A stretch of DNA of 54,897 nucleotides, from positions 1 to 54,897 of the forward strand of contig JAAYPI010000007.1 in NCBI GenBank assembly GCA_012519885.1. Direction: 5' to 3'. This DNA comes from Bacteroidales bacterium (GTDB taxonomy: Bacteria; Bacteroidota; Bacteroidia; Bacteroidales; Paludibacteraceae). Positions 1 through 54,897 of the stretch are shown here, one piece after another. Under the pieces are notes generated by a model. The model did not search any database and was not told the DNA's origin. It was given only the letters and a program-made list of their open reading frames with translations. The translations under genes were made by a program, and so were the position numbers. Numbering within the stretch: the first letter of the stretch is position 1; each line of letters starts with the position of its first letter.

Positions 1-2
1 GG

Positions 3-641
3 AATGATTCATTGATACAAGCCATAAATCCTGATGTAACATTACCTACTAAAAAAATTACTCCCGTATTCCGTTCAGATGGTAGTGGAACAACCGCTAT
101 TTTTGCAAATTATTTAAGCAAAGTTAGCCCTACATGGAAAGATACACTGGGTGAAGGTACTGCTCTTAATTTCACTGTAGGAGTAGGTGGAAAAGGCAAT
201 CCAGGAGTTGCGGGAACAGTAGCTGTAACTGATGGAGCAATTGGTTATATTGGTTCGGAATATGCTTTTTCATTGGGCTTATCTATAGCATCTATTCAAA
301 ACTCAAAAGGAGAATTTATACAACCAAATACAGCATCTATTTCAGCTGCTGCACAAGGCGATATACCTGCTGACACGCGCGTTATGATAACAAACTCAGA
401 AGCCACAGGTTCGTATCCTATTAGCGGATTCACTTGGATAGTTGTATATAAAGAACAAGCTTATGCCAATCGTAGTATAGAGAAAGCAGAAGCAACTGTT
501 GAGTTGTTACATTTCTTGTTGAGCGAAAAAGCTCAATCACTTACAGAAACTGTTCATTATGCCCCCCTTTCAGAGGCTGTAATTGCTTTAACAAAAGCAA
601 ATATTAAAAAGATGACCTACCAAGGTAATCCAATAGAATAA
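3..641 (+). CDS. pstS: PstS, phosphate ABC transporter substrate-binding protein (5' end outside window)
   Basis: This is the periplasmic phosphate-binding protein of the high-affinity PstSCAB importer. It captures inorganic phosphate and delivers it to the PstC/PstA channel. The frame is already open at base 3, so the window holds only the C-terminal 212 residues; the signal peptide and first part of the fold lie upstream. The TTG at 12 is not a true start. The anion-binding loop RSDGSGTT is at residues 24-31 of the fragment, as expected for the second PstS segment, and the tail is typical of the family. It ends 20 bp before pstC and clearly belongs to the same operon. Confidence 0.93.
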   Translation, partial: NDSLIQAINPDVTLPTKKITPVFRSDGSGTTAIFANYLSKVSPTWKDTLGEGTALNFTVGVGGKGNPGVAGTVAVTDGAIGYIGSEYAFSLGLSIASIQNSKGEFIQPNTASISAAAQGDIPADTRVMITNSEATGSYPISGFTWIVVYKEQAYANRSIEKAEATVELLHFLLSEKAQSLTETVHYAPLSEAVIALTKANIKKMTYQGNPIE

Positions 642-661
642 TAAACTAACAATACAACGAC

Positions 662-1516
662 ATGTCTGATAAAGCCTTTAAAACGCTTTTATGGTTTGCC
701 GCCTCAATCATTCTGATTATAACTGGAGGTATGCTCTACTCACTTACGAGTGGAGCTATACCCGCCTTTAAACAATTTGGTTTTTTTGAATTTTTATCAT
801 CTTCAGAATGGAATCCAACAGAGGGAAGTGAAAAATATGGTGCCCTTGCATTTATCATCGGCACCATTATTACTTCAATCTTGGGAATTTTATTTTGTTT
901 ACCCTTTTCGTTACCTGTAGCTCTTTTTATTGGTGAATATTTTAAAGGGAAAAAAATTGCGTCACTATTAGGCACTATCGTTGATTTATTAGCAGGTATC
1001 CCTTCCATCGTATATGGACTTTGGGGCTTTTATGCCTTACGTCCTATTATTATGTCGTTAGGTCTTTCCCCTCAAGGATTTGGAATTTTAACAGCTTCGC
1101 CCGTATTGGGGATTATGATTATACCCTATGCAGCATCATTAAGTGCTGAATTTATTAGAATGGTTCCAAATGATTTGAAAGAAGGAGCTTATAGTATGGG
1201 TGCTACGCGTGCAGAAGTAATCCAACATATTATTTTGCCAATTTCTGGTTCAGGTATCTTCTCTTCCTATATTTTGGCACTTGGAAGAGCCTTGGGAGAA
1301 ACCATGGCTGTTACAATGCTTATTGGCAATGCCAACGGTATACCTAACTCTATTTTTGACACTGGAAATACCATGGCAAGTATTATTGCTAATCAATTTG
1401 GAGAAGCTTACGGACTAAAATTATCTTCACTAATTGCAGTTGGTTTGTTACTTTTTCTTATTACAGCCATAATCAATTTTATTGGTAAACTGATTATTAA
1501 ACGCAACAACTTATGA
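662..1516 (+). CDS. pstC: PstC, phosphate ABC transporter permease
   Basis: One of the two inner-membrane permeases that form the phosphate channel of PstSCAB. The 284 residues contain about six hydrophobic segments. The cytoplasmic EAA-type loop that docks onto the ATPase is visible around residues 175-195 (EGAYSMGATRAEVIQ). A conserved GRALGETMAV stretch follows, characteristic of PstC/PstA permeases. The last codons overlap the pstA start in an ATGA arrangement, indicating translational coupling. The length is normal for a short PstC. Identification is secure from these motifs and the pstSCAB order. Confidence 0.95.
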   Translation: MSDKAFKTLLWFAASIILIITGGMLYSLTSGAIPAFKQFGFFEFLSSSEWNPTEGSEKYGALAFIIGTIITSILGILFCLPFSLPVALFIGEYFKGKKIASLLGTIVDLLAGIPSIVYGLWGFYALRPIIMSLGLSPQGFGILTASPVLGIMIIPYAASLSAEFIRMVPNDLKEGAYSMGATRAEVIQHIILPISGSGIFSSYILALGRALGETMAVTMLIGNANGIPNSIFDTGNTMASIIANQFGEAYGLKLSSLIAVGLLLFLITAIINFIGKLIIKRNNL

Positions 1517-2379
1517 ACACGTTTACGTATAGAAAAATCAAAAATGCATCTTTATATGTGCTCGTTTGCTTGTTTGCAGGACTTACGGCTGTGCCCTTAT
1601 TTGCCATTCTTGGTCAAGTACTGATAAAAGGCTGGCGACAACTAATAGTAAGTGATTTTTTTGTAAAATCAACTCCTACCACATTAGATGCATTAATAGC
1701 ATTGCGTTCGGGCGAAATAATACCTGGAGGGATTGCAAATGGTATTGTGGGAACCATTTTGATGGTACTAATGGCTACTTTTATTGCTATTCCAATTGGT
1801 ATATTTGCTGGCATTTATCTTGCAGAATACAAAACAAGCAAATATGCCTCTATTATTCGATTCTTAACAGACCTATTACAAGGCGTACCCTCTATTGTTG
1901 TGGGCGTAGTAGCGTTTATTTGGGTAGTAATTCCACTCAAAAGTTATTCTGCTCTTGCAGGCAGTGCCGCTCTTACGGTTATGATGCTACCGTTAATTAT
2001 ACGTTCTACCGAAGAAACCATGAAAATGATACCTAACACAATGAAAGAAGCTGGATTAGCACTAGGGACATCCTACCCAATTGTCATTTTACGAGTGATG
2101 TTACCTTCTGCATTTGGGGGTATATTTACTGGCGTTTTGCTTGCTGTATCACGTGTTATTGGCGAAACAGCCCCTTTAATGCTTACTGCACTTGGAAGCA
2201 CGATGATACAATGGGACGTAACACGACCAAATTCAGCGGTATCTTTACTAATATGGGAATTTTATAACGATCCTAACTTACAAAGCTTAGTATGGAGTGC
2301 TTCGCTATTTTTATTAATTTTTGTATTAACACTCAATATTATCGCCAAACAAATAGCTAAAAAATGGAGAATACAATAA
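1513..2379 (+). CDS. pstA: PstA, phosphate ABC transporter permease
   Basis: Second membrane permease of the phosphate importer, partner of PstC. The 288 residues begin with a hydrophobic segment, and further membrane helices follow a periplasmic loop. The EAA loop (EAGLALGTSYPIVILR) lies near residue 178, followed by SRVIGETAPL, the PstA counterpart of the PstC GETMAV motif. The start codon overlaps the pstC stop by 4 bp, and the 3' end overlaps pstB by 16 bp. The four pst genes are therefore packed into one coupled message. Confidence 0.95.
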   Translation: MNTFTYRKIKNASLYVLVCLFAGLTAVPLFAILGQVLIKGWRQLIVSDFFVKSTPTTLDALIALRSGEIIPGGIANGIVGTILMVLMATFIAIPIGIFAGIYLAEYKTSKYASIIRFLTDLLQGVPSIVVGVVAFIWVVIPLKSYSALAGSAALTVMMLPLIIRSTEETMKMIPNTMKEAGLALGTSYPIVILRVMLPSAFGGIFTGVLLAVSRVIGETAPLMLTALGSTMIQWDVTRPNSAVSLLIWEFYNDPNLQSLVWSASLFLLIFVLTLNIIAKQIAKKWRIQ

Positions 2380-3137
2380 AAGAAAATATATTAACACTCA
2401 AAGACGTTTGTATATCCTATACTCCTGGACAAAATGCAGTGAATATGGTTACAGCTGATATACAAAAAGGGCTTATCACGTCCATTATGGGACCTTCGGG
2501 ATGTGGTAAAAGTACGCTTCTGAGGGCAATCAATCGCATGCACGAACTTTATCCAGGCATTACCATTACTGGAGATATCAAACTAAACAACAAAGATATC
2601 TTAAAAATGAACGCCATAGAAGTGCGACGTATGGCAGGTATGGTGTTTCAACGTCCTAATCCTTTTCCTACATTAAGCATCTATGACAATGTTATAGCAG
2701 GTTATACCCTCAATGGTATTAAAAAAACAAAAGACGAAAAAGATGAAATTGTTGAAAATAGCCTAAAGAATGTTGCATTATGGGATGAAGTAAAAGACGT
2801 GTTACAAAAAAAAGGAACCTTCCTTTCTGGAGGACAACAACAACGATTATGTATTGCTCGTGCTTTGGCTCTAAAACCAGATATATTATTAATGGATGAA
2901 CCAACCTCAGCACTAGACCCCATAGCTACCAATAGAATTGAAGAGTTACTGGTAGAACTAAAAAAAGAGGTTACCATCGTCATTGTTACACACAATATGT
3001 CGCAAGCTGCACGTATTTCTGATTATTCTATGTTCATGTATTTAGGAGATTTAATCGAATACGACACAACAAAAAAAATGTTTACAAACCCACAAGATAA
3101 AAGAACTGAAGAATACTTAACAGGTAAATTTGGTTGA
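2364..3137 (+). CDS. pstB: PstB, phosphate ABC transporter ATPase
   Basis: Cytoplasmic ATPase subunit that drives phosphate import by PstSCA and takes part in phosphate signalling through PhoU. All ABC motifs are present: Walker A GPSGCGKST at residues 43-51, Q-loop near FQRPNPFP (95-102), signature LSGGQQQR at 154-161, and Walker B ILLMDEPTSALDP from 174, followed by the H-loop histidine in VTHNMSQ. FQRPNPFP is diagnostic of PstB within the ABC superfamily. The length of 257 aa is normal. The start lies inside the end of pstA. Confidence 0.97.
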   Translation: MENTIKENILTLKDVCISYTPGQNAVNMVTADIQKGLITSIMGPSGCGKSTLLRAINRMHELYPGITITGDIKLNNKDILKMNAIEVRRMAGMVFQRPNPFPTLSIYDNVIAGYTLNGIKKTKDEKDEIVENSLKNVALWDEVKDVLQKKGTFLSGGQQQRLCIARALALKPDILLMDEPTSALDPIATNRIEELLVELKKEVTIVIVTHNMSQAARISDYSMFMYLGDLIEYDTTKKMFTNPQDKRTEEYLTGKFG

Positions 3138-3157
3138 TAAATTAAATCCATACTACT

Positions 3158-3829
3158 ATGAATACAATACGACAAGAATACTTAAACCGCTTGAACGAAG
3201 AGTTCAAAAACATGTCTGATACGTTAATTGAGCAACTGGAATTGCTATCCCTACAGATAAAAGGAAACAATGATACAAATCTGTTTGAGAAAATCAAAAT
3301 CAACGAAAAATCAATCAATAAAAGTGAAGTAATCATCCGCGAAGAAATTGTAAATACAATCGTTCTTAATTCGCCTAAAGCTAGCGATTTACGCCGTATT
3401 ATTGCCTATTTTGATATGATTGGCGACATGGAACGTGCTGCCGACTTGCTGTATAATACCAGCAAACGAATGACTGAATTGTTTGAAAAAGATTCTCTCT
3501 ACGAACTCTATCAATCAGATGTTACATTTTTGTACGAAAAAGCCAATAACATGATTCAAAATGCTATCTTTGCTTTTTTAAGAGAAGATCAAGATATCGC
3601 CAAAAATGTAATTGCATCAGATGATATCGTAGATAAACTACATGCTGACTTGCAGAAAAAAATGTTGTCGATGACAATTCCTGAAAAATATCCGCATATG
3701 CTAGCAGATTCGCTCAATATCGGACGCATTTCGTACAACATTGAACGCGTAGGCGATAGTGCTACCAATATAGCAGAAGCTGTCATCTTTTTAACAGAAG
3801 GAAAAGACATAAAACACAACCTCTATTAA
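3158..3829 (+). CDS. phoU: PhoU, phosphate signalling regulator
   Basis: Cytoplasmic helical protein that links the Pst transporter to the phosphate-sensing histidine kinase and keeps the Pho response off when phosphate is plentiful. The 223 residues form two similar all-helical halves. Each half carries the acidic, metal-binding type of signature seen in PhoU: DLRRIIAYFDMIGDMERAAD near residue 76 and a second copy ending ISYNIERVGDSATNIAEA near residue 195. It lies 20 bp after pstB and 13 bp before the response regulator, so it is probably co-transcribed with both. Confidence 0.93.
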   Translation: MNTIRQEYLNRLNEEFKNMSDTLIEQLELLSLQIKGNNDTNLFEKIKINEKSINKSEVIIREEIVNTIVLNSPKASDLRRIIAYFDMIGDMERAADLLYNTSKRMTELFEKDSLYELYQSDVTFLYEKANNMIQNAIFAFLREDQDIAKNVIASDDIVDKLHADLQKKMLSMTIPEKYPHMLADSLNIGRISYNIERVGDSATNIAEAVIFLTEGKDIKHNLY

Positions 3830-3842
3830 AAAAAATAACGTC

Positions 3843-4532
3843 ATGAAAAAGATTCTTGTAGTAGACGATGAAATTGATTTATGTGAAATCCTTCGTTTCA
3901 ACCTCGAAAATGAAGGATATGAAGTAGATACAGCTCATTCTGCGGAAGAAGCTTTACAGATTCTTTCTGACCAACACGATTTGATTTTGCTTGATGTAAT
4001 GCTCGAAGGAATGTCGGGCTACCAAATGGCAAATAAATTACGTACAGAATTGAAAAATACAATTCCTATCATTTTTTTAACGGCAAAAAATACCGAAAAT
4101 GATTTGATAACGGGCTTTAGCATTGGTGGAGATGATTATATTACCAAACCATTTTCTCTTAAAGAGGTATTGGTAAGGATGAAAGCCATAGCTCGAAGAG
4201 CTTCCAAAAAAACAACAAGCACCCACCAATCTTCCGTGGTTCAAATAGGAAATTTGGTAATAGATGACGAAACAAAAACAGTTAAAATTCAAGGAGAAAC
4301 AATTTTTCTAACGAAAAAAGAATTTTTAATTTTGTATATGCTTGTACAAACAGCTGGTCGTTTTCATACCCGCGAACAAATACTCAATAATGTGTGGAAT
4401 GATGAATCATTTGTATTAGAAAGAACGGTCGATGTGCATATTGCCCGTTTGAGAAAAAAACTTGGAACTGTTGGTAATCAAATTATCAATCGTGCCGGAT
4501 TTGGATATAGTTTTGAACCCGATAATAACTAA
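3843..4532 (+). CDS. PhoB/OmpR-family response regulator
   Basis: Two-component DNA-binding regulator, probably the PhoB/PhoP equivalent controlling phosphate-starvation genes. The N-terminal receiver domain (about 1-120) shows the acidic pair D8/D9, phosphoacceptor D51 in LILLDVML, T80 and K102 in YITKPFSL. A C-terminal winged-helix domain of the OmpR/PhoB type follows (about 135-229), with TVDVHIARLRKKLG as its recognition-helix region. Its position directly after phoU and 3 bp before the kinase gene supports a Pho role; the exact regulon is inference. Confidence 0.93.
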   Translation: MKKILVVDDEIDLCEILRFNLENEGYEVDTAHSAEEALQILSDQHDLILLDVMLEGMSGYQMANKLRTELKNTIPIIFLTAKNTENDLITGFSIGGDDYITKPFSLKEVLVRMKAIARRASKKTTSTHQSSVVQIGNLVIDDETKTVKIQGETIFLTKKEFLILYMLVQTAGRFHTREQILNNVWNDESFVLERTVDVHIARLRKKLGTVGNQIINRAGFGYSFEPDNN

Positions 4533-4535
4533 GCT

Positions 4536-5933
4536 ATGACGTATAAAAGAAAACTCATTGTGTATTGTTTAATTGCATTCTGTTTGTATGTAATTGTAGA
4601 TATTGGCATTCAACTTAACCGTGAAAAACGTTTTAAAACAGATAGCCTTCGTTCTAATCTTCATGCATATACAGAGGTTGTAGAAAACTACCTAGCATCA
4701 ACCAAAGATACAGCTTCTGTTATAAAATTATTGCCCGAAAATTTACGTGTATCGCTAATTAATCGCGAAGGCGTACTAACGTATGACAACGCATTTGATA
4801 TATCCAAGGCAGAAAACCACGGTAATCGACCTGAGGTATTAGCAGCCAAACTTCGTAACTCAGGCTCAGCCATACGATCATCTGAATCTACCAAAATAGA
4901 CTATCTCTATTATGCTCGTATGCTCGACGATGGATCTGTCATACGAACATCTCTACCCTATACAATCAAATTGGATGATTTTTTACATCGTGATAGTATC
5001 ATCCTATACATCATCATTTTAATGTTTGTAACTACACTCTTTATTCTTATATATTCTACTGATAAGTTTGGTAACGTAATGAGCTCTCTTAAGAAATTCG
5101 TTACTTCAGTAGAAAAAGGTGATATGAACTACAAAAGTATAACATTCCCTGATACGGACTCGGGCGAAATTGGAAATAAAATTATTGGCATATACCAACA
5201 ATTAGAAGAAAGCAAACGAAAAATTGACCGAGAAAAAGAACGTAACCGAGAGTTAAAACAAGAAATGACCAACAACATTGCTCACGAACTAAAAACACCC
5301 GTTAGTAGCATCCGTGGATATCTTGAAATTTTGCTTGGAGACAAACCTGTATCTGAGGACAAACGAAAATATTTTCTTGAACGTTCGTATTACCAAACTC
5401 TTCGCCTTTCTGATTTAATTAACGATGTTGCTTTAATTACAAAAATGGAAGAAGCTGCAACCGTATTTGAAAAAGAAAAAGTAAACGTAAGAGAACTAGC
5501 ACAAGAAGCTATCGAAGAATTGAGTTTTCGTATTAATCCAGAACAAGTTGACATTCAAAACAACTTGGAAAATAACCTTGATATCGTTGGAAACAAAAGC
5601 CTTATTTTTGCCATATTTCGTAATTTACTCGAAAATGCCATCAACTATGCTGGCGAAGAAATTACCATCGGCATCAAGTGTTACAACGAAGACGCTGACT
5701 ACTATTATTTCTTGTTTTATGATACCGGTTGTGGCGTAAAACCTGAATATCTAGAAAAAATATTCGATCGCTTTGTACGTATCGACCAAGGACGGAGTAG
5801 ACGCAATGGCGGTACAGGACTAGGACTATCCATTGTAAAACACGCTGTTATGTTTCATAATGGAACTATCGAAGCCCGAAATAGAAAAACAGGAGGACTA
5901 GAATTTTATTTTACTCTTAAAAAAAGAAAATAA
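4536..5933 (+). CDS. PhoR-like sensor histidine kinase
   Basis: Membrane sensor kinase paired with the preceding regulator. The 465 residues contain a transmembrane helix near 7-25, an extracytoplasmic sensor region of about 125 residues, and a second helix near 153-174. A HAMP-like linker comes next, then the HisKA dimerisation domain with phospho-accepting H250 (IAHELKTPVSSIRG). The ATPase domain shows the N box (NLLENAINYAG), the G1 box (DTGCGV) and the G2 box (GGTGLGLSIV). This is the usual Bacteroidota PhoR layout. It is the last gene of the operon and is followed by a hairpin terminator at 5959-6010. Phosphate as the signal is inferred from context. Confidence 0.92.
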   Translation: MTYKRKLIVYCLIAFCLYVIVDIGIQLNREKRFKTDSLRSNLHAYTEVVENYLASTKDTASVIKLLPENLRVSLINREGVLTYDNAFDISKAENHGNRPEVLAAKLRNSGSAIRSSESTKIDYLYYARMLDDGSVIRTSLPYTIKLDDFLHRDSIILYIIILMFVTTLFILIYSTDKFGNVMSSLKKFVTSVEKGDMNYKSITFPDTDSGEIGNKIIGIYQQLEESKRKIDREKERNRELKQEMTNNIAHELKTPVSSIRGYLEILLGDKPVSEDKRKYFLERSYYQTLRLSDLINDVALITKMEEAATVFEKEKVNVRELAQEAIEELSFRINPEQVDIQNNLENNLDIVGNKSLIFAIFRNLLENAINYAGEEITIGIKCYNEDADYYYFLFYDTGCGVKPEYLEKIFDRFVRIDQGRSRRNGGTGLGLSIVKHAVMFHNGTIEARNRKTGGLEFYFTLKKRK

Positions 5934-5958
5934 ATATTATATCATTCTTATAAAATAG

Positions 5959-6010
5959 AAACGCTCTTTTCTACTGAAAACTATGTAATTCGGTAAAAAA
6001 GAGCGTTTTG
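5959..6010 (+). terminator. Rho-independent terminator of the pst-pho operon
   Basis: Inverted repeat AAACGCTCTTTT (5959-5970) / AAAAGAGCGTTT (5997-6008) with a 26-nt loop, 25 bp after the kinase stop codon. The T-run is short on the plus strand, so efficiency is uncertain. Confidence 0.7.
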
Positions 6011-6055
6011 GTCGTTAATATTTTCTAAAAGTAAAACAGATTACTAAAAAAACTG

Positions 6056-6063
6056 TACTTTTG
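6056..6063 (+). promoter_or_regulatory. Bacteroidota -7 promoter box for the biotin-carrier operon
   Basis: TACTTTTG fits the Bacteroidota sigma-ABfr -7 consensus TAnnTTTG and precedes the carrier gene by 85 bp. No clear TTTG -33 box is seen at the usual 19-21 bp spacing. Transcription would start near 6070. Confidence 0.55.
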
Positions 6064-6148
6064 CATAATAAATTATCTCTTCACAAGATAACCTACTGAG
6101 AATAAAAACATACATACCAATTAAAACATTATTAAAGACAATTTATTC

Positions 6149-6511
6149 ATGAAAAAGTATCTCATTACCGTTAACCAAAAACAATACGAAGTAGAAGTTG
6201 TGGAAGTAAAACAACAAGTACAAACGCAAAAAACAACTTCTGGCATCAAACCTAGTGTAACTGTATCAAAACCTAAAGAAACGGTGGCGGGAGCAAATGG
6301 TCATAAAGTTGCGGCACCCATGCCTAGTAATATAATTAAATTGTTGGTAAACGAAGGAGACGTAGTAAACGAAGGAGATAATCTATTGGTATTTGAAGCC
6401 ATGAAAATGGAAAACAACCTACACTCTCCAGTAAGCGGAAAAATTGCCTCTATCAAAGTAAAAGTTGGCAATTCTGTAGCTGCGGGAGACACATTAATCA
6501 TCATAGAATAA
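6149..6511 (+). CDS. Biotin carboxyl carrier protein of a biotin-dependent (de)carboxylase
   Basis: Small carrier protein that is biotinylated on one lysine and shuttles carboxyl groups between active sites. The 120 residues have a short N-terminal segment, a linker rich in Lys/Thr/Val/Pro (about 22-48), and a C-terminal biotinyl/lipoyl domain (about 50-120). The canonical AMKMEN motif places the biotin on K86. It resembles the gamma-chain carriers of oxaloacetate or methylmalonyl-CoA decarboxylases. It lies 12 bp before the carboxyltransferase, so the two form one operon and probably one enzyme. No biotin carboxylase (AccC) is nearby, which favours a decarboxylase. Confidence 0.9.
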   Translation: MKKYLITVNQKQYEVEVVEVKQQVQTQKTTSGIKPSVTVSKPKETVAGANGHKVAAPMPSNIIKLLVNEGDVVNEGDNLLVFEAMKMENNLHSPVSGKIASIKVKVGNSVAAGDTLIIIE

Positions 6512-6523
6512 GACACTACAACA

Positions 6524-8092
6524 ATGGGAAAAGTTAAAATTACAGAAACAGTATTACGTGATGCACATCAATCGCTGATAGCTACACGTATGCGTACAGA
6601 AGATATGCTCCCCATTCTTGAAAAAATGGATAATATCGGCTACCACTCGCTCGAAGCTTGGGGTGGTGCTACATTCGATTCTTGTATCCGTTTCCTAAAC
6701 GAAGACCCTTGGGATAGGCTACGGAAAATTAAACAAGTTGTAAAAAAGACTCCTTTACAAATGTTACTTAGAGGTCAAAACCTCCTAGGTTACAAACATT
6801 ATGCCGATGATGTAGTGGAATATTTTGTGCAAAAAGCGATTGATAATGGTATGGATATCATCCGCATATTTGATGCACTTAACGACCCTCGCAATATTGA
6901 AACCGCTATTAAAGCATGTATCAAAGAAGGTGGTCATGCACAAGCGTGCGTTTGTTATACCACTAGCCCTGTGCACAATTTAGAACTATTTGCTAAAGAC
7001 GCTAAAACGCTCGAAAACATGGGAGCCCATTCCATCTGTATCAAAGATATGGCTGGCTTGTTGAAACCATACGATGCGTACGAACTCGTAAAAGCAATAA
7101 AAGAAACCGTTAACATTCCTGTTCAATTACATACGCATTACACCAGTGGTGTAGCCTCTATGACCTTGCTAAAAGCGATAGAAGCAGGCGTTGATGTGGT
7201 GGACACAGCCATTTCGCCTATGGCGATGGGTACGTCTCAACCTCCTACCGAACCGCTTGTTGCCTCATTGCAAGGACATGAAAGGGATACTGAGTTAGAT
7301 TTGGTAAAACTGAGCGAAATTGCCGAATATTTCCGTCCGTTGAAAGAAAAATGGCTCGAATCAAACATGTTGGATACCAAAGTAATGGGAGTAGATGTAA
7401 ACGCTCTTATTTATCAAGTACCTGGCGGTATGTTGTCGAACTTAGTTTCGCAACTTAAACAAGCCAACGCTATGGATAAATACGAAGAAGTGCTTCGTGA
7501 AGTACCTCGTGTACGCGAAGATTTCGGCTATCCTCCGCTAGTTACTCCATCGAGCCAAATTGTGGGTACGCAAGCTCTTTTCAACGTATTGATGGGCGAA
7601 CGATACAAAATGGTGCCACAAGAGTCAAAAGGTATTATTAAAGGCGAATATGGTAAAACTCCAGCTCCAATATCAGACGAATTTAGAAAAAAAATTCTAG
7701 GAGATGAAGAAGCCATTACCTGCCGACCAGCTGATTTGATAGCTCCAGAATTGGAAAAAACACGCGAAGCTATTAAAGATTTGATGATACAAGAGGAAGA
7801 TGTACTAACATATGCCTTACTGCCACAAGTAGCAGAAAAATTCTTCCAAATGCGTAAAAATGGTACGCTTGAAGCCGTAAAAGAAGAACAAAAAAAACAA
7901 GCAACTCCTGTTGTCGCATCTTCAAAACCTGCACAAGAGACAGCAGAAAGCAACGATGACGAAGATGAAGTAGCTGCAGTAATGTCTGCCGCCATAGCTA
8001 CTATCGAAAGCGAAAATGGTGGAGGTCAGTTTGCAATAACTTCTGTTCGCCAAGTAAGCCCTTGGGTTATTTCCGCTCGACTAAATAGATAG
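6524..8092 (+). CDS. oadA: Carboxyltransferase subunit of oxaloacetate decarboxylase / pyruvate carboxylase subunit B
   Basis: Catalyses removal or transfer of the C4 carboxyl of oxaloacetate to biotin. The TIM-barrel carboxyltransferase domain starts with ITETVLRDAHQSL (D13 as metal ligand), has the carbamylated-type lysine K174 in IKDMAGLL, and metal histidines H203/H205 in QLHTHYTSG. A helical conserved carboxylase domain follows (about 290-450). The last 48 residues, after a low-complexity acidic linker, read EVAAVMSAAIATIE...SPWVISARLNR. This resembles the soluble C-terminal tail of OadG gamma subunits rather than a biotinyl domain. Biotin is supplied by the separate upstream carrier. 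No membrane OadB gene is adjacent. Oxaloacetate as substrate is from family knowledge. Confidence 0.88.
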   Translation: MGKVKITETVLRDAHQSLIATRMRTEDMLPILEKMDNIGYHSLEAWGGATFDSCIRFLNEDPWDRLRKIKQVVKKTPLQMLLRGQNLLGYKHYADDVVEYFVQKAIDNGMDIIRIFDALNDPRNIETAIKACIKEGGHAQACVCYTTSPVHNLELFAKDAKTLENMGAHSICIKDMAGLLKPYDAYELVKAIKETVNIPVQLHTHYTSGVASMTLLKAIEAGVDVVDTAISPMAMGTSQPPTEPLVASLQGHERDTELDLVKLSEIAEYFRPLKEKWLESNMLDTKVMGVDVNALIYQVPGGMLSNLVSQLKQANAMDKYEEVLREVPRVREDFGYPPLVTPSSQIVGTQALFNVLMGERYKMVPQESKGIIKGEYGKTPAPISDEFRKKILGDEEAITCRPADLIAPELEKTREAIKDLMIQEEDVLTYALLPQVAEKFFQMRKNGTLEAVKEEQKKQATPVVASSKPAQETAESNDDEDEVAAVMSAAIATIESENGGGQFAITSVRQVSPWVISARLNR

Positions 8093-8112
8093 CATTTTAC
8101 ATGACAGATAGT

Positions 8113-8149
8113 AAATAAGGCGTTTCAGAAATTCTGAAACGCCTTATTT
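8113..8149. terminator. Bidirectional terminator between oadA and the EF-G paralogue
   Basis: Near-perfect inverted repeat of 17-18 bp with a 1-nt centre (AATAAGGCGTTTCAGAA at 8114-8130 and its complement at 8132-8148). It is flanked by A and T runs, sits between convergent genes and can serve both. Confidence 0.85.
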
Positions 8150-8172
8150 TTGTTCAAAAACTAAATCATTAT

Positions 8173-10329
8173 TTATTCAGCCACCTTGCTCTTTTCGTAC
8201 TCTTTAAGCAAGGCATCTTGCACATCAGAAGGCAGTAATTCGTAAGAAGCAAATTTCATGCTAAAAGAAGCCCTTCCCCGAGTATTAGAACTCAACGAAA
8301 TGGAATAATTGTTCATTTCTTTTAATGGAACTTTCGCAAATATTTTTTCCATACCTTTGTCTGATTCCATTCCCATTATCAACGCCCTGCGTCCTTGCAA
8401 ATCGCTCATTACATCGCCCATACTTGCACTAGGCACTAGCACTTCTACATCATATATAGGCTCTAATACTTTTGGTCCTGCATTTTTAAAAGCCTCGCTA
8501 AAAGCATATTTACCCGCCAAACGGAAAGATATTTCGTTAGAATCTACTGGGTGCATTTTTCCATCATACACAATTACACGGATATCACGTGCATACGAAC
8601 CTGTTAGCGGACCTTGCTCCATACAATCCATTATTCCTTTTTGAATAGCAGGCAAAAATCGAGCATCAATCACACCACCTACAATACTGTTAATAAACAC
8701 AAGCTTCCCACCCCACTCTAGTGGATATTCTTGTTTATCACGTACAGAAATTTTTATTTCCTGTCCACTAATCTTATACACTTCTTTTTCAGGAACACCT
8801 TCTACACATGGTTCAATAATCAAATGTACCTCGCCAAACTGACCCGCACCACCCGACTGTTTTTTATGTCGGTAATCCGCTCGAGCTGTTTTCGTAATGG
8901 TTTCTCTGTATGGAATACGTGGATTTGAATAATTAATCAAGATTTTATCGTTATTTTCGATACGCCATTTAAGTGTTTTGAGATGAAATTCTCCTTGTCC
9001 ATGAACAATCGTTTGTTTTAATTCTTTAGAGTATTCAATTATCCAAGTTGGGTCTTCCTCGTGCATGCGAGTTAACACCTCACTTAGTTTTTCCTCATCA
9101 GCCTGATTAACCGCTGCAATTGCTTTACGGAATTTCCATTCGGGATATTTAATAAAATCAAACTGTAAGTCAGCATTTTTTCCGTTTAAGGTATTGGATG
9201 TACGCGTATTTTTGAGCTTAACTGTGGCACCAATATCGCCTGCTACTAATTCATCCACTTTTGTTCTAATACTTCCACACACAGCGTAGATTTGAGTTAA
9301 TCGCTCTTTGCTTTGGCGAGTAGCATTATACAAATCATCACCTTCTTTTACTTTTCCAGACATCACCTTAAAGAAAGAGACTTCGCCAATATGAGGCTCT
9401 ACAGAGGTTTTAAACACATAAATAGAAGCGTTATTTTCTTGTAATGGAGCAACCTCTTCTCCATTGCTTGCTACAGGAGCTGCCGAATCCCTAACATAGG
9501 GAACTACATTCCCTAAAAATTCCATCAAACGACGCACGCCCATATCCTTGGCAGCACTAATGCAAAAAACAGGAAAAATATCACGATGCACCAAGCCAAA
9601 ACGAATACCCATACGCATTTCATCTTCAGTCAAATTACCATCGGCAAAATATTTTTCCATCAAATTTTCCTCATGTTCTGCAGCTGCCTCCACTAAAATA
9701 TTGTGCAATTCGGAAGCTCGTTGAAGTTCATTGGCTGGAATATCGCTAATCGTTGGTACGCCACCATCAGGTTTCCACGTATACAACTTCATTAGCAATA
9801 CATCTACAACGGCATTAAAAGCAGGTCCCGTTTGAATCGGATATTGAATAAGTACCACTTTATTGCCAAAATTTTGACGCAAATCATCCACTGTTTTATC
9901 AAAATCTGCTTTTTCATGGTCAAGTTGATTCACGACAAATATGCATGGTTTTTTAAGTTTCTCTATTTGCCTGTATTGATTTTGCGTACCCACTTCCACA
10001 CCATGTTGTGCATTAATAAGCATTAACGCAGTGTCGGTAACACTAAGCGAAGTAATCAAACCGCCCACAAAGTCGTCAGCACCTGGACAATCTATCATAT
10101 TCAGCTTTCTGCCCATCCATTCAGAATGAAAAACAGTTGGAAAAACAGAGTAACCATACTCATGTTCGACAGGAAAATAATCAGAAACCGTATTTTTTGC
10201 TTCAATACTGCCTCTACGTTTTATAACTCCACTCTCAAAGAGCATTGCTTCAGTGAGCGTGGTTTTTCCTGAGCCAGAAGATCCCACAAGTGAGATATTC
10301 TTAATTTCATTTGTTTGATACACTTTCAT
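8173..10329 (-). CDS. Elongation factor G paralogue (EF-G2 type)
   Basis: Translational GTPase of the EF-G family, 718 residues from the chosen ATG at 10329. The frame stays open to 10482, but that extension is hydrophobic and unlike EF-G. G1 is GSSGSGKTT (residues 16-24) instead of the AHIDAGKTT of housekeeping EF-G, and G3 is DCPGADDF. G4 reads NQLD where NKxD is usual. The G2 segment SVFPTVFHSEW is the divergent EF-G2 type. Domains II, IV (from about 470) and V follow with full length. It is therefore probably a secondary EF-G rather than FusA. Its role, in translation under special conditions or ribosome maintenance, is unknown. It stands alone, with no str-operon genes nearby. Confidence 0.88.
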   Translation of the reverse strand: MKVYQTNEIKNISLVGSSGSGKTTLTEAMLFESGVIKRRGSIEAKNTVSDYFPVEHEYGYSVFPTVFHSEWMGRKLNMIDCPGADDFVGGLITSLSVTDTALMLINAQHGVEVGTQNQYRQIEKLKKPCIFVVNQLDHEKADFDKTVDDLRQNFGNKVVLIQYPIQTGPAFNAVVDVLLMKLYTWKPDGGVPTISDIPANELQRASELHNILVEAAAEHEENLMEKYFADGNLTEDEMRMGIRFGLVHRDIFPVFCISAAKDMGVRRLMEFLGNVVPYVRDSAAPVASNGEEVAPLQENNASIYVFKTSVEPHIGEVSFFKVMSGKVKEGDDLYNATRQSKERLTQIYAVCGSIRTKVDELVAGDIGATVKLKNTRTSNTLNGKNADLQFDFIKYPEWKFRKAIAAVNQADEEKLSEVLTRMHEEDPTWIIEYSKELKQTIVHGQGEFHLKTLKWRIENNDKILINYSNPRIPYRETITKTARADYRHKKQSGGAGQFGEVHLIIEPCVEGVPEKEVYKISGQEIKISVRDKQEYPLEWGGKLVFINSIVGGVIDARFLPAIQKGIMDCMEQGPLTGSYARDIRVIVYDGKMHPVDSNEISFRLAGKYAFSEAFKNAGPKVLEPIYDVEVLVPSASMGDVMSDLQGRRALIMGMESDKGMEKIFAKVPLKEMNNYSISLSSNTRGRASFSMKFASYELLPSDVQDALLKEYEKSKVAE

Positions 10330-10517
10330 ACAATTATTGGTATTAAGGTTACTAAATTGTTGTAAACGAATCCCTCGAAAGCAAAAAAAATGCCTTGCAA
10401 TGTAGGAAATAGTTAGTAAAAAAACAATAGTGAAAATATGTTGTGTAACAATATTTGTAACAATTTTGTAATATGAAGCCAAAAATCTGTTAATTTAAAG
10501 ACTTAGTAAACCAATAT

Positions 10518-10550
10518 TTTGTAGTTAATTGTATTTTGCCCGTATATTCG
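10518..10550 (+). promoter_or_regulatory. Predicted promoter of candidate small RNA A
   Basis: TTTG (10518-10521), a 21-bp spacer and TATATTCG (10543-10550), which is one base from TAnnTTTG. The start would fall at about 10557, where the block shared with the second locus begins. Confidence 0.45.
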
Positions 10551-10554
10551 CATA

Positions 10555-10624
10555 TGATTTTTTCATAGTATTTGATTTTAAGGTTAGCAAGTAGGTAGTC
10601 AGGCGAGACTACCTTTTGTTTTTT
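10555..10624 (+). ncRNA. Candidate small RNA A (conserved block plus terminator hairpin)
   Basis: In the gap between ychF and the EF-G gene, a 32-nt block (10555-10586, core AGTATTTGATTTTAAGGTTA) is followed by a hairpin AGGTAGTC (10593-10600) / GACTACCT (10607-10614) and the T-rich run TTTGTTTTTT. The same block with the same order of parts occurs on the minus strand at 15484-15558. No upstream plus-strand gene would need this terminator, so an independent transcript of about 70 nt is likely. No ORF of useful length is present. Its function is unknown. Confidence 0.45.
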
Positions 10625-10637
10625 ATAGGGGTACCAA

Positions 10638-10668
10638 AAAAAGGGGGAAACAATGTTTCCCCCTTTTT
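10638..10668 (-). terminator. Terminator of ychF
   Basis: Perfect stem with AAAAAGGGGGAAAC and its complement around a 3-nt loop. Read on the minus strand it ends in a run of T, 27 bp after the ychF stop codon. The rest of the 10330-10694 gap holds candidate small RNA A and the presumed EF-G leader. Confidence 0.85.
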
Positions 10669-10694
10669 GATTCTTTTATTAAACAGATATTTTG

Positions 10695-11795
10695 TTACAC
10701 ATTAAACCTAAAATGCATAATATCACCATCTTGTACAACATATTCTTTTCCTTCAACGCTCATTTTTCCAGCCTCTTTGCAAGCGGCTTCTGATCCCAAG
10801 GTTGTAAAATCAATATACTTAATTACTTCGGCTCTAATAAAACCTTTTTCAAAATCGGTATGAATAACACCTGCACATTGTGGTGCTTTCCAACCTTTTT
10901 CGTAGGTCCATGCACGCACTTCTTGTACTCCTGCCGTAAAATAAGTTTCTAAATTTAGCAATTTGTAAGCCGATTTAATTAATCGTGCTACACCCGACTC
11001 CGATAATCCCACTTCTTCTAAAAACATCTGACGCTCCTCGTAAGTTTCTAATTCGGCAATATCTGCTTCGGTAGCCGCTGCAACAAGCAATATTTCAGCA
11101 TTTTCATCTTTTACCGCCTCACGCACGGCATCTACGTACGCATTGCCCTTTACAGCAGACGCTTCGTCAACGTTGCACACGTACATCACGGGTTTATTGG
11201 TAAGCAAACATAAATCTTTTACCAATTTAGCTTGTTCCTTATCTAACTGTACAGTTCGGGCAGATTTGCCTTGCAACAACGCCTCTTTGTATTGTACATA
11301 AATATCGTATACGGCTTTAGCTGTTTTATCGCCACCAGTTTGTGCTTGTTTTTGCACTTTTGCAATACGCGATTCTACTGTTTCTAAATCTTTTAGTTGC
11401 AATTCTGTATCAATAATTTCTTTGTCTCTAACGGGGTTAATTGACCCATCCACGTGGGTTATATTCTCGTTTTCGAAACAACGCAATACGTGCAAAATAG
11501 CGTCTGTTTCGCGAATATTGGCTAAAAATTTATTGCCCAGCCCTTCGCCTTTGCTTGCTCCTTTTACCAAACCAGCAATATCTACAATCTCCACTGTAGT
11601 TGGCACTATGCGTTGCGGTTTAACCAATTCTGCTAATTTATTTAGCCTTTCGTCGGGCACTGTTATAACACCCACATTCGGTTCTATTGTACAAAAAGGG
11701 AAATTAGCCGCTTGGGCTTTAGCGTTTGATAAACAATTAAAAAGGGTCGATTTTCCCACGTTGGGTAGTCCAACTATTCCACATTGTAAAGCCAT
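10695..11795 (-). CDS. ychF: YchF/OLA1 family ribosome-binding ATPase
   Basis: P-loop ATPase of the Obg family that binds ribosomes and affects the stress response and translation. From ATG at 11795 the protein has 366 residues and starts MALQCGIVGLPNVGKSTLF, with the P-loop at 9-17; the frame extends upstream to 11897 but family members start here. The Obg-type G domain contains a coiled-coil insertion (about 130-200), and the TGS domain closes the protein with GDIMHFRFNV, the normal YchF C-terminus. A -7 box at 11823-11830 on the same strand supports the start. Confidence 0.95.
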   Translation of the reverse strand: MALQCGIVGLPNVGKSTLFNCLSNAKAQAANFPFCTIEPNVGVITVPDERLNKLAELVKPQRIVPTTVEIVDIAGLVKGASKGEGLGNKFLANIRETDAILHVLRCFENENITHVDGSINPVRDKEIIDTELQLKDLETVESRIAKVQKQAQTGGDKTAKAVYDIYVQYKEALLQGKSARTVQLDKEQAKLVKDLCLLTNKPVMYVCNVDEASAVKGNAYVDAVREAVKDENAEILLVAAATEADIAELETYEERQMFLEEVGLSESGVARLIKSAYKLLNLETYFTAGVQEVRAWTYEKGWKAPQCAGVIHTDFEKGFIRAEVIKYIDFTTLGSEAACKEAGKMSVEGKEYVVQDGDIMHFRFNV

Positions 11796-11822
11796 GATAC
11801 TTGAGTTAAAATTTTGAGAAGA

Positions 11823-11830
11823 CAAAGGTA
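11823..11830 (-). promoter_or_regulatory. -7 box for ychF
   Basis: Minus-strand TACCTTTG fits TAnnTTTG. The start would be near 11816, about 20 bp before the ychF ATG. This rules out the longer upstream start. No good -33 box is seen. Confidence 0.5.
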
Positions 11831-11926
11831 ATAAAAAAGACATAACTTTTTTCATTTCTTTGCTATCGTTCATATTTATTATGAGCAATAGTAGCACAAT
11901 ATGTTGTTGATACGATGCTTTTTTGC

Positions 11927-11934
11927 TACTTTTG
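11927..11934 (+). promoter_or_regulatory. -7 box for the coiled-coil protein / hemW operon
   Basis: TACTTTTG, with a TTG at 11904-11906 at 20 bp spacing. The start is predicted near 11941, about 24 bp before the ATG at 11965. Confidence 0.55.
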
Positions 11935-11964
11935 CATCAATTTCAGAAATCTTCATAATTTGTC

Positions 11965-12858
11965 ATGAACAAAAGCACCATCATACGTTTTTCTGCACTT
12001 TTTATTGCAATATTTGTTGTAGTAACGTTTTTATTTGTATATGAACGTAAAAAAAACAACGAAAAAGAGGCTGAACTTAACCAAATAATTGCAGAACTAG
12101 AAATTAGTAAACAAGAATCGCTTGACGAATTTGAAAATTTGGCACTAGAATACGAAAACTATCATTTCAAACCAGGCAATGACTCGCTCTTGTTTTTGAT
12201 AGAAAACGAAAAACAAAAAGTTAACCAACTGCTCGAAGAGTTGCGTACAGTAAAAGCTACCAATGCTCGTCGCATACGAGAATTGCGCAATGAACTGGGT
12301 AGCGTAAGGTCGGTATTGCAGGTGTACGTTAACCGAGTAGATTCGCTAAGCAATGTAAACAAAAAACTAGTACGCGAAAACAAAAAAGTACAACAACAAT
12401 ACGAAGAGGTAGTGCAAACGGCTAAAGAATTGGAAGAAAGAGCCTCGCAATTGGATAAAAAAATAACCCTTGCAGCGATTTTAGAAGCAAGCAATATTCG
12501 CCTAAACACCTTAAATGATAAAGGGAGAGAAACGAAAAAAAGAAGCAGAATAGCCGCTTTTGAAATATGTTTCTCGCTATCAAAAAACCAAACGACTAGC
12601 ACTGGTCTAAAATCGGCATATTTACGCATATCCAACCCACAAGGAAACGTAATGAAAAATAACCAAAGTAGTGTATTTGCTTTCGAGGATAAAGAAATTG
12701 ATTTTTCGTGCAAAAAGGAAATTGAATATACAGGAAACAATCTTTCTACTTGCGTTTACTACAACATTGCCGACGAAGAACTAGTAACTGGCTTATACGA
12801 AGTAACTATTTTTATTGATGGTAACTTAATTGGTTCAGAAAGTTTTTACATTAAATAA
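11965..12858 (+). CDS. Membrane-anchored coiled-coil protein of unknown function
   Basis: The 297 residues begin with a short basic start and one transmembrane helix (about 7-26). A long, charged, heptad-like region (about 30-165) rich in Glu, Lys, Leu and Arg follows and is predicted to be coiled coil. The C-terminal part (about 175-297) is mostly beta-like with no motif I recognise. The topology is probably N-in with the coiled coil and C-terminal domain in the periplasm. The gene is in the same frame as hemW and only 6 bp upstream of it, so it is probably co-transcribed with hemW. This type of protein is common in Bacteroidota but I know of no assigned role; cell-envelope scaffolding is only a guess. 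Confidence 0.8.
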   Translation: MNKSTIIRFSALFIAIFVVVTFLFVYERKKNNEKEAELNQIIAELEISKQESLDEFENLALEYENYHFKPGNDSLLFLIENEKQKVNQLLEELRTVKATNARRIRELRNELGSVRSVLQVYVNRVDSLSNVNKKLVRENKKVQQQYEEVVQTAKELEERASQLDKKITLAAILEASNIRLNTLNDKGRETKKRSRIAAFEICFSLSKNQTTSTGLKSAYLRISNPQGNVMKNNQSSVFAFEDKEIDFSCKKEIEYTGNNLSTCVYYNIADEELVTGLYEVTIFIDGNLIGSESFYIK

Positions 12859-12864
12859 AACACT

Positions 12865-13995
12865 GTGGCAGGTATTTATATACATATACCATTTTGCAAA
12901 CAACGGTGTGGATATTGCGATTTTTATTCGCATACCAACTTACAACTCAAACAACGGTATGTAGATACCTTATGCAAAGAAATTGAACTCCGAAAACACT
13001 ATCTTGCTCCCAATGAAACTATTGAAACGTTGTATTTTGGGGGTGGAACACCGAGCTTGCTCAATACTAGCGATTTTGAACAAATTTATAATGCTCTTAG
13101 CACTCACTTTTCGCTACACAACTTAGTTGAAATAACCGTGGAAGTGAATCCAGATGACGTGAATGATTTGTTGTTAGATACACTCAAATCCATAAGTTGT
13201 AATAGATTGAGTATGGGCATTCAATCGTTTTTCGACCACGAACTTACTGTTTTAGGACGCAGGCATACCGCCCAACAAGCCATCGAGGCAGTTAATTTGG
13301 CTCAACAACATGGCTTTTCGAATATCAGCATCGACTTGATGTACGCCCTACCCAACCAAACAATACAAACGTGGAGGGAAACATTAAAACTAGCCATTTC
13401 GATGAATGTGCAACATATTTCGGCGTATCATTTAACTTACGAACCTGGCACACTCTTTTACAAGCAAAAAACAAATAAAATAATCACCGAAAAAGACGAA
13501 GAAGAAAGTATTCAATTGTATGAAATCCTTATACAGTCGTTAACCGAGGCTGGTTATAATCAATACGAAATTTCAAATTTTTCACTCCCTTGCTACGAAT
13601 CAAAACACAATTCATCGTACTGGAAAAATACACCTTATATTGGATTGGGTGCTTCGGCTCATTCCTACAACATAGCTTCTCGGCAATGGAACATCGCATC
13701 TGTAATTACCTATTGCAAACAGATTGAAGAAAATAAATCATTTTTCGAAATTGAATTTTTAACAGAAAAAGAAAAATACAACGATTTTATCATCACCTCC
13801 CTTCGTACTAGCAAAGGGGTTGATTTGCAAAAACTTACTACGCTATTTGGAGAAAAATCAAGAAGTTATTTTATCCAACAATGCCAACCATACGTACATA
13901 CCAACATGCTTTGTGAAAAAGATAATTTTGTGCGTCTTACTCAAAAAGGTATTTTTGTATCCGATTCTATTTTAGAAACATTAATTGATGTGTAA
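12865..13995 (+). CDS. hemW: HemW-like radical SAM protein (coproporphyrinogen III oxidase-like)
   Basis: Radical SAM enzyme of the HemN/HemW family; HemW members act as heme chaperones rather than as the oxidase. The start is GTG at 12865: the preceding in-frame stop is only 6 bp upstream and no ATG precedes the cluster motif. MAGIYIHIPFCKQRCGYCDF carries the [4Fe-4S] ligands C11, C15 and C18 (CX3CX2C). YFGGGTPSLL and MGIQSFFDHELTVLGR are further family motifs, and the C-terminal HemN domain is present. The 376-aa length fits HemW rather than the roughly 450-aa HemN. Confidence 0.92.
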   Translation: MAGIYIHIPFCKQRCGYCDFYSHTNLQLKQRYVDTLCKEIELRKHYLAPNETIETLYFGGGTPSLLNTSDFEQIYNALSTHFSLHNLVEITVEVNPDDVNDLLLDTLKSISCNRLSMGIQSFFDHELTVLGRRHTAQQAIEAVNLAQQHGFSNISIDLMYALPNQTIQTWRETLKLAISMNVQHISAYHLTYEPGTLFYKQKTNKIITEKDEEESIQLYEILIQSLTEAGYNQYEISNFSLPCYESKHNSSYWKNTPYIGLGASAHSYNIASRQWNIASVITYCKQIEENKSFFEIEFLTEKEKYNDFIITSLRTSKGVDLQKLTTLFGEKSRSYFIQQCQPYVHTNMLCEKDNFVRLTQKGIFVSDSILETLIDV

Positions 13996-14005
13996 CAACT
14001 CTGCA

Positions 14006-14377
14006 ATGCTACAATTTGTACGTTCATATTGGAAAACCATTGTAACAGCAATCTTCATTGCGTATTTGTCGCTATTCAAACCAAATAGCACCATTCAACT
14101 ACCTCCTATTCCTTTTGTAGATAAATGGATACACATTGTTCTGTATACTACGCTAACAGCAGTAGCCCTACTTGACACAAAAAAAAGAAAAAATAATACG
14201 TCATCATTTCTTCTTGTATTGTTAATTAGCATTCTATATGGAGGTTTGATGGAAATATTGCAACAGTTTTTCCCTCCTCGCACCAGCAGTTGGTACGATT
14301 TTTTGGCAAATATACTTGGCTGTTTACTTGCTTTTGGTAGTATTACATGGTTTGTTAAGAAAAAAAGAAATGGATAA
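14006..14377 (+). CDS. VanZ-like small membrane protein
   Basis: A 123-residue integral membrane protein of the VanZ-like family. Four hydrophobic segments can be seen, with the typical FVDKWIHIVLYTTLTAVAL pattern near residues 30-50 and the GGLMEILQQFFPPRTSSWYDF motif near 80-100, whose E-x-x-Q core is conserved in the family. Molecular function is unknown; vanZ itself confers low-level teicoplanin resistance, but most homologues are unlinked to it. The ATG at 14006 is chosen; one at 13988 overlapping hemW is also possible. The 3' end overlaps dprA by 8 bp. Confidence 0.85.
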   Translation: MLQFVRSYWKTIVTAIFIAYLSLFKPNSTIQLPPIPFVDKWIHIVLYTTLTAVALLDTKKRKNNTSSFLLVLLISILYGGLMEILQQFFPPRTSSWYDFLANILGCLLAFGSITWFVKKKRNG

Positions 14378-15485
14378 CAAACTTCTATACCAAATAGCCA
14401 TTACTCAAATTAAAGGATTAGGCAGTATAAATAGTAAAAATTTACTCGCCTATGTGGGTGATATTGAAGAAATATTTCATCAAAAATCGCATATTTTACA
14501 AAAAATACCGGGTATTGGGATTCTGTTAAGCAAAAGCATTCTTGAACAAAAAGATGCTGCACTCGAAAAAGCCACCAAAGAAATTCAATTTATCACTAAA
14601 CATGGCATTACACCTCTTTTCTATACCGATAAGAATTATCCAGAACGATTAAAAGAATGTCCAGATGCTCCAATTCTGTTGTATTATAAAGGAAATACAA
14701 ATTTAAATACACAAAAAACCTTAGCCATTGTAGGCACACGCAATGCAACTGAATATGGCAAAACAATGTGTACTCAACTTATTAAAGAGTTAGCAAACAA
14801 TCATCCTGATTTGTGCATCATTAGTGGTTTAGCCTATGGTATAGATATTTGTGCTCACAAAGAAGCCTTACACATGCACTTACCAACTGTAGCTGTATTG
14901 GGTCATGGTTTAGACAGAATTTACCCTGCTCAACATGCTACAATAGCCAAAAAGATACTTACATCAGGTGGTTTACTTACAGAATTTCCGAGCGAAACAA
15001 ATGCAGATAAGCCTAATTTTGTGCGTCGAAATCGCATTATCGCAGGTACAACAGACGCTACACTTATTGTTGAAAGTGCTGCACGTGGTGGTGCTATTAT
15101 TACTACCGAAATAGCTAATTCATATAACAGAGATGTGTTTGCTGTGCCCGGTAAATGTACTGATGAATGGTCGGTAGGTTGCAATAACCTAATAAAACAG
15201 CACAAAGCAGCATTAGTGAATAGTGCTTCTGATATTGAATATATTATGGGTTGGACAAAAGAACAAACAAGCCAAAAAATAGAACAACAACAATCTTTGT
15301 TTGTAGATTTATCCGATACAGAACAAGAAATTATTACAATTATCAAACAAAATAAAGTCGTTCATATAGATGTGTTGGCGATAAAAATAAGCAAAAGCAT
15401 AAAAGATTTATCGCCCATATTGCTTTCTATGGAATTTAAAGGTGTAATAAAATGTTTACCAGGTAATATTTACTCGGTAGTATAA
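14370..15485 (+). CDS. dprA: DprA/Smf, DNA-processing protein
   Basis: Cytoplasmic protein that binds incoming single-stranded DNA and loads RecA during natural transformation; it is also widespread in non-competent species. From the ATG at 14370 it has 371 residues. An N-terminal helix-hairpin-helix-like region comes first (about 8-60), followed by the Rossmann-like DprA domain with LAIVGTRNATEYGK, SGLAYGID, LGHGLDRIYP and FVRRNRIIAG. The C-terminal winged-helix domain DML1 lies at about 300-371. It overlaps the VanZ-like gene by 8 bp, indicating coupling. Its hairpin terminator at 15491-15527 is shared with the convergent candidate small RNA B. Confidence 0.95.
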   Translation: MDNKLLYQIAITQIKGLGSINSKNLLAYVGDIEEIFHQKSHILQKIPGIGILLSKSILEQKDAALEKATKEIQFITKHGITPLFYTDKNYPERLKECPDAPILLYYKGNTNLNTQKTLAIVGTRNATEYGKTMCTQLIKELANNHPDLCIISGLAYGIDICAHKEALHMHLPTVAVLGHGLDRIYPAQHATIAKKILTSGGLLTEFPSETNADKPNFVRRNRIIAGTTDATLIVESAARGGAIITTEIANSYNRDVFAVPGKCTDEWSVGCNNLIKQHKAALVNSASDIEYIMGWTKEQTSQKIEQQQSLFVDLSDTEQEIITIIKQNKVVHIDVLAIKISKSIKDLSPILLSMEFKGVIKCLPGNIYSVV

Positions 15486-15558
15486 ACACAAAAGGGACTA
15501 ATACCTTGCTAGTATTAATCCCTTTTTATTAACCTTAAATCAAATACTTTGAAAATCA
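15484..15558 (-). ncRNA. Candidate small RNA B (same family as the one at 10555)
   Basis: Read on the minus strand, the block at 15558-15530 is nearly identical to that of candidate A (28 of 29 positions, with three single-base gaps). It is followed by a hairpin (GGGATTAATAC / GTATTAGTCCC, 15522-15494) and CCCTTTTGTGTTT. The stem has a G-T wobble when read on this strand but a C-A mismatch on the other, which favours minus-strand RNA. The hairpin also acts as terminator for dprA on the plus strand. The predicted transcript is about 75 nt. Function is unknown. Confidence 0.45.
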
Positions 15559-15563
15559 CACTA

Positions 15564-15598
15564 CAAAAGTATACTGATTTATAGGATATTGTATCAAA
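15564..15598 (-). promoter_or_regulatory. Predicted promoter of candidate small RNA B
   Basis: On the minus strand, TTTG (15598-15595), a 23-bp spacer and a perfect -7 box TACTTTTG (15571-15564). The predicted start is near 15557, the first base of the conserved block, as at locus A. Confidence 0.5.
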
Positions 15599-15707
15599 TT
15601 TAAGCATAATTTGCATAATTATTTACGCAAGCGTTTGCACTGTTAGTAATACTGTACTTATTGTTTAAAAGCTGTTAATAAAATAGAGAGTAAAAAATGA
15701 TAAAAAA

Positions 15708-15856
15708 ATTTGTAGTTGTAAATTATGATGTTTACTATACAAATATTTTATAAAACAAGAATATAGTTATGTATTTTAAAAAAAAGTAATGAACAATAAA
15801 AAGAGCAGTTATTAACCATAAAAAAACGAAAAGTTTACTACATTTGTAGTTGTAAA
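15708..15856 (+). repeat. Direct repeat pair ATTTGTAGTTGTAAA upstream of nadA
   Basis: The 15-mer occurs at 15708-15722 and again at 15842-15856. The second copy overlaps the nadA -7 box. It is also the right half of an imperfect palindrome running from GTTTAC (15833) to GTAAAC (15857), so it may be an operator. Confidence 0.5.
15839..15846 (+). promoter_or_regulatory. -7 promoter box, probably for nadA
   Basis: TACATTTG matches TAnnTTTG. The start would lie near 15853, leaving an untranslated leader of about 225 nt before nadA. The box overlaps the second 15-bp repeat. Confidence 0.5.
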
Positions 15857-16077
15857 CAATATGTTAATAACCTAATCAATACATTTTTTATCAGCATATT
15901 ATACTGTTAATTATCTGTTGAAATACTCTGTATATTACACCGTATTTTAATAATGCAAATTTTTAGTGTTTTATTTATAAACCTTATCAACACCCTATTA
16001 TTCTTATCATTCTTTTTTATAACTTTTTTAAATAAATAAAAGAATAAAGAATACTGTTGATAATAACAATAACGAAA

Positions 16078-17001
16078 ATGACCCTACAAGAAAAGATTAC
16101 AAAACTCAAAAAAGAAAAGAATGCCATTATTATGGCTCACTACTACCAAACAGGCGATATACAAGATATAGCCGATTTTGTGGGCGATAGTTTGGCATTG
16201 GCACAATGGGCTGCTAGTACCGATGCTGCCATTATTGTATTATGCGGGGTAAATTTTATGGGAGAAACAGCTAAAATATTGTCTCCAAACAAAAAAGTGC
16301 TAATACCCGATATGGAAGCTGGATGCTCATTGGCTGATAGTTGTAAAGCAAGTGATTTTGAAAAATTTATACAACAACACCCTGACCATATAGTGATATC
16401 TTATGTAAATACTACCGCTGAGGTAAAAGCTTTAACTGATGTAGTAGTAACATCTACCAATGCACATAAAATAGTGGATAGCTTTCCGAAAGAGCAAAAA
16501 ATCATTTTTGGACCAGATAAAAATTTAGGAAACTACATCAATAGTGTTACAGGTAGAAACATGGTGTTGTGGGATGGAGCTTGTCATGTACACGAACAGT
16601 TTTCGTTAGAAAAAATACTTGCTCTTAAAAAACAACACCCAGAAGCCCAAATTTTAGCTCATCCAGAGTGTAAGAAGGTTGTGCTTACCGTAGCCGATTA
16701 TATTGGTTCTACCTCTGCTCTATTAGCTTATACAGGCACTTCAGATTGCAATGTGTTTATAGTAGCTACCGAAAGTGGTATTTTGCACAAAATGAAACAA
16801 CAAAACCCAAGTAAAATATTTATACCTGCACCACCCAACGATAGTACCTGTGCTTGCAACGAATGTAACTTTATGCGACTTAATACCCTCGAAAAATTAT
16901 ATAACTGCCTACTAAACGAAACACCCGAAATTCAAGTAGAAGAAACCATCAGACAAAAAGCCGTAAAACCCATTTTGAAAATGTTGGAAATGAGTAAGTA
17001 G
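16078..17001 (+). CDS. nadA: Quinolinate synthase NadA
   Basis: Iron-sulfur enzyme that condenses iminoaspartate with dihydroxyacetone phosphate to quinolinate in de novo NAD synthesis. The ATG at 16078 gives 307 residues (MTLQEKITKL); an upstream in-frame TTG at 16057 is unlikely. Family motifs are MAHYYQTGDIQDIADFVGDS (19-38), GVNFMGETAKIL, and cysteines that ligate the [4Fe-4S] cluster: C83 in AGCSLADSC, C169 in GACHVHE, and one of C258/C260/C263 in CACNEC. HPEC at 195-198 is also conserved. The partner genes nadB and nadC are not adjacent. It follows a long AT-rich leader and precedes an unrelated restriction island. Confidence 0.95.
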   Translation: MTLQEKITKLKKEKNAIIMAHYYQTGDIQDIADFVGDSLALAQWAASTDAAIIVLCGVNFMGETAKILSPNKKVLIPDMEAGCSLADSCKASDFEKFIQQHPDHIVISYVNTTAEVKALTDVVVTSTNAHKIVDSFPKEQKIIFGPDKNLGNYINSVTGRNMVLWDGACHVHEQFSLEKILALKKQHPEAQILAHPECKKVVLTVADYIGSTSALLAYTGTSDCNVFIVATESGILHKMKQQNPSKIFIPAPPNDSTCACNECNFMRLNTLEKLYNCLLNETPEIQVEETIRQKAVKPILKMLEMSK

Positions 17002-17037
17002 GAGGAATTGGTATTTTTATTATTGAAAGATTTTAAT

Positions 17038-17045
17038 TACTTTTG
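17038..17045 (+). promoter_or_regulatory. -7 box of the restriction-modification island
   Basis: TACTTTTG matches TAnnTTTG, 18 bp before the methylase ATG. The -33 element is not clear. The promoter would give an almost leaderless message. Confidence 0.5.
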
Positions 17046-17063
17046 AAAAGTTATTAAAAAATC

Positions 17064-17975
17064 ATGAAAGAAACAGTTGCAAAACCATTTTTAAAATGGG
17101 CTGGCGGTAAAACACAGCTTATTGCTGATATAGAAAAGGCATTGCCTAAAAATTTATTGAAAGATGAATTTATCTATATTGAACCATTTGTGGGCAGTGG
17201 TGCTGTACTTTTTTGGATGTTAAATAACTTCCCTAATTTAAAGAAAGCTATTATTAATGATATTAACGAAGATTTAATTAATACATATAAAGTTATTGCT
17301 ACTTATCCACATAAATTAATTCAAGTATTGGAATTATTTCAAAATGAATTTTATCTATTAGAAGATAAAATTGATGAAAAAAAAGAGTATTACTATAAAA
17401 AAAGAACTTTATATAATACTAGAAAAGAAGATATTATAACACAAGCAGCCTTATTTATTTTTCTTAATCGCACCTGTTTCAATGGCTTATATAGAGTGAA
17501 TAAAAACAATGAATTTAATGTACCAATGGGAAGTTATAAAAGACCTACCATTTGCGATAAGGAAAATATAGTAGCAGTGAGTAAAGCTTTACAAAATGTA
17601 GAAATTTTGTGTGGTGATTTTGAACTAACCCTCAATTACGTAACTAATAATTCATTATTTTATTTTGATCCACCTTATAAACCATTAAGTGAAACATCAA
17701 GTTTTAATGCTTATTCTAAAGATGAATTTAACGATAAAGAGCAAATTAGATTAAGAAATTTTTGCCATAAACTCGAAAAATTAGGACACAAATGGTTACT
17801 GAGTAATTCAGATGTAAAAGGAAAAGATGTGAATAATAATTTCTTTGATGATATTTATTCAAAGTTTTCAATTTTAAGAGTGAAAGCGAGAAGAAATATT
17901 AATGCTAATCCTGAAAAAAGAGGTGAATTAACGGAGTTATTAATAACAAATACTAATTTAACAATAACAATATGA
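17064..17975 (+). CDS. Dam-type adenine-N6 DNA methyltransferase (D12 class)
   Basis: DNA methyltransferase of the alpha class, resembling Dam and M.DpnII, which methylate the adenine of GATC. The 303 residues show the SAM-binding motif X KWAGGK at 11-16, motif I PFVGSG at 41-46 and catalytic motif IV DPPY at 202-205. The target-recognition segment lies between I and IV, with the LNRTCFNGLYRVN region conserved in Dam enzymes. Specificity for GATC is inferred from family similarity. The stop overlaps the start of the next gene, a PD-ExK nuclease, by 4 bp (ATGA), which strongly suggests a modification-restriction pair. Confidence 0.9.
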   Translation: MKETVAKPFLKWAGGKTQLIADIEKALPKNLLKDEFIYIEPFVGSGAVLFWMLNNFPNLKKAIINDINEDLINTYKVIATYPHKLIQVLELFQNEFYLLEDKIDEKKEYYYKKRTLYNTRKEDIITQAALFIFLNRTCFNGLYRVNKNNEFNVPMGSYKRPTICDKENIVAVSKALQNVEILCGDFELTLNYVTNNSLFYFDPPYKPLSETSSFNAYSKDEFNDKEQIRLRNFCHKLEKLGHKWLLSNSDVKGKDVNNNFFDDIYSKFSILRVKARRNINANPEKRGELTELLITNTNLTITI

Positions 17976-18493
17976 TATTTGGAGGAAAAGGAGGAGGAAA
18001 TACTAAAACAGGACTAGTTTTTGAAGGCCATACTGATTTGTCAGATTTTTTAAATTTACAAAAAGGGTACAAAGTTGAAAATGGCAAGGTTTTTTTTCAT
18101 GGTAAATTAGTTGGAAGAATATTTAAAAAACATGGGTTTTATAAATTTTTAGAAGAATTAAAAATTGAATGGAAAACTTTGATTTCAAAGAGGTTATTAC
18201 CAGATGATAGTATTTTTGTAATTATTGCAAATACTTTGTTTATTATTGAATGTAAATTTCAACAAGTTGCGGGTTCTGTAGATGAAAAACTTCAAACATG
18301 TGATTTTAAACGTAAACAATATCAAAAATTATTAGCACCAGCAAATATCGAAGTTGAATACATTTATCTTTTAAGTGATTGGTTTAGAAAACCTGAATAT
18401 AAAGATGTTTTAAATTACATTCATAGTGTTCATTGTTTCTACTTTTTTGAATATATTCCGCTATCAAAATTAGGGTTACCTATACCAAAATAA
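17972..18493 (+). CDS. Putative restriction endonuclease with PD-(D/E)xK motif
   Basis: Small protein of 173 residues that I do not recognise as a named family. It has a clear PD-(D/E)xK nuclease signature: P77-D78-D79, a hydrophobic beta strand, then E93-C94-K95 (FIIECKFQ), with a basic helix containing a Q-x(3)-R-K-Q pattern after it. The spacing of 14 residues between PD and ExK is typical. It lies immediately downstream of, and coupled to, the Dam-type methylase, so it is the likely cognate restriction enzyme. It is much shorter than, and does not resemble, the DpnII/MboI endonuclease (about 280 aa). The N-terminus is glycine-rich. Confidence 0.7.
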   Translation: MIFGGKGGGNTKTGLVFEGHTDLSDFLNLQKGYKVENGKVFFHGKLVGRIFKKHGFYKFLEELKIEWKTLISKRLLPDDSIFVIIANTLFIIECKFQQVAGSVDEKLQTCDFKRKQYQKLLAPANIEVEYIYLLSDWFRKPEYKDVLNYIHSVHCFYFFEYIPLSKLGLPIPK

Positions 18494-18550
18494 TAATTTA
18501 TAATAACAGATTTAATTGGGTAAAAATTATATTTTATCATTATTTTTCAC

Positions 18551-18558
18551 TATATTTG
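18551..18558 (+). promoter_or_regulatory. -7 box before the small ORF and beta-class methylase
   Basis: TATATTTG matches TAnnTTTG, 25 bp before the 83-aa ORF. It suggests that the second half of the island has its own promoter. No -33 box is obvious. Confidence 0.5.
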
Positions 18559-18582
18559 TATAGAAAAATTTAAGATGAAAAT

Positions 18583-18834
18583 ATGCAAGTTGATATAAAA
18601 AATCCCACATATATTCCAAACAAAATCAAATCATTATACGAATATTTAGTTTCTGTTGAAGAATCATTAACATGGTATTATTGTGGATTGTGTGTTGAAA
18701 TAGATCCTATTTTTGATTTTAACGGAGATGATGCATTGATAAGATGGGTTGATATTAATGAAGGTTTTAACGATAAGTTAATTGTACATTCTCTCGAACA
18801 ATTTAAAGATAACTTTAAGTTGACTAATGATTAG
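18583..18834 (+). CDS. Small acidic protein of unknown function in the restriction island
   Basis: An 83-residue soluble, acidic protein rich in aromatic and Asp/Glu residues. No helix-turn-helix, nuclease or metal motif is visible, so it does not look like a controller protein. Its 3' end overlaps the start of the following methylase by 8 bp, and a -7 box lies just upstream, which supports it as a real gene. It could be an accessory or immunity-type protein, for example a nucleic-acid mimic, but this is only suggested by acidity and position. Confidence 0.6.
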   Translation: MQVDIKNPTYIPNKIKSLYEYLVSVEESLTWYYCGLCVEIDPIFDFNGDDALIRWVDINEGFNDKLIVHSLEQFKDNFKLTND

Positions 18835-19705
18835 TCCCTACTTCAAATCAACCGATAAAAATTTCTATCTTCTTCACGGAGATACAATGGATTTGTTGCC
18901 CAAATTTGACCATAAATTTGATATGGTTTTTGCTGATCCACCTTATTTCTTGTCTAATAATGGTTTAAGTATTCAAAATGGTGAAATTGTAAGCGTTAAT
19001 AAGGGATTTTGGGATAAATCAGAAGGGTTTGATTTTATAAATGACTTCAATCGCAAATGGCTTTCATTAGTGCGAGACAAAATGAAAGACGATGCCACTA
19101 TTTGGATAAGTGGCACTATGCATAATATATTTTCAGTTGGTCAGATCCTAACGGAATTAGGTTTTAAAATTTTGAACGTAATTACGTGGGAGAAAACAAA
19201 TCCACCGCCTAACTTTTCTTGTCGTTTTTTTACTCACTCAACCGAGCAGATTATTTGGGCACGAAAGTCCGAGAAAGTTCCTCATTACTTTAATTATGAG
19301 TTAATGAAACAACTAAATGGAGACAAACAAATGAAAGATGTTTGGAAACTCCCCGCAATTGCTCCTTGGGAAAAATCGTGTGGCAAACATCCAACACAAA
19401 AACCGTTGTCTGTTTTGACACGACTTATACTAGCCTCAACGCGTCCAAACGCTTGGATATTAGATCCTTTTACAGGCAGTAGTACAACAGGAATTGCAGC
19501 TAATTTGGCAAATAGAAAGTTTTTAGGAATTGACCAAGAAGAAGAATTTTTGATTATCAGCAAAAATAGAAAACTAGAGATTGAAAATCTTATGTTAGCG
19601 GCTAATTACAAACAAAAAATACGAGGTTTTACCAATAAGAAGGAATTGGAATTATTCTTGGTTGAAGAACCAAAAGTTGACTATACAAAAGAATTACTAT
19701 TATGA
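18827..19705 (+). CDS. Beta-class DNA adenine/cytosine-N4 methyltransferase (DpnA/HinfI-like)
   Basis: Second methyltransferase of the island. Motif order is beta-class: catalytic motif IV ADPPY at 36-40 comes first, then the recognition region, and motif I DPFTGSSTT at 213-221 near the C-terminus, preceded by HPTQKP (188-193). The 292-aa size fits M2.DpnII (DpnA), M.HinfI and similar enzymes. In DpnII-type systems a Dam-like and a DpnA-like methylase occur together and modify the same GATC site. The same pairing here suggests a shared target, but the target is not proven. It overlaps the next gene by 4 bp. Confidence 0.88.
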   Translation: MISPYFKSTDKNFYLLHGDTMDLLPKFDHKFDMVFADPPYFLSNNGLSIQNGEIVSVNKGFWDKSEGFDFINDFNRKWLSLVRDKMKDDATIWISGTMHNIFSVGQILTELGFKILNVITWEKTNPPPNFSCRFFTHSTEQIIWARKSEKVPHYFNYELMKQLNGDKQMKDVWKLPAIAPWEKSCGKHPTQKPLSVLTRLILASTRPNAWILDPFTGSSTTGIAANLANRKFLGIDQEEEFLIISKNRKLEIENLMLAANYKQKIRGFTNKKELELFLVEEPKVDYTKELLL

Positions 19706-20244
19706 GCTTACCGAATATGTTATCAAGAGGGAAAGAGCCTCTTGCTGTATTTCCCGTAAATGGTAAATATGTGTTAGCTGTTTATAAAGGAAAAATTTCT
19801 GAGTTTGATTTACTATTAAAATATAGGCAAAGAGACGATTCAAAAAAATCGGGATGGTCGAACATTAGAACCCCAAAGCATATACATTGGGCTGTTGATG
19901 TTTTGCTAAAAATGCATTCTAACGAAGAAGAGACAAAACGATTTCTTGATTTTTTGACAATGATTTGGGACACACAAACGGTACCATTACGTACTGAGGT
20001 AGAAAGAAGAAATCGTTTAGATGTTGATCGTTTATTGACAGAAGTAAACATAGAAGCGTTAAACTATGAATCTCTTGCAGACAAAGGTGAGTATAGTATT
20101 AAATTTCTTATTTTAATTGCACGTCTTTTGATGATTCAAGAAAAAACGAATATGGAAACAGCGTTTATGTTCAAACAGCTTATAGATGCTTTAAAAGCAG
20201 GACAAGATATTTTTAAAATAATATCAATAGCGACTCACAGATAA
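19702..20244 (+). CDS. Unrecognised 180-aa protein coupled to the beta-class methylase
   Basis: I do not recognise this family. The protein is soluble and mostly helical, with an N-terminal beta-rich part (about 10-40), a motif PKHIHWAVDVLLKMH near 53-67, WDTQTVPLRTEVERR near 90-104 and a helical C-terminus. There is no obvious PD-ExK, HNH or GIY-YIG motif. It starts inside the methylase stop region (4-bp overlap), so it is translated with that gene. It is followed by a strong terminator, making it the end of the island. It could be a second restriction subunit or a specificity/accessory factor; this is inferred from position only. Confidence 0.65.
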   Translation: MSLPNMLSRGKEPLAVFPVNGKYVLAVYKGKISEFDLLLKYRQRDDSKKSGWSNIRTPKHIHWAVDVLLKMHSNEEETKRFLDFLTMIWDTQTVPLRTEVERRNRLDVDRLLTEVNIEALNYESLADKGEYSIKFLILIARLLMIQEKTNMETAFMFKQLIDALKAGQDIFKIISIATHR

Positions 20245-20275
20245 TGCCAATAAATAAATTGACCATCAAAACAAA

Positions 20276-20305
20276 AAAAAGCAGAACACAAACGTTCTGC
20301 TTTTT
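20276..20305. terminator. Bidirectional terminator between the restriction island and deoC
   Basis: Stem GCAGAAC (20281-20287) / GTTCTGC (20294-20300) with a 6-nt loop, extended by A and T runs on either side. It lies between convergent genes. Confidence 0.85.
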
Positions 20306-20323
20306 CAATTTATATAATTCAAA

Positions 20324-21202
20324 TCAAAAATAACTAATTTCTTCTTTGTAAATGGCAGTTAATAGGTTGTTGGCAAGGCGGCTAGCACCTAGGCGGAATA
20401 AGTCTTTGGTGAGCCATTCGTCGCCTAAAATTTCTTTTACAATACAATAATATTCTACTGCATCTTTGGTGGTAACAATGCCACCGGCAGGTTTAAAACC
20501 AATTTTTTTGCCAGTTTTTTCATAAAATTCTTTGATGGCTTCGCACATTACATAGGCAGCCTCTAAGGTAGCGGCGGGACTCATTTTGCCTGTAGAAGTT
20601 TTAATAAAATCAGCACCTGCAGCCATCGACAATACAGATGCTTTTTTTATTTCTTCGGCTTTTGCTAAGGCTCCTGTTTCTAAAATTACCTTTAAATGAG
20701 CAGCTTGGCAAGCGGATTTTATTTCTTCAATTTCTTCAAATACTTCATCGTATTGCTTGTTTAAAAACTTACCTATAGAGATTACAATATCAATTTCAGA
20801 AGCACCTGCATGCACAGCCAAGGCTGTTTCAGCTACTTTTATTTCTAAAAAAGTTTGTGACGAAGGAAAACCAGCCGCTACAGCCGCTATTTCTACATCT
20901 TCAATCAAGGTATTTTTTACTGTTTCGGCATACGATGGATACACACATATAGCCGCTACATTCGGCATTTCAGGGAAATCAGTGGGAAAAGTATTCACTT
21001 TTTCTGTAAATTTTTGTATTTGCTCTTCGTAGTCGGTGCTATTGAGCGAAGTTAAGTCAATAAACGAAAACAACTGTTTATACACCTCACTCGTATTGTT
21101 TGTATCAAAATTATCAGCTATTATTTTGGATGTTTTAGTAGCAACAGTATCGTCGGCGAGTTTGCAATTGTATTGCGAAAACAGGGTTTTAAAATCTTTC
21201 AT
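20324..21202 (-). CDS. deoC: Deoxyribose-phosphate aldolase
   Basis: Cleaves 2-deoxyribose-5-phosphate to glyceraldehyde-3-phosphate and acetaldehyde in deoxynucleoside breakdown. The 292 residues form a TIM barrel. The Schiff-base lysine is K201 in ADFIKTSTGK, with D138 in ASEIDIV, and the second active-site lysine lies in GFKPAGGI near the C-terminus. This is the longer DeoC type (E. coli-like). It lies 23 bp after dtd on the same strand. The dtd-deoC grouping is common in Bacteroidales, where a mazG gene often sits between them; here mazG is absent. Confidence 0.95.
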   Translation of the reverse strand: MKDFKTLFSQYNCKLADDTVATKTSKIIADNFDTNNTSEVYKQLFSFIDLTSLNSTDYEEQIQKFTEKVNTFPTDFPEMPNVAAICVYPSYAETVKNTLIEDVEIAAVAAGFPSSQTFLEIKVAETALAVHAGASEIDIVISIGKFLNKQYDEVFEEIEEIKSACQAAHLKVILETGALAKAEEIKKASVLSMAAGADFIKTSTGKMSPAATLEAAYVMCEAIKEFYEKTGKKIGFKPAGGIVTTKDAVEYYCIVKEILGDEWLTKDLFRLGASRLANNLLTAIYKEEISYF

Positions 21203-21225
21203 ATGTATGTTTATTAAGTTACTTA

Positions 21226-21678
21226 TTATTCTTTATGTGCTGTATCTATCCAAATTGTTACAGGTCCATCGTTAACCAACGACACCTGCATATCTGCTCC
21301 AAATATACCTTCTTTTACTTCCTTACCCAAACAATTACTCAATTTCTGGCAAAAAAGTTGATACATCGGTATAGCGATATCAGGTTTAGAGGCTCTAATA
21401 AACGATGGTCTATTTCCTTTTTTTGTTTGAGCAAATAGCGTAAACTGGCTTACCACCAATATGTCTCCACCATAGTCTAGCACAGATTTATTCATCAATC
21501 CCTTGTCGTCAGAAAATATACGTAGGTTTACAATCTTAGCCACTAACCAATCAATATCTTGCTCTGTATCCAAATCTTCTATGCCAACAAATAGCAACAA
21601 ACCCTGAGATATTTCAGAATGTACCTCTTTATTGATGGTAACAGATGCCTTTAAAACACGTTGTATAACAGCCCTCAT
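21226..21678 (-). CDS. dtd: D-aminoacyl-tRNA deacylase
   Basis: Hydrolyses D-amino acids (and glycine) wrongly attached to tRNA. From the ATG at 21678 the protein has 150 residues (MRAVIQRVLKASV); the frame is open further upstream but that start is not in the family pattern. The two active-site motifs are present: SQFTLFA near residue 80 and the trans Gly-Pro motif NDGPVTIWID near the C-terminus. A strong promoter lies 18-49 bp upstream and probably drives dtd and deoC together. Confidence 0.95.
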   Translation of the reverse strand: MRAVIQRVLKASVTINKEVHSEISQGLLLFVGIEDLDTEQDIDWLVAKIVNLRIFSDDKGLMNKSVLDYGGDILVVSQFTLFAQTKKGNRPSFIRASKPDIAIPMYQLFCQKLSNCLGKEVKEGIFGADMQVSLVNDGPVTIWIDTAHKE

Positions 21679-21695
21679 TGTATATATTTTCTTCA

Positions 21696-21727
21696 CAAAA
21701 TTACAATTTATACGATACTTAATCAAA
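21696..21727 (-). promoter_or_regulatory. Complete Bacteroidota promoter for dtd-deoC
   Basis: On the minus strand, TTTG (21727-21724), a 20-bp spacer and TAATTTTG (21703-21696). Both boxes match the consensus, one of the best promoters in the window. Confidence 0.65.
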
Positions 21728-21754
21728 TATTAATAAGTTAATTCGTTGATATTT

Positions 21755-21786
21755 TTTGTTTTTACAAATTTAAACAAGTACATTTG
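21755..21786 (+). promoter_or_regulatory. Complete Bacteroidota promoter for the endonuclease cluster
   Basis: TTTG (21755-21758), a 20-bp spacer and TACATTTG (21779-21786). The leader to the first ATG is about 110 nt and contains a short hairpin-prone segment. It lies back-to-back with the dtd promoter. Confidence 0.65.
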
Positions 21787-21903
21787 TGAGTAATCAGTAC
21801 ACGTGTAACAGGTTTGATACGTGCTGTAAATATGTAAAAAGGAATCATTTTCTGATAAAATGGTGATATGATTCATCTAAACAAGTTGTAATTTTTAAAT
21901 GTT

Positions 21904-22992
21904 ATGAAACATCTATTTGTAGGAGCATTCTTACTGTATGTAGTAAGTATATTTGCCCAACCGCCTATCAATTATTACCAACCTGCATATAATAAAAGCG
22001 ATTCACTATTGCGTAAAGCTTTACAAGGTATTATTGATAATCATACTATTGTATCGTATGATGGTTTGTACAATGTGTACACAACAAGTGATAATACTGC
22101 CGACAACAAAGTGTGGGATATGTATTCATATTGCAGCTGGACACACCACAATAAAACGTGTGGAAATTACACCAAAGTATGTGATTGTTACAATCGCGAA
22201 CACAGTGTTCCGCAAAGTTGGTTTAACAAAAAATCGCCAATGGTATCCGATGCCTTTCATGTTTACCCAACAGATGGCAAGGTAAATAATCAACGCGGTA
22301 ATTATCCTTTTGGAGAATGTTCTGGTGGCACAATTCTTGATAATAAAGCTAAAGGAAGAGTTGGCTCTTCAACTTTTTCAGGATATTCGGGTACAGTGTT
22401 TGAACCTGTAGATGAATATAAGGGTGATTTTGCTCGTACCTATTTTTATATGGCTACACGCTATGCTAAAGTAGAACCTGAACCTAATCCTTTAAAGCCT
22501 TTGCCAAGATGTGAAGAGTGGGGAAACAAAGTGTTTAGTTATGACAATTTAGGCTTAACTAATTATGCTGTCAATTTATTTCTTAAATGGCACCGACAAG
22601 ACCCCGTTTCGCCTAAAGAGGTAACCCGTAATAATGCGATATATGCACACCAAGATAACCGCAATCCGTTTATCGATTATCCTGAATTAGCTGAGTATAT
22701 TTGGGGAACAAAAAAGTCATTATCATGGAATCCTACCTCCTTAGACGAAGATCCAAATTTTCAGTATTTTGTGTATCCTAATCCTGTTTCTGATATACTC
22801 TATGTACACGTTGACACTACTAAAAATGTGCAATACGTATTGTATTCTGTAGATAAAAAAGTGCTTGCTAGCGGAGTGTTTGATTCTAACTGGAGTATTG
22901 ATGTTCGTGCTTTACAGTCGGGTATGTATGTGTTACAGATATATGTAGAGGGTGTGTCGTATTCGTATAAAGTTCTTGTAAATAGCAATTAA
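21904..22992 (+). CDS. Secreted endonuclease I family nuclease with T9SS tail (paralogue 1)
   Basis: Extracellular DNA/RNA nuclease of the EndA/endonuclease I family. The 362 residues have a signal peptide (about 1-19, ending IFAQ) and the nuclease domain with active-site motifs NREHSVPQSW (98-107), DAFHVYPTDGKVN and RGNYPFGEC. A YKGDFARTYFYMATRY block and HRQDPVS...NRNPFIDYP, hallmarks of the family, follow. The last ~75 residues (YPNPVSDILYV...GMYVLQI...) form a type-A T9SS C-terminal sorting domain. The protein is therefore probably exported by the type IX system and surface-bound or released. First of three tandem paralogues. Confidence 0.92.
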   Translation: MKHLFVGAFLLYVVSIFAQPPINYYQPAYNKSDSLLRKALQGIIDNHTIVSYDGLYNVYTTSDNTADNKVWDMYSYCSWTHHNKTCGNYTKVCDCYNREHSVPQSWFNKKSPMVSDAFHVYPTDGKVNNQRGNYPFGECSGGTILDNKAKGRVGSSTFSGYSGTVFEPVDEYKGDFARTYFYMATRYAKVEPEPNPLKPLPRCEEWGNKVFSYDNLGLTNYAVNLFLKWHRQDPVSPKEVTRNNAIYAHQDNRNPFIDYPELAEYIWGTKKSLSWNPTSLDEDPNFQYFVYPNPVSDILYVHVDTTKNVQYVLYSVDKKVLASGVFDSNWSIDVRALQSGMYVLQIYVEGVSYSYKVLVNSN

Positions 22993-23008
22993 TTTTTTGG
23001 TACATGCA

Positions 23009-24169
23009 ATGAAGTTTTTTATTACATACATAACTTTTTTTTGTGTTTTCTTTTATGTACATGCATCAGAGTTTGATAGTGATGTGTATTACCAAGAAGC
23101 AGAGGGAAAACAACAATATGAACTAAAAACAGCATTACACAAAATAATACGCGGGCATACTAGGGTAAGCTATACACCAGGTATTTGGCAAGCCTATGAA
23201 AAAACAGATTTGAGACAAAATGGAACCGTTTGGTGCATATATACTTCGTGCCCATTTAATTATGGCGTCCATCCTGATTATGTAGAGGGCTATCAATGTG
23301 GTTCTACGGGAATGGGGTATACGGAGTGTTTTTGTTATAGCAGAGAACATTCTTTTCCTAAAAGTTTCTGGGGCGGAGGAACAGCATTATCTGATACTGT
23401 ATATACCGATGTGTTTCATATTTATCCTGCGAGTGGGAGGGTAAATAGCGTGCTCCGAAATGATAATGTATATGCGAATGTTGGAACAATAATTCCAAAA
23501 AATAATGACGACAATCCTACTTCAAACGGTTCTAAATTAGGCTATTCTTCTGTTGTAGGATACGATGGTCAGGCTTTTGAAATAGCAGATGAATACAAGG
23601 GTGATATCGCACGTACTTATTTTTATATAGCTACTCGTTATCAACATCTTATACCGCAATGGTATACCACTTCGACGGGAACAAAACCGAATAATGCACG
23701 CTTTATATTAGCATCAAATACGAGTTCTGTTTTTCAGTCATGGTATATCAATATGCTACTTGCGTGGCATAGACAAGACCCCGTATCTGCAAAAGAAATA
23801 GATAGAAATAATGCCGTTTATACATACGTACAAAATAACCGTAATCCTTTTATTGATCACCCTGAATTGGTCGAATATATTTGGGGAAATAAACAATCTG
23901 AAAAATGGCGTCAGCCAACATCAATAAAAACAACAACAGAAAATTTATTCAGTATTTATCCAGCAAGCGACACTAATTTTTTTTTCTGTGATATTAAGTC
24001 GGATGCAGATATTAGGTTTGTTATTCAAGATGTGTCAGGAAAAATAATTCGTAGAGGCGTGTTTTCTCCTCCATATCAGTTTTTTATTAAAGATTTGCAT
24101 AAAGGTATTTATATTATGCACGTAAAAGACAACGGAATGTTAAGTAAAACTACCTTCTTTGTGAAATAA
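23009..24169 (+). CDS. Secreted endonuclease I family nuclease with T9SS-like tail (paralogue 2)
   Basis: Second tandem paralogue, 386 residues from the ATG at 23009 (a TTG at 22997 is less likely). The signal peptide is about residues 1-20. The active-site block SREHSFPKSFWGGG, the DVFHIYPASGRVNSV block, YKGDIARTYFYIATRY and NRNPFIDHPELVEYIWG are all kept. Compared with paralogue 1 the loop before the catalytic region is longer. A C-terminal domain of about 75 residues (YPASDTNFFF...KGIYIMHVKDN) resembles a T9SS tail but is more divergent. It sits 16 bp after paralogue 1, so the two are probably co-transcribed. Confidence 0.9.
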   Translation: MKFFITYITFFCVFFYVHASEFDSDVYYQEAEGKQQYELKTALHKIIRGHTRVSYTPGIWQAYEKTDLRQNGTVWCIYTSCPFNYGVHPDYVEGYQCGSTGMGYTECFCYSREHSFPKSFWGGGTALSDTVYTDVFHIYPASGRVNSVLRNDNVYANVGTIIPKNNDDNPTSNGSKLGYSSVVGYDGQAFEIADEYKGDIARTYFYIATRYQHLIPQWYTTSTGTKPNNARFILASNTSSVFQSWYINMLLAWHRQDPVSAKEIDRNNAVYTYVQNNRNPFIDHPELVEYIWGNKQSEKWRQPTSIKTTTENLFSIYPASDTNFFFCDIKSDADIRFVIQDVSGKIIRRGVFSPPYQFFIKDLHKGIYIMHVKDNGMLSKTTFFVK

Positions 24170-24193
24170 TATTTTTTTAAAGTACACAGCATT

Positions 24194-26305
24194 ATGAGAA
24201 AATTATTTTTTTGCTTCTTATTTCTTTTGATTAGTATCTTTTCTTTTTATGCTGAATCATATAATGCTTATTATTTATCAGCTGAAGGATTAAGTAGAGA
24301 ACATTTAAAAACTGCATTGCAACGAAGGGCGAGTAAGCATCAATTTTTGTTATATGATGAGCTTTGGAATTATTTTCAGCAAACAGATGCATTGGATAAC
24401 AATCGTGTGTTAGACCGTTATTCATCTACCGAATATGTTTTTTCCCAATCATCACAAATGGATAGGGAACATGCTTTTCCAAAAAGCTGGTGGGGTGGAG
24501 GCACTTTTTATCCAGTGTATTCAGATTTGCATCACCTCTATCCTAGCGATAGGAGTGCTAATATAGCCAAAAGCAATAATCCATTAGGGAAAGTCTCTAC
24601 TAATCCTTCATTTTCTAATGGGGTAAGTAAAGTTGGACCCTCTGTAATATCGGGATATTCAGGAACCGTTTTTGAGCCTGCAGACGAATACAAAGGCGAT
24701 TTTGCTCGGGCTTATTTTTATGTTGTAACAGCCTATGAGCAGTTGTTTGGCGTATGGGATTCGCCCATGTTAGACAATAATACCTATCCTGTTTTCAAGA
24801 CTTGGGCTATCGATTTGTTGTTAGAGTGGCATACTAATGACCCAGTTTCGCAGCTTGAAATAGATAGGAACGAACAAGTATATCTTGTTCAACAGAATAG
24901 AAATCCATTTATCGATTACCCTCAACTAGTAGATTATATTTGGGGAAATAAACAACAAGATGTATTCTACACTTCTAGTGTAATAACAGAACCCACCATA
25001 GTTTCTCCGTGGCAGGACGATACGATACAATTTCCTGCTATTTTTGAAGATGATGAGATAGAGGAAACGGTCTATATAAGAGGTTTGAATTTATCAGAAG
25101 GCTTATCTCTTTCCATCACAGATGATGCGAATAGTTATTTTTCTTTGGCTGAAACTACTGTTTCTAAAACAAATGCAGAACAACCAAATGCATATCCTAT
25201 TAAGATTAAATTTTCGCCTACCGAGGTTAAAGAGGCTACCGCTATTCTTACTATTTCTGGAGGAGGAGCCACACCTGTCTCTGTCGTTTTATCAGGTACA
25301 TCCTTAAATAGGGCAGTAGCCAAACCAGAAGCACAGCCCATATCAAATGTTGAAAACAATGCGGCTACCTTATCATGGACGGGGGTGTACAAGGCTACCA
25401 ATTATTTTGTTGATGTGTATAAAAATGGCTTGCCAAAAAATACCACTGTGATTTCTGAGGATTTTGAGGGTTTTTATAAAACAAGTTTTGCAAGCAATTC
25501 GCAAGGTGCTCATAGTTCCGATGTGTCTGATAGCCTCGATTATTTTATGAGTACAAAGGAGTGGGCTGGCGATAAAATCTATCATGCGAATAAAACCGCC
25601 AAATTAGGTACTGCTTCTGCAAAAGGATATATAACTACACCCGTGCTGGATTTATCCCACAATAACGGCAATTACACGGTTAAATTCGATGCAAAATTAT
25701 GGGTAGGTGCGTCCGAAAAAACTACTATCCTTATTTTGCACAACAATGTACAGGTGCAAGAAGTTACATTAACCAGTGATTTTCAGCCATTTGAATTTAA
25801 TTTTAGCAACGGCACAAAAGAATCGAAGATTACATTAACAGCAAAAATTGCATCAAACAACCGTTTCTTTTTAGACAATATTCGTATTGAACAATTGCAA
25901 CCCGAACCTATTTTTGTAAAAGAGAATTTCGATGTAGGAGATGTATTGTTTTACGATTTGTATGATTTGGAATACGATACTGAATATTTCTATCGCGTAA
26001 GAGCAAACAAGGAAGGAGATATTTCAGCCAATTCGAATACGGTGTCCTTTACGCTACCTTTTGTAAATTCTGTTTTGGAAACAAATTATGCAAAGTATGA
26101 TTTGTTTGTACAAGATGGGGTAATTTATTTTACAAACTTGGAAAACGAAGCGAAGCTTGATGTTGCTATTTTTTCTCAAATTGGCAAAACCATCTTACAA
26201 GACATCGTTTTGCCTAATCAATCATCATCCTATGTGTTATCGCCAGGATTTTATATTCTGAAAATAGGGAAAGAACATTTTGTTAAAATTATGGTGTCAA
26301 AATAA
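24194..26305 (+). CDS. Multidomain secreted endonuclease I with T9SS tail (paralogue 3)
   Basis: Third and largest paralogue, 703 residues. After the signal peptide (about 1-20) comes an endonuclease I domain (about 20-255) with MDREHAFPKSWWGGG, DLHHLYPSDRSANI, YKGDFARAYFYVVTAY and NRNPFIDYPQLVDYIWG. Next are an Ig-like/DUF1573-type beta domain (about 275-375), a fibronectin III-like and jelly-roll-like region (about 380-620), and a T9SS C-terminal domain ending SPGFYILKIGKEHFVKIMV. The extra domains may bind carbohydrate or matrix. It is 24 bp after paralogue 2 and ends the cluster. The domain names for the middle part are by pattern only. Confidence 0.88.
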   Translation: MRKLFFCFLFLLISIFSFYAESYNAYYLSAEGLSREHLKTALQRRASKHQFLLYDELWNYFQQTDALDNNRVLDRYSSTEYVFSQSSQMDREHAFPKSWWGGGTFYPVYSDLHHLYPSDRSANIAKSNNPLGKVSTNPSFSNGVSKVGPSVISGYSGTVFEPADEYKGDFARAYFYVVTAYEQLFGVWDSPMLDNNTYPVFKTWAIDLLLEWHTNDPVSQLEIDRNEQVYLVQQNRNPFIDYPQLVDYIWGNKQQDVFYTSSVITEPTIVSPWQDDTIQFPAIFEDDEIEETVYIRGLNLSEGLSLSITDDANSYFSLAETTVSKTNAEQPNAYPIKIKFSPTEVKEATAILTISGGGATPVSVVLSGTSLNRAVAKPEAQPISNVENNAATLSWTGVYKATNYFVDVYKNGLPKNTTVISEDFEGFYKTSFASNSQGAHSSDVSDSLDYFMSTKEWAGDKIYHANKTAKLGTASAKGYITTPVLDLSHNNGNYTVKFDAKLWVGASEKTTILILHNNVQVQEVTLTSDFQPFEFNFSNGTKESKITLTAKIASNNRFFLDNIRIEQLQPEPIFVKENFDVGDVLFYDLYDLEYDTEYFYRVRANKEGDISANSNTVSFTLPFVNSVLETNYAKYDLFVQDGVIYFTNLENEAKLDVAIFSQIGKTILQDIVLPNQSSSYVLSPGFYILKIGKEHFVKIMVSK

Positions 26306-26446
26306 CAGCAAATGAATGCCGTTTTTCTGTACAAAGTAGCGATTTAAACTAAATAGTTAATTCTAGAGAAGTTAAAATAAGCTTATCTGTCTTGTAATCA
26401 GGATAATATAGCCATTTTTTGCAATTGTGAAGAAGGATAAAATAGC

Positions 26447-28246
26447 CTAATTTGTACTGTTTTTATAAAAGTCGGCTATTTTTTTAGCTTTCGCTTTACC
26501 TACAATTTTTTCTAGCTCTTCAATTGGCGTTTCTTTTATGCGTTTTACACTTTTGAATGTTTTTAGCAATATCATTTTTGTTTGCTCGCCAATTCCCTCT
26601 ATGCTGTCTAAGCTCGAAACTGTTTGTTTCTTACTGCGTATTTTTCTATGAAAGGTGATTCCAAAACGATGGGCTTCGTCACGCAAATGTTGTATGACTT
26701 TTAATGTTTCGGATTTCTTGTCCAAATAGAGCGGAATGGGGTCGTTGGGGAAAAATATTTCTTCAAGTCTTTTGGCAATTCCAATTACAGCAATTTTTGT
26801 ATCCAAGTCAAGCTTTTTCAATATCTCATATACGCTGCTTAGCTGCCCTTTTCCGCCATCCACTATTATTAATTGGGGTAACGGCTGGTTTTCTTCCAAT
26901 AATCGCGAATATCGCCTGTAAACCACTTCTTGCATGCTCTTAAAGTCGTCAGGTCCTTCCACTGTTTTTATATGGTAGTGTCGGTAATCTTTTTTCGATG
27001 GTTTGGCTGATTTAAATACAACACATGCTGATACGGGATTGGTTCCTTGTGTATTTGAATTGTCAAAGCATTCTATATGCAATGGGAGAGAGTTCAGATG
27101 TAGGTCTTGTTGTAGTTGTTTTACTATTCTTGTTGTTCGTTGTTCTGGGTTTAGCTTTTCTGCTTGTTTTAGTCTGTCAACTTTATATTGAAGTGCATTT
27201 TTTATCGACAATTCGAGCAGTTTCTTTTTATCGCCACGTAAAGGTACGGTGAATTCAGCATTTTTTATTTTTCCATCTGGCACAAATGGGACAATAATTT
27301 CTTTTGTTTTGCTATTAAATCGTTCTCGCATTTCGATAATTGCCAGTCCTAAAATTGTTTCTTTTGTTTCATCAAGTTGCTTTTTGTATGTTACTGTGTA
27401 TGCTTGTACAATACAACCGTTTACAACGTTCATATAATTTACAAAGCTTTCATCGGCATTTTCTTGTATGCTAAATACATCAACGTGTGTAATGCTTGGA
27501 TTTACCACTGTCCATTTTGATTGGTAGTTTTCAAGAATTTGTAACTTTTGTTTCAGTATGTGTGCTTCTTCAAACCGTAATTCATTTGCTAGTACGTTAA
27601 TTTCTTTCAGTATGGAGGAGCATACTTCTTTTATATTGCCTTTTATTATTGAGCGTACCTCATTAACTTGTTGCAGGTAGTCATTTTCTGTCTGTTTGTT
27701 AACACAGGGACCTTTGCAATTTTTTATATGGTACTCTAAACAGACTTTAAACTTACGAGCGTGTATTGATTCTTTGGTTAGGTGTAAATGGCATGTACGA
27801 ATAGTGTATTGGTATTTGCAAATATCTAACAGTGTTTTCAAGGTATTCATGTGGGTAAACGGTCCATAGTATTCAGAGCCGTCTTTTATCACATTGCGTG
27901 TTTTGAAAATACGTGGAAATGGTTCGTTTTTGATACAAATGTAAGGGAAAGACTTATCATCTTTTAGCAAGATGTTGTAGCGTGGTTGGTGTTGTTTGAT
28001 TAAATTGTTTTCGAGCAATAAGGCTTCTTCTTCACTGTCAACAACCGTGTAAACTATATTGGATATATTTTTTAGAAGAACGGCTGTTTTTTTTGAGGTA
28101 AGCGATTTGGAAAAATACGAAGAGACACGTTTTCGCAAGTTTTTTGCCTTACCTACGTATATTATTTCTTCTTTTTGATTCAAGTATTGATACACTCCCG
28201 AAAGTTCCGGAAGTGTATCAACAATATGTTTGAGATTTTCGTACAT
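26447..28246 (-). CDS. uvrC: UvrC, excinuclease ABC subunit C
   Basis: Makes the two incisions around DNA lesions in nucleotide excision repair, together with UvrA and UvrB. The 599 residues show the N-terminal GIY-YIG nuclease (SGVYQYLNQKEEIIYVGKAK, about 17-95), a cysteine-containing middle part, a UVR segment (about 205-240), the RNase H-like second nuclease (IECFDNSNTQG and VDGGKGQLS) and C-terminal helix-hairpin-helix repeats (LDSIEGIGEQTKMILL). The length is standard. It lies 2 bp after apt on the same strand and is probably co-transcribed with it. Confidence 0.96.
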   Translation of the reverse strand: MYENLKHIVDTLPELSGVYQYLNQKEEIIYVGKAKNLRKRVSSYFSKSLTSKKTAVLLKNISNIVYTVVDSEEEALLLENNLIKQHQPRYNILLKDDKSFPYICIKNEPFPRIFKTRNVIKDGSEYYGPFTHMNTLKTLLDICKYQYTIRTCHLHLTKESIHARKFKVCLEYHIKNCKGPCVNKQTENDYLQQVNEVRSIIKGNIKEVCSSILKEINVLANELRFEEAHILKQKLQILENYQSKWTVVNPSITHVDVFSIQENADESFVNYMNVVNGCIVQAYTVTYKKQLDETKETILGLAIIEMRERFNSKTKEIIVPFVPDGKIKNAEFTVPLRGDKKKLLELSIKNALQYKVDRLKQAEKLNPEQRTTRIVKQLQQDLHLNSLPLHIECFDNSNTQGTNPVSACVVFKSAKPSKKDYRHYHIKTVEGPDDFKSMQEVVYRRYSRLLEENQPLPQLIIVDGGKGQLSSVYEILKKLDLDTKIAVIGIAKRLEEIFFPNDPIPLYLDKKSETLKVIQHLRDEAHRFGITFHRKIRSKKQTVSSLDSIEGIGEQTKMILLKTFKSVKRIKETPIEELEKIVGKAKAKKIADFYKNSTN

Positions 28247-28248
28247 AG

Positions 28249-28773
28249 TTAGAAATGGAGCAGAGAATCTATTTCTATGTCTTCGTCAAATCCCTTACGA
28301 CCGTCAAGAAAATCCAATTCAACTAAAAAATTGACGTATATTTTTTTTACATTAAATTTCTTAGCTAATTTGCATGCGGCAATCATTGTGCCACCAGTAG
28401 CTAGCAAGTCATCGTGAATCAAGATAATATCGTCTGTAGTAAGAGAATCTTTATGGAGTTCTATGGTGTCGATGCCGTATTCTTTAGAGTAGCTTATTTC
28501 TACTGTTTCTGCTGGTAGTTTGCCTTTTTTACGCATAGGAACAAAGCCGATATTGAGCCTATTTCCTAATATCGGAGCCACTACGAAGCCACGAGATTCT
28601 ATACCAACGATTTTGGTGATTCCTTTATCTTTGTATCTTTTGTATAGCTCATTTTCAAACCATTTCATGCAGGATGGTTCTTTAAATGCTGTAGTTAGGT
28701 CTTTAAATAATATTCCCTTACTTGGAAAATCTGGAATGTCTCTAATTGCTTTTTTTACTTGTTCTTCGGTCAT
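28249..28773 (-). CDS. apt: Adenine phosphoribosyltransferase
   Basis: Salvages adenine to AMP using PRPP. The 174 residues show the Apt motifs FPSKGILFKDLT near residue 16, GIESRGFVVAPILGNRLN, MRKKGKLPAETV and the PRPP-binding loop ILIHDDLLATGGTM near 117-130. It is co-directional with uvrC (2-bp gap). The gap to mnmG upstream (28774-28854) carries two parS sites rather than an obvious promoter. Confidence 0.96.
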   Translation of the reverse strand: MTEEQVKKAIRDIPDFPSKGILFKDLTTAFKEPSCMKWFENELYKRYKDKGITKIVGIESRGFVVAPILGNRLNIGFVPMRKKGKLPAETVEISYSKEYGIDTIELHKDSLTTDDIILIHDDLLATGGTMIAACKLAKKFNVKKIYVNFLVELDFLDGRKGFDEDIEIDSLLHF

Positions 28774-28797
28774 ATGCTTTTGTTTTTTTTTGTTGTA

Positions 28798-28813
28798 TGT
28801 TTCACGTGGAACA
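28798..28813. promoter_or_regulatory. parS centromere site 1 (one mismatch)
   Basis: TGTTTCACGTGGAACA differs by one base from the ParB-binding consensus TGTTTCACGTGAAACA. It lies 38 bp (centre to centre) from a perfect second site in the apt-mnmG gap. Confidence 0.85.
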
Positions 28814-28835
28814 TTGTGTTCTTTTATGGTAAATT

Positions 28836-28851
28836 TGTTTCACGTGAAACA
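28836..28851. promoter_or_regulatory. parS centromere site 2 (perfect)
   Basis: TGTTTCACGTGAAACA is a perfect match to the bacterial parS consensus. The palindrome extends to 26 bp (28831-28856) and runs into the stop codon of mnmG. It is expected to load the ParB partition protein; parS sites generally cluster near oriC. Confidence 0.92.
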
Positions 28852-28854
28852 AAT

Positions 28855-30729
28855 TTATCGTCCTAATAACACTAATAAAATATTGATATCGCTAGGAGAT
28901 ACTCCTGGTATTCTGCTAGCTTGGGCTATCGTTTCTGGGTTGATTCTTTTTAGTTTTTGTTTTGCTTCTGTCGATAAAGAGCTGATGTCGTCGTAGTTGA
29001 ATTTGTCTCTAATCTTTATGTTTTCTAATCGTTGTAGCTTATCAGCAATTAAACGCTCTCTTGCAATATATCCTTCGTATTTGGCAGATATTTCTATTTG
29101 CTCAATAATTTCTTGTTTTCTATTTGTTATTTTTTCTGCTTGTTCTTGTAGGCTTGGTAATGCTTCAATTAATGCTTGTAGGCTAATACCTGGTCGCAAG
29201 AGAATATCCATTAGTTTTGTTGTTTGTTTTAATTGGGTGGAGCCAACTGAGAGTAGCAGTGAATCAATTTCGCTGCTTTTAACAGAGTAGTTTTTAATAA
29301 ATTCTGTTATTTCGTTACACCAGGTTTGTTTTTGTTTAAACAATTCAAATCGTTCTTTTGTGGCTAAACCTATGGTATATGATTTTTCAGTTAAACGATT
29401 GTCTGCATCGTCTTGTCGTAGCAAGATACGGTATTCAGCACGCGATGTAAACATGCGATAAGGTTCGTCAACTCCTTTGGTTACCAAATCATCTATTAAA
29501 ACACCAATATATGCTTCGTCTCTATGTAAGATAAACTTTTCTCCACCAACACAATTCATATGTGCATTAATCCCTGCAATTAACCCCTGTCCAGCAGCTT
29601 CTTCGTACCCTGTTGTGCCATTTATTTGACCCGCAAAAAACAGGTTTTTTACCAGTTTTGTTTCTAAGGTATGTCTTAATTGGGTAGGGTCGAAAAAATC
29701 GTATTCTATTGCATATCCAGGTCTGAAAATATGTACATTGCGAAAAGCTGGTATTTCTTTGAGAGCATTTAATTGAATGTCGATAGGCAAGGATGATGAA
29801 AATCCATTCAAATAATATTCCGTAGTACTTTCACCTTCAGGTTCTAAAAAGAGTTGGTGTTCTGTTTTGTCAGAAAAGGTTACAATTTTAGTTTCAATAC
29901 TAGGGCAATAACGCGGACCTATACTTTGTATTTGTCCATTATATAGAGGGGAATCTTTTAGTCCTTTCTCTAATACTTGGTGTACTTTTTCGTTGGTATA
30001 AAGAGTGTAACAAGGCAATTGTTTTAAGCTATGTGCAGGCGTATCTAGATAGGAAAATTTGTGGTAATCTGTTTCGCCAGGCTGAATAGTTGTTTGGCTA
30101 AAATCAACGCTTCGTGCGTCTATCCGTACTGGTGTACCCGTTTTCATCCTTCCTTGTGAAAAACCCATTGCTACCAATTGTTCTGTTATACCATAGCTTG
30201 CTGGTTCTGAAACTCTTCCTCCGTTTAGTTGTACTTTGCCAATATGTAAAAGCCCATTTAAAAATGTACCATTTGTTAGAACAACAGCTTTGCACGAAAA
30301 AGTAACTCCCATAGCTGTTTTTACTCCAGCTATTGCACCATTTTCTATTACTAACGACACCGCAGAATCTTGCCATACATACAAATTGGCAGTATTCTCG
30401 ATAACCGATCGCCATGTTTCTATAAATTTAGCTCTGTCGCATTGCGAACGAGGGCTCCACATAGCAGGTCCTTTGGAGCGATTAAGCATCCTAAATTGGA
30501 TGGATGTTTTGTCTGTAACAATGCCTGTAAAGCCTCCAAGTGCATCTATTTCCCTCACTATCTGTCCTTTAGCTATTCCTCCGATGGCGGGATTGCAACT
30601 CATTTGTGCAATTTTGTTCATATCCATTGTTATGAGCAAGGTCTGCGAACCAAGGTTTGCAGCCGCACATGCAGCTTCACATCCTGCATGACCAGCACCA
30701 ATCACTATTATATCATACGTAAATTTCAT
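28855..30729 (-). CDS. mnmG: MnmG/GidA, tRNA uridine-5-carboxymethylaminomethyl modification enzyme
   Basis: FAD-dependent subunit of the MnmEG complex, which modifies the wobble uridine of several tRNAs. The 624 residues start with the dinucleotide-binding motif VIGAGHAGCEAACAAANLGS (about 10-29). SCNPAIGGIAKGQIVREIDALGG and the GPRYCPSIETKI motif follow. The C-terminal helical MnmE/tRNA-binding domain ends with INPETIAQASRIPGVSPSDI. Length is standard. It overlaps ybeY by 4 bp. mnmG (gidA) is classically found close to the replication origin, which fits the parS sites at its 3' end. Confidence 0.97.
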   Translation of the reverse strand: MKFTYDIIVIGAGHAGCEAACAAANLGSQTLLITMDMNKIAQMSCNPAIGGIAKGQIVREIDALGGFTGIVTDKTSIQFRMLNRSKGPAMWSPRSQCDRAKFIETWRSVIENTANLYVWQDSAVSLVIENGAIAGVKTAMGVTFSCKAVVLTNGTFLNGLLHIGKVQLNGGRVSEPASYGITEQLVAMGFSQGRMKTGTPVRIDARSVDFSQTTIQPGETDYHKFSYLDTPAHSLKQLPCYTLYTNEKVHQVLEKGLKDSPLYNGQIQSIGPRYCPSIETKIVTFSDKTEHQLFLEPEGESTTEYYLNGFSSSLPIDIQLNALKEIPAFRNVHIFRPGYAIEYDFFDPTQLRHTLETKLVKNLFFAGQINGTTGYEEAAGQGLIAGINAHMNCVGGEKFILHRDEAYIGVLIDDLVTKGVDEPYRMFTSRAEYRILLRQDDADNRLTEKSYTIGLATKERFELFKQKQTWCNEITEFIKNYSVKSSEIDSLLLSVGSTQLKQTTKLMDILLRPGISLQALIEALPSLQEQAEKITNRKQEIIEQIEISAKYEGYIARERLIADKLQRLENIKIRDKFNYDDISSLSTEAKQKLKRINPETIAQASRIPGVSPSDINILLVLLGR

Positions 30730-31157
30730 CGTAGTATCGTTTCTTTCAATAAGGCTAAGGCTTTATCTTCAGCCTTTCGCATGTTTTGTTCTTCTTGTTG
30801 TGTCTTATCTTTTATGCCACACAAATGCAAAATGCCATGTATTAAAATGCGTGCCATTTCATCGCTAAATGTGTTGGTGTAAATGTGTGCATTGCTGCTT
30901 ACTGTATCTACACTGATAAATATATCTCCTGCTATTTTTTGTTCTTCAGTGTAATCAAAGGTTATGATATCTGTATAGTAATCATGTTGTAGGTACTCGT
31001 TATTGATAGCAAGAATTTTGTTGTCTGAACAAAAAATATAGCTGATTTCACCAATAGATTTTCCATATCCAGAGGCTACATTCTTTATCCATTCAGCTAT
31101 CATTCTTTTTTTTAAACGAAGCGTTTTAGTATCATCAAATATAAAATGTACTGCCAT
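30726..31157 (-). CDS. ybeY: YbeY, rRNA maturation endoribonuclease
   Basis: Zinc-dependent endoribonuclease acting in 16S rRNA processing and ribosome quality control. The 143 residues carry the family core MARILIHGILHLCGIKDK near residue 105, with the first two zinc-ligand histidines (HGILH). The third ligand position has Asp-Lys (GIKDK) instead of the usual Asp-His; I recall this variation in other Bacteroidota. It overlaps mnmG by 4 bp and follows the SpmAB gene by 8 bp, so the three form an operon. Confidence 0.9.
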   Translation of the reverse strand: MAVHFIFDDTKTLRLKKRMIAEWIKNVASGYGKSIGEISYIFCSDNKILAINNEYLQHDYYTDIITFDYTEEQKIAGDIFISVDTVSSNAHIYTNTFSDEMARILIHGILHLCGIKDKTQQEEQNMRKAEDKALALLKETILR

Positions 31158-31165
31158 AGTGATAA

Positions 31166-32401
31166 TTAGGTATGAAAGAATAAATATGCAATAAAAATAG
31201 CAGCAATTAATCCAGCTAAATCAGCAATTAATCCGCATGTTACAGAATGACGAACTTTTCGTATACCTACTGACCCAAAATACACTGCAATTATATAAAA
31301 CGTAGTATCCGTTGCCCCTTGAAACGTACATGCCAAACGACCAACGAATGAATCTACACCATGCTGGTTCATTGCATCTATCATTAGCCCACGAGCTCCT
31401 GCTCCACTCAAGGGTTTCATAAAGGCAACAGGTAAAGCTTCTACAAAATTTGCATTTAATCCGATTGATGTAAACAGCCAAGCAATGCCCGACATTAAAC
31501 TGTCCATAGCTCCTGAAGCCCTAAACACGCCTATACCTACCAAGATAGCTACTAAAAACGGAATAATTTTAACGGCAATTGAAAACCCATCTTTAGCTCC
31601 TTCAATAAAGGAATCGTACACATTTATTTTTTTGCGTATTGCCAATAAAATAAATCCAATAATAATGCTAAACAAAATAATGTTTGCGGCTACAGAAGAT
31701 ACCATGTTTAGTTTCTCGGAACTCAATACAGTAAAACCCCAAATCACTCCTGTTAGCAAAAGTGTGATACTTCCTAAATAAAGTAAAATTGTTTTGGTAA
31801 ATAGGTTTATTTTTTGAGCAATGGATACGGCTATAATACCCGCCAATGTGCTCACAAAAGTAGAGAGAAGTATGGGTATAAAAATATCCGACGGATCTGC
31901 TGCTCCCATTTGTGCTCGGTATACCATAATAGAAATGGGAATAATCGTTAATCCAGATGTGTTCAAAACCAAAAACATAATCATCGGATTGGATGCGGTA
32001 TCCTTCGTTTTATTTAACTCTTGCAATTCGTTCATTGCTTTTAAACCAAGTGGGGTAGCGGCATTGTCTAGCCCCAACATGTTGGCAGCAATATTCATTA
32101 CCATAGAGCCATGCACAGGGTGATTTTTCGGAATTTCTGGAAATAGCTTGTTAAATAGCGGACTAATGCCTTTGGATAATAGCTTGATAGCACCACCGTT
32201 TTCGCCTATTTTCATCACTCCCAACCAAAGGGTCATTACTCCGGTTAGTCCAAGTGATAATTCAAAACCCATTTTGGCATATTCAAACGTCGAATTCATA
32301 ATGTTTGGAAAGATTGTCATATCTCCGAACACTAGTAATTTGAACAATGCCACTACAAATGCAATTAGAAAAAATCCTATCCAAATGTAATTCAATACCA
32401 T
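31166..32401 (-). CDS. SpmA-SpmB fusion, nucleoside-recognition/Gate domain membrane protein
   Basis: A 411-residue integral membrane protein with two Gate (nucleoside-recognition) domains. The N-terminal half (about 1-215) matches spore maturation protein A, with GLTGVMTLWLGVMKIGE and MNIAANMLGLDNAATPLG; the C-terminal half (about 240-411) matches SpmB, with PLSGAGARGLMIDAM and TFYIIAVYFGSVG. In Bacillus the two are separate proteins needed for spore dehydration. In non-sporulating Bacteroidota they are commonly fused, and the substrate is unknown. It is the first gene of the spmAB-ybeY-mnmG operon. A -7 box lies 21 bp upstream. Confidence 0.88.
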   Translation of the reverse strand: MVLNYIWIGFFLIAFVVALFKLLVFGDMTIFPNIMNSTFEYAKMGFELSLGLTGVMTLWLGVMKIGENGGAIKLLSKGISPLFNKLFPEIPKNHPVHGSMVMNIAANMLGLDNAATPLGLKAMNELQELNKTKDTASNPMIMFLVLNTSGLTIIPISIMVYRAQMGAADPSDIFIPILLSTFVSTLAGIIAVSIAQKINLFTKTILLYLGSITLLLTGVIWGFTVLSSEKLNMVSSVAANIILFSIIIGFILLAIRKKINVYDSFIEGAKDGFSIAVKIIPFLVAILVGIGVFRASGAMDSLMSGIAWLFTSIGLNANFVEALPVAFMKPLSGAGARGLMIDAMNQHGVDSFVGRLACTFQGATDTTFYIIAVYFGSVGIRKVRHSVTCGLIADLAGLIAAIFIAYLFFHT

Positions 32402-32421
32402 ATTAAGAATTATTTAACCCA

Positions 32422-32429
32422 CAAAGTTA
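32422..32429 (-). promoter_or_regulatory. -7 box for the spmAB-ybeY-mnmG operon
   Basis: Minus-strand TAACTTTG matches TAnnTTTG, 21 bp before the start codon. The -33 box is not evident. The remaining 32430-32580 bases are AT-rich with nothing else recognised. Confidence 0.5.
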
Positions 32430-32595
32430 CAAAAATATCGCATGCTTTCGTGTTTTTTAGCAATTTTTTCAAATCTTCTCCTTTCCTGCTTTTTTATATG
32501 TAAAATTTAACTGAATAGTATTTCTCTTTTTGCCGATAAACATAAAACTTCCATGTTTTTAATTAATTTTAAATCATAAGTTGACAAAAAATCAA

Positions 32596-32603
32596 TACCT
32601 TTG
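32596..32603 (+). promoter_or_regulatory. -7 box for the djlA-like gene
   Basis: TACCTTTG matches TAnnTTTG, 25 bp before the ATG at 32629. No TTTG is seen at the usual -33 distance. Confidence 0.5.
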
Positions 32604-32628
32604 TAAATTAACAAAAATAGAGCGATAA

Positions 32629-33378
32629 ATGGGATTTTTGGGTAGTTTTTTAGGTGGAGCATTGGGGTTTACGGTTGGTGGACCTATCGGTGCCATTATT
32701 GGTGTATTTCTTGGCTCGGCTATTAGTTCTAATTATGGTGAAAAAAAGAAAAAAAACACCTCTCAAAATGATTTTAAATTATCTCTTCTTATTTTGATAG
32801 CCACTGTATTGAAGGCTGACGGAAAGGTAACAAAATCAGAATTACAAGAAACAAAAGCTTTTTTAAGAGCAAATTTTGGTGAAGAAGAAGCACTAGAAGC
32901 TCTGCAAATGTTGAAAAATATTTTAGAACAAGATTATGATTATAAATCAATTTGTTTGCAAATAAATCAAGGGTTAAATTATTCATCCAAATTGCAATTG
33001 CTTCAAATTTTATTTAAAATATCTTCTGCTGATACAATTGAATCGTCCGAATTACGCCTTTTACAAACAATGGCTACACTAATGGGTATTTCAATGGGCG
33101 ATTTTCAATCTATTCAAGCGATATACTCTCAGCATCAACATTTCCATGGACAAGTAAAAGACACACGAAAAGAGCTTGATTTAGCGTATCAAATCTTAGA
33201 AATAGATAAAAATGCTTCGGACGAAGAAATAAAAAAAGCCTATCGTCGCATGGCTATTAAGTATCATCCCGATAAGGTAAGTACTTTGGGCGATGAGTTT
33301 AAAGAAATTGCAACCGAAAAGTTTAAAGCCGTAAAAAATGCTTACGAACTGATAAAAAAAGAAAAAGGTTTTGCTTGA
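32629..33378 (+). CDS. DjlA-like TerB/J-domain membrane co-chaperone
   Basis: The 249 residues contain a Gly-rich hydrophobic N-terminus (about 1-32; [17 protein letters not shown]), probably a single membrane anchor. A helical TerB-like domain follows (about 47-155), then a C-terminal J domain (about 183-249) with the essential HPD motif (KYHPDK). This is the architecture of DjlA, a DnaK co-chaperone at the inner membrane. It is 27 bp before rnr. The precise client or signalling role is unknown. Confidence 0.87.
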
Positions 33379-33405
33379 TAAAGGCAAACGATAATAACAA
33401 TACGT

Positions 33406-35511
33406 ATGAAGAAAAAAGACATAGCAATAAATATGATGGAGGTTTTTAAAGAGTCTCCATATAAGTTGTTTAATTACAAACAGTTAGCTTCTGCTATCAA
33501 TGTTAAATCCCAAACGGATAAACGGAATGTACAACAAGTGCTTAACGAATTAGCAGAGCTTGGTTCGATAGAAGAGATGGATAGGGGGAAGTTCCGTTTT
33601 AGCTCTAAAAGTAAATTTGTAATAGGAATAATTGATAAAAATAGTAACGGAAAAACACATTTAATTCCAGAAGACGGCGGAGAGAAAATATTTATTGCTG
33701 ATAGAAATGTAAACCGTGCAATGAAAAATGATACGGTCAAAGTATTGCTTTATGCCGCTCGTAAAAACCGTCAACCAGAAGGCGAAGTTGTTGAAATAAT
33801 TAAACGGTCGAGAGAAACTTTTGTTGGCGTGTTGTCTATCAAAAATAATGTTGCCTTTGTGATTATTGACAATCGGATATTAAATGCGGATATTTATATA
33901 CCAATGGACAAGCTCAATGGGGCTAAAGATGGTCAAAAAGTATTGGTAAAAATGACCGATTGGACTCCCAATGCCAAAAGTCCGTTTGGTGAAATTAGCG
34001 ATGTGCTTGGCGAAGTAGGCGAGAATAATACCGAAATGCACGCCATATTAGCTGAATTTGGGTTACCTTATTCTTACCCAGAAGAATTAGAGCGTATGGC
34101 AAAAAATATTGACGCAGGCATTACGCCCGAAGAAGTCGCCAAACGCATTGATATGCGTTCTATTACCACCTTTACCATCGACCCGCGCGATGCCAAAGAT
34201 TTTGACGACGCTCTTTCGTATCGCATTTTAGACAATGGAAATATAGAAGTGGGCGTACACATTGCCGACGTAACTCATTATGTTAAACCACATACGCCTA
34301 TTGACAAGGAGGGGTTTGCTCGAGCTACTTCTGTTTATTTAGTAGATAGAACCATACCTATGTTGCCCGAAAAACTGTCGAACGAAGTATGTTCGTTACG
34401 TGCCAACGAAGACAAGCTGTGTTATTCGGTGATATTTGAGTTGAATGATAGTGCAGATATTGTGCGATACAAGATTGCAAAAACGGTTATTTGTTCCGAC
34501 AAACGTTTTACATACGAAGAGGCTCAAGAAATAATAGAAAAGAAACAAGGGGAGTTTGTGTCAGAATTGTTGGCTTTGGATACGCTTGCTAAAAAACTTC
34601 GACAAAAACGTTTTGATCTTGGTGCCATTGCTTTTGATAGATACGAGGTGAGGTTCGAAATAGATGAAAAAGGAAAACCATTAAGTGTGTATTTTAAAGA
34701 GCAAAAAGATGCCAATAAATTGATAGAAGAATTTATGTTGCTTGCCAACAAAACGGTAGCCGAGCATATCGGAAATGTACCCAAAGGAAAAAAAGCTAAA
34801 ACATTTGTGTATCGTATTCACGACGAGCCAAATCAAGAAAAACTGGCAAATTTCTCCCTTTTCATCAAGCGTTTTGGTTATAAACTCAAAACAACGGGTA
34901 AGAAAAAAGACATTGCCAATTCGCTCAATCACTTATTAGATGAAGTAACAGGGAAAAAAGAGCAAAATTTAATCGAAACATTGGCTGTGCGTTCTATGGC
35001 AAAAGCGATTTATTCGACTAAAAACATAGGTCATTACGGTTTAGCTTTTGACCATTATTCTCATTTCACCTCGCCCATCCGTCGTTATCCCGATGTGATG
35101 GTGCACCGTTTGCTAACAGACTATTTGGAAGGTGGAAAATCAGCTCCTGCTGATAAGTACGAAGAGTATTGCGAACATTGTTCAGATCGCGAACAACTTG
35201 CTGCTTCGGCAGAAAGGGCTTCTATCAAGTACAAGCAAGTAGAGTTTATGAAAGATAAGGTAGGGCAGGTATTTGATGGGGTTATTTCAGGTATTACCGA
35301 ATGGGGCATTTATGTGGAAATTATCTCTAATAAGTGTGAGGGTATGATTCCTATTCGCGATTTAGACGATGATTATTACACGTATGACGAAAAAAATTAT
35401 TGCCTTATAGGCACACGCTTACACAAGCGTTACCAGTTAGGCGATGAAGTGGCTGTGCTGGTAGCCAAAGCCAATTTAGAAAAGAAACAGCTAGATTTTG
35501 TATTAGCATAA
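33406..35511 (+). CDS. rnr: Ribonuclease R
   Basis: Processive 3'-5' exoribonuclease of the RNB family, degrading structured RNA. The 701 residues contain an N-terminal winged-helix segment (about 5-65), cold-shock domains (about 75-225) and the RNB catalytic domain with the metal-binding signature TIDPRDAKDFDDALSY near 262-277. A C-terminal S1 domain (from about 620; DGVISGITEWGIYVEI) ends the protein. The length is slightly short, as in other Bacteroidota, which lack the basic tail. It is followed by dut at 32 bp. Confidence 0.95.
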   Translation: MKKKDIAINMMEVFKESPYKLFNYKQLASAINVKSQTDKRNVQQVLNELAELGSIEEMDRGKFRFSSKSKFVIGIIDKNSNGKTHLIPEDGGEKIFIADRNVNRAMKNDTVKVLLYAARKNRQPEGEVVEIIKRSRETFVGVLSIKNNVAFVIIDNRILNADIYIPMDKLNGAKDGQKVLVKMTDWTPNAKSPFGEISDVLGEVGENNTEMHAILAEFGLPYSYPEELERMAKNIDAGITPEEVAKRIDMRSITTFTIDPRDAKDFDDALSYRILDNGNIEVGVHIADVTHYVKPHTPIDKEGFARATSVYLVDRTIPMLPEKLSNEVCSLRANEDKLCYSVIFELNDSADIVRYKIAKTVICSDKRFTYEEAQEIIEKKQGEFVSELLALDTLAKKLRQKRFDLGAIAFDRYEVRFEIDEKGKPLSVYFKEQKDANKLIEEFMLLANKTVAEHIGNVPKGKKAKTFVYRIHDEPNQEKLANFSLFIKRFGYKLKTTGKKKDIANSLNHLLDEVTGKKEQNLIETLAVRSMAKAIYSTKNIGHYGLAFDHYSHFTSPIRRYPDVMVHRLLTDYLEGGKSAPADKYEEYCEHCSDREQLAASAERASIKYKQVEFMKDKVGQVFDGVISGITEWGIYVEIISNKCEGMIPIRDLDDDYYTYDEKNYCLIGTRLHKRYQLGDEVAVLVAKANLEKKQLDFVLA

Positions 35512-35543
35512 GTATTATGTAACTATTTTGAATATATAAAGAA

Positions 35544-35981
35544 ATGATACAGATTAACATTGTAAACAAGTCAAAACACGATTTACCCGAGTATGCTACG
35601 CCCTTATCTGCTGGAATGGATATACGTGCTAACCTTTCTGAGCCCATTACTTTGCTACCTTTGCAACGTAAATTAATTCCTACGGGTTTGTATATAGAGC
35701 TACCCAAGGGGTACGAAGCTCAAATTCGACCACGAAGCGGACTTGCTCTCAAAAAAGGCATTACAGTGCTCAATACTCCTGGCACGATTGATGCCGATTA
35801 TCGCGGTGAAATCGGTGTTATTTTGGTTAATATTTCGGACGAACCGTTTGTTGTAAATGATGGCGAGCGTATATGCCAAATGGTAGTGGCAGAGCACGCA
35901 ACTGTTCGTTGGCAACAAGTAGAACAGCTTGATGAAACACAACGTGGTACTGGCGGTTTTGGTCATACTGGTAAAAAATAG
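35544..35981 (+). CDS. dut: dUTP diphosphatase
   Basis: Hydrolyses dUTP to dUMP, preventing uracil incorporation into DNA and feeding dTMP synthesis. The 145 residues show the five trimeric dUTPase motifs: [37 protein letters not shown], a fourth near GERICQMV, and the C-terminal [11 protein letters not shown] that closes over the active site. It is directly abutted by the TPR gene: its stop is followed immediately by that gene's ATG. Confidence 0.97.
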
Positions 35982-37742
35982 ATGATACGAATGAGATTTT
36001 TTTCACTAACTCTTATATTCATTACGCTTGTTGTGCCTGTAGCAATAGCTACCAACAATCAGGAAAAACTATCCACACAAGTGGTTGATAGGTCAGCTCA
36101 ACAGCCCGATTTCGATTATTATTTTGCAGAAGCTTTGCGACAAAAGCATTTGGGAAATACTGCCGAAAGTATTGATTTGTTTCTCAAAAGTTATGATATC
36201 AATCCTACTAGTGCGATTGTTTCTTTTGAATTAGGCAATTTGTTTTTGCAACAAAAAGCCGATGATATGGGGTTTGGGTATATCAAAAATGCAGCAGAGT
36301 TAGCTCCTCGAAACTATTTCTATCAAGAAAAACTTGCGTTGCTCTACCGTAGCAATGGCGATTTTTCTAAAGCCATAGAAGTGTTAGAGCATATTCAGCG
36401 GTTATTCCCAGATAAAGATGAGGTTTTATATGAGTTATCTCAATTGTATACACAAAATGGACAACACAAAAAATCAATACAAAAACTTGATTTGTTGGAA
36501 AAACGTATAGGGTTAAACAAAGCAATAACGTACGATAAAGCGGTACAATACGTATTGTTGAAAAATATAAAGCAAGCACACAAAGAAATTGATGCAATGC
36601 TTAAAAAAACGCCCAATGATCATACTTTATGGATACTGAAAGGGGATATAGAATACGAAAGAAAAAAATATGGTAATGCAAAAAAATATTTTCAAAAGGC
36701 TACTGATATTCAACCAGAAAGTGGCTATGTATACATCTCTTGGGCTCGATATTACGAAGCGATAAAGGATTTTAGCACTTCAGAAGAGTACTTATATAAA
36801 CTTTTTGGAGCGAAAGATATTTCGTTTCAAGAAAAAATGCATTATTTAGAAATACTAACCAGCTATTACAGCAAAAGAATGGATGGAATAGAAAAAATGC
36901 ATAATTTATATACTTCTTTATTGGAGTCGCACCCCATGGAGTATGTAGCTCATACTGCGTATGCTGAATTTTTACTTCAACAAAAATTAGTCCCTGAGGC
37001 GATAGAGCATTTCTATACAGCAGCTTTACTCCATCCTTCGTGTCTCGAATGTTGGGTATATTTACTTCAATATTATACAGAAAAAAATGAAAATGAAAAA
37101 GCCTATCAAATAGCGAAAGAGGCGATAGAAGCCGTACCCAACCATCCTGTGCTATTGTTTTATTCAGGCATGCTTGCTTTGATGAATGACCAGAAAGAGG
37201 ATGCTCTGGTTCAGTTACTTGAAATGATTAAATTTACCGATTATAACGAGCCTAATTATGCTGAAATGAATACAGCGGCACATGCGATGTTAGTCGATTT
37301 GTATCTGATATATAAAAAAGATTACCCAAAAGCTTTAGAGCAGTGCGACCTTGCTCTAAAATTAAACCCATCAAATCATGTGGTAATGAATAATTGTGCC
37401 TACACACTCGCATTGCAAAATGAGCAACTTGAAAGAGCCGAGAAATTAAGTGCTCAATCTTTAGAGGCAGAGCCTATGAATGTGTCCTATTTAGATACGT
37501 ATGCATACATTTTATTTAAGCAGAAACGCTACGAAACGGCTCTATTTTTTATCGAAAAAGCCATGGAATATACCAAAGATGGAGAGAAGAATGCAGTGGT
37601 TTACGAACGCTATGGCGATATCTTATATTTTTTAGGACAACAAACCAAAGCACTCGAAATGTGGCAAAAAGCCCTTGAATTAACCCAAGATGCTACGGAT
37701 ACAATAAAACAAAAAGTTAACACCAAAAAGTATGTCGAATAA
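35982..37742 (+). CDS. Tetratricopeptide repeat protein with signal peptide
   Basis: The 586 residues begin with a hydrophobic signal sequence (about 4-23), so the protein is probably periplasmic or attached to the outer membrane. The rest is a chain of TPR-like helical pairs, recognisable as repeated patterns such as ALRQKHLGNTAESIDLFLKS, A-x(3)-NP and YGDILYFLGQQTKALEMWQKA. TPR arrays mediate protein contacts. The gene order dut, TPR, DUF4292 lipoprotein, EnvC-like is conserved in Bacteroidota. This hints at a shared role in cell-envelope assembly or peptidoglycan remodelling, but no function is established. Confidence 0.85.
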   Translation: MIRMRFFSLTLIFITLVVPVAIATNNQEKLSTQVVDRSAQQPDFDYYFAEALRQKHLGNTAESIDLFLKSYDINPTSAIVSFELGNLFLQQKADDMGFGYIKNAAELAPRNYFYQEKLALLYRSNGDFSKAIEVLEHIQRLFPDKDEVLYELSQLYTQNGQHKKSIQKLDLLEKRIGLNKAITYDKAVQYVLLKNIKQAHKEIDAMLKKTPNDHTLWILKGDIEYERKKYGNAKKYFQKATDIQPESGYVYISWARYYEAIKDFSTSEEYLYKLFGAKDISFQEKMHYLEILTSYYSKRMDGIEKMHNLYTSLLESHPMEYVAHTAYAEFLLQQKLVPEAIEHFYTAALLHPSCLECWVYLLQYYTEKNENEKAYQIAKEAIEAVPNHPVLLFYSGMLALMNDQKEDALVQLLEMIKFTDYNEPNYAEMNTAAHAMLVDLYLIYKKDYPKALEQCDLALKLNPSNHVVMNNCAYTLALQNEQLERAEKLSAQSLEAEPMNVSYLDTYAYILFKQKRYETALFFIEKAMEYTKDGEKNAVVYERYGDILYFLGQQTKALEMWQKALELTQDATDTIKQKVNTKKYVE

Positions 37743-38532
37743 ATCAGGAATCAGATTGTTGTTAGCATGTATGTTGCTCATTTTGGTGGCGTGTAAAACA
37801 ACAAAAATAGACACTGCTCAGTCTGTGGTGCCTATACAAGTACCGTTGAAGAAAATTGTGGCAAACCAACAGCAAATACAGACGATAAATGCTTCGAAAG
37901 TAAGCTTTTCTATTCCAATGCAAAACCAACAAACCCCACTACGAGGCTCTATCAAAGCAAGGATTGATAGTTGTATGCAAATTTCCATACAAGCTTTGTT
38001 TGGAATAGAAGTTGCTCGCATACACCTTACGCAAGATAGTCTTATTTTACTTGACAGAATAAATCAGCAATATGTTGCTGAATCTTTTTCGTCGTTTGGG
38101 TCAACGTTTCCAGTTTCTTTTCGTATGTTGCAAGCAATTATCCTTAATAGATTAGTAGATGTAACGACAAAAGATGATTTTTCAGATTTTTTATACCCAA
38201 AAGACGAAAATCTACACATAGTATCGTACGAAAATAGTAATTTTGCGATTCAATACGTTGTAAATGATGCTCTTCATTTGCTACGAACAACAGTAAGGGA
38301 TGCGGAAAAAAGGCACTATATGATGGCAGAATACCAGCAGTTTGACACATACAATACGATAGTATATCCAAAGAAAAACGCTATTGTGATGCTCTTTTCT
38401 CAGCAACAATATGCTATAGATTATAGTATCGAAAAAGTTGAGTTTAATCAACAAATAGATTTATCAATTGTTATTCCTCCTAGATACAAGCAAATTTTGC
38501 TGGCTGATATTGCCAAAGAATATTTTAACTAA
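37732..38532 (+). CDS. DUF4292 family lipoprotein
   Basis: A 266-residue protein with a lipoprotein signal peptide: hydrophobic core about 7-19 and lipobox LVAC with the lipidated Cys near residue 21. The rest is beta-rich and resembles DUF4292, a Bacteroidota family with a LolA/LolB-like look (amphipathic strands such as GSIKARIDSCMQISIQALFG). A role in lipoprotein or lipid handling is therefore possible but unproven. It overlaps the TPR gene by 11 bp and precedes the EnvC-like gene by 5 bp. Confidence 0.82.
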   Translation: MSNKSGIRLLLACMLLILVACKTTKIDTAQSVVPIQVPLKKIVANQQQIQTINASKVSFSIPMQNQQTPLRGSIKARIDSCMQISIQALFGIEVARIHLTQDSLILLDRINQQYVAESFSSFGSTFPVSFRMLQAIILNRLVDVTTKDDFSDFLYPKDENLHIVSYENSNFAIQYVVNDALHLLRTTVRDAEKRHYMMAEYQQFDTYNTIVYPKKNAIVMLFSQQQYAIDYSIEKVEFNQQIDLSIVIPPRYKQILLADIAKEYFN

Positions 38533-38537
38533 TAATT

Positions 38538-39740
38538 ATGAAAAAAATACTTTCTATTCTATTTATTTTTGCCAGTGTGGTATTACCTGCTCTTTCTCAA
38601 ACTGTAGCAGAGCTTGAAGAGCGTCGTAAAAAAGCCCTTAAAGAATTGGAAATTACTAGTTCGTTGATTAGTAAAACTGCTGAACAGAAAAAGACCTCTT
38701 TGTCTCAAATTAATATTTTGCGTGTAGAAATTAATGCTCGTCAGAGTTTAATTAATGTGATGAACCAAGAACTTCGTAATATAGATAGAAATATTCGTCA
38801 GTTACGCAAAGAGGCACAAGAAAAACAAGCAGAAATGGACAAGTTAAAAGGCGAGTATGCTAAATTAATGTACCATTCGTATTACAAAAAAAACAAATAT
38901 GAATCCCTGATGTTTATTTTGTCAGCTAAAAGTTTTGCCGAATCGTATCGCAGATACCGCTATGTACAACAGTATGCTGAATTTGCTCAAAATAAAGCCC
39001 AAGAAATAGAGAAAGTAAAAGCAGATTTAGAAAACAAATTAGCAGAAATAGAAAAAGCCCGTTTAGAGCGTGTGGCTGTATTAAATGATAGACGAAAGGA
39101 GAATGCTAAATTGCAAACCGAACAACGTAAGCAAAGCAATTTTGTTTCGCAATTAAGTAGAAAAGAAAAAGATTTGCGTAGAGAACTTAAAAAGCAACAA
39201 GATCAAGCCAATGCCATTAATCGTCGTATAGATCAGATTATTGCAGAAGAAGCCCGCAAATCACAAAAAGCACAAGCCGCAGGTAAACAAGAATTTGCTT
39301 TAACGAAAGAACAGAAACTGCTTTCTGGAGGCTTTGAAAAGAACCAAGGTCGCCTACCATGGCCCGTTGAACGAGGCGTAATTGTAGGGCGTTTTGGCGT
39401 GCAAGCTCATGCTGTGCTAAAGTATGTAACAACTGATAATAAAGGTATTTATATTCAAACTGCTCCAAATTCGGATGCACGTGCTGTATATGACGGGGAA
39501 GTAACCCAACGTTTCTCCATTCCAGGAAGCAATTATACGGTGATTGTACGCCACGGTAACTACCGTACGGTATATTCTAACTTAACTGATATATACGTAA
39601 AGGTAGGCGATAATATCAAGGCTCGTCAAGCCATTGGGCGTATATTTGTCGACAACGAAGACGACAACAAGTCCGTACTCTATTTTCAAGTATGGAAAGA
39701 ACGCGATATCCAAAACCCCGAAAACTGGATTAGTAGGTAA
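38538..39740 (+). CDS. EnvC-like murein hydrolase activator (degenerate M23/LytM)
   Basis: The 400 residues contain a signal peptide (about 1-20), a long coiled coil (about 21-250) and a C-terminal LytM/M23 domain (about 275-400). The zinc ligands of active M23 peptidases are not conserved: the H-x(3)-D site reads NKGIYIQ and the H-x-H site reads LYFQVW. Only the fold-defining VRHGNYRTVYSNL remains. The protein is therefore probably a non-catalytic activator of amidases, like E. coli EnvC, acting at the division septum from the periplasm. It closes the dut-TPR-DUF4292 operon. Confidence 0.88.
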   Translation: MKKILSILFIFASVVLPALSQTVAELEERRKKALKELEITSSLISKTAEQKKTSLSQINILRVEINARQSLINVMNQELRNIDRNIRQLRKEAQEKQAEMDKLKGEYAKLMYHSYYKKNKYESLMFILSAKSFAESYRRYRYVQQYAEFAQNKAQEIEKVKADLENKLAEIEKARLERVAVLNDRRKENAKLQTEQRKQSNFVSQLSRKEKDLRRELKKQQDQANAINRRIDQIIAEEARKSQKAQAAGKQEFALTKEQKLLSGGFEKNQGRLPWPVERGVIVGRFGVQAHAVLKYVTTDNKGIYIQTAPNSDARAVYDGEVTQRFSIPGSNYTVIVRHGNYRTVYSNLTDIYVKVGDNIKARQAIGRIFVDNEDDNKSVLYFQVWKERDIQNPENWISR

Positions 39741-40122
39741 AAAAGGGGATTGTTTGAGGGTGGTTAATGCTTTATATCGAAGTTGATTATAAAGACAATT
39801 ACAGATACAGCTTGCAGACTTGCTACAGCGATGAGGATTCAATCAAATAAAAAATCTAGTAGATCGTTTAGATAGATAAATTAACAAATGGATAGGTGTA
39901 ACTCTGATAGCAGATGAGTAAAACTATACAAAGATGAATATCACGCATTTAAAAGAATATATGTAAATAGCTATAGTCGAAATAGATGCAACTTTGTTAT
40001 CTTGTCCTGAAATAGGTTTACACAAAAAAGTGTAAAATAAACAACTATATATTACTATTGCAGGAGTATTTTTATTGCTCGTTGTAAAAAAACAACACTA
40101 TTTTGACAAATACCTTACTCAA
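39741..40122. other. Gene-free stretch before the AbiE insertion
   Basis: No plausible gene is seen on either strand; all frames are broken by stops. It contains a 7-bp stem hairpin TTTACAC / GTGTAAA (40017-40036) and, just before it, TGTCCTGAAATAGG, which loosely recalls ends of insertion sequences. No transposase remnant was found. A TTTG at 40102-40105 may be the -33 box for the promoter in the first direct repeat. Confidence 0.4.
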
Positions 40123-40195
40123 TATGATTACTTTTGCAACATAGTTTTACCACAGATTGTATGCCCAAAACATTTTTTTCGAAATACAAAATCCC
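40123..40195 (+). repeat. Direct repeat copy 1: duplicated promoter and first codons of the CLC gene
   Basis: These 73 bp match 42317-42389 at 71 positions. The copy includes a -7 box TACTTTTG (40129-40136) and the ATG (40161) of the CLC gene. It encodes the same first 12 residues (MPKTFFSKYKIP), then diverges and stops at 40200-40202. It is therefore a truncated remnant of the CLC start on the far side of the AbiE module. Confidence 0.9.
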
Positions 40196-40202
40196 CAATT
40201 GA
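40161..40202 (+). pseudogene. Truncated 13-codon fragment of the CLC transporter gene
   Basis: The frame MPKTFFSKYKIPN followed by TGA is the 5' end of the CLC gene at 42355, cut by the junction of the inserted AbiE segment. It is not expected to make a functional product. Confidence 0.75.
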
Positions 40203-40433
40203 GCCTAGTGTGGTAAAATAGTTTGTTCGTTTAGTGTAGTTTACAAACTACCTCATTACTAAAAGCAAAGCACTAGCTTATCAAAGGCAAGAGTCTTCAT
40301 TTTTTGAAACGACCAAGGCAGAGACATTCGCTTAAAATAAATAGGCTACGGAGAAAGGAGAATTATTAATGTATGTTTAATAATTGTGAATATACTTTAT
40401 AGTGCTAGAAAAATCAAAAAATCTTTATATCCG

Positions 40434-40464
40434 TTGCAATAGTGTGGTTTTTTCAGTATCTTTG
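40434..40464 (+). promoter_or_regulatory. Promoter of the AbiE module
   Basis: TTG (40434-40436), a 20-bp spacer and -7 box TATCTTTG (40457-40464). The start near 40471 gives a leader of about 11 nt before the antitoxin ATG. The 40196-40433 stretch before it holds only a small hairpin GTAGTTT / AAACTAC and no gene. Confidence 0.6.
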
Positions 40465-40481
40465 TGTTTATTATAAAGTAA

Positions 40482-41255
40482 ATGCCGATGAAACAGTATT
40501 TAGAGGAGCTACATAAACTACGGATATTCCGCTTGAAAGATGTTGAAACTCTTGTGGGGAATTTGAATTCAGCCAAAGATTTATTGCAAAACTACAAAAA
40601 GCAACGATTGATTTGTCAGGTACGACGAGACTTGTATGTTGTAACCGATTTGGCAAGTAAAGTTAGCTTGGCAAATAAGTTTGAGATTGCAGGCAAAATA
40701 TCCCCAACATCGTATCTTTCATACCAATCGGCATTGGAGTTTCATGGACTGGCACATCAGGTATTTTATGATTTGTGGGTTTCGAGTAGCAAGCGCTTTA
40801 ATTCGTTCGAGTTTGAAGGTATTCGATTTCAGTATTGCGAATCGAAAAGTTTGTCGGGAGTAATGAATGCTAACTCCAGTCCATTTATTCGAGTTACTAA
40901 TTTAGAACGTACTGTGATTGATTGTATTGATAAAATAGAGCGATGTGGGGGATTGGAAGAATTAATTCAGTCTATTTCACTTATTCCATATTTGGATCAG
41001 GAATTACTGCTCAATTACTTGCAAGAATTCAACAAGCAGTTTTTATATCAGAAGGTAGGATTTATTTTGGAGTATTTTAAGCAAGAAATGAAGCTTAGTG
41101 ATAACTTTTTTAGCATTTGCAAGCATAAGTCAGGTAAAAGCACACGCTATTTGACAGTTCGTATTGAATCTATTCAATATTTCAAAGAATGGAAATTGTG
41201 TGCTCCAACTAATATTCTTTCCGTTTTAGAACAAGGAGGTGAAAACTATGTATAA
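40482..41255 (+). CDS. AbiEi-like type IV antitoxin / transcriptional regulator
   Basis: The 257 residues have an N-terminal winged-helix-like segment (about 9-55; LHKLRIFRLKDVETLV...YKKQRLICQVRRDLYVV). A larger domain follows with ISPTSYLSYQSALEFHGL and VTNLERTVIDCID, the pattern of AbiEi antitoxins. In known AbiE systems AbiEi represses its own promoter and counteracts the nucleotidyltransferase toxin AbiEii; the pair can block phage growth. The start at 40482 fits the promoter (an ATG at 40488 is also possible). It overlaps the toxin start by 8 bp (ATGTATAA), and a good AGGAGGT site lies before the toxin ATG, inside this gene. Confidence 0.88.
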   Translation: MPMKQYLEELHKLRIFRLKDVETLVGNLNSAKDLLQNYKKQRLICQVRRDLYVVTDLASKVSLANKFEIAGKISPTSYLSYQSALEFHGLAHQVFYDLWVSSSKRFNSFEFEGIRFQYCESKSLSGVMNANSSPFIRVTNLERTVIDCIDKIERCGGLEELIQSISLIPYLDQELLLNYLQEFNKQFLYQKVGFILEYFKQEMKLSDNFFSICKHKSGKSTRYLTVRIESIQYFKEWKLCAPTNILSVLEQGGENYV

Positions 41256-42192
41256 ATACAACAAAAATGATTTAGATTAGCTTGCTGTCAATACTGATTT
41301 TCTCCGCGATAATTTAGAGAAGGTGCTTCGATTGAGTGATATCTTGCAATACATAAATGCCAATCCTTTGCTATTCAGTCATCTGGCATTAAAAGGAGGT
41401 ACAGCCATTAATCTAGTGGTTTTTAATCTTCCAAGGTTGTCGGTCGATATTGATCTGGATTTTACAAAGCATTGTTTACGTGACGAAATGTTTGTGTTAC
41501 GTAAACAAATTAACAGTGATATTTTAAAATACATGACATCGCAAGGGTATCAACTAAATCCATCTTCTAAAAATCCGCATTCGCTGGATTCATGGGTTTT
41601 TTACTACCTAAATTCTAGTGGAAACAAAGATAATATCAAAATTGAGATTAACTATTCAATGCGAAACCATGTTTTTGAACCCATTGAAAAAGAGGTGTAT
41701 ATGGAATCCTTATCTTTACATCTTCACGTAAGAACGTTGACTAATTTAGAGTTATTTGGCAGTAAAATAAAAGCACTTATTGAGCGAACAGCTGCAAGAG
41801 ATTTATATGATGTATATAATATGCTTATGCTTCCTGTTTTCTCAGTTTCAGAACAATCATTACTTCGTAAAATAGTGATTTTATATTTGGCAATTGGTGG
41901 TAATACACCTCCTAAAACCGACTTTAACTTTAAGGCTATTGATAATCTGAATTTTAGTCAGATAAAGCGTAAATTAATACCAGTGTTAAAGAAAAGTGAT
42001 AAGTTTGAATTTGAGGTGGCAAAATCGGAGGTGAAAACTTATCTAACAACTTTAATGGTGCTTACTGATAATGAGAAGCTATTTCTTGAAAGATTCAATC
42101 AGAAAATATATCAGCCAGAATTACTTTTTGACGAACTGGACATTGTGGGTAGAATTAACGATCATCCAATGGCAATTTGGAAATGCAGTTGA
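41248..42192 (+). pseudogene. AbiEii-like nucleotidyltransferase toxin with in-frame amber codon
   Basis: Starting at the well-placed ATG at 41248, the frame reads MYKYNKNDLD, then TAG (41278-41280), then continues as LAVNTDFLRDNLEKVLRLSD into a full AbiEii/DUF1814 nucleotidyltransferase. The core motifs KGGTAINLV and RLSVDIDLDF (GG...DxD active site) and LFGSKIKALIERTAARDLYDVYN are intact. Without the stop the protein would have about 314 residues. A GTG at 41323 could start a 289-residue version lacking the first helix. It is therefore either a recently inactivated toxin or one made at low level by readthrough or re-initiation. The rest of the gene shows no decay. Confidence 0.82.
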
Positions 42193-42316
42193 GGTAATAA
42201 TCTGTATAATTGCTTTAAAAAACATATTTAAGTTGCACTTTGCTAGCATGTTATTATAGGAGTTATTAGTTCGAGGTAAGAAATAAATCGTTATTTAATC
42301 AGTCTCTTTTAGTTTT

Positions 42317-42389
42317 TATGATTACTTTTGCAACATAGTTTTACCACAGATTGTATGCCTAAAACATTTTTTTCAAAATACAAAATCCC
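42317..42389 (+). repeat. Direct repeat copy 2: promoter and start of the CLC gene
   Basis: Partner of the repeat at 40123-40195 (71 of 73 identical). It carries the -7 box TACTTTTG (42323-42330), 24 bp before the CLC ATG. The TTTG seen upstream of copy 1 is missing here. Confidence 0.9.
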
Positions 42390-43656
42390 AACAAAACTGC
42401 AGATTCCTGTAACAAGCTTTTTGTTTAAGTGGTTATTTTTTGCTCTGTTGGTGGGAGTTTTGGCGGGTTCGGCGGCTGCTTTGTTGTTGGTATCGTTAGA
42501 TTTTGTTACCAATCTTAGAGAAAGTAATGTTTGGCTAATTGGGTTTTTGCCCTTGGCGGGTTTGGGTATCGGGCTGATGTATCATTATTTAGGTTCATCG
42601 GTTGTAAAAGGCAATAACCAAATACTAGAGCAAATACAATCACCTACGCAAACTATCCCTTTTCGTATGGCACCACTCATTTTTATTGGTACGGTGCTCA
42701 CACATTTGTTCGGAGGTTCTGCTGGACGAGAGGGCACAGCTGTGCAAATGGGAGCAGCCATTTCCGATCAGTTTGCTAAGTGGTTTAAGCTAACGACAAA
42801 CGATAAACGCATTTTGCTTATTATTGGTATTAGTGCTGGTTTTGCTGGGGTGTTTGGTACTCCCTTGGCTGGAGCTATTTTTGCTTTGGAAGTTGTGGTA
42901 ATAGGTCGTATGCGTTACGAAGCTATTTTGCCTGCTTTTTTGGCGGCTGCTATTGCTCATTTTACCTGTCATGCTTGGGGTGTAGCCCATACGGTTTACT
43001 CCATACCTTTTGTGCCAGCACTTACGCCAGTTACCTTGGTATCGGCAATAGCGGCGGGAATAATCTTTGGGATAGTGGCTATGCTATTTTCCAAAACTGG
43101 TCATTGGTGGACGGGTTTGTTCTCGCGTTTTATTCCTTATCCACCTTTGCGTCCGTTTGCTGGCGGTATGATTATCGCTATGGCAGTTTGGATGTTGGGG
43201 ACTACCAAATACATTGGATTGGGGGTTCCTACCATACAAGCTTCATTCGACACCGAGATGCAAGGATATGATTTTCTACTAAAATTATTATTTACCACAT
43301 TTACCATTGGAGCTGGTTTCAAAGGAGGAGAAGTAACGCCTTTGTTTTTTATTGGTGCTACATTGGGTAATGTGTTGGTGTGGTTTTTGCCTTTACCCAT
43401 GGCATTGCTTGCAGGAATGGGATTTGTGGCGGTTTTTGCAGGAGCGACTAATACGCCGCTTGCCTGCACCATGATGGGAATAGAGTTATTTGGAGCAGAA
43501 AGCGGTTTGTATATCGGTATTGCTTGCGTGGTGGCTTATTTCTTTTCGGGACATACTGGTATTTATGCTGCCCAAAAAGTGGGAAGCCCAAAGCATACAG
43601 CATTTCTCAAGCAACAAGGAGAAAGTGAGGCTGAAACCTGTTCGGTGCGATCGTAG
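42355..43656 (+). CDS. CLC family transporter, probably CLC-F fluoride/proton antiporter
   Basis: The 433-residue membrane protein has about ten hydrophobic segments. CLC motifs are GNNQILE near residue 87 (where chloride CLCs have GSGIP), GREGTAVQ near 131 with the gating glutamate, and GGEVTPLFFIG near 330 (where chloride CLCs have GxFxP). These substitutions are what I know from the CLC-F clade, which exports fluoride in exchange for protons. Chloride transport cannot be excluded. The start at 42355 is chosen because the -7 box lies just upstream, so the longer frame from 42328 is excluded. It converges with the reductase gene, with only 2 bp between the stops. Confidence 0.85.
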   Translation: MPKTFFSKYKIPTKLQIPVTSFLFKWLFFALLVGVLAGSAAALLLVSLDFVTNLRESNVWLIGFLPLAGLGIGLMYHYLGSSVVKGNNQILEQIQSPTQTIPFRMAPLIFIGTVLTHLFGGSAGREGTAVQMGAAISDQFAKWFKLTTNDKRILLIIGISAGFAGVFGTPLAGAIFALEVVVIGRMRYEAILPAFLAAAIAHFTCHAWGVAHTVYSIPFVPALTPVTLVSAIAAGIIFGIVAMLFSKTGHWWTGLFSRFIPYPPLRPFAGGMIIAMAVWMLGTTKYIGLGVPTIQASFDTEMQGYDFLLKLLFTTFTIGAGFKGGEVTPLFFIGATLGNVLVWFLPLPMALLAGMGFVAVFAGATNTPLACTMMGIELFGAESGLYIGIACVVAYFFSGHTGIYAAQKVGSPKHTAFLKQQGESEAETCSVRS

Positions 43657-43658
43657 GT

Positions 43659-44192
43659 TTACAAAGCTGTTGTTACTTTTTCAATTTCTGTGTCAAACGC
43701 TTCTTTTAGTTCCATGTTCGTAATGCCTTTTTGAGCATCAAAATTATCCGCAAAACGAGGCAATGAAAAACTTCCAACAATTGCTGCCCCATGAATGGGA
43801 AAGCGTACTTTTGCAGCTTCCATTACAAATTTTCCGCCATTTGGACCAGGAGAAGTAGAAAGTAAGAATAATTTTTTGTTGGCAAAAAGATTCATTTCTA
43901 CACGAGAAGTCCAATCGAACAAGTTTTTGAACGATGCAGTATAACTACCATTGTGTTCGGCTAAGGAAATAATAATCAAATCTGCCTTTTGTAACTGAAG
44001 TAAAAACTGTTTTACTGCTTCGGGAAAACCACTTTCTGCCTCCCTATCTACCGTATATACAGGAGCATCAAAGTCAGTAAGCTTTATAACAGACACTTGG
44101 TTACCTGCCGAAAATAACTGTGCAACATAGCTTGCAAATTGTTGGTTGATAGAGCTTTTGCTATGGCTAGCTCCAAATGCTAGTATATTCAT
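43659..44192 (-). CDS. NADPH-dependent FMN reductase family protein
   Basis: Flavodoxin-like oxidoreductase of the FMN_red family, 177 residues. The FMN phosphate loop is GASHSKSSINQQFASY near residue 7. AEHNGSYTASFKNLFDWTSR near 78-97 is the conserved segment lining the isoalloxazine ring, and LLSTSPGPNGG near 110 completes the fold. Such enzymes reduce quinones, azo dyes or flavins with NAD(P)H; the substrate cannot be told from sequence. It is transcribed alone on the minus strand. Confidence 0.88.
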   Translation of the reverse strand: MNILAFGASHSKSSINQQFASYVAQLFSAGNQVSVIKLTDFDAPVYTVDREAESGFPEAVKQFLLQLQKADLIIISLAEHNGSYTASFKNLFDWTSRVEMNLFANKKLFLLSTSPGPNGGKFVMEAAKVRFPIHGAAIVGSFSLPRFADNFDAQKGITNMELKEAFDTEIEKVTTAL

Positions 44193-44283
44193 GATGTGCT
44201 ATTTTTTTAAAGTTTATAAAACAAAAATAGCAATTTAATAATGCGTTTCCAATTCTTTTATTAACATTTCTGCTTCCTTAACA

Positions 44284-46662
44284 TTAAAAATGAATTCGAT
44301 ACATCATCATGGGCATAAAGCCTTGTTGGTAAACGGTAGCAATACTTTCTGAATATTTGTTGTATTGTTGTGCAAAAATGTTTTTATAATTGCTCACGTT
44401 TTGCAAGTCCAATCCCCATTCTTGCGATACTTTGCCTAAGTTTTGTTTAAAACTAATCCGCACATCGCACCTAAAATAATCGTTGAACCGTTGCGTATAA
44501 ATATCAGTAGAAGCTAAACGTTGTTCGCCCGCTGCAATAGAGGCAGCCAAATCGACAGGCACATACCGCATACCGCCTGCCCAAATGGTGCGAACATCAA
44601 CAGCCAAAAAGTTTTTTGTACCAACACGCCATTCGTAACCACCCAATAAGTTGACAGCAAAATTGGAGTTAAATGCTGTATTTCTCCATATTTTATCATA
44701 CCCTTGGTATTTTGAGTCGTAAAGCGAGAAGGTCATTAAACCATAATACCCCTTGTGAAGGAATTTTTCTATGGTCATTTCCAATCCATAATTTCGTCCG
44801 ACACCCGTATTTTGCAGACTATCAATATTGGCAATGTAGTAGCCACTACCCGAATTTAAGGCAGAATAACTGCCACTAATGGGCGAAACAGGCACATTGA
44901 ATAAATCTTGGTAATACGCCTCCGTTTTTACACGCCAATACGAAGAAATTGTCCAATCGTAACCGCCCACAATGTGATGCGATCGCGTGTAACCAGTAGT
45001 CATATTATTGCGAGCATACGTATCGGTATCTTTGTAATACGCCTCATAAAAATATATGGTACGTGCTTGTATCTGACTGTGCAATCCGTAACCCAAAGAG
45101 AAAGCGTGTTGCTGATGAGCTTGCCAACGTAGAGCAAGGCGAGGTTCAATGGCACTTTCGTTTGTTAAATTATACAATTGATAATGCAAGCCCGTATTAA
45201 GCGACAAATCGTTGGTAAACTTATGTTGCCAATTGGTATACGCATTGTACAAGATGCTTGGTTCTTTGTCAATAGCTGTTAGGGTAATGCGTTTATCCAA
45301 ACTGTTAACAAATACCGAATCAAAAAAACTTGATACAAAAAGACTAGCAGAAGCACCCAAGGTAAGGTTGTTTTTTGCGTTTATCCTGCGTTTAAATTGT
45401 GTGTTTGCCATCCACTTATTTTCTTTGTAATTGGCGGCATATAGGTTGAAATATTTTTTGTCGGTATAGTTTATCGAGTCAGACAGCGTGGTAGAAGTAG
45501 CGTGCTCGAAAGAAAGACTGCTTTTTAAACGGGAATGTTCGTTGAACATATACGTGTGGGTTAACATTGCAATGTTCAATCCTGCACCAAAATCGGTAGC
45601 ATATCCCATTTGATTGTGGGTAATGGCTTCATCTATATCAAAAGAGCGTCCCATCGAAATAAAACTATTGCCTAGTAAACCAATCAGTTTAAAGCGTCCA
45701 ATTTTGCTGGTTGGCAAATCAATCATCACCGATAAGTCGTTGTATTCGGGCACAGTACCTCCTGTGCCTATATCAAAACCCAACAGGCTCATCAGTTGCA
45801 AGGTAGAAAAACGATAATCGGCAATAAACGAACCATTTTTAATAAAATTACCAATTTTTATGGGACCCTCGAGTAGCAACTCAAAACCATTAAAGCCTAC
45901 TTGTCCCATTCCTTCAAAACGTTCGGTATTACCTGTGCGTAGGTTTAAATCGAATACACCCGACAAGGCATTGCCATATTCAGCACTAAACGCCCCGGTC
46001 ATAAAATCAGAATTTGCCAATAAGTTGCTATTGAGCATGGTAACAGGTCCGCCAGTAGTGCCGTGTGCCCCAAAGTGGTTGGGGTTGGATATGGCTACAC
46101 CTTCCATACGCCACAACAAACCCGAAGGCGAATTGCCCCTGATGATAATATCATTGCGTGAGTCGTTGCCTACTACCACACCTGCATAATTCGCTACCAT
46201 ACGGGCAGGATCGCCCAGACTGCCGGCAAAGTGTTCTGTTTCTTCTACACTAAACGAACGTGAACTCACCAACGCCAAGTCGTTAATAGGTTTGTTTTTA
46301 GAAAAATTGGCTGTAACCACTACATCTTTGAGCGAGGTAATTTTCTCTTCTAAGGCTATTTGCAGGAGGGTTTCTTTTCCTGATATTACCATGATATTGC
46401 TCATACTAGTAGCGTGATAGCCCAAGGCACTAACGATAAAAGTAGAACGACCCAAAGGCACATTGTTCAACTCAAATTTTCCATTTTCATCGGCAATGGT
46501 ACCTTGCAATGGATTAGAATCTGCCACAACAATACTTGCACCAATCAGTGGTTGACCAGAAAAAGCATCTGTTATCACGCCTCTTACGGTTTGACCCGGT
46601 TCAGAGAATAATGCTGCTTGAATTAAAAAAAACGTAGAAAGGAGTAGGAAAATTTTTTTCAT
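44284..46662 (-). CDS. TonB-dependent outer-membrane receptor with carboxypeptidase-like domain
   Basis: Outer-membrane beta-barrel transporter energised by TonB. From ATG at 46662 the protein has 792 residues: a signal peptide (about 1-20), a CarbopepD-like N-terminal domain (about 24-105; GVITDAFSGQPLIGASIVV), a plug domain (about 115-235; MVANYAGVVVGNDSRNDIIIRG) and the barrel. No SusD-like gene follows, and the protein is shorter than SusC, so this is a stand-alone receptor. Substrate could be a metal complex, heme or another small ligand; nothing adjacent decides it. A -7 box lies 22 bp upstream. Confidence 0.9.
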   Translation of the reverse strand: MKKIFLLLSTFFLIQAALFSEPGQTVRGVITDAFSGQPLIGASIVVADSNPLQGTIADENGKFELNNVPLGRSTFIVSALGYHATSMSNIMVISGKETLLQIALEEKITSLKDVVVTANFSKNKPINDLALVSSRSFSVEETEHFAGSLGDPARMVANYAGVVVGNDSRNDIIIRGNSPSGLLWRMEGVAISNPNHFGAHGTTGGPVTMLNSNLLANSDFMTGAFSAEYGNALSGVFDLNLRTGNTERFEGMGQVGFNGFELLLEGPIKIGNFIKNGSFIADYRFSTLQLMSLLGFDIGTGGTVPEYNDLSVMIDLPTSKIGRFKLIGLLGNSFISMGRSFDIDEAITHNQMGYATDFGAGLNIAMLTHTYMFNEHSRLKSSLSFEHATSTTLSDSINYTDKKYFNLYAANYKENKWMANTQFKRRINAKNNLTLGASASLFVSSFFDSVFVNSLDKRITLTAIDKEPSILYNAYTNWQHKFTNDLSLNTGLHYQLYNLTNESAIEPRLALRWQAHQQHAFSLGYGLHSQIQARTIYFYEAYYKDTDTYARNNMTTGYTRSHHIVGGYDWTISSYWRVKTEAYYQDLFNVPVSPISGSYSALNSGSGYYIANIDSLQNTGVGRNYGLEMTIEKFLHKGYYGLMTFSLYDSKYQGYDKIWRNTAFNSNFAVNLLGGYEWRVGTKNFLAVDVRTIWAGGMRYVPVDLAASIAAGEQRLASTDIYTQRFNDYFRCDVRISFKQNLGKVSQEWGLDLQNVSNYKNIFAQQYNKYSESIATVYQQGFMPMMMYRIHF

Positions 46663-46683
46663 GCTAAATTTGTTATTTCGGCA

Positions 46684-46691
46684 CAAAAATA
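46684..46691 (-). promoter_or_regulatory. -7 box for the TonB-dependent receptor
   Basis: Minus-strand TATTTTTG matches TAnnTTTG, 22 bp before the receptor start codon. No -33 match is seen. Confidence 0.45.
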
Positions 46692-46779
46692 ATGAATAAA
46701 TGGGAATCATGTATACATAGAAAGGTTGTTCGTGTTTTATTCACAAAAAATTAATATGAAAGCAATGCTATATGTTTGA

Positions 46780-47562
46780 CTATTTTCTGTTGTATTTTTC
46801 AAAGTAATTATCTATCTCTGGTCTTAATTCTAAGCCAATTCTTTCAAAAATATCCAGTAAGTCTGTATATGCTCCTTGCCCACCTAAAAAATCCCAAAAT
46901 TCTGCTGCCACTTTTAATTCATTATCCAAATCAAGCATACCTGCCATTGTCCAGCGAGAATATGGCTTTGGTTCATAGGGATTATATGGGATTGCGATTA
47001 ATGAATTTACAATAGCCTTAGGATCATTAGCAAGCACACAAGCTGTCCATTCTAGCAAAGTCCTTTTAAACTCTTTAAAACCACCTTTGTTAGGTTTTGC
47101 AGTTTTTATGTCAAAAAGAAAAAGTTCATCATCATGGGACTTAAGCCAAACGTCTACTTTTGTTGGTTTAACAGTTCTCATTTTACCAGATTGACACACT
47201 TCCCTTATTTTTTCAATTTCATTAGATTTTACGGGATTAATTGTCGCCGCCGTTAAATCATCCATAATATCTTGAATAACTCTTTGAGCAGATTCACTAA
47301 TATTAATACCTGCGGTTGCTTGAGATTTTGCTTCTTTAAATTTTGTTGAAGCTAACGCTAAAGCAACTGGTTCAAAAATGCTAGTTCCAAAATTTGTGTT
47401 TAATGAATGGATAAATGAAAATAAAGCCATTCTGTCCTGACCAAGTAGCCTTGTATGAAATGGCATCACTGCTGGCTCTGGATTATAATTTTGAAATTTG
47501 TGTCTTAAACTGCTTCTTAAAACGGTTTCAACTTGCTGAATTTGTTGTTGTGTTAGTGCCAT
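46780..47562 (-). CDS. Type II restriction endonuclease, TdeIII/MjaII-like
   Basis: The 260 residues resemble the TdeIII/MjaII restriction enzyme family. The nuclease core is KPTKVDVWLKSHDDELFLFDIKTAKPNKGG (about 131-160, cited in two parts: VDVWLKS and FDIKTAKPN), a D-x(n)-(D/E)xK signature in which DIK provides the last two ligands. MFxG-like TMAGMLDLDNELKVAAEFWDFLGG near 207-230 is another conserved block. It is the last gene of a controller-methylase-nuclease operon on the minus strand, 147 bp after the methylase. I recall GGNCC as the target for the MjaII enzyme; the target here is not shown. Confidence 0.8.
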   Translation of the reverse strand: MALTQQQIQQVETVLRSSLRHKFQNYNPEPAVMPFHTRLLGQDRMALFSFIHSLNTNFGTSIFEPVALALASTKFKEAKSQATAGINISESAQRVIQDIMDDLTAATINPVKSNEIEKIREVCQSGKMRTVKPTKVDVWLKSHDDELFLFDIKTAKPNKGGFKEFKRTLLEWTACVLANDPKAIVNSLIAIPYNPYEPKPYSRWTMAGMLDLDNELKVAAEFWDFLGGQGAYTDLLDIFERIGLELRPEIDNYFEKYNRK

Positions 47563-47709
47563 TTATTTCTAGTATTAATTTTTCTGTTTTGGATTGGAAT
47601 AAGACCTTCTTCTCACTAATGAATATGTTTTTGGATCAAAAGTTTAATTGCCATTATAAATAATAGAAGTTCTTTTTGAAAGAAAAATGTCAAATTCTTG
47701 ATCCTTTAT

Positions 47710-49287
47710 TTATTTGCCTTTTAAATGAAAAATTATCTCAGCATAAGCTCCTTTATCTTTCTCAGTTCGGTTTAATACTGGTCGTTTATATTGATTAACT
47801 ATTTGCATTCCGGCATTTTCTGCAATTGTTGGATACATATTGTATTTGTCATTTGCTACAAGGAAAATATCAAAATCTTCAACAAGATATTTCTTTGCGT
47901 TATTCAAGACATCACTAAGACCTTGAATGTAGCTTTGTTTCGCTTCTCTGCCTTGACCTCTAAAAAGAGGACCGATTTCAAGTTCGTCTTTTCTTTCAAA
48001 GCCAAATAAATCATAAGCGTAAGCATGTTGCTCGTGATAGTCAATTAAACCAACATAAGGTGGAGATGAGAATATTCCTTTGATTTTTTGCTTCTCCACA
48101 AGCTTTGCAAAATTAGGGTTTTTCTTATCTAATTCTTTTATTATATCAATATTTCTACTATCTCCTGTTAAGCAAATATTAAAAGTTTCTTTTCTCAACT
48201 TATCAAATTCAATTAATCTTTTTACAGTGTCCTTAGAATATGTTTCCCACCATTTAAAAATCGAAAATAATGGTTTACAGATTTTTCCATGTTTACTACA
48301 GTAATACGTGGTTGTAACAGGCTCAATTAAAGTTGCTAAGTCTGCATGGGTAGTTGCCCTACAACTTCGAATTGTACGACTTAAAATCACACTAACAATT
48401 TTTTTGGTATCAAGACTTTTTATCTTTTTGATTTCGTCAAATACAAATTGAATTTCATCACGGATGTGTTGGGTATACCATTTGTCAAGGAAAGAATCTT
48501 CTTTGTCTTGTCGTAATTTAATGTTATACTCTGTAACAAGTTTATTGTATGTTAGCATAAACTCTTTTGCCTTTTCGTTACCATAAGACTTTTCGTCAAT
48601 CTCCTTGCGTTTTACTTTGTATTTATAGTCAGGCACTGGGAAAAATTTGTTGTTGAAAATATTCAACTCTTTCAAAAGCCTATCCTCAAACGCAAGTGTT
48701 TTATGGTTCGCTAAGAATAGGTTTAATTCCTTAGAAATTCTATTTATTTCAGTTTGAACATCGTCAAGATTATATTTCGTAACCTTACAATTTCCAATCA
48801 GAGCATTGAAAGCAGAAACATCATTACCAACGGCATGAATTCCTAACTCACATGCCTGTACCATTGTTGTTCCACTACCTGAAAATGGGTCGTATACAAT
48901 ATCTCCAGTCTTAAAATAAACTTCCTTTTTGAATTTATCCGTATGTTTGTCAAGAAAATATTCTACCAATTGTGGGATGAATTTTCCTTTGTATGGATGT
49001 AGCCTGTGAACATGTTTAGTTGTTTCGGCTTCTTTGTATTGTTCAAATGATAATGCCCAATTTAAATCTTCACCTAATTGGTCTTTCCATTCTTCTTGTC
49101 TTGATTTCTTTTGGTCTTTATAATATTCAATCAAATCCTCTTTAACAACTTGAATAGAACCTTTGTCTCCCATTTTTTTTACCCTACCGTATTGTATAAG
49201 GTATGAAATATTTGATGTTGTAACATTTTTTTCCAAATACTTTGATGCCCATTGGCTTGCCTCTTTTATTGATAATAATTCTGCCAT
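47710..49287 (-). CDS. Site-specific DNA methyltransferase (N4-cytosine/N6-adenine type)
   Basis: The 525 residues start with a DNA-binding-like segment (LSIKEASQWASKYLEKNVT, about 4-60) that looks like a helix-turn-helix of the excisionase/MerR sort. SAM-binding motif I is DPFSGSGTT near residue 131, and catalytic motif IV is SSPPYVG near 410, with a long target-recognition and linker region in between. This order and the SPPY tetrapeptide indicate exocyclic-amino methylation (N4C or N6A). It lies 1 bp after the controller gene and before the TdeIII-like nuclease, so it should protect the nuclease's site. Confidence 0.88.
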   Translation of the reverse strand: MAELLSIKEASQWASKYLEKNVTTSNISYLIQYGRVKKMGDKGSIQVVKEDLIEYYKDQKKSRQEEWKDQLGEDLNWALSFEQYKEAETTKHVHRLHPYKGKFIPQLVEYFLDKHTDKFKKEVYFKTGDIVYDPFSGSGTTMVQACELGIHAVGNDVSAFNALIGNCKVTKYNLDDVQTEINRISKELNLFLANHKTLAFEDRLLKELNIFNNKFFPVPDYKYKVKRKEIDEKSYGNEKAKEFMLTYNKLVTEYNIKLRQDKEDSFLDKWYTQHIRDEIQFVFDEIKKIKSLDTKKIVSVILSRTIRSCRATTHADLATLIEPVTTTYYCSKHGKICKPLFSIFKWWETYSKDTVKRLIEFDKLRKETFNICLTGDSRNIDIIKELDKKNPNFAKLVEKQKIKGIFSSPPYVGLIDYHEQHAYAYDLFGFERKDELEIGPLFRGQGREAKQSYIQGLSDVLNNAKKYLVEDFDIFLVANDKYNMYPTIAENAGMQIVNQYKRPVLNRTEKDKGAYAEIIFHLKGK

Positions 49288-49288
49288 T

Positions 49289-49591
49289 TTATTTATTTTT
49301 TATTCCTCCATATTTAATAGCATTCTCGGCAACTTTTAGAGCCTTTATTCCTAAATCTTCATTTCTAAGCTCATACAAAATTCTTTCGCTTAAAAATTGA
49401 ATCATCAAATATTCTTTATCTATTTCGAGAATTTCAGCTAGCTTATTTATTTGCTCTCTTGTTGCCTTTCTTTCTCCTCTTTCTATTTTACTTAGTATAG
49501 CTGTATCAATCTCAAGAGTGGCAGATAGGTGCCTCAATAACATGCCTTTCTTTTCTCGACTTTCTCTTAATATTTCTCCAGTTGTTTTCAA
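49289..49591 (-). CDS. Restriction-modification controller protein (XRE helix-turn-helix)
   Basis: Small DNA-binding regulator of the C-protein type that times expression of the restriction genes. I choose the TTG at 49591 as start (100 residues, LKTTGEILRESREKKGM): the predicted transcript starts near 49615, so the ATGs further upstream in the open frame would not be transcribed. The XRE domain (about 7-65) has LRHLSATLEIDTAILSKIERG as the helix-turn-helix. A helical C-terminus follows. The operator at 49607-49625 covers its own -7 box, implying autorepression. The methylase follows after 1 bp. Confidence 0.82.
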   Translation of the reverse strand: MKTTGEILRESREKKGMLLRHLSATLEIDTAILSKIERGERKATREQINKLAEILEIDKEYLMIQFLSERILYELRNEDLGIKALKVAENAIKYGGIKNK

Positions 49592-49606
49592 TATGAAACA
49601 CCTTAA

Positions 49607-49653
49607 TTTGACAATTTTTGTCAAATGTAGCAACATTTTTTGATTTATCACAA
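49607..49653 (-). promoter_or_regulatory. Controller promoter and overlapping palindromic operator
   Basis: The 19-bp palindrome TTTGACAATTTTTGTCAAA (49607-49625) overlaps the minus-strand -7 box TACATTTG (49629-49622). A TTG lies 21 bp further upstream (49653-49651). A lone half-site TTTGACA (49665-49659) sits beyond it. A repressor on the palindrome would block transcription start. Confidence 0.7.
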
Positions 49654-49786
49654 TGAATGTCAAATTTTTTATAAACAATATTTGTAACTGTGATATGTAA
49701 ATCAAAATCACATCCTCTTAACCCGTTTTTTACAAATTGTTCTTACCTAAACACCCATTCTTCACAAAAACGTAACACCCATAATT

Positions 49787-49823
49787 TTGATACCTCAAAA
49801 ATATGTCGTATGTTTGCGACATA
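49787..49823 (+). promoter_or_regulatory. ars promoter with operator arms on either side of the -7 box
   Basis: TTTG (49787-49790), 18-bp spacer, -7 box TATGTTTG (49809-49816). The box is flanked exactly by inverted repeat arms TATGTCG (49802-49808) and CGACATA (49817-49823). This is the likely ArsR binding site; the leader to arsR is about 13 nt. Confidence 0.75.
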
Positions 49824-49835
49824 AAACACAATTGA

Positions 49836-50177
49836 ATGAAAAAGACAGAAAAATTTGATGTTGAATTGCAAGAGATTGCTGAGTTTGCACGCGTAATATC
49901 ACATCCCGCTCGCTTGGCTATATTAAAATATTTGGCAGAGACGAAAACATGTATTTCGGGGGATATTTCAGATCAACTGCCGTTGAGCAGAACAACCGTA
50001 TCGCAACACTTAAAAGAATTACGCGAAATAGGCTTGATACATGGCGAAATTGATGGGATAAAAATTAATTATTGTTTGTGTAGTGCTACTATCCAACAAC
50101 AATTGCAACGTTTCGAGGCTTTCTTTTCTCCTATCAAAGAGAGTGCTAGCAGTTGCGAAATATCTAGTTGTAAATAA
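49836..50177 (+). CDS. arsR: ArsR-family metalloregulator
   Basis: Winged-helix repressor that releases DNA on binding arsenite. The 113 residues have the ArsR fold with ISHPARLAILKYLAE near residue 21 and recognition helix LSRTTVSQHLKELREIGLI near 52-70. The classical ELCVCDL sensor is not present. One cysteine lies in the equivalent helix (TCISGD), and further cysteines are at the C-terminus (SSCEISSC), so inducer binding may use a different cysteine set, as in several ArsR variants. It heads arsR-arsC-acr3. Confidence 0.92.
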   Translation: MKKTEKFDVELQEIAEFARVISHPARLAILKYLAETKTCISGDISDQLPLSRTTVSQHLKELREIGLIHGEIDGIKINYCLCSATIQQQLQRFEAFFSPIKESASSCEISSCK

Positions 50178-50209
50178 ATATATTCACTTAAATAATAACA
50201 GAAAAACAC

Positions 50210-50635
50210 ATGAAAGTATTGATTCTTTGTACAGGAAATAGTTGCCGTAGCCAAATGGCTCATGGCTTTTTGCAATCGTTCGACAAGTCAATTACAGTTT
50301 GCTCGGCAGGAACAGAAGCCAGTGGAAAACTCAATCAGAAAGCTGTAAAAGCTATGGCTGAAATTGGCATTGACATCAGCCACCATACTTCCGATTCGGT
50401 AAGTAAGTATTTGGGAGAAGAATGGGATTATGTCATTACTGTATGCGGTGGAGCCAACGAGGCTTGTCCTGCTTTTTTAGGAAAGGTGAAAAATCGTTTG
50501 CATATTGGTTTCGACGATCCAAGTCATGCTGTAGGGAGCGAGGAGTTTATTTGGAGCGAATTTATACGTGTTCGCGATGAAATAAAAGAGGGATTTTACG
50601 CTTTTTATACGGAAAAAATTAAACCCCAATTGTAA
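50210..50635 (+). CDS. arsC: Arsenate reductase, thioredoxin-dependent LMW-phosphatase type
   Basis: Reduces arsenate to arsenite for export. The 141 residues start with the phosphatase loop CTGNSCRS, with catalytic C7 and R13. Redox cysteines C79 and C86 in CGGANEACP have the same spacing as C82/C89 of the Staphylococcus plasmid pI258 ArsC, and HIGFDDPSHA carries the general-acid Asp region. This places it in the thioredoxin-coupled class. It lies between arsR (32 bp) and the efflux pump (7 bp). Confidence 0.95.
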   Translation: MKVLILCTGNSCRSQMAHGFLQSFDKSITVCSAGTEASGKLNQKAVKAMAEIGIDISHHTSDSVSKYLGEEWDYVITVCGGANEACPAFLGKVKNRLHIGFDDPSHAVGSEEFIWSEFIRVRDEIKEGFYAFYTEKIKPQL

Positions 50636-50642
50636 GGTTGTC

Positions 50643-51692
50643 ATGAACAAAGAAACTGAAAAAATGTCTTTTTTCGACCGTTACCTCTCCATTTGGGTAG
50701 CAATCTGTATTGTGGTTGGTATTGCTATCGGCAAATTGTTACCAATAGTACCCGAAACCTTAGGTCAATTAGAGTACGCCAATGTGTCTATTCCCATTGC
50801 TGTGCTTATTTGGATAATGATTTTTCCGATGATGCTCAAAATTGACTTTAAAAGTGTGGTAGATGCAGTCAAAATGCCCAAAGGTCTTACCATTACCTTG
50901 GTGGTAAACTGGCTCATCAAACCATTTACTATGTTTGGTATTGCTTGGTTGTTTTTTATGGTTATTTATTCGCTATGGATTCCCGAAGACCTTGCAAAAG
51001 AGTACCTTGCAGGTGCGGTATTGCTTGGTGCAGCTCCGTGTACGGCAATAGTGTTTGTGTGGAGTCATTTAACCAAAGGGAATCCTGCTTACACCTTGGT
51101 ACAAGTAGCCATCAACGATTTAATCATTATTGTAGCATTTATTCCTATTGTAACGCTTTTATTAGGCGTTTCTGGTATCGTTATTCCGTGGAATACGCTC
51201 ATTATGTCGGTTTTATTGTTTGTAGTCATTCCCTTGGTGCTTGCTTATATCACACGCAATTGGGTTATCCGCAAAAAAGGTATCGCCTATTTTACTGATG
51301 TGTTTATCAAAAAGTTTTCTGCCACTACCATAAGTGGTTTATTGCTTACTTTGGTAATCATTTTTACATTTCAAGGGGATGTGATTTTGCAAAATCCTTT
51401 GTATATTTTATTGATTGCAGTACCTCTTATTATCCAAACATTCTTTATTTTCTTTGTGGCATATCGCTGGGCTAAAGCATGGAAACTACCGCACGATATT
51501 GCTGCTCCAGCATCACTTATTGGTGCTAGTAATTTCTTTGAACTATCGGTGGCAGTAGCCATTGTGTTGTTCGGATTGCAGTCGGGAGCTACTTTGGTAA
51601 CAGTAGTAGGCGTATTGGTAGAAGTTCCTGTAATGCTGGCATTGGTTAAAATTGCTAATAAAACAAAACATCAATTTCCAAGCAAGCAATAA
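50643..51692 (+). CDS. acr3: Acr3 family arsenite efflux transporter
   Basis: Inner-membrane carrier exporting arsenite. The 349 residues have about ten hydrophobic helices. Family motifs include MMLKIDFKSV near residue 62, LLGAAPCTAIVFVWSHLTKG near 127 (with the essential cysteine of Acr3), ALTLVQVAIND-like YTLVQVAINDLI near 152, and LIGASNFFELSVAVAI near 291. It is the Acr3 rather than the ArsB type and ends the arsR-arsC-acr3 operon. Confidence 0.94.
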   Translation: MNKETEKMSFFDRYLSIWVAICIVVGIAIGKLLPIVPETLGQLEYANVSIPIAVLIWIMIFPMMLKIDFKSVVDAVKMPKGLTITLVVNWLIKPFTMFGIAWLFFMVIYSLWIPEDLAKEYLAGAVLLGAAPCTAIVFVWSHLTKGNPAYTLVQVAINDLIIIVAFIPIVTLLLGVSGIVIPWNTLIMSVLLFVVIPLVLAYITRNWVIRKKGIAYFTDVFIKKFSATTISGLLLTLVIIFTFQGDVILQNPLYILLIAVPLIIQTFFIFFVAYRWAKAWKLPHDIAAPASLIGASNFFELSVAVAIVLFGLQSGATLVTVVGVLVEVPVMLALVKIANKTKHQFPSKQ

Positions 51693-51717
51693 AAAGAATA
51701 TCTTGCTATTTTTTTGT

Positions 51718-51725
51718 ACATTTGT
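51718..51725 (+). promoter_or_regulatory. -7 box for the giant activase gene
   Basis: TACATTTG matches TAnnTTTG, 17 bp before the first possible ATG (51743). No good -33 box is seen. Confidence 0.5.
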
Positions 51726-51742
51726 GGCGATTTTTGGAAAAT

Positions 51743-54700
51743 ATGCCATATCCACAAAAAAGGAAGATGACGTTAAGCAACAAAATTAATATAGGTATTG
51801 ATGCTGGTTCAACTACAGTAAAAGTGGTAGTAACTGATGAAAAGCATACTATTTTGTTCAAAGAGTATCGCCGTCATTTAGCCGATGTAGCAGGGGTTAT
51901 TTCTACTGTCTTAGGGTCTTTATTGCATACCTTAGGAGACAAGTCGGTTCACATAACCATTACCGGTTCGGCTGGTATGGGTATAGCTGAGCGTTGTAGT
52001 TTGCCTTTTGTGCAAGAAGTAGTGGCATCTTGCGAACTGATTCAAACCTTATACCCTACCGTAAAAACATTGGTTGATATAGGCGGAGAAGATTCTAAAA
52101 TGATATTTTTTTCGCCTAATCATGCTCCTGATATGCGTATGAATGGCAATTGTGCTGGAGGAACGGGTTCGTTTATCGACCAGATAGCAACGCTGCTTGG
52201 TATAGGTGTACACGAATTAGATGAATTGGCACAAGCTGCTACATCAGTCTATCCTATGGCTTCTCGGTGTGGTGTTTTTTCCAAAACAGATGTTCAAAAC
52301 CTGCTAAGTCGCAATGTGAGCAAACAAGATATTGCCTTATCCATATTTCATGCGGTATCGTTGCAAGTAATATCGTCTTTATCCAAAGGAAATGCCATAG
52401 AGGCTCCGTTATTTTTATCTGGTGGTCCGTTTGCTTTTATCCCTACCTTGAAAAAGGTGTTTATGCAACAGTTGTCAATCAATGAGGCACAAATAATTGA
52501 TTCAGAAAACAGACAATTCATACCTGCATGGGGTGCTGCAATTGAATCAAACCAACAAACATCCACACTGGCGTTATCTGCATTAATAAAAAAAATTGAA
52601 CAATCGAAACAACAGGTTTATACTTACAATCCAACAGCACTACCTCCTTTATTTTCAGATAATGAGCATTATTTGAGGTGGAAAAAAGAAAAAGAAAGTA
52701 GTTGTGTAATTGAAACCATTGATATAGCCAATGCAACTGAAGGGTGTTATATTGGAATTGATAGCGGTTCAACCACAACCAAGATTGTTGCCCTGGATGA
52801 AAAAAAACGGGTATTTTATCGGTTTTACGAACGCAATAGTGGAAGTTCGTTGGATACGGTACAAAAAGGCTTAAACTCATTGTTGCAACAAGCCAACGAA
52901 GCCAATAAAAATTTAATGGTCTTGGGAAGTTGTGTAACAGGCTATGGCGAAGATTTAGTAAAAAATGCTTTTCCCATAGGATTGGGAATGGTAGAAACCT
53001 TGGCTCATTTTACAGCTTCAATACATTTTAATCCCCACGTAAGTTTTATTTTAGATATCGGTGGACAAGACATGAAAGCCTGTTTTATAGAAAATGGTGC
53101 CATAAAACGTTTGGACATCAATGAGGCTTGTTCTTCGGGGTGTGGTTCGTTTATCGAAACATTTGCACATTCGTTGGGACATACCGCTGCCTCTTTTTCT
53201 GACTTGTGCTTGCAATCCAAACGCCCTTATGATTTGGGTACACGGTGTACCGTTTTTATGAACTCTAAAGTGAAACAAGCTTTACGCGAGGGTGCTCCAA
53301 TGGCTGACATAGCCGCTGGTTTAGGATATGCTGTTATTAAAAACTGCCTAAACAAGGTGTTAAAAATCAATGATTTCTCAACACTTGGCAAACACATCAT
53401 GGTGCAAGGTGGCACGTTTAGAAATATCGCCGTATTGCGTTCGCTAGAAATAGAAACTGGCAGCAATGTGATGATTACCAATATGCCTGAATTAATGGGG
53501 GCATTTGGTGCGGCTTTGTTTGCTCTGAAAAACAGAGAAAAACAACAAACAACTAACTTACAAGATTGCGTACAAATTCGTACCTATACCTGTCAAACAT
53601 TACTGTGTAAAGGGTGCGAAAATAATTGTTTGGTTACTCGGTATCAATTTGGCAAAGAAAGTAAGTTCTATGCTGGAAATAAATGCGAAAAAGTGTTTTC
53701 AAACAGAGGTAATGCTGATATAAAAGGGAAGAATGCGTTTGATTATAAATACCAACTTTTGTTTAATCGTCCTCAAGCTAAAAATCCTGTGTTGAAACTA
53801 GGTATTCCGCGTGCCTTGGGTATGTACGAAAATTATCCTTTTTGGCATGGCTTGTTTCATGCCTGTGGTATTGAGGTGGTATTGTCGGATACATCTACCT
53901 TAAAATTATATGAAAAAGGGGCTCACACAGTAATGGCTGATAATATTTGTTTCCCTGCAAAGTTAACCAACGGACATATCGTTAACTTGATGGAGAAAAA
54001 GCCTGATCGTATTTTCTTGCCATTTGTGGTGTACGAAAACCAATCGGATACGAAAACTCCAAACAGCTACAATTGCCCCATTGTAACAGCCTATTCGGAG
54101 GTCATACGTAGTGCTATCAATCCTATGTCTAGTAGCGGTATTCCATTTGATTCGCCAAGTGTAAATTTTAAGGATAAAAAACTGCTGAAACAAGCTTGTG
54201 ATAACTACTTATTGTCGATATTGCCTCATCTTACAAAAAAAGACTTGAAAAACGCCTTTGAATATGCGTTTAAGCAACAAGTAATTTTTGAACAAACCAT
54301 TACTGATTATTGCCAAACAATAGCAACAAAAGCTGATACTGAGAAGCGTTTTCTTGTGGTTTTAGGCTCGCGTCCCTACCATACCGACCCATTGGTGCAG
54401 CACAAAATTGCTGATGTGATTGCCGATTTTGGTGTGGATGTGATTACAGAAGATATTGCTAGGATGGCAGCCAAAAAACTGCCCAAAGTGCACATGGTAA
54501 TGCAATGGGCTTATACGAATAGAATATTAAAAGCTGCAACCTGGGTAGCCAATAAAGGTGAACATGTGCAGTATATGCAACTTACATCTTTTGGTTGCGG
54601 ACCCGATGCGTTTATCATTGATGAGGTAAATACATTATTGCAACAAGTAAGCAAAAACCCAACAATTCTGAAAATTGATGATATCAACAATATCGGTTCT

Positions 54701-54897
54701 ACGCGTTTGCGTATTCGCTCTGTGATAGAAAGTTTGGGTCTGTCAAGTCAAGCTGTTCAAAGCACAAGTACTGAAAACTCAAGTGTTCCATTTTTTGAAA
54801 AGAAAGATAGAAAACGTAAAATCTTACTCCCTTGGTTTGCCGATTTTTATTCGCCATTTATTCCGCCCATTTTTCATCGCTTAGGCTACGAAGCAGA
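51743..54897 (+). CDS. Giant acyl-CoA dehydratase activase (3' end outside window)
   Basis: The frame is open to the window end, giving about 1,050 residues of an expected roughly 1,400. Two activase (ASKHA ATPase) domains are fused: the first begins INIGIDAGSTTVK and has MNGNCAGGTGSFIDQ; the second begins YIGIDSGSTTTKIV near residue 335 and has NEACSSGCGSFIETFA, whose cysteines hold the bridging [4Fe-4S] cluster. A DUF2229-like domain with LGIPRALGMYENYPFWH and a cysteine-containing CKGCENNC segment follows, then the start of a dehydratase-like domain (LGSRPYHTDP). Such proteins activate 2-hydroxyacyl-CoA dehydratase-type enzymes by ATP-driven electron transfer; the partner is unknown. The ATG at 51767 is an alternative start. 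Confidence 0.88.
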   Translation, partial: MPYPQKRKMTLSNKINIGIDAGSTTVKVVVTDEKHTILFKEYRRHLADVAGVISTVLGSLLHTLGDKSVHITITGSAGMGIAERCSLPFVQEVVASCELIQTLYPTVKTLVDIGGEDSKMIFFSPNHAPDMRMNGNCAGGTGSFIDQIATLLGIGVHELDELAQAATSVYPMASRCGVFSKTDVQNLLSRNVSKQDIALSIFHAVSLQVISSLSKGNAIEAPLFLSGGPFAFIPTLKKVFMQQLSINEAQIIDSENRQFIPAWGAAIESNQQTSTLALSALIKKIEQSKQQVYTYNPTALPPLFSDNEHYLRWKKEKESSCVIETIDIANATEGCYIGIDSGSTTTKIVALDEKKRVFYRFYERNSGSSLDTVQKGLNSLLQQANEANKNLMVLGSCVTGYGEDLVKNAFPIGLGMVETLAHFTASIHFNPHVSFILDIGGQDMKACFIENGAIKRLDINEACSSGCGSFIETFAHSLGHTAASFSDLCLQSKRPYDLGTRCTVFMNSKVKQALREGAPMADIAAGLGYAVIKNCLNKVLKINDFSTLGKHIMVQGGTFRNIAVLRSLEIETGSNVMITNMPELMGAFGAALFALKNREKQQTTNLQDCVQIRTYTCQTLLCKGCENNCLVTRYQFGKESKFYAGNKCEKVFSNRGNADIKGKNAFDYKYQLLFNRPQAKNPVLKLGIPRALGMYENYPFWHGLFHACGIEVVLSDTSTLKLYEKGAHTVMADNICFPAKLTNGHIVNLMEKKPDRIFLPFVVYENQSDTKTPNSYNCPIVTAYSEVIRSAINPMSSSGIPFDSPSVNFKDKKLLKQACDNYLLSILPHLTKKDLKNAFEYAFKQQVIFEQTITDYCQTIATKADTEKRFLVVLGSRPYHTDPLVQHKIADVIADFGVDVITEDIARMAAKKLPKVHMVMQWAYTNRILKAATWVANKGEHVQYMQLTSFGCGPDAFIIDEVNTLLQQVSKNPTILKIDDINNIGSTRLRIRSVIESLGLSSQAVQSTSTENSSVPFFEKKDRKRKILLPWFADFYSPFIPPIFHRLGYEA

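Follow-up and report, generated by a model that had tools for sequence, protein, structure and literature searches.

The DNA analysed here (the window) is the 54,897-nucleotide contig JAAYPI010000007.1, one of 219 contigs in the 2.28-Mb assembly GCA_012519885.1 of a Bacteroidales bacterium assigned to the Paludibacteraceae. Two of its intergenic regions, locus A on the plus strand and locus B on the minus strand, each carry a predicted promoter, a conserved block of about 30 nt and a hairpin followed by a T-rich run (Table 1). Aligned by eye, the blocks (10555-10586 plus; 15558-15530 minus) are identical at 28 of 29 positions apart from three single-base gaps, which bears out the initial annotation, and the promoter boxes of both loci lie where that annotation had placed them. 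Locus A is divergent from fusA2, the gene for elongation factor G2 (EF-G2), and faces on its other side the converging minus-strand gene 11897-10695, which we take to encode a YchF-like GTPase. The symmetric hairpin between the two is probably the terminator of this converging gene and would lie outside the RNA. Farther along the window, positions 17064-20244 hold a putative restriction-modification cluster.

Table 1. Features of the window, with positions counted from its first nucleotide
Feature	Position	Strand	Basis
EF-G2 gene (fusA2), divergent neighbour of locus A	8173-10329	-	NF058620 EFG2_Bacteroid, 1316 bits, cut-off 1000; Pfam EF-G domains
Predicted FopS pairing site over EF-G2 start codon (TAACCTTAA ... 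ATGAAA)	10324-10356	-	-18.1 kcal/mol
Cur-like palindrome ATTGTTACACAACATA upstream of EF-G2	10437-10452	-	2 mismatches to TATGTTN4AACATA (consensus as given in PMC3878776)
Predicted promoter, locus A	10518-10550	+	-33 TTTG 10518-10521, 21-nt spacer, -7 box TATATTCG 10543-10550
FopS sRNA gene, locus A	10556-10625	+	RF04319, 53.0 bits, E 5.5e-7 genome-wide, model positions 1-71 of 71
Conserved 5' seed GAUUUUUUCAUAGUAUUUGAUUUUAAGGUUA, locus A	10556-10586	+	mostly unpaired in predicted fold
Rho-independent terminator hairpin and T-rich run, locus A	10586-10625	+	predicted fold
Second symmetric hairpin, flanked by A and T runs	10636-10668		sequence reading
FopS sRNA gene, locus B	15487-15559	-	RF04319, 47.7 bits, E 5.9e-6 genome-wide
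Predicted promoter, locus B	15564-15598	-	TTTG 15598-15595, 23-nt spacer, TACTTTTG 15571-15564
D12-class adenine methyltransferase	17064-17975		Pfam
PD-(D/E)XK nuclease-like protein	17972-18493		Pfam
N6/N4 methylase	18827-19705		Pfam
180-aa protein without Pfam match	19702-20244		Pfam search

The core of the block, which had been thought to belong to no described RNA, is contained in the FopS family of sRNAs (Rfam RF04319). An Rfam scan of the window at default cut-offs returned no match at all, and a permissive scan of a short stretch named RF04319 with both loci covered end to end. The two loci and two further copies on another contig of the genome (C50) all match over model positions 1-71 of 71, with genome-wide E values of 2.1e-7 to 7.3e-6. 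Their scores, which are 55.2 and 47.2 bits for the C50 copies, fall 0.8-8.8 bits below the Rfam cut-off of 56, a curated search threshold and not a biological feature, and a default scan therefore misses all four. Judged by sequence, loci A and B are slightly divergent members of the known FopS family and do not form a new one.

In Bacteroides thetaiotaomicron, FopS is described as an RNA of about 65-70 nt with a single-stranded 5' seed, a Rho-independent terminator and a sigma-ABfr promoter, seen on northern blots; it binds near the start codon of susC-type mRNAs, abolishes translation in vitro and is counteracted by the RRM protein RbpB (PMC11697453). The trans-acting sRNA family of about 70-75 nt proposed in the initial annotation agrees with this published homologue. 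By analogy with B. thetaiotaomicron, the RNAs of the present genome would be transcribed, would repress translation and may be antagonized by an RRM protein, and two RRM_1 proteins, the candidate partners, are encoded in the genome. The copies share with the FopS described in PMC11697453 the 5' seed, the -33/-7 promoter, the 3' terminator, a multicopy arrangement and a length here predicted, solely from promoter and terminator, at about 70 nt. They differ from it in number, with four copies against the 12-15 reported there, and in the seed, which reads UUUGAU for UUAGAU and has extra U's in three copies. Further differences are that they score just under the Rfam cut-off and belong to another bacterial family, that SusC targeting is unsupported in their genome and that none of the four promoters has a Cur palindrome.

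The scores below the FopS cut-off, the UUUGAU seed where most FopS sequences have UUAGAU, the SusC start that is not favoured, and a seed common to GibS and BTnc231 could also be accounted for by an sRNA family distinct from FopS that has the GibS/FopS 5' seed (R1) and differs from FopS in targets and role. GibS (RF04182), which has in common with FopS the R1 5' seed and start-codon pairing, differs in its length of about 145 nt, a second seed R2, two middle hairpins and a PM2 promoter (as described in PMC7366714), and was rejected as the identity of the two loci, with 32.8 bits at A and 33.8 bits at B against a cut-off of 115 and the middle of the model mostly skipped. BTnc231 (RF04180) has a similar 5' end and reaches 36.2 bits at locus A, and its 154-nt model, with a cut-off of 80.4, includes a second hairpin whose stem falls at locus A on the symmetric hairpin 10636-10668; among the matches listed there was none for BTnc231 at locus B or at the C50 copies. 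A separate family is unlikely in view of these far lower scores, obtained by pulling in the second hairpin, and of FopS matches that span the full length. Sequences from the same bacterial family also bridge the gap, among them G320 C18:41776-41851 (71.8 bits), which begins GATTTTTTCATAGTATTAGATTTAAGGTTA and is separated from block A by a single substitution and a single insertion.

In the 2.28-Mb genome the core AGTATTTGATTT-N0-2-AAGGTTA is present in exactly four places and its reversed control in none, so that recurrence of the block goes beyond chance. The initial annotation had named multiple genomic copies as a check on its proposal, and two were found beyond the pair noted there, by a DNA search with locus A. 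These lie on the minus strand of C50 at 7882-7813 and 4325-4255 and are closer to locus A than locus B is, with 97% and 90% identity over the matched part. The hairpin of C50:4255 contains a compensatory change from T-A to C-G (GGTAGTC/GACTACC against GGCAGTC/GACTGCC). The two C50 copies (C50:4255-7882) are 3.5 kb apart on the same strand, with a secreted-protein gene and a transporter gene, presumably TrkH-like, that reads as two frames between them. Tandem arrays of three to four FopS genes, spaced about 220-470 bp apart, occur in three other genomes of the same bacterial family (L276-L286 in G421, G464 and G446).

A -33/-7 promoter of the sigma-ABfr type with the seed at the 5' end of the RNA is present, with deviations, in the copies of this genome: locus A has TATATTCG as its -7 box, the 23-nt spacer of locus B is long, and C50:4255 has only TTG at -33. 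All four copies have the 3' hairpin and T-rich run, and this hairpin is found in the predicted folds of both window RNAs, whose whole-fold z-scores against dinucleotide shuffles are -3.2 for A and -4.5 for B. Toward the 5' end, weak structures are predicted, namely a 4-bp AUGA/UCAU hairpin (-1.3 kcal/mol) in the seed of locus A and, at locus B, a self-fold of 10 pairs (-1.0 kcal/mol) within the 5' part; in three of the FopS copies the prediction is a weak 5' hairpin of 4-5 bp with the rest of the seed unpaired. Folded alone, the 5' parts of the four copies give -0.8 to -1.3 kcal/mol and that of the FopS consensus 0.

Searching beyond this genome with a covariance model, a further check put forward in the initial annotation, gave RF04319 matches in many Bacteroidales genomes. 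At E<=1e-3, 137 of the 150 genomes sampled from the same bacterial family have a FopS match, and 121 have one above the cut-off. In the order, 88 of 393 sampled genomes have a match (75 above the cut-off), under 27 family labels as counted from the listing. In the phylum the number is seven of 395; six of these belong to the same order, the present genome included, and one to the same class outside it. All three surveys used stricter filters, by which weak matches are lost. The single match from beyond the order (L195, G631:C1:2970447-2970515, 43.9 bits) is FopS-like, retains the hairpin and has no -7 box at the usual distance.

At FopS loci elsewhere, the distance from the end of a -7 box TAnnTTYG to the RNA start is 3-6 nt in 77 of 80 loci of one set and 67 of 67 of another. 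Both sets were chosen and are non-random, the first consisting of copies from multi-copy genomes, picked among the best-scoring rows of the order and family surveys, and the second of 69 loci fetched by score, some sharing a genome, from which L185 (too little upstream sequence) and L195 (no seed match) were dropped. In an earlier set, which includes one row (L191) taken from the wrong strand, 49 of 51 rows have the box, compared with 20 of 2347 control windows, each 17 nt long. The expectation of a kept 5' block beside a freely varying hairpin is likewise supported, as the first 30 nt of 50 FopS rows, cut by covariance-model coordinates, have seven forms, one of them shared by 40 rows, and positions 37-60 have 38. 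In each of the 130 distinct bodies the hairpin part has a fold of <=-6 kcal/mol, and 31 stems are represented among them; the seed pattern by which strands and bodies were taken restricts the seed variation that can be seen.

These regularities bear on two explanations that dispense with an RNA. A block that is short, intergenic and multi-copy, with two copies 3.5 kb apart on C50 and with a phage reported to carry FopS (PMC11697453), may be a repeated DNA element such as a protein-binding or recombination site, to which promoter and hairpin are incidental. The -7 box at a fixed distance in the 80- and 67-locus sets and the folding of every one of the 130 bodies argue against this, as do the northern blots on which the homologues appear as RNAs (PMC11697453), and a DNA element is very improbable. 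Alternatively, the hairpins could serve as terminators of neighbouring genes alone, with the blocks as untranscribed remnants: 2 nt separate the end of locus B from the stop codon of gene 14316-15485 on the plus strand, and a hairpin of this kind can act on both strands. This is hardly to be expected of a -7 box, seed and T-run that are conserved together on the RNA strand, of four copies in one genome and presence in 137 of 150 family genomes, or of a locus A that is retained upstream of EF-G2 in another genome (L017). Loci A and B are very probably two of four fopS genes, which from their own promoters would give RNAs of about 70 nt that block initiation at start regions.

Each fopS gene would produce its RNA of roughly 70 nt from a sigma-ABfr-type promoter of its own. 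The conserved 5' part UUUUUUCAUAGUAUUUGAUUUUAAGGUUA is predicted to be complementary to the start regions of certain mRNAs, where UUUUUUCAU would pair with AUGAAAAA, and UUAAGGUUA with a UAACCUUAA whose end lies about 8-13 nt upstream. Such pairing would hide the start codon and thereby block initiation. The hairpin would terminate the RNA and probably stabilize it, a role under which its sequence may vary.

Pairing in the genome itself was evaluated on two samples. In the first, 231 gene starts from 292,683 bases comprising the window and 12 stretches, which is biased since the contigs were named by earlier searches, some of them by FopS similarity, 22 starts reach <=-16 kcal/mol, against five mid-gene windows and 5.9 for shuffled RNAs, and none of 60 shuffles reaches 22. 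In the second, 145 gene starts from 192,552 bases on 20 contigs chosen blind, 12 starts reach this level against a mean of 4.0 for dinucleotide-shuffled RNAs, with none of 200 reaching 12. Starts are no better in this blind sample than mid-gene windows of the same genes, with 12 against 12 at <=-16 kcal/mol and means of -10.74 and -10.72. At <=-18 kcal/mol the corresponding numbers are six starts, five mid-gene windows and 1.3 for shuffled RNAs, one shuffle reaching six. The FopS seed has more partners in its own genome than shuffled RNAs have, and a preference for starts is not seen on the blind sample.

Among individual genes, strong duplexes over the start codon are predicted for a secreted CotH-domain protein (-26.1 kcal/mol), a Cthe_2159 carbohydrate-binding lipoprotein (-29.0 kcal/mol) and a secreted 501-aa protein without Pfam match (-28.4 kcal/mol), the last two of which, like the CotH contig, were met through likeness to the antisense of the RNA. 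The motif TAACCTTAA-N3-18-ATG is not enriched in the genome: its reversed control gives 23 matches and the motif itself 12, of which three are fopS genes and two are one overlapping place. Among 60 selected genomes (40 that have FopS and 20 that lack it), the matches listed for TAACCTTAA-N4-16-ATGAAA are mostly fopS genes in antisense, and no genome-wide target motif emerges. SusC is not a favoured target in this genome: the sole SusC over the cut-off pairs at -13.3 kcal/mol and ranks 33rd of 130 starts, a ranking that includes loci fetched for FopS resemblance and through which other TonB-type receptors are scattered. Signal-peptide-like starts do not pair significantly better than others in the 231-start sample (p 0.15). 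FopS may repress a set of secreted and metabolic proteins in this bacterium.

The start of EF-G2, beside locus A, is the best FopS partner of the 45 gene starts in the window (-18.1 kcal/mol). For 79 EF-G2 loci of other genomes, the mean pairing energy between the FopS consensus and the start region is -16.1 kcal/mol, in windows that open 27 nt ahead of the start codon because codon 2 was the first in the search query; windows shifted by 30-180 nt give only -8.3 to -11.8 kcal/mol, and none of 1000 shuffled RNAs reaches this mean, the lowest being at -15.6. Other starts of the same loci average -10.9 kcal/mol (n=332), and those beginning ATGAAA, ATGAAG or ATGAGA -11.4 kcal/mol (n=99). Pairing at <=-20 kcal/mol is found for 14 of 79 EF-G2 starts and one of 332 others. 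The orthologues are non-independent, their leaders forming 33 clusters of which one has 34 members; 18 of the 33 cluster means are <=-14 kcal/mol and seven are <=-18 kcal/mol. FopS is present in 76 of the 79 genomes with these EF-G2 genes, a co-occurrence explained in part by phylogeny, as the genomes were picked by nearness to the EF-G2 of the window, and the three without it are too few to serve as a control. By these computations, complementarity between the 5' part of FopS and the start region of EF-G2 mRNA extends across the Bacteroidales. Family sequence, promoter, terminator and copy number are likewise shown here, together with seed complementarity to individual starts, that of EF-G2 foremost.

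By EF-G2, the nearest named relatives are Paludibacter and Paludibacteraceae MAGs, L016 being identical over 654 matched residues and L017 89% identical. A sequence pattern for the FopS core finds it adjoining EF-G2 at one of 80 loci, that of L017, while the sequence of L016 starts inside the gene, and the adjacency seems confined to the nearest relative. The bin Go_Inlet_bin_99 (L016 and L064) has two EF-G2 contigs, one identical to that of the window (654 matched residues) and one 72% identical, and is either a mixed bin or has a second copy. A record titled Paenibacillus sp. (L062) encodes a Bacteroidales-type EF-G2 with 70% identity and has seven FopS matches, and its title is probably wrong.

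EF-G2, a translation factor of starvation, is activated in Bacteroides by Cur, the master regulator of carbohydrate use, and is the gene most strongly so. In the window, the centre of the Cur-like palindrome lies 115 nt upstream of the EF-G2 start codon. Among upstream regions of EF-G2, the palindrome (<=2 mismatches) is found in 59 of 80, with 4.2 expected from shuffles, and where a single -7 candidate is present it ends 48-49 nt from the palindrome centre in 34 of 47; in none of the 59 is there a -7 candidate 22-27 nt from the centre. Binding of Cur at fusA2 is reported to require a matching 22-bp site (PMC6989115).

A Cur palindrome is also present near the -33 position of 54 of 129 FopS promoters elsewhere and of none of the four in this genome. 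With at most one mismatch, ATGTT-N4-AACAT occurs upstream of 27 of the 80 FopS genes (in 10 of 20 genomes) and of 34 of the 67, including L151, L154, L172, L187, L237, L257 and L266, against 0.45 and 0.5 in shuffled upstream regions and 0 of 441 windows farther away. The centre of the palindrome lies at -26 to -31 in all but one of these promoters, and in 56 of 58 promoters that have the site the -7 box ends 22-27 nt downstream of this centre. The inverted repeat fits the Cur/BT4338 consensus wwwTATGTTnTAnAACATAwww given in PMC3878776 and is on that ground read as a putative Cur site. The four promoters of the present genome have no Cur palindrome within two mismatches, and the possible link to Cur therefore concerns the FopS family and not the window.

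As to the sign of Cur action, repression of FopS appears the likelier, as a site at -28 should block the polymerase, in contrast to EF-G2, which Cur activates in Bacteroides. A TTTG -33 box is found in one of 54 FopS promoters with the palindrome, against 40 of 75 without it, and this near-absence would also fit an activator that replaces the box, so that activation is possible. FopS is reported to be about 3-fold lower on N-glycan than on glucose (PMC11697453) and Cur to be silenced by glucose (PMC10294740), which together fit loosely with repression of FopS by Cur. The sRNAs BTnc140, BTnc195 and BTnc364 are described as lying near Cur sites and rising on carbon limitation (PMC10294740), and would argue for activation if they were FopS members. 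Another sRNA, MasB, is placed in the Cur regulon as activated (PMC10994844), and an unknown regulator has been suggested to enhance FopS transcription under bile salts (PMC11697453). A link of FopS to Cur or to EF-G2 is absent from the text passages of open-access journal papers that were searched, among them PMC11697453, PMC10994844 and PMC12596196.

Taken together, a wider reading can be put forward tentatively, at a strength that falls somewhat short of probable, in which FopS would serve the Cur carbon-limitation circuit as its RNA arm throughout the Bacteroidales and would pair over the starts of EF-G2 and sugar-uptake mRNAs. Many FopS promoters would be bound by Cur at their palindrome, at about -28, and switched by it, with repression the likelier outcome. 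With ample sugar, EF-G2 and uptake systems would be held untranslated by FopS; under carbon limitation, Cur would both increase transcription of EF-G2 and take away the RNA that keeps EF-G2 from being translated. In the present genome the arm from Cur to FopS is missing, and locus A adjoins EF-G2 and is predicted to pair with it.

The candidate sRNA pair of the window now has a name, FopS, and a family described as conserved within the Bacteroidaceae is now found in most sampled genomes of another family. The main interest lies in the leads to Cur and EF-G2 that were exposed by the neighbourhood of locus A. If these are true, the best-known carbohydrate regulator of gut Bacteroides would be linked to a large sRNA family and to an alternative elongation factor, which could explain a translational hold on uptake genes and EF-G2 when sugar is present.
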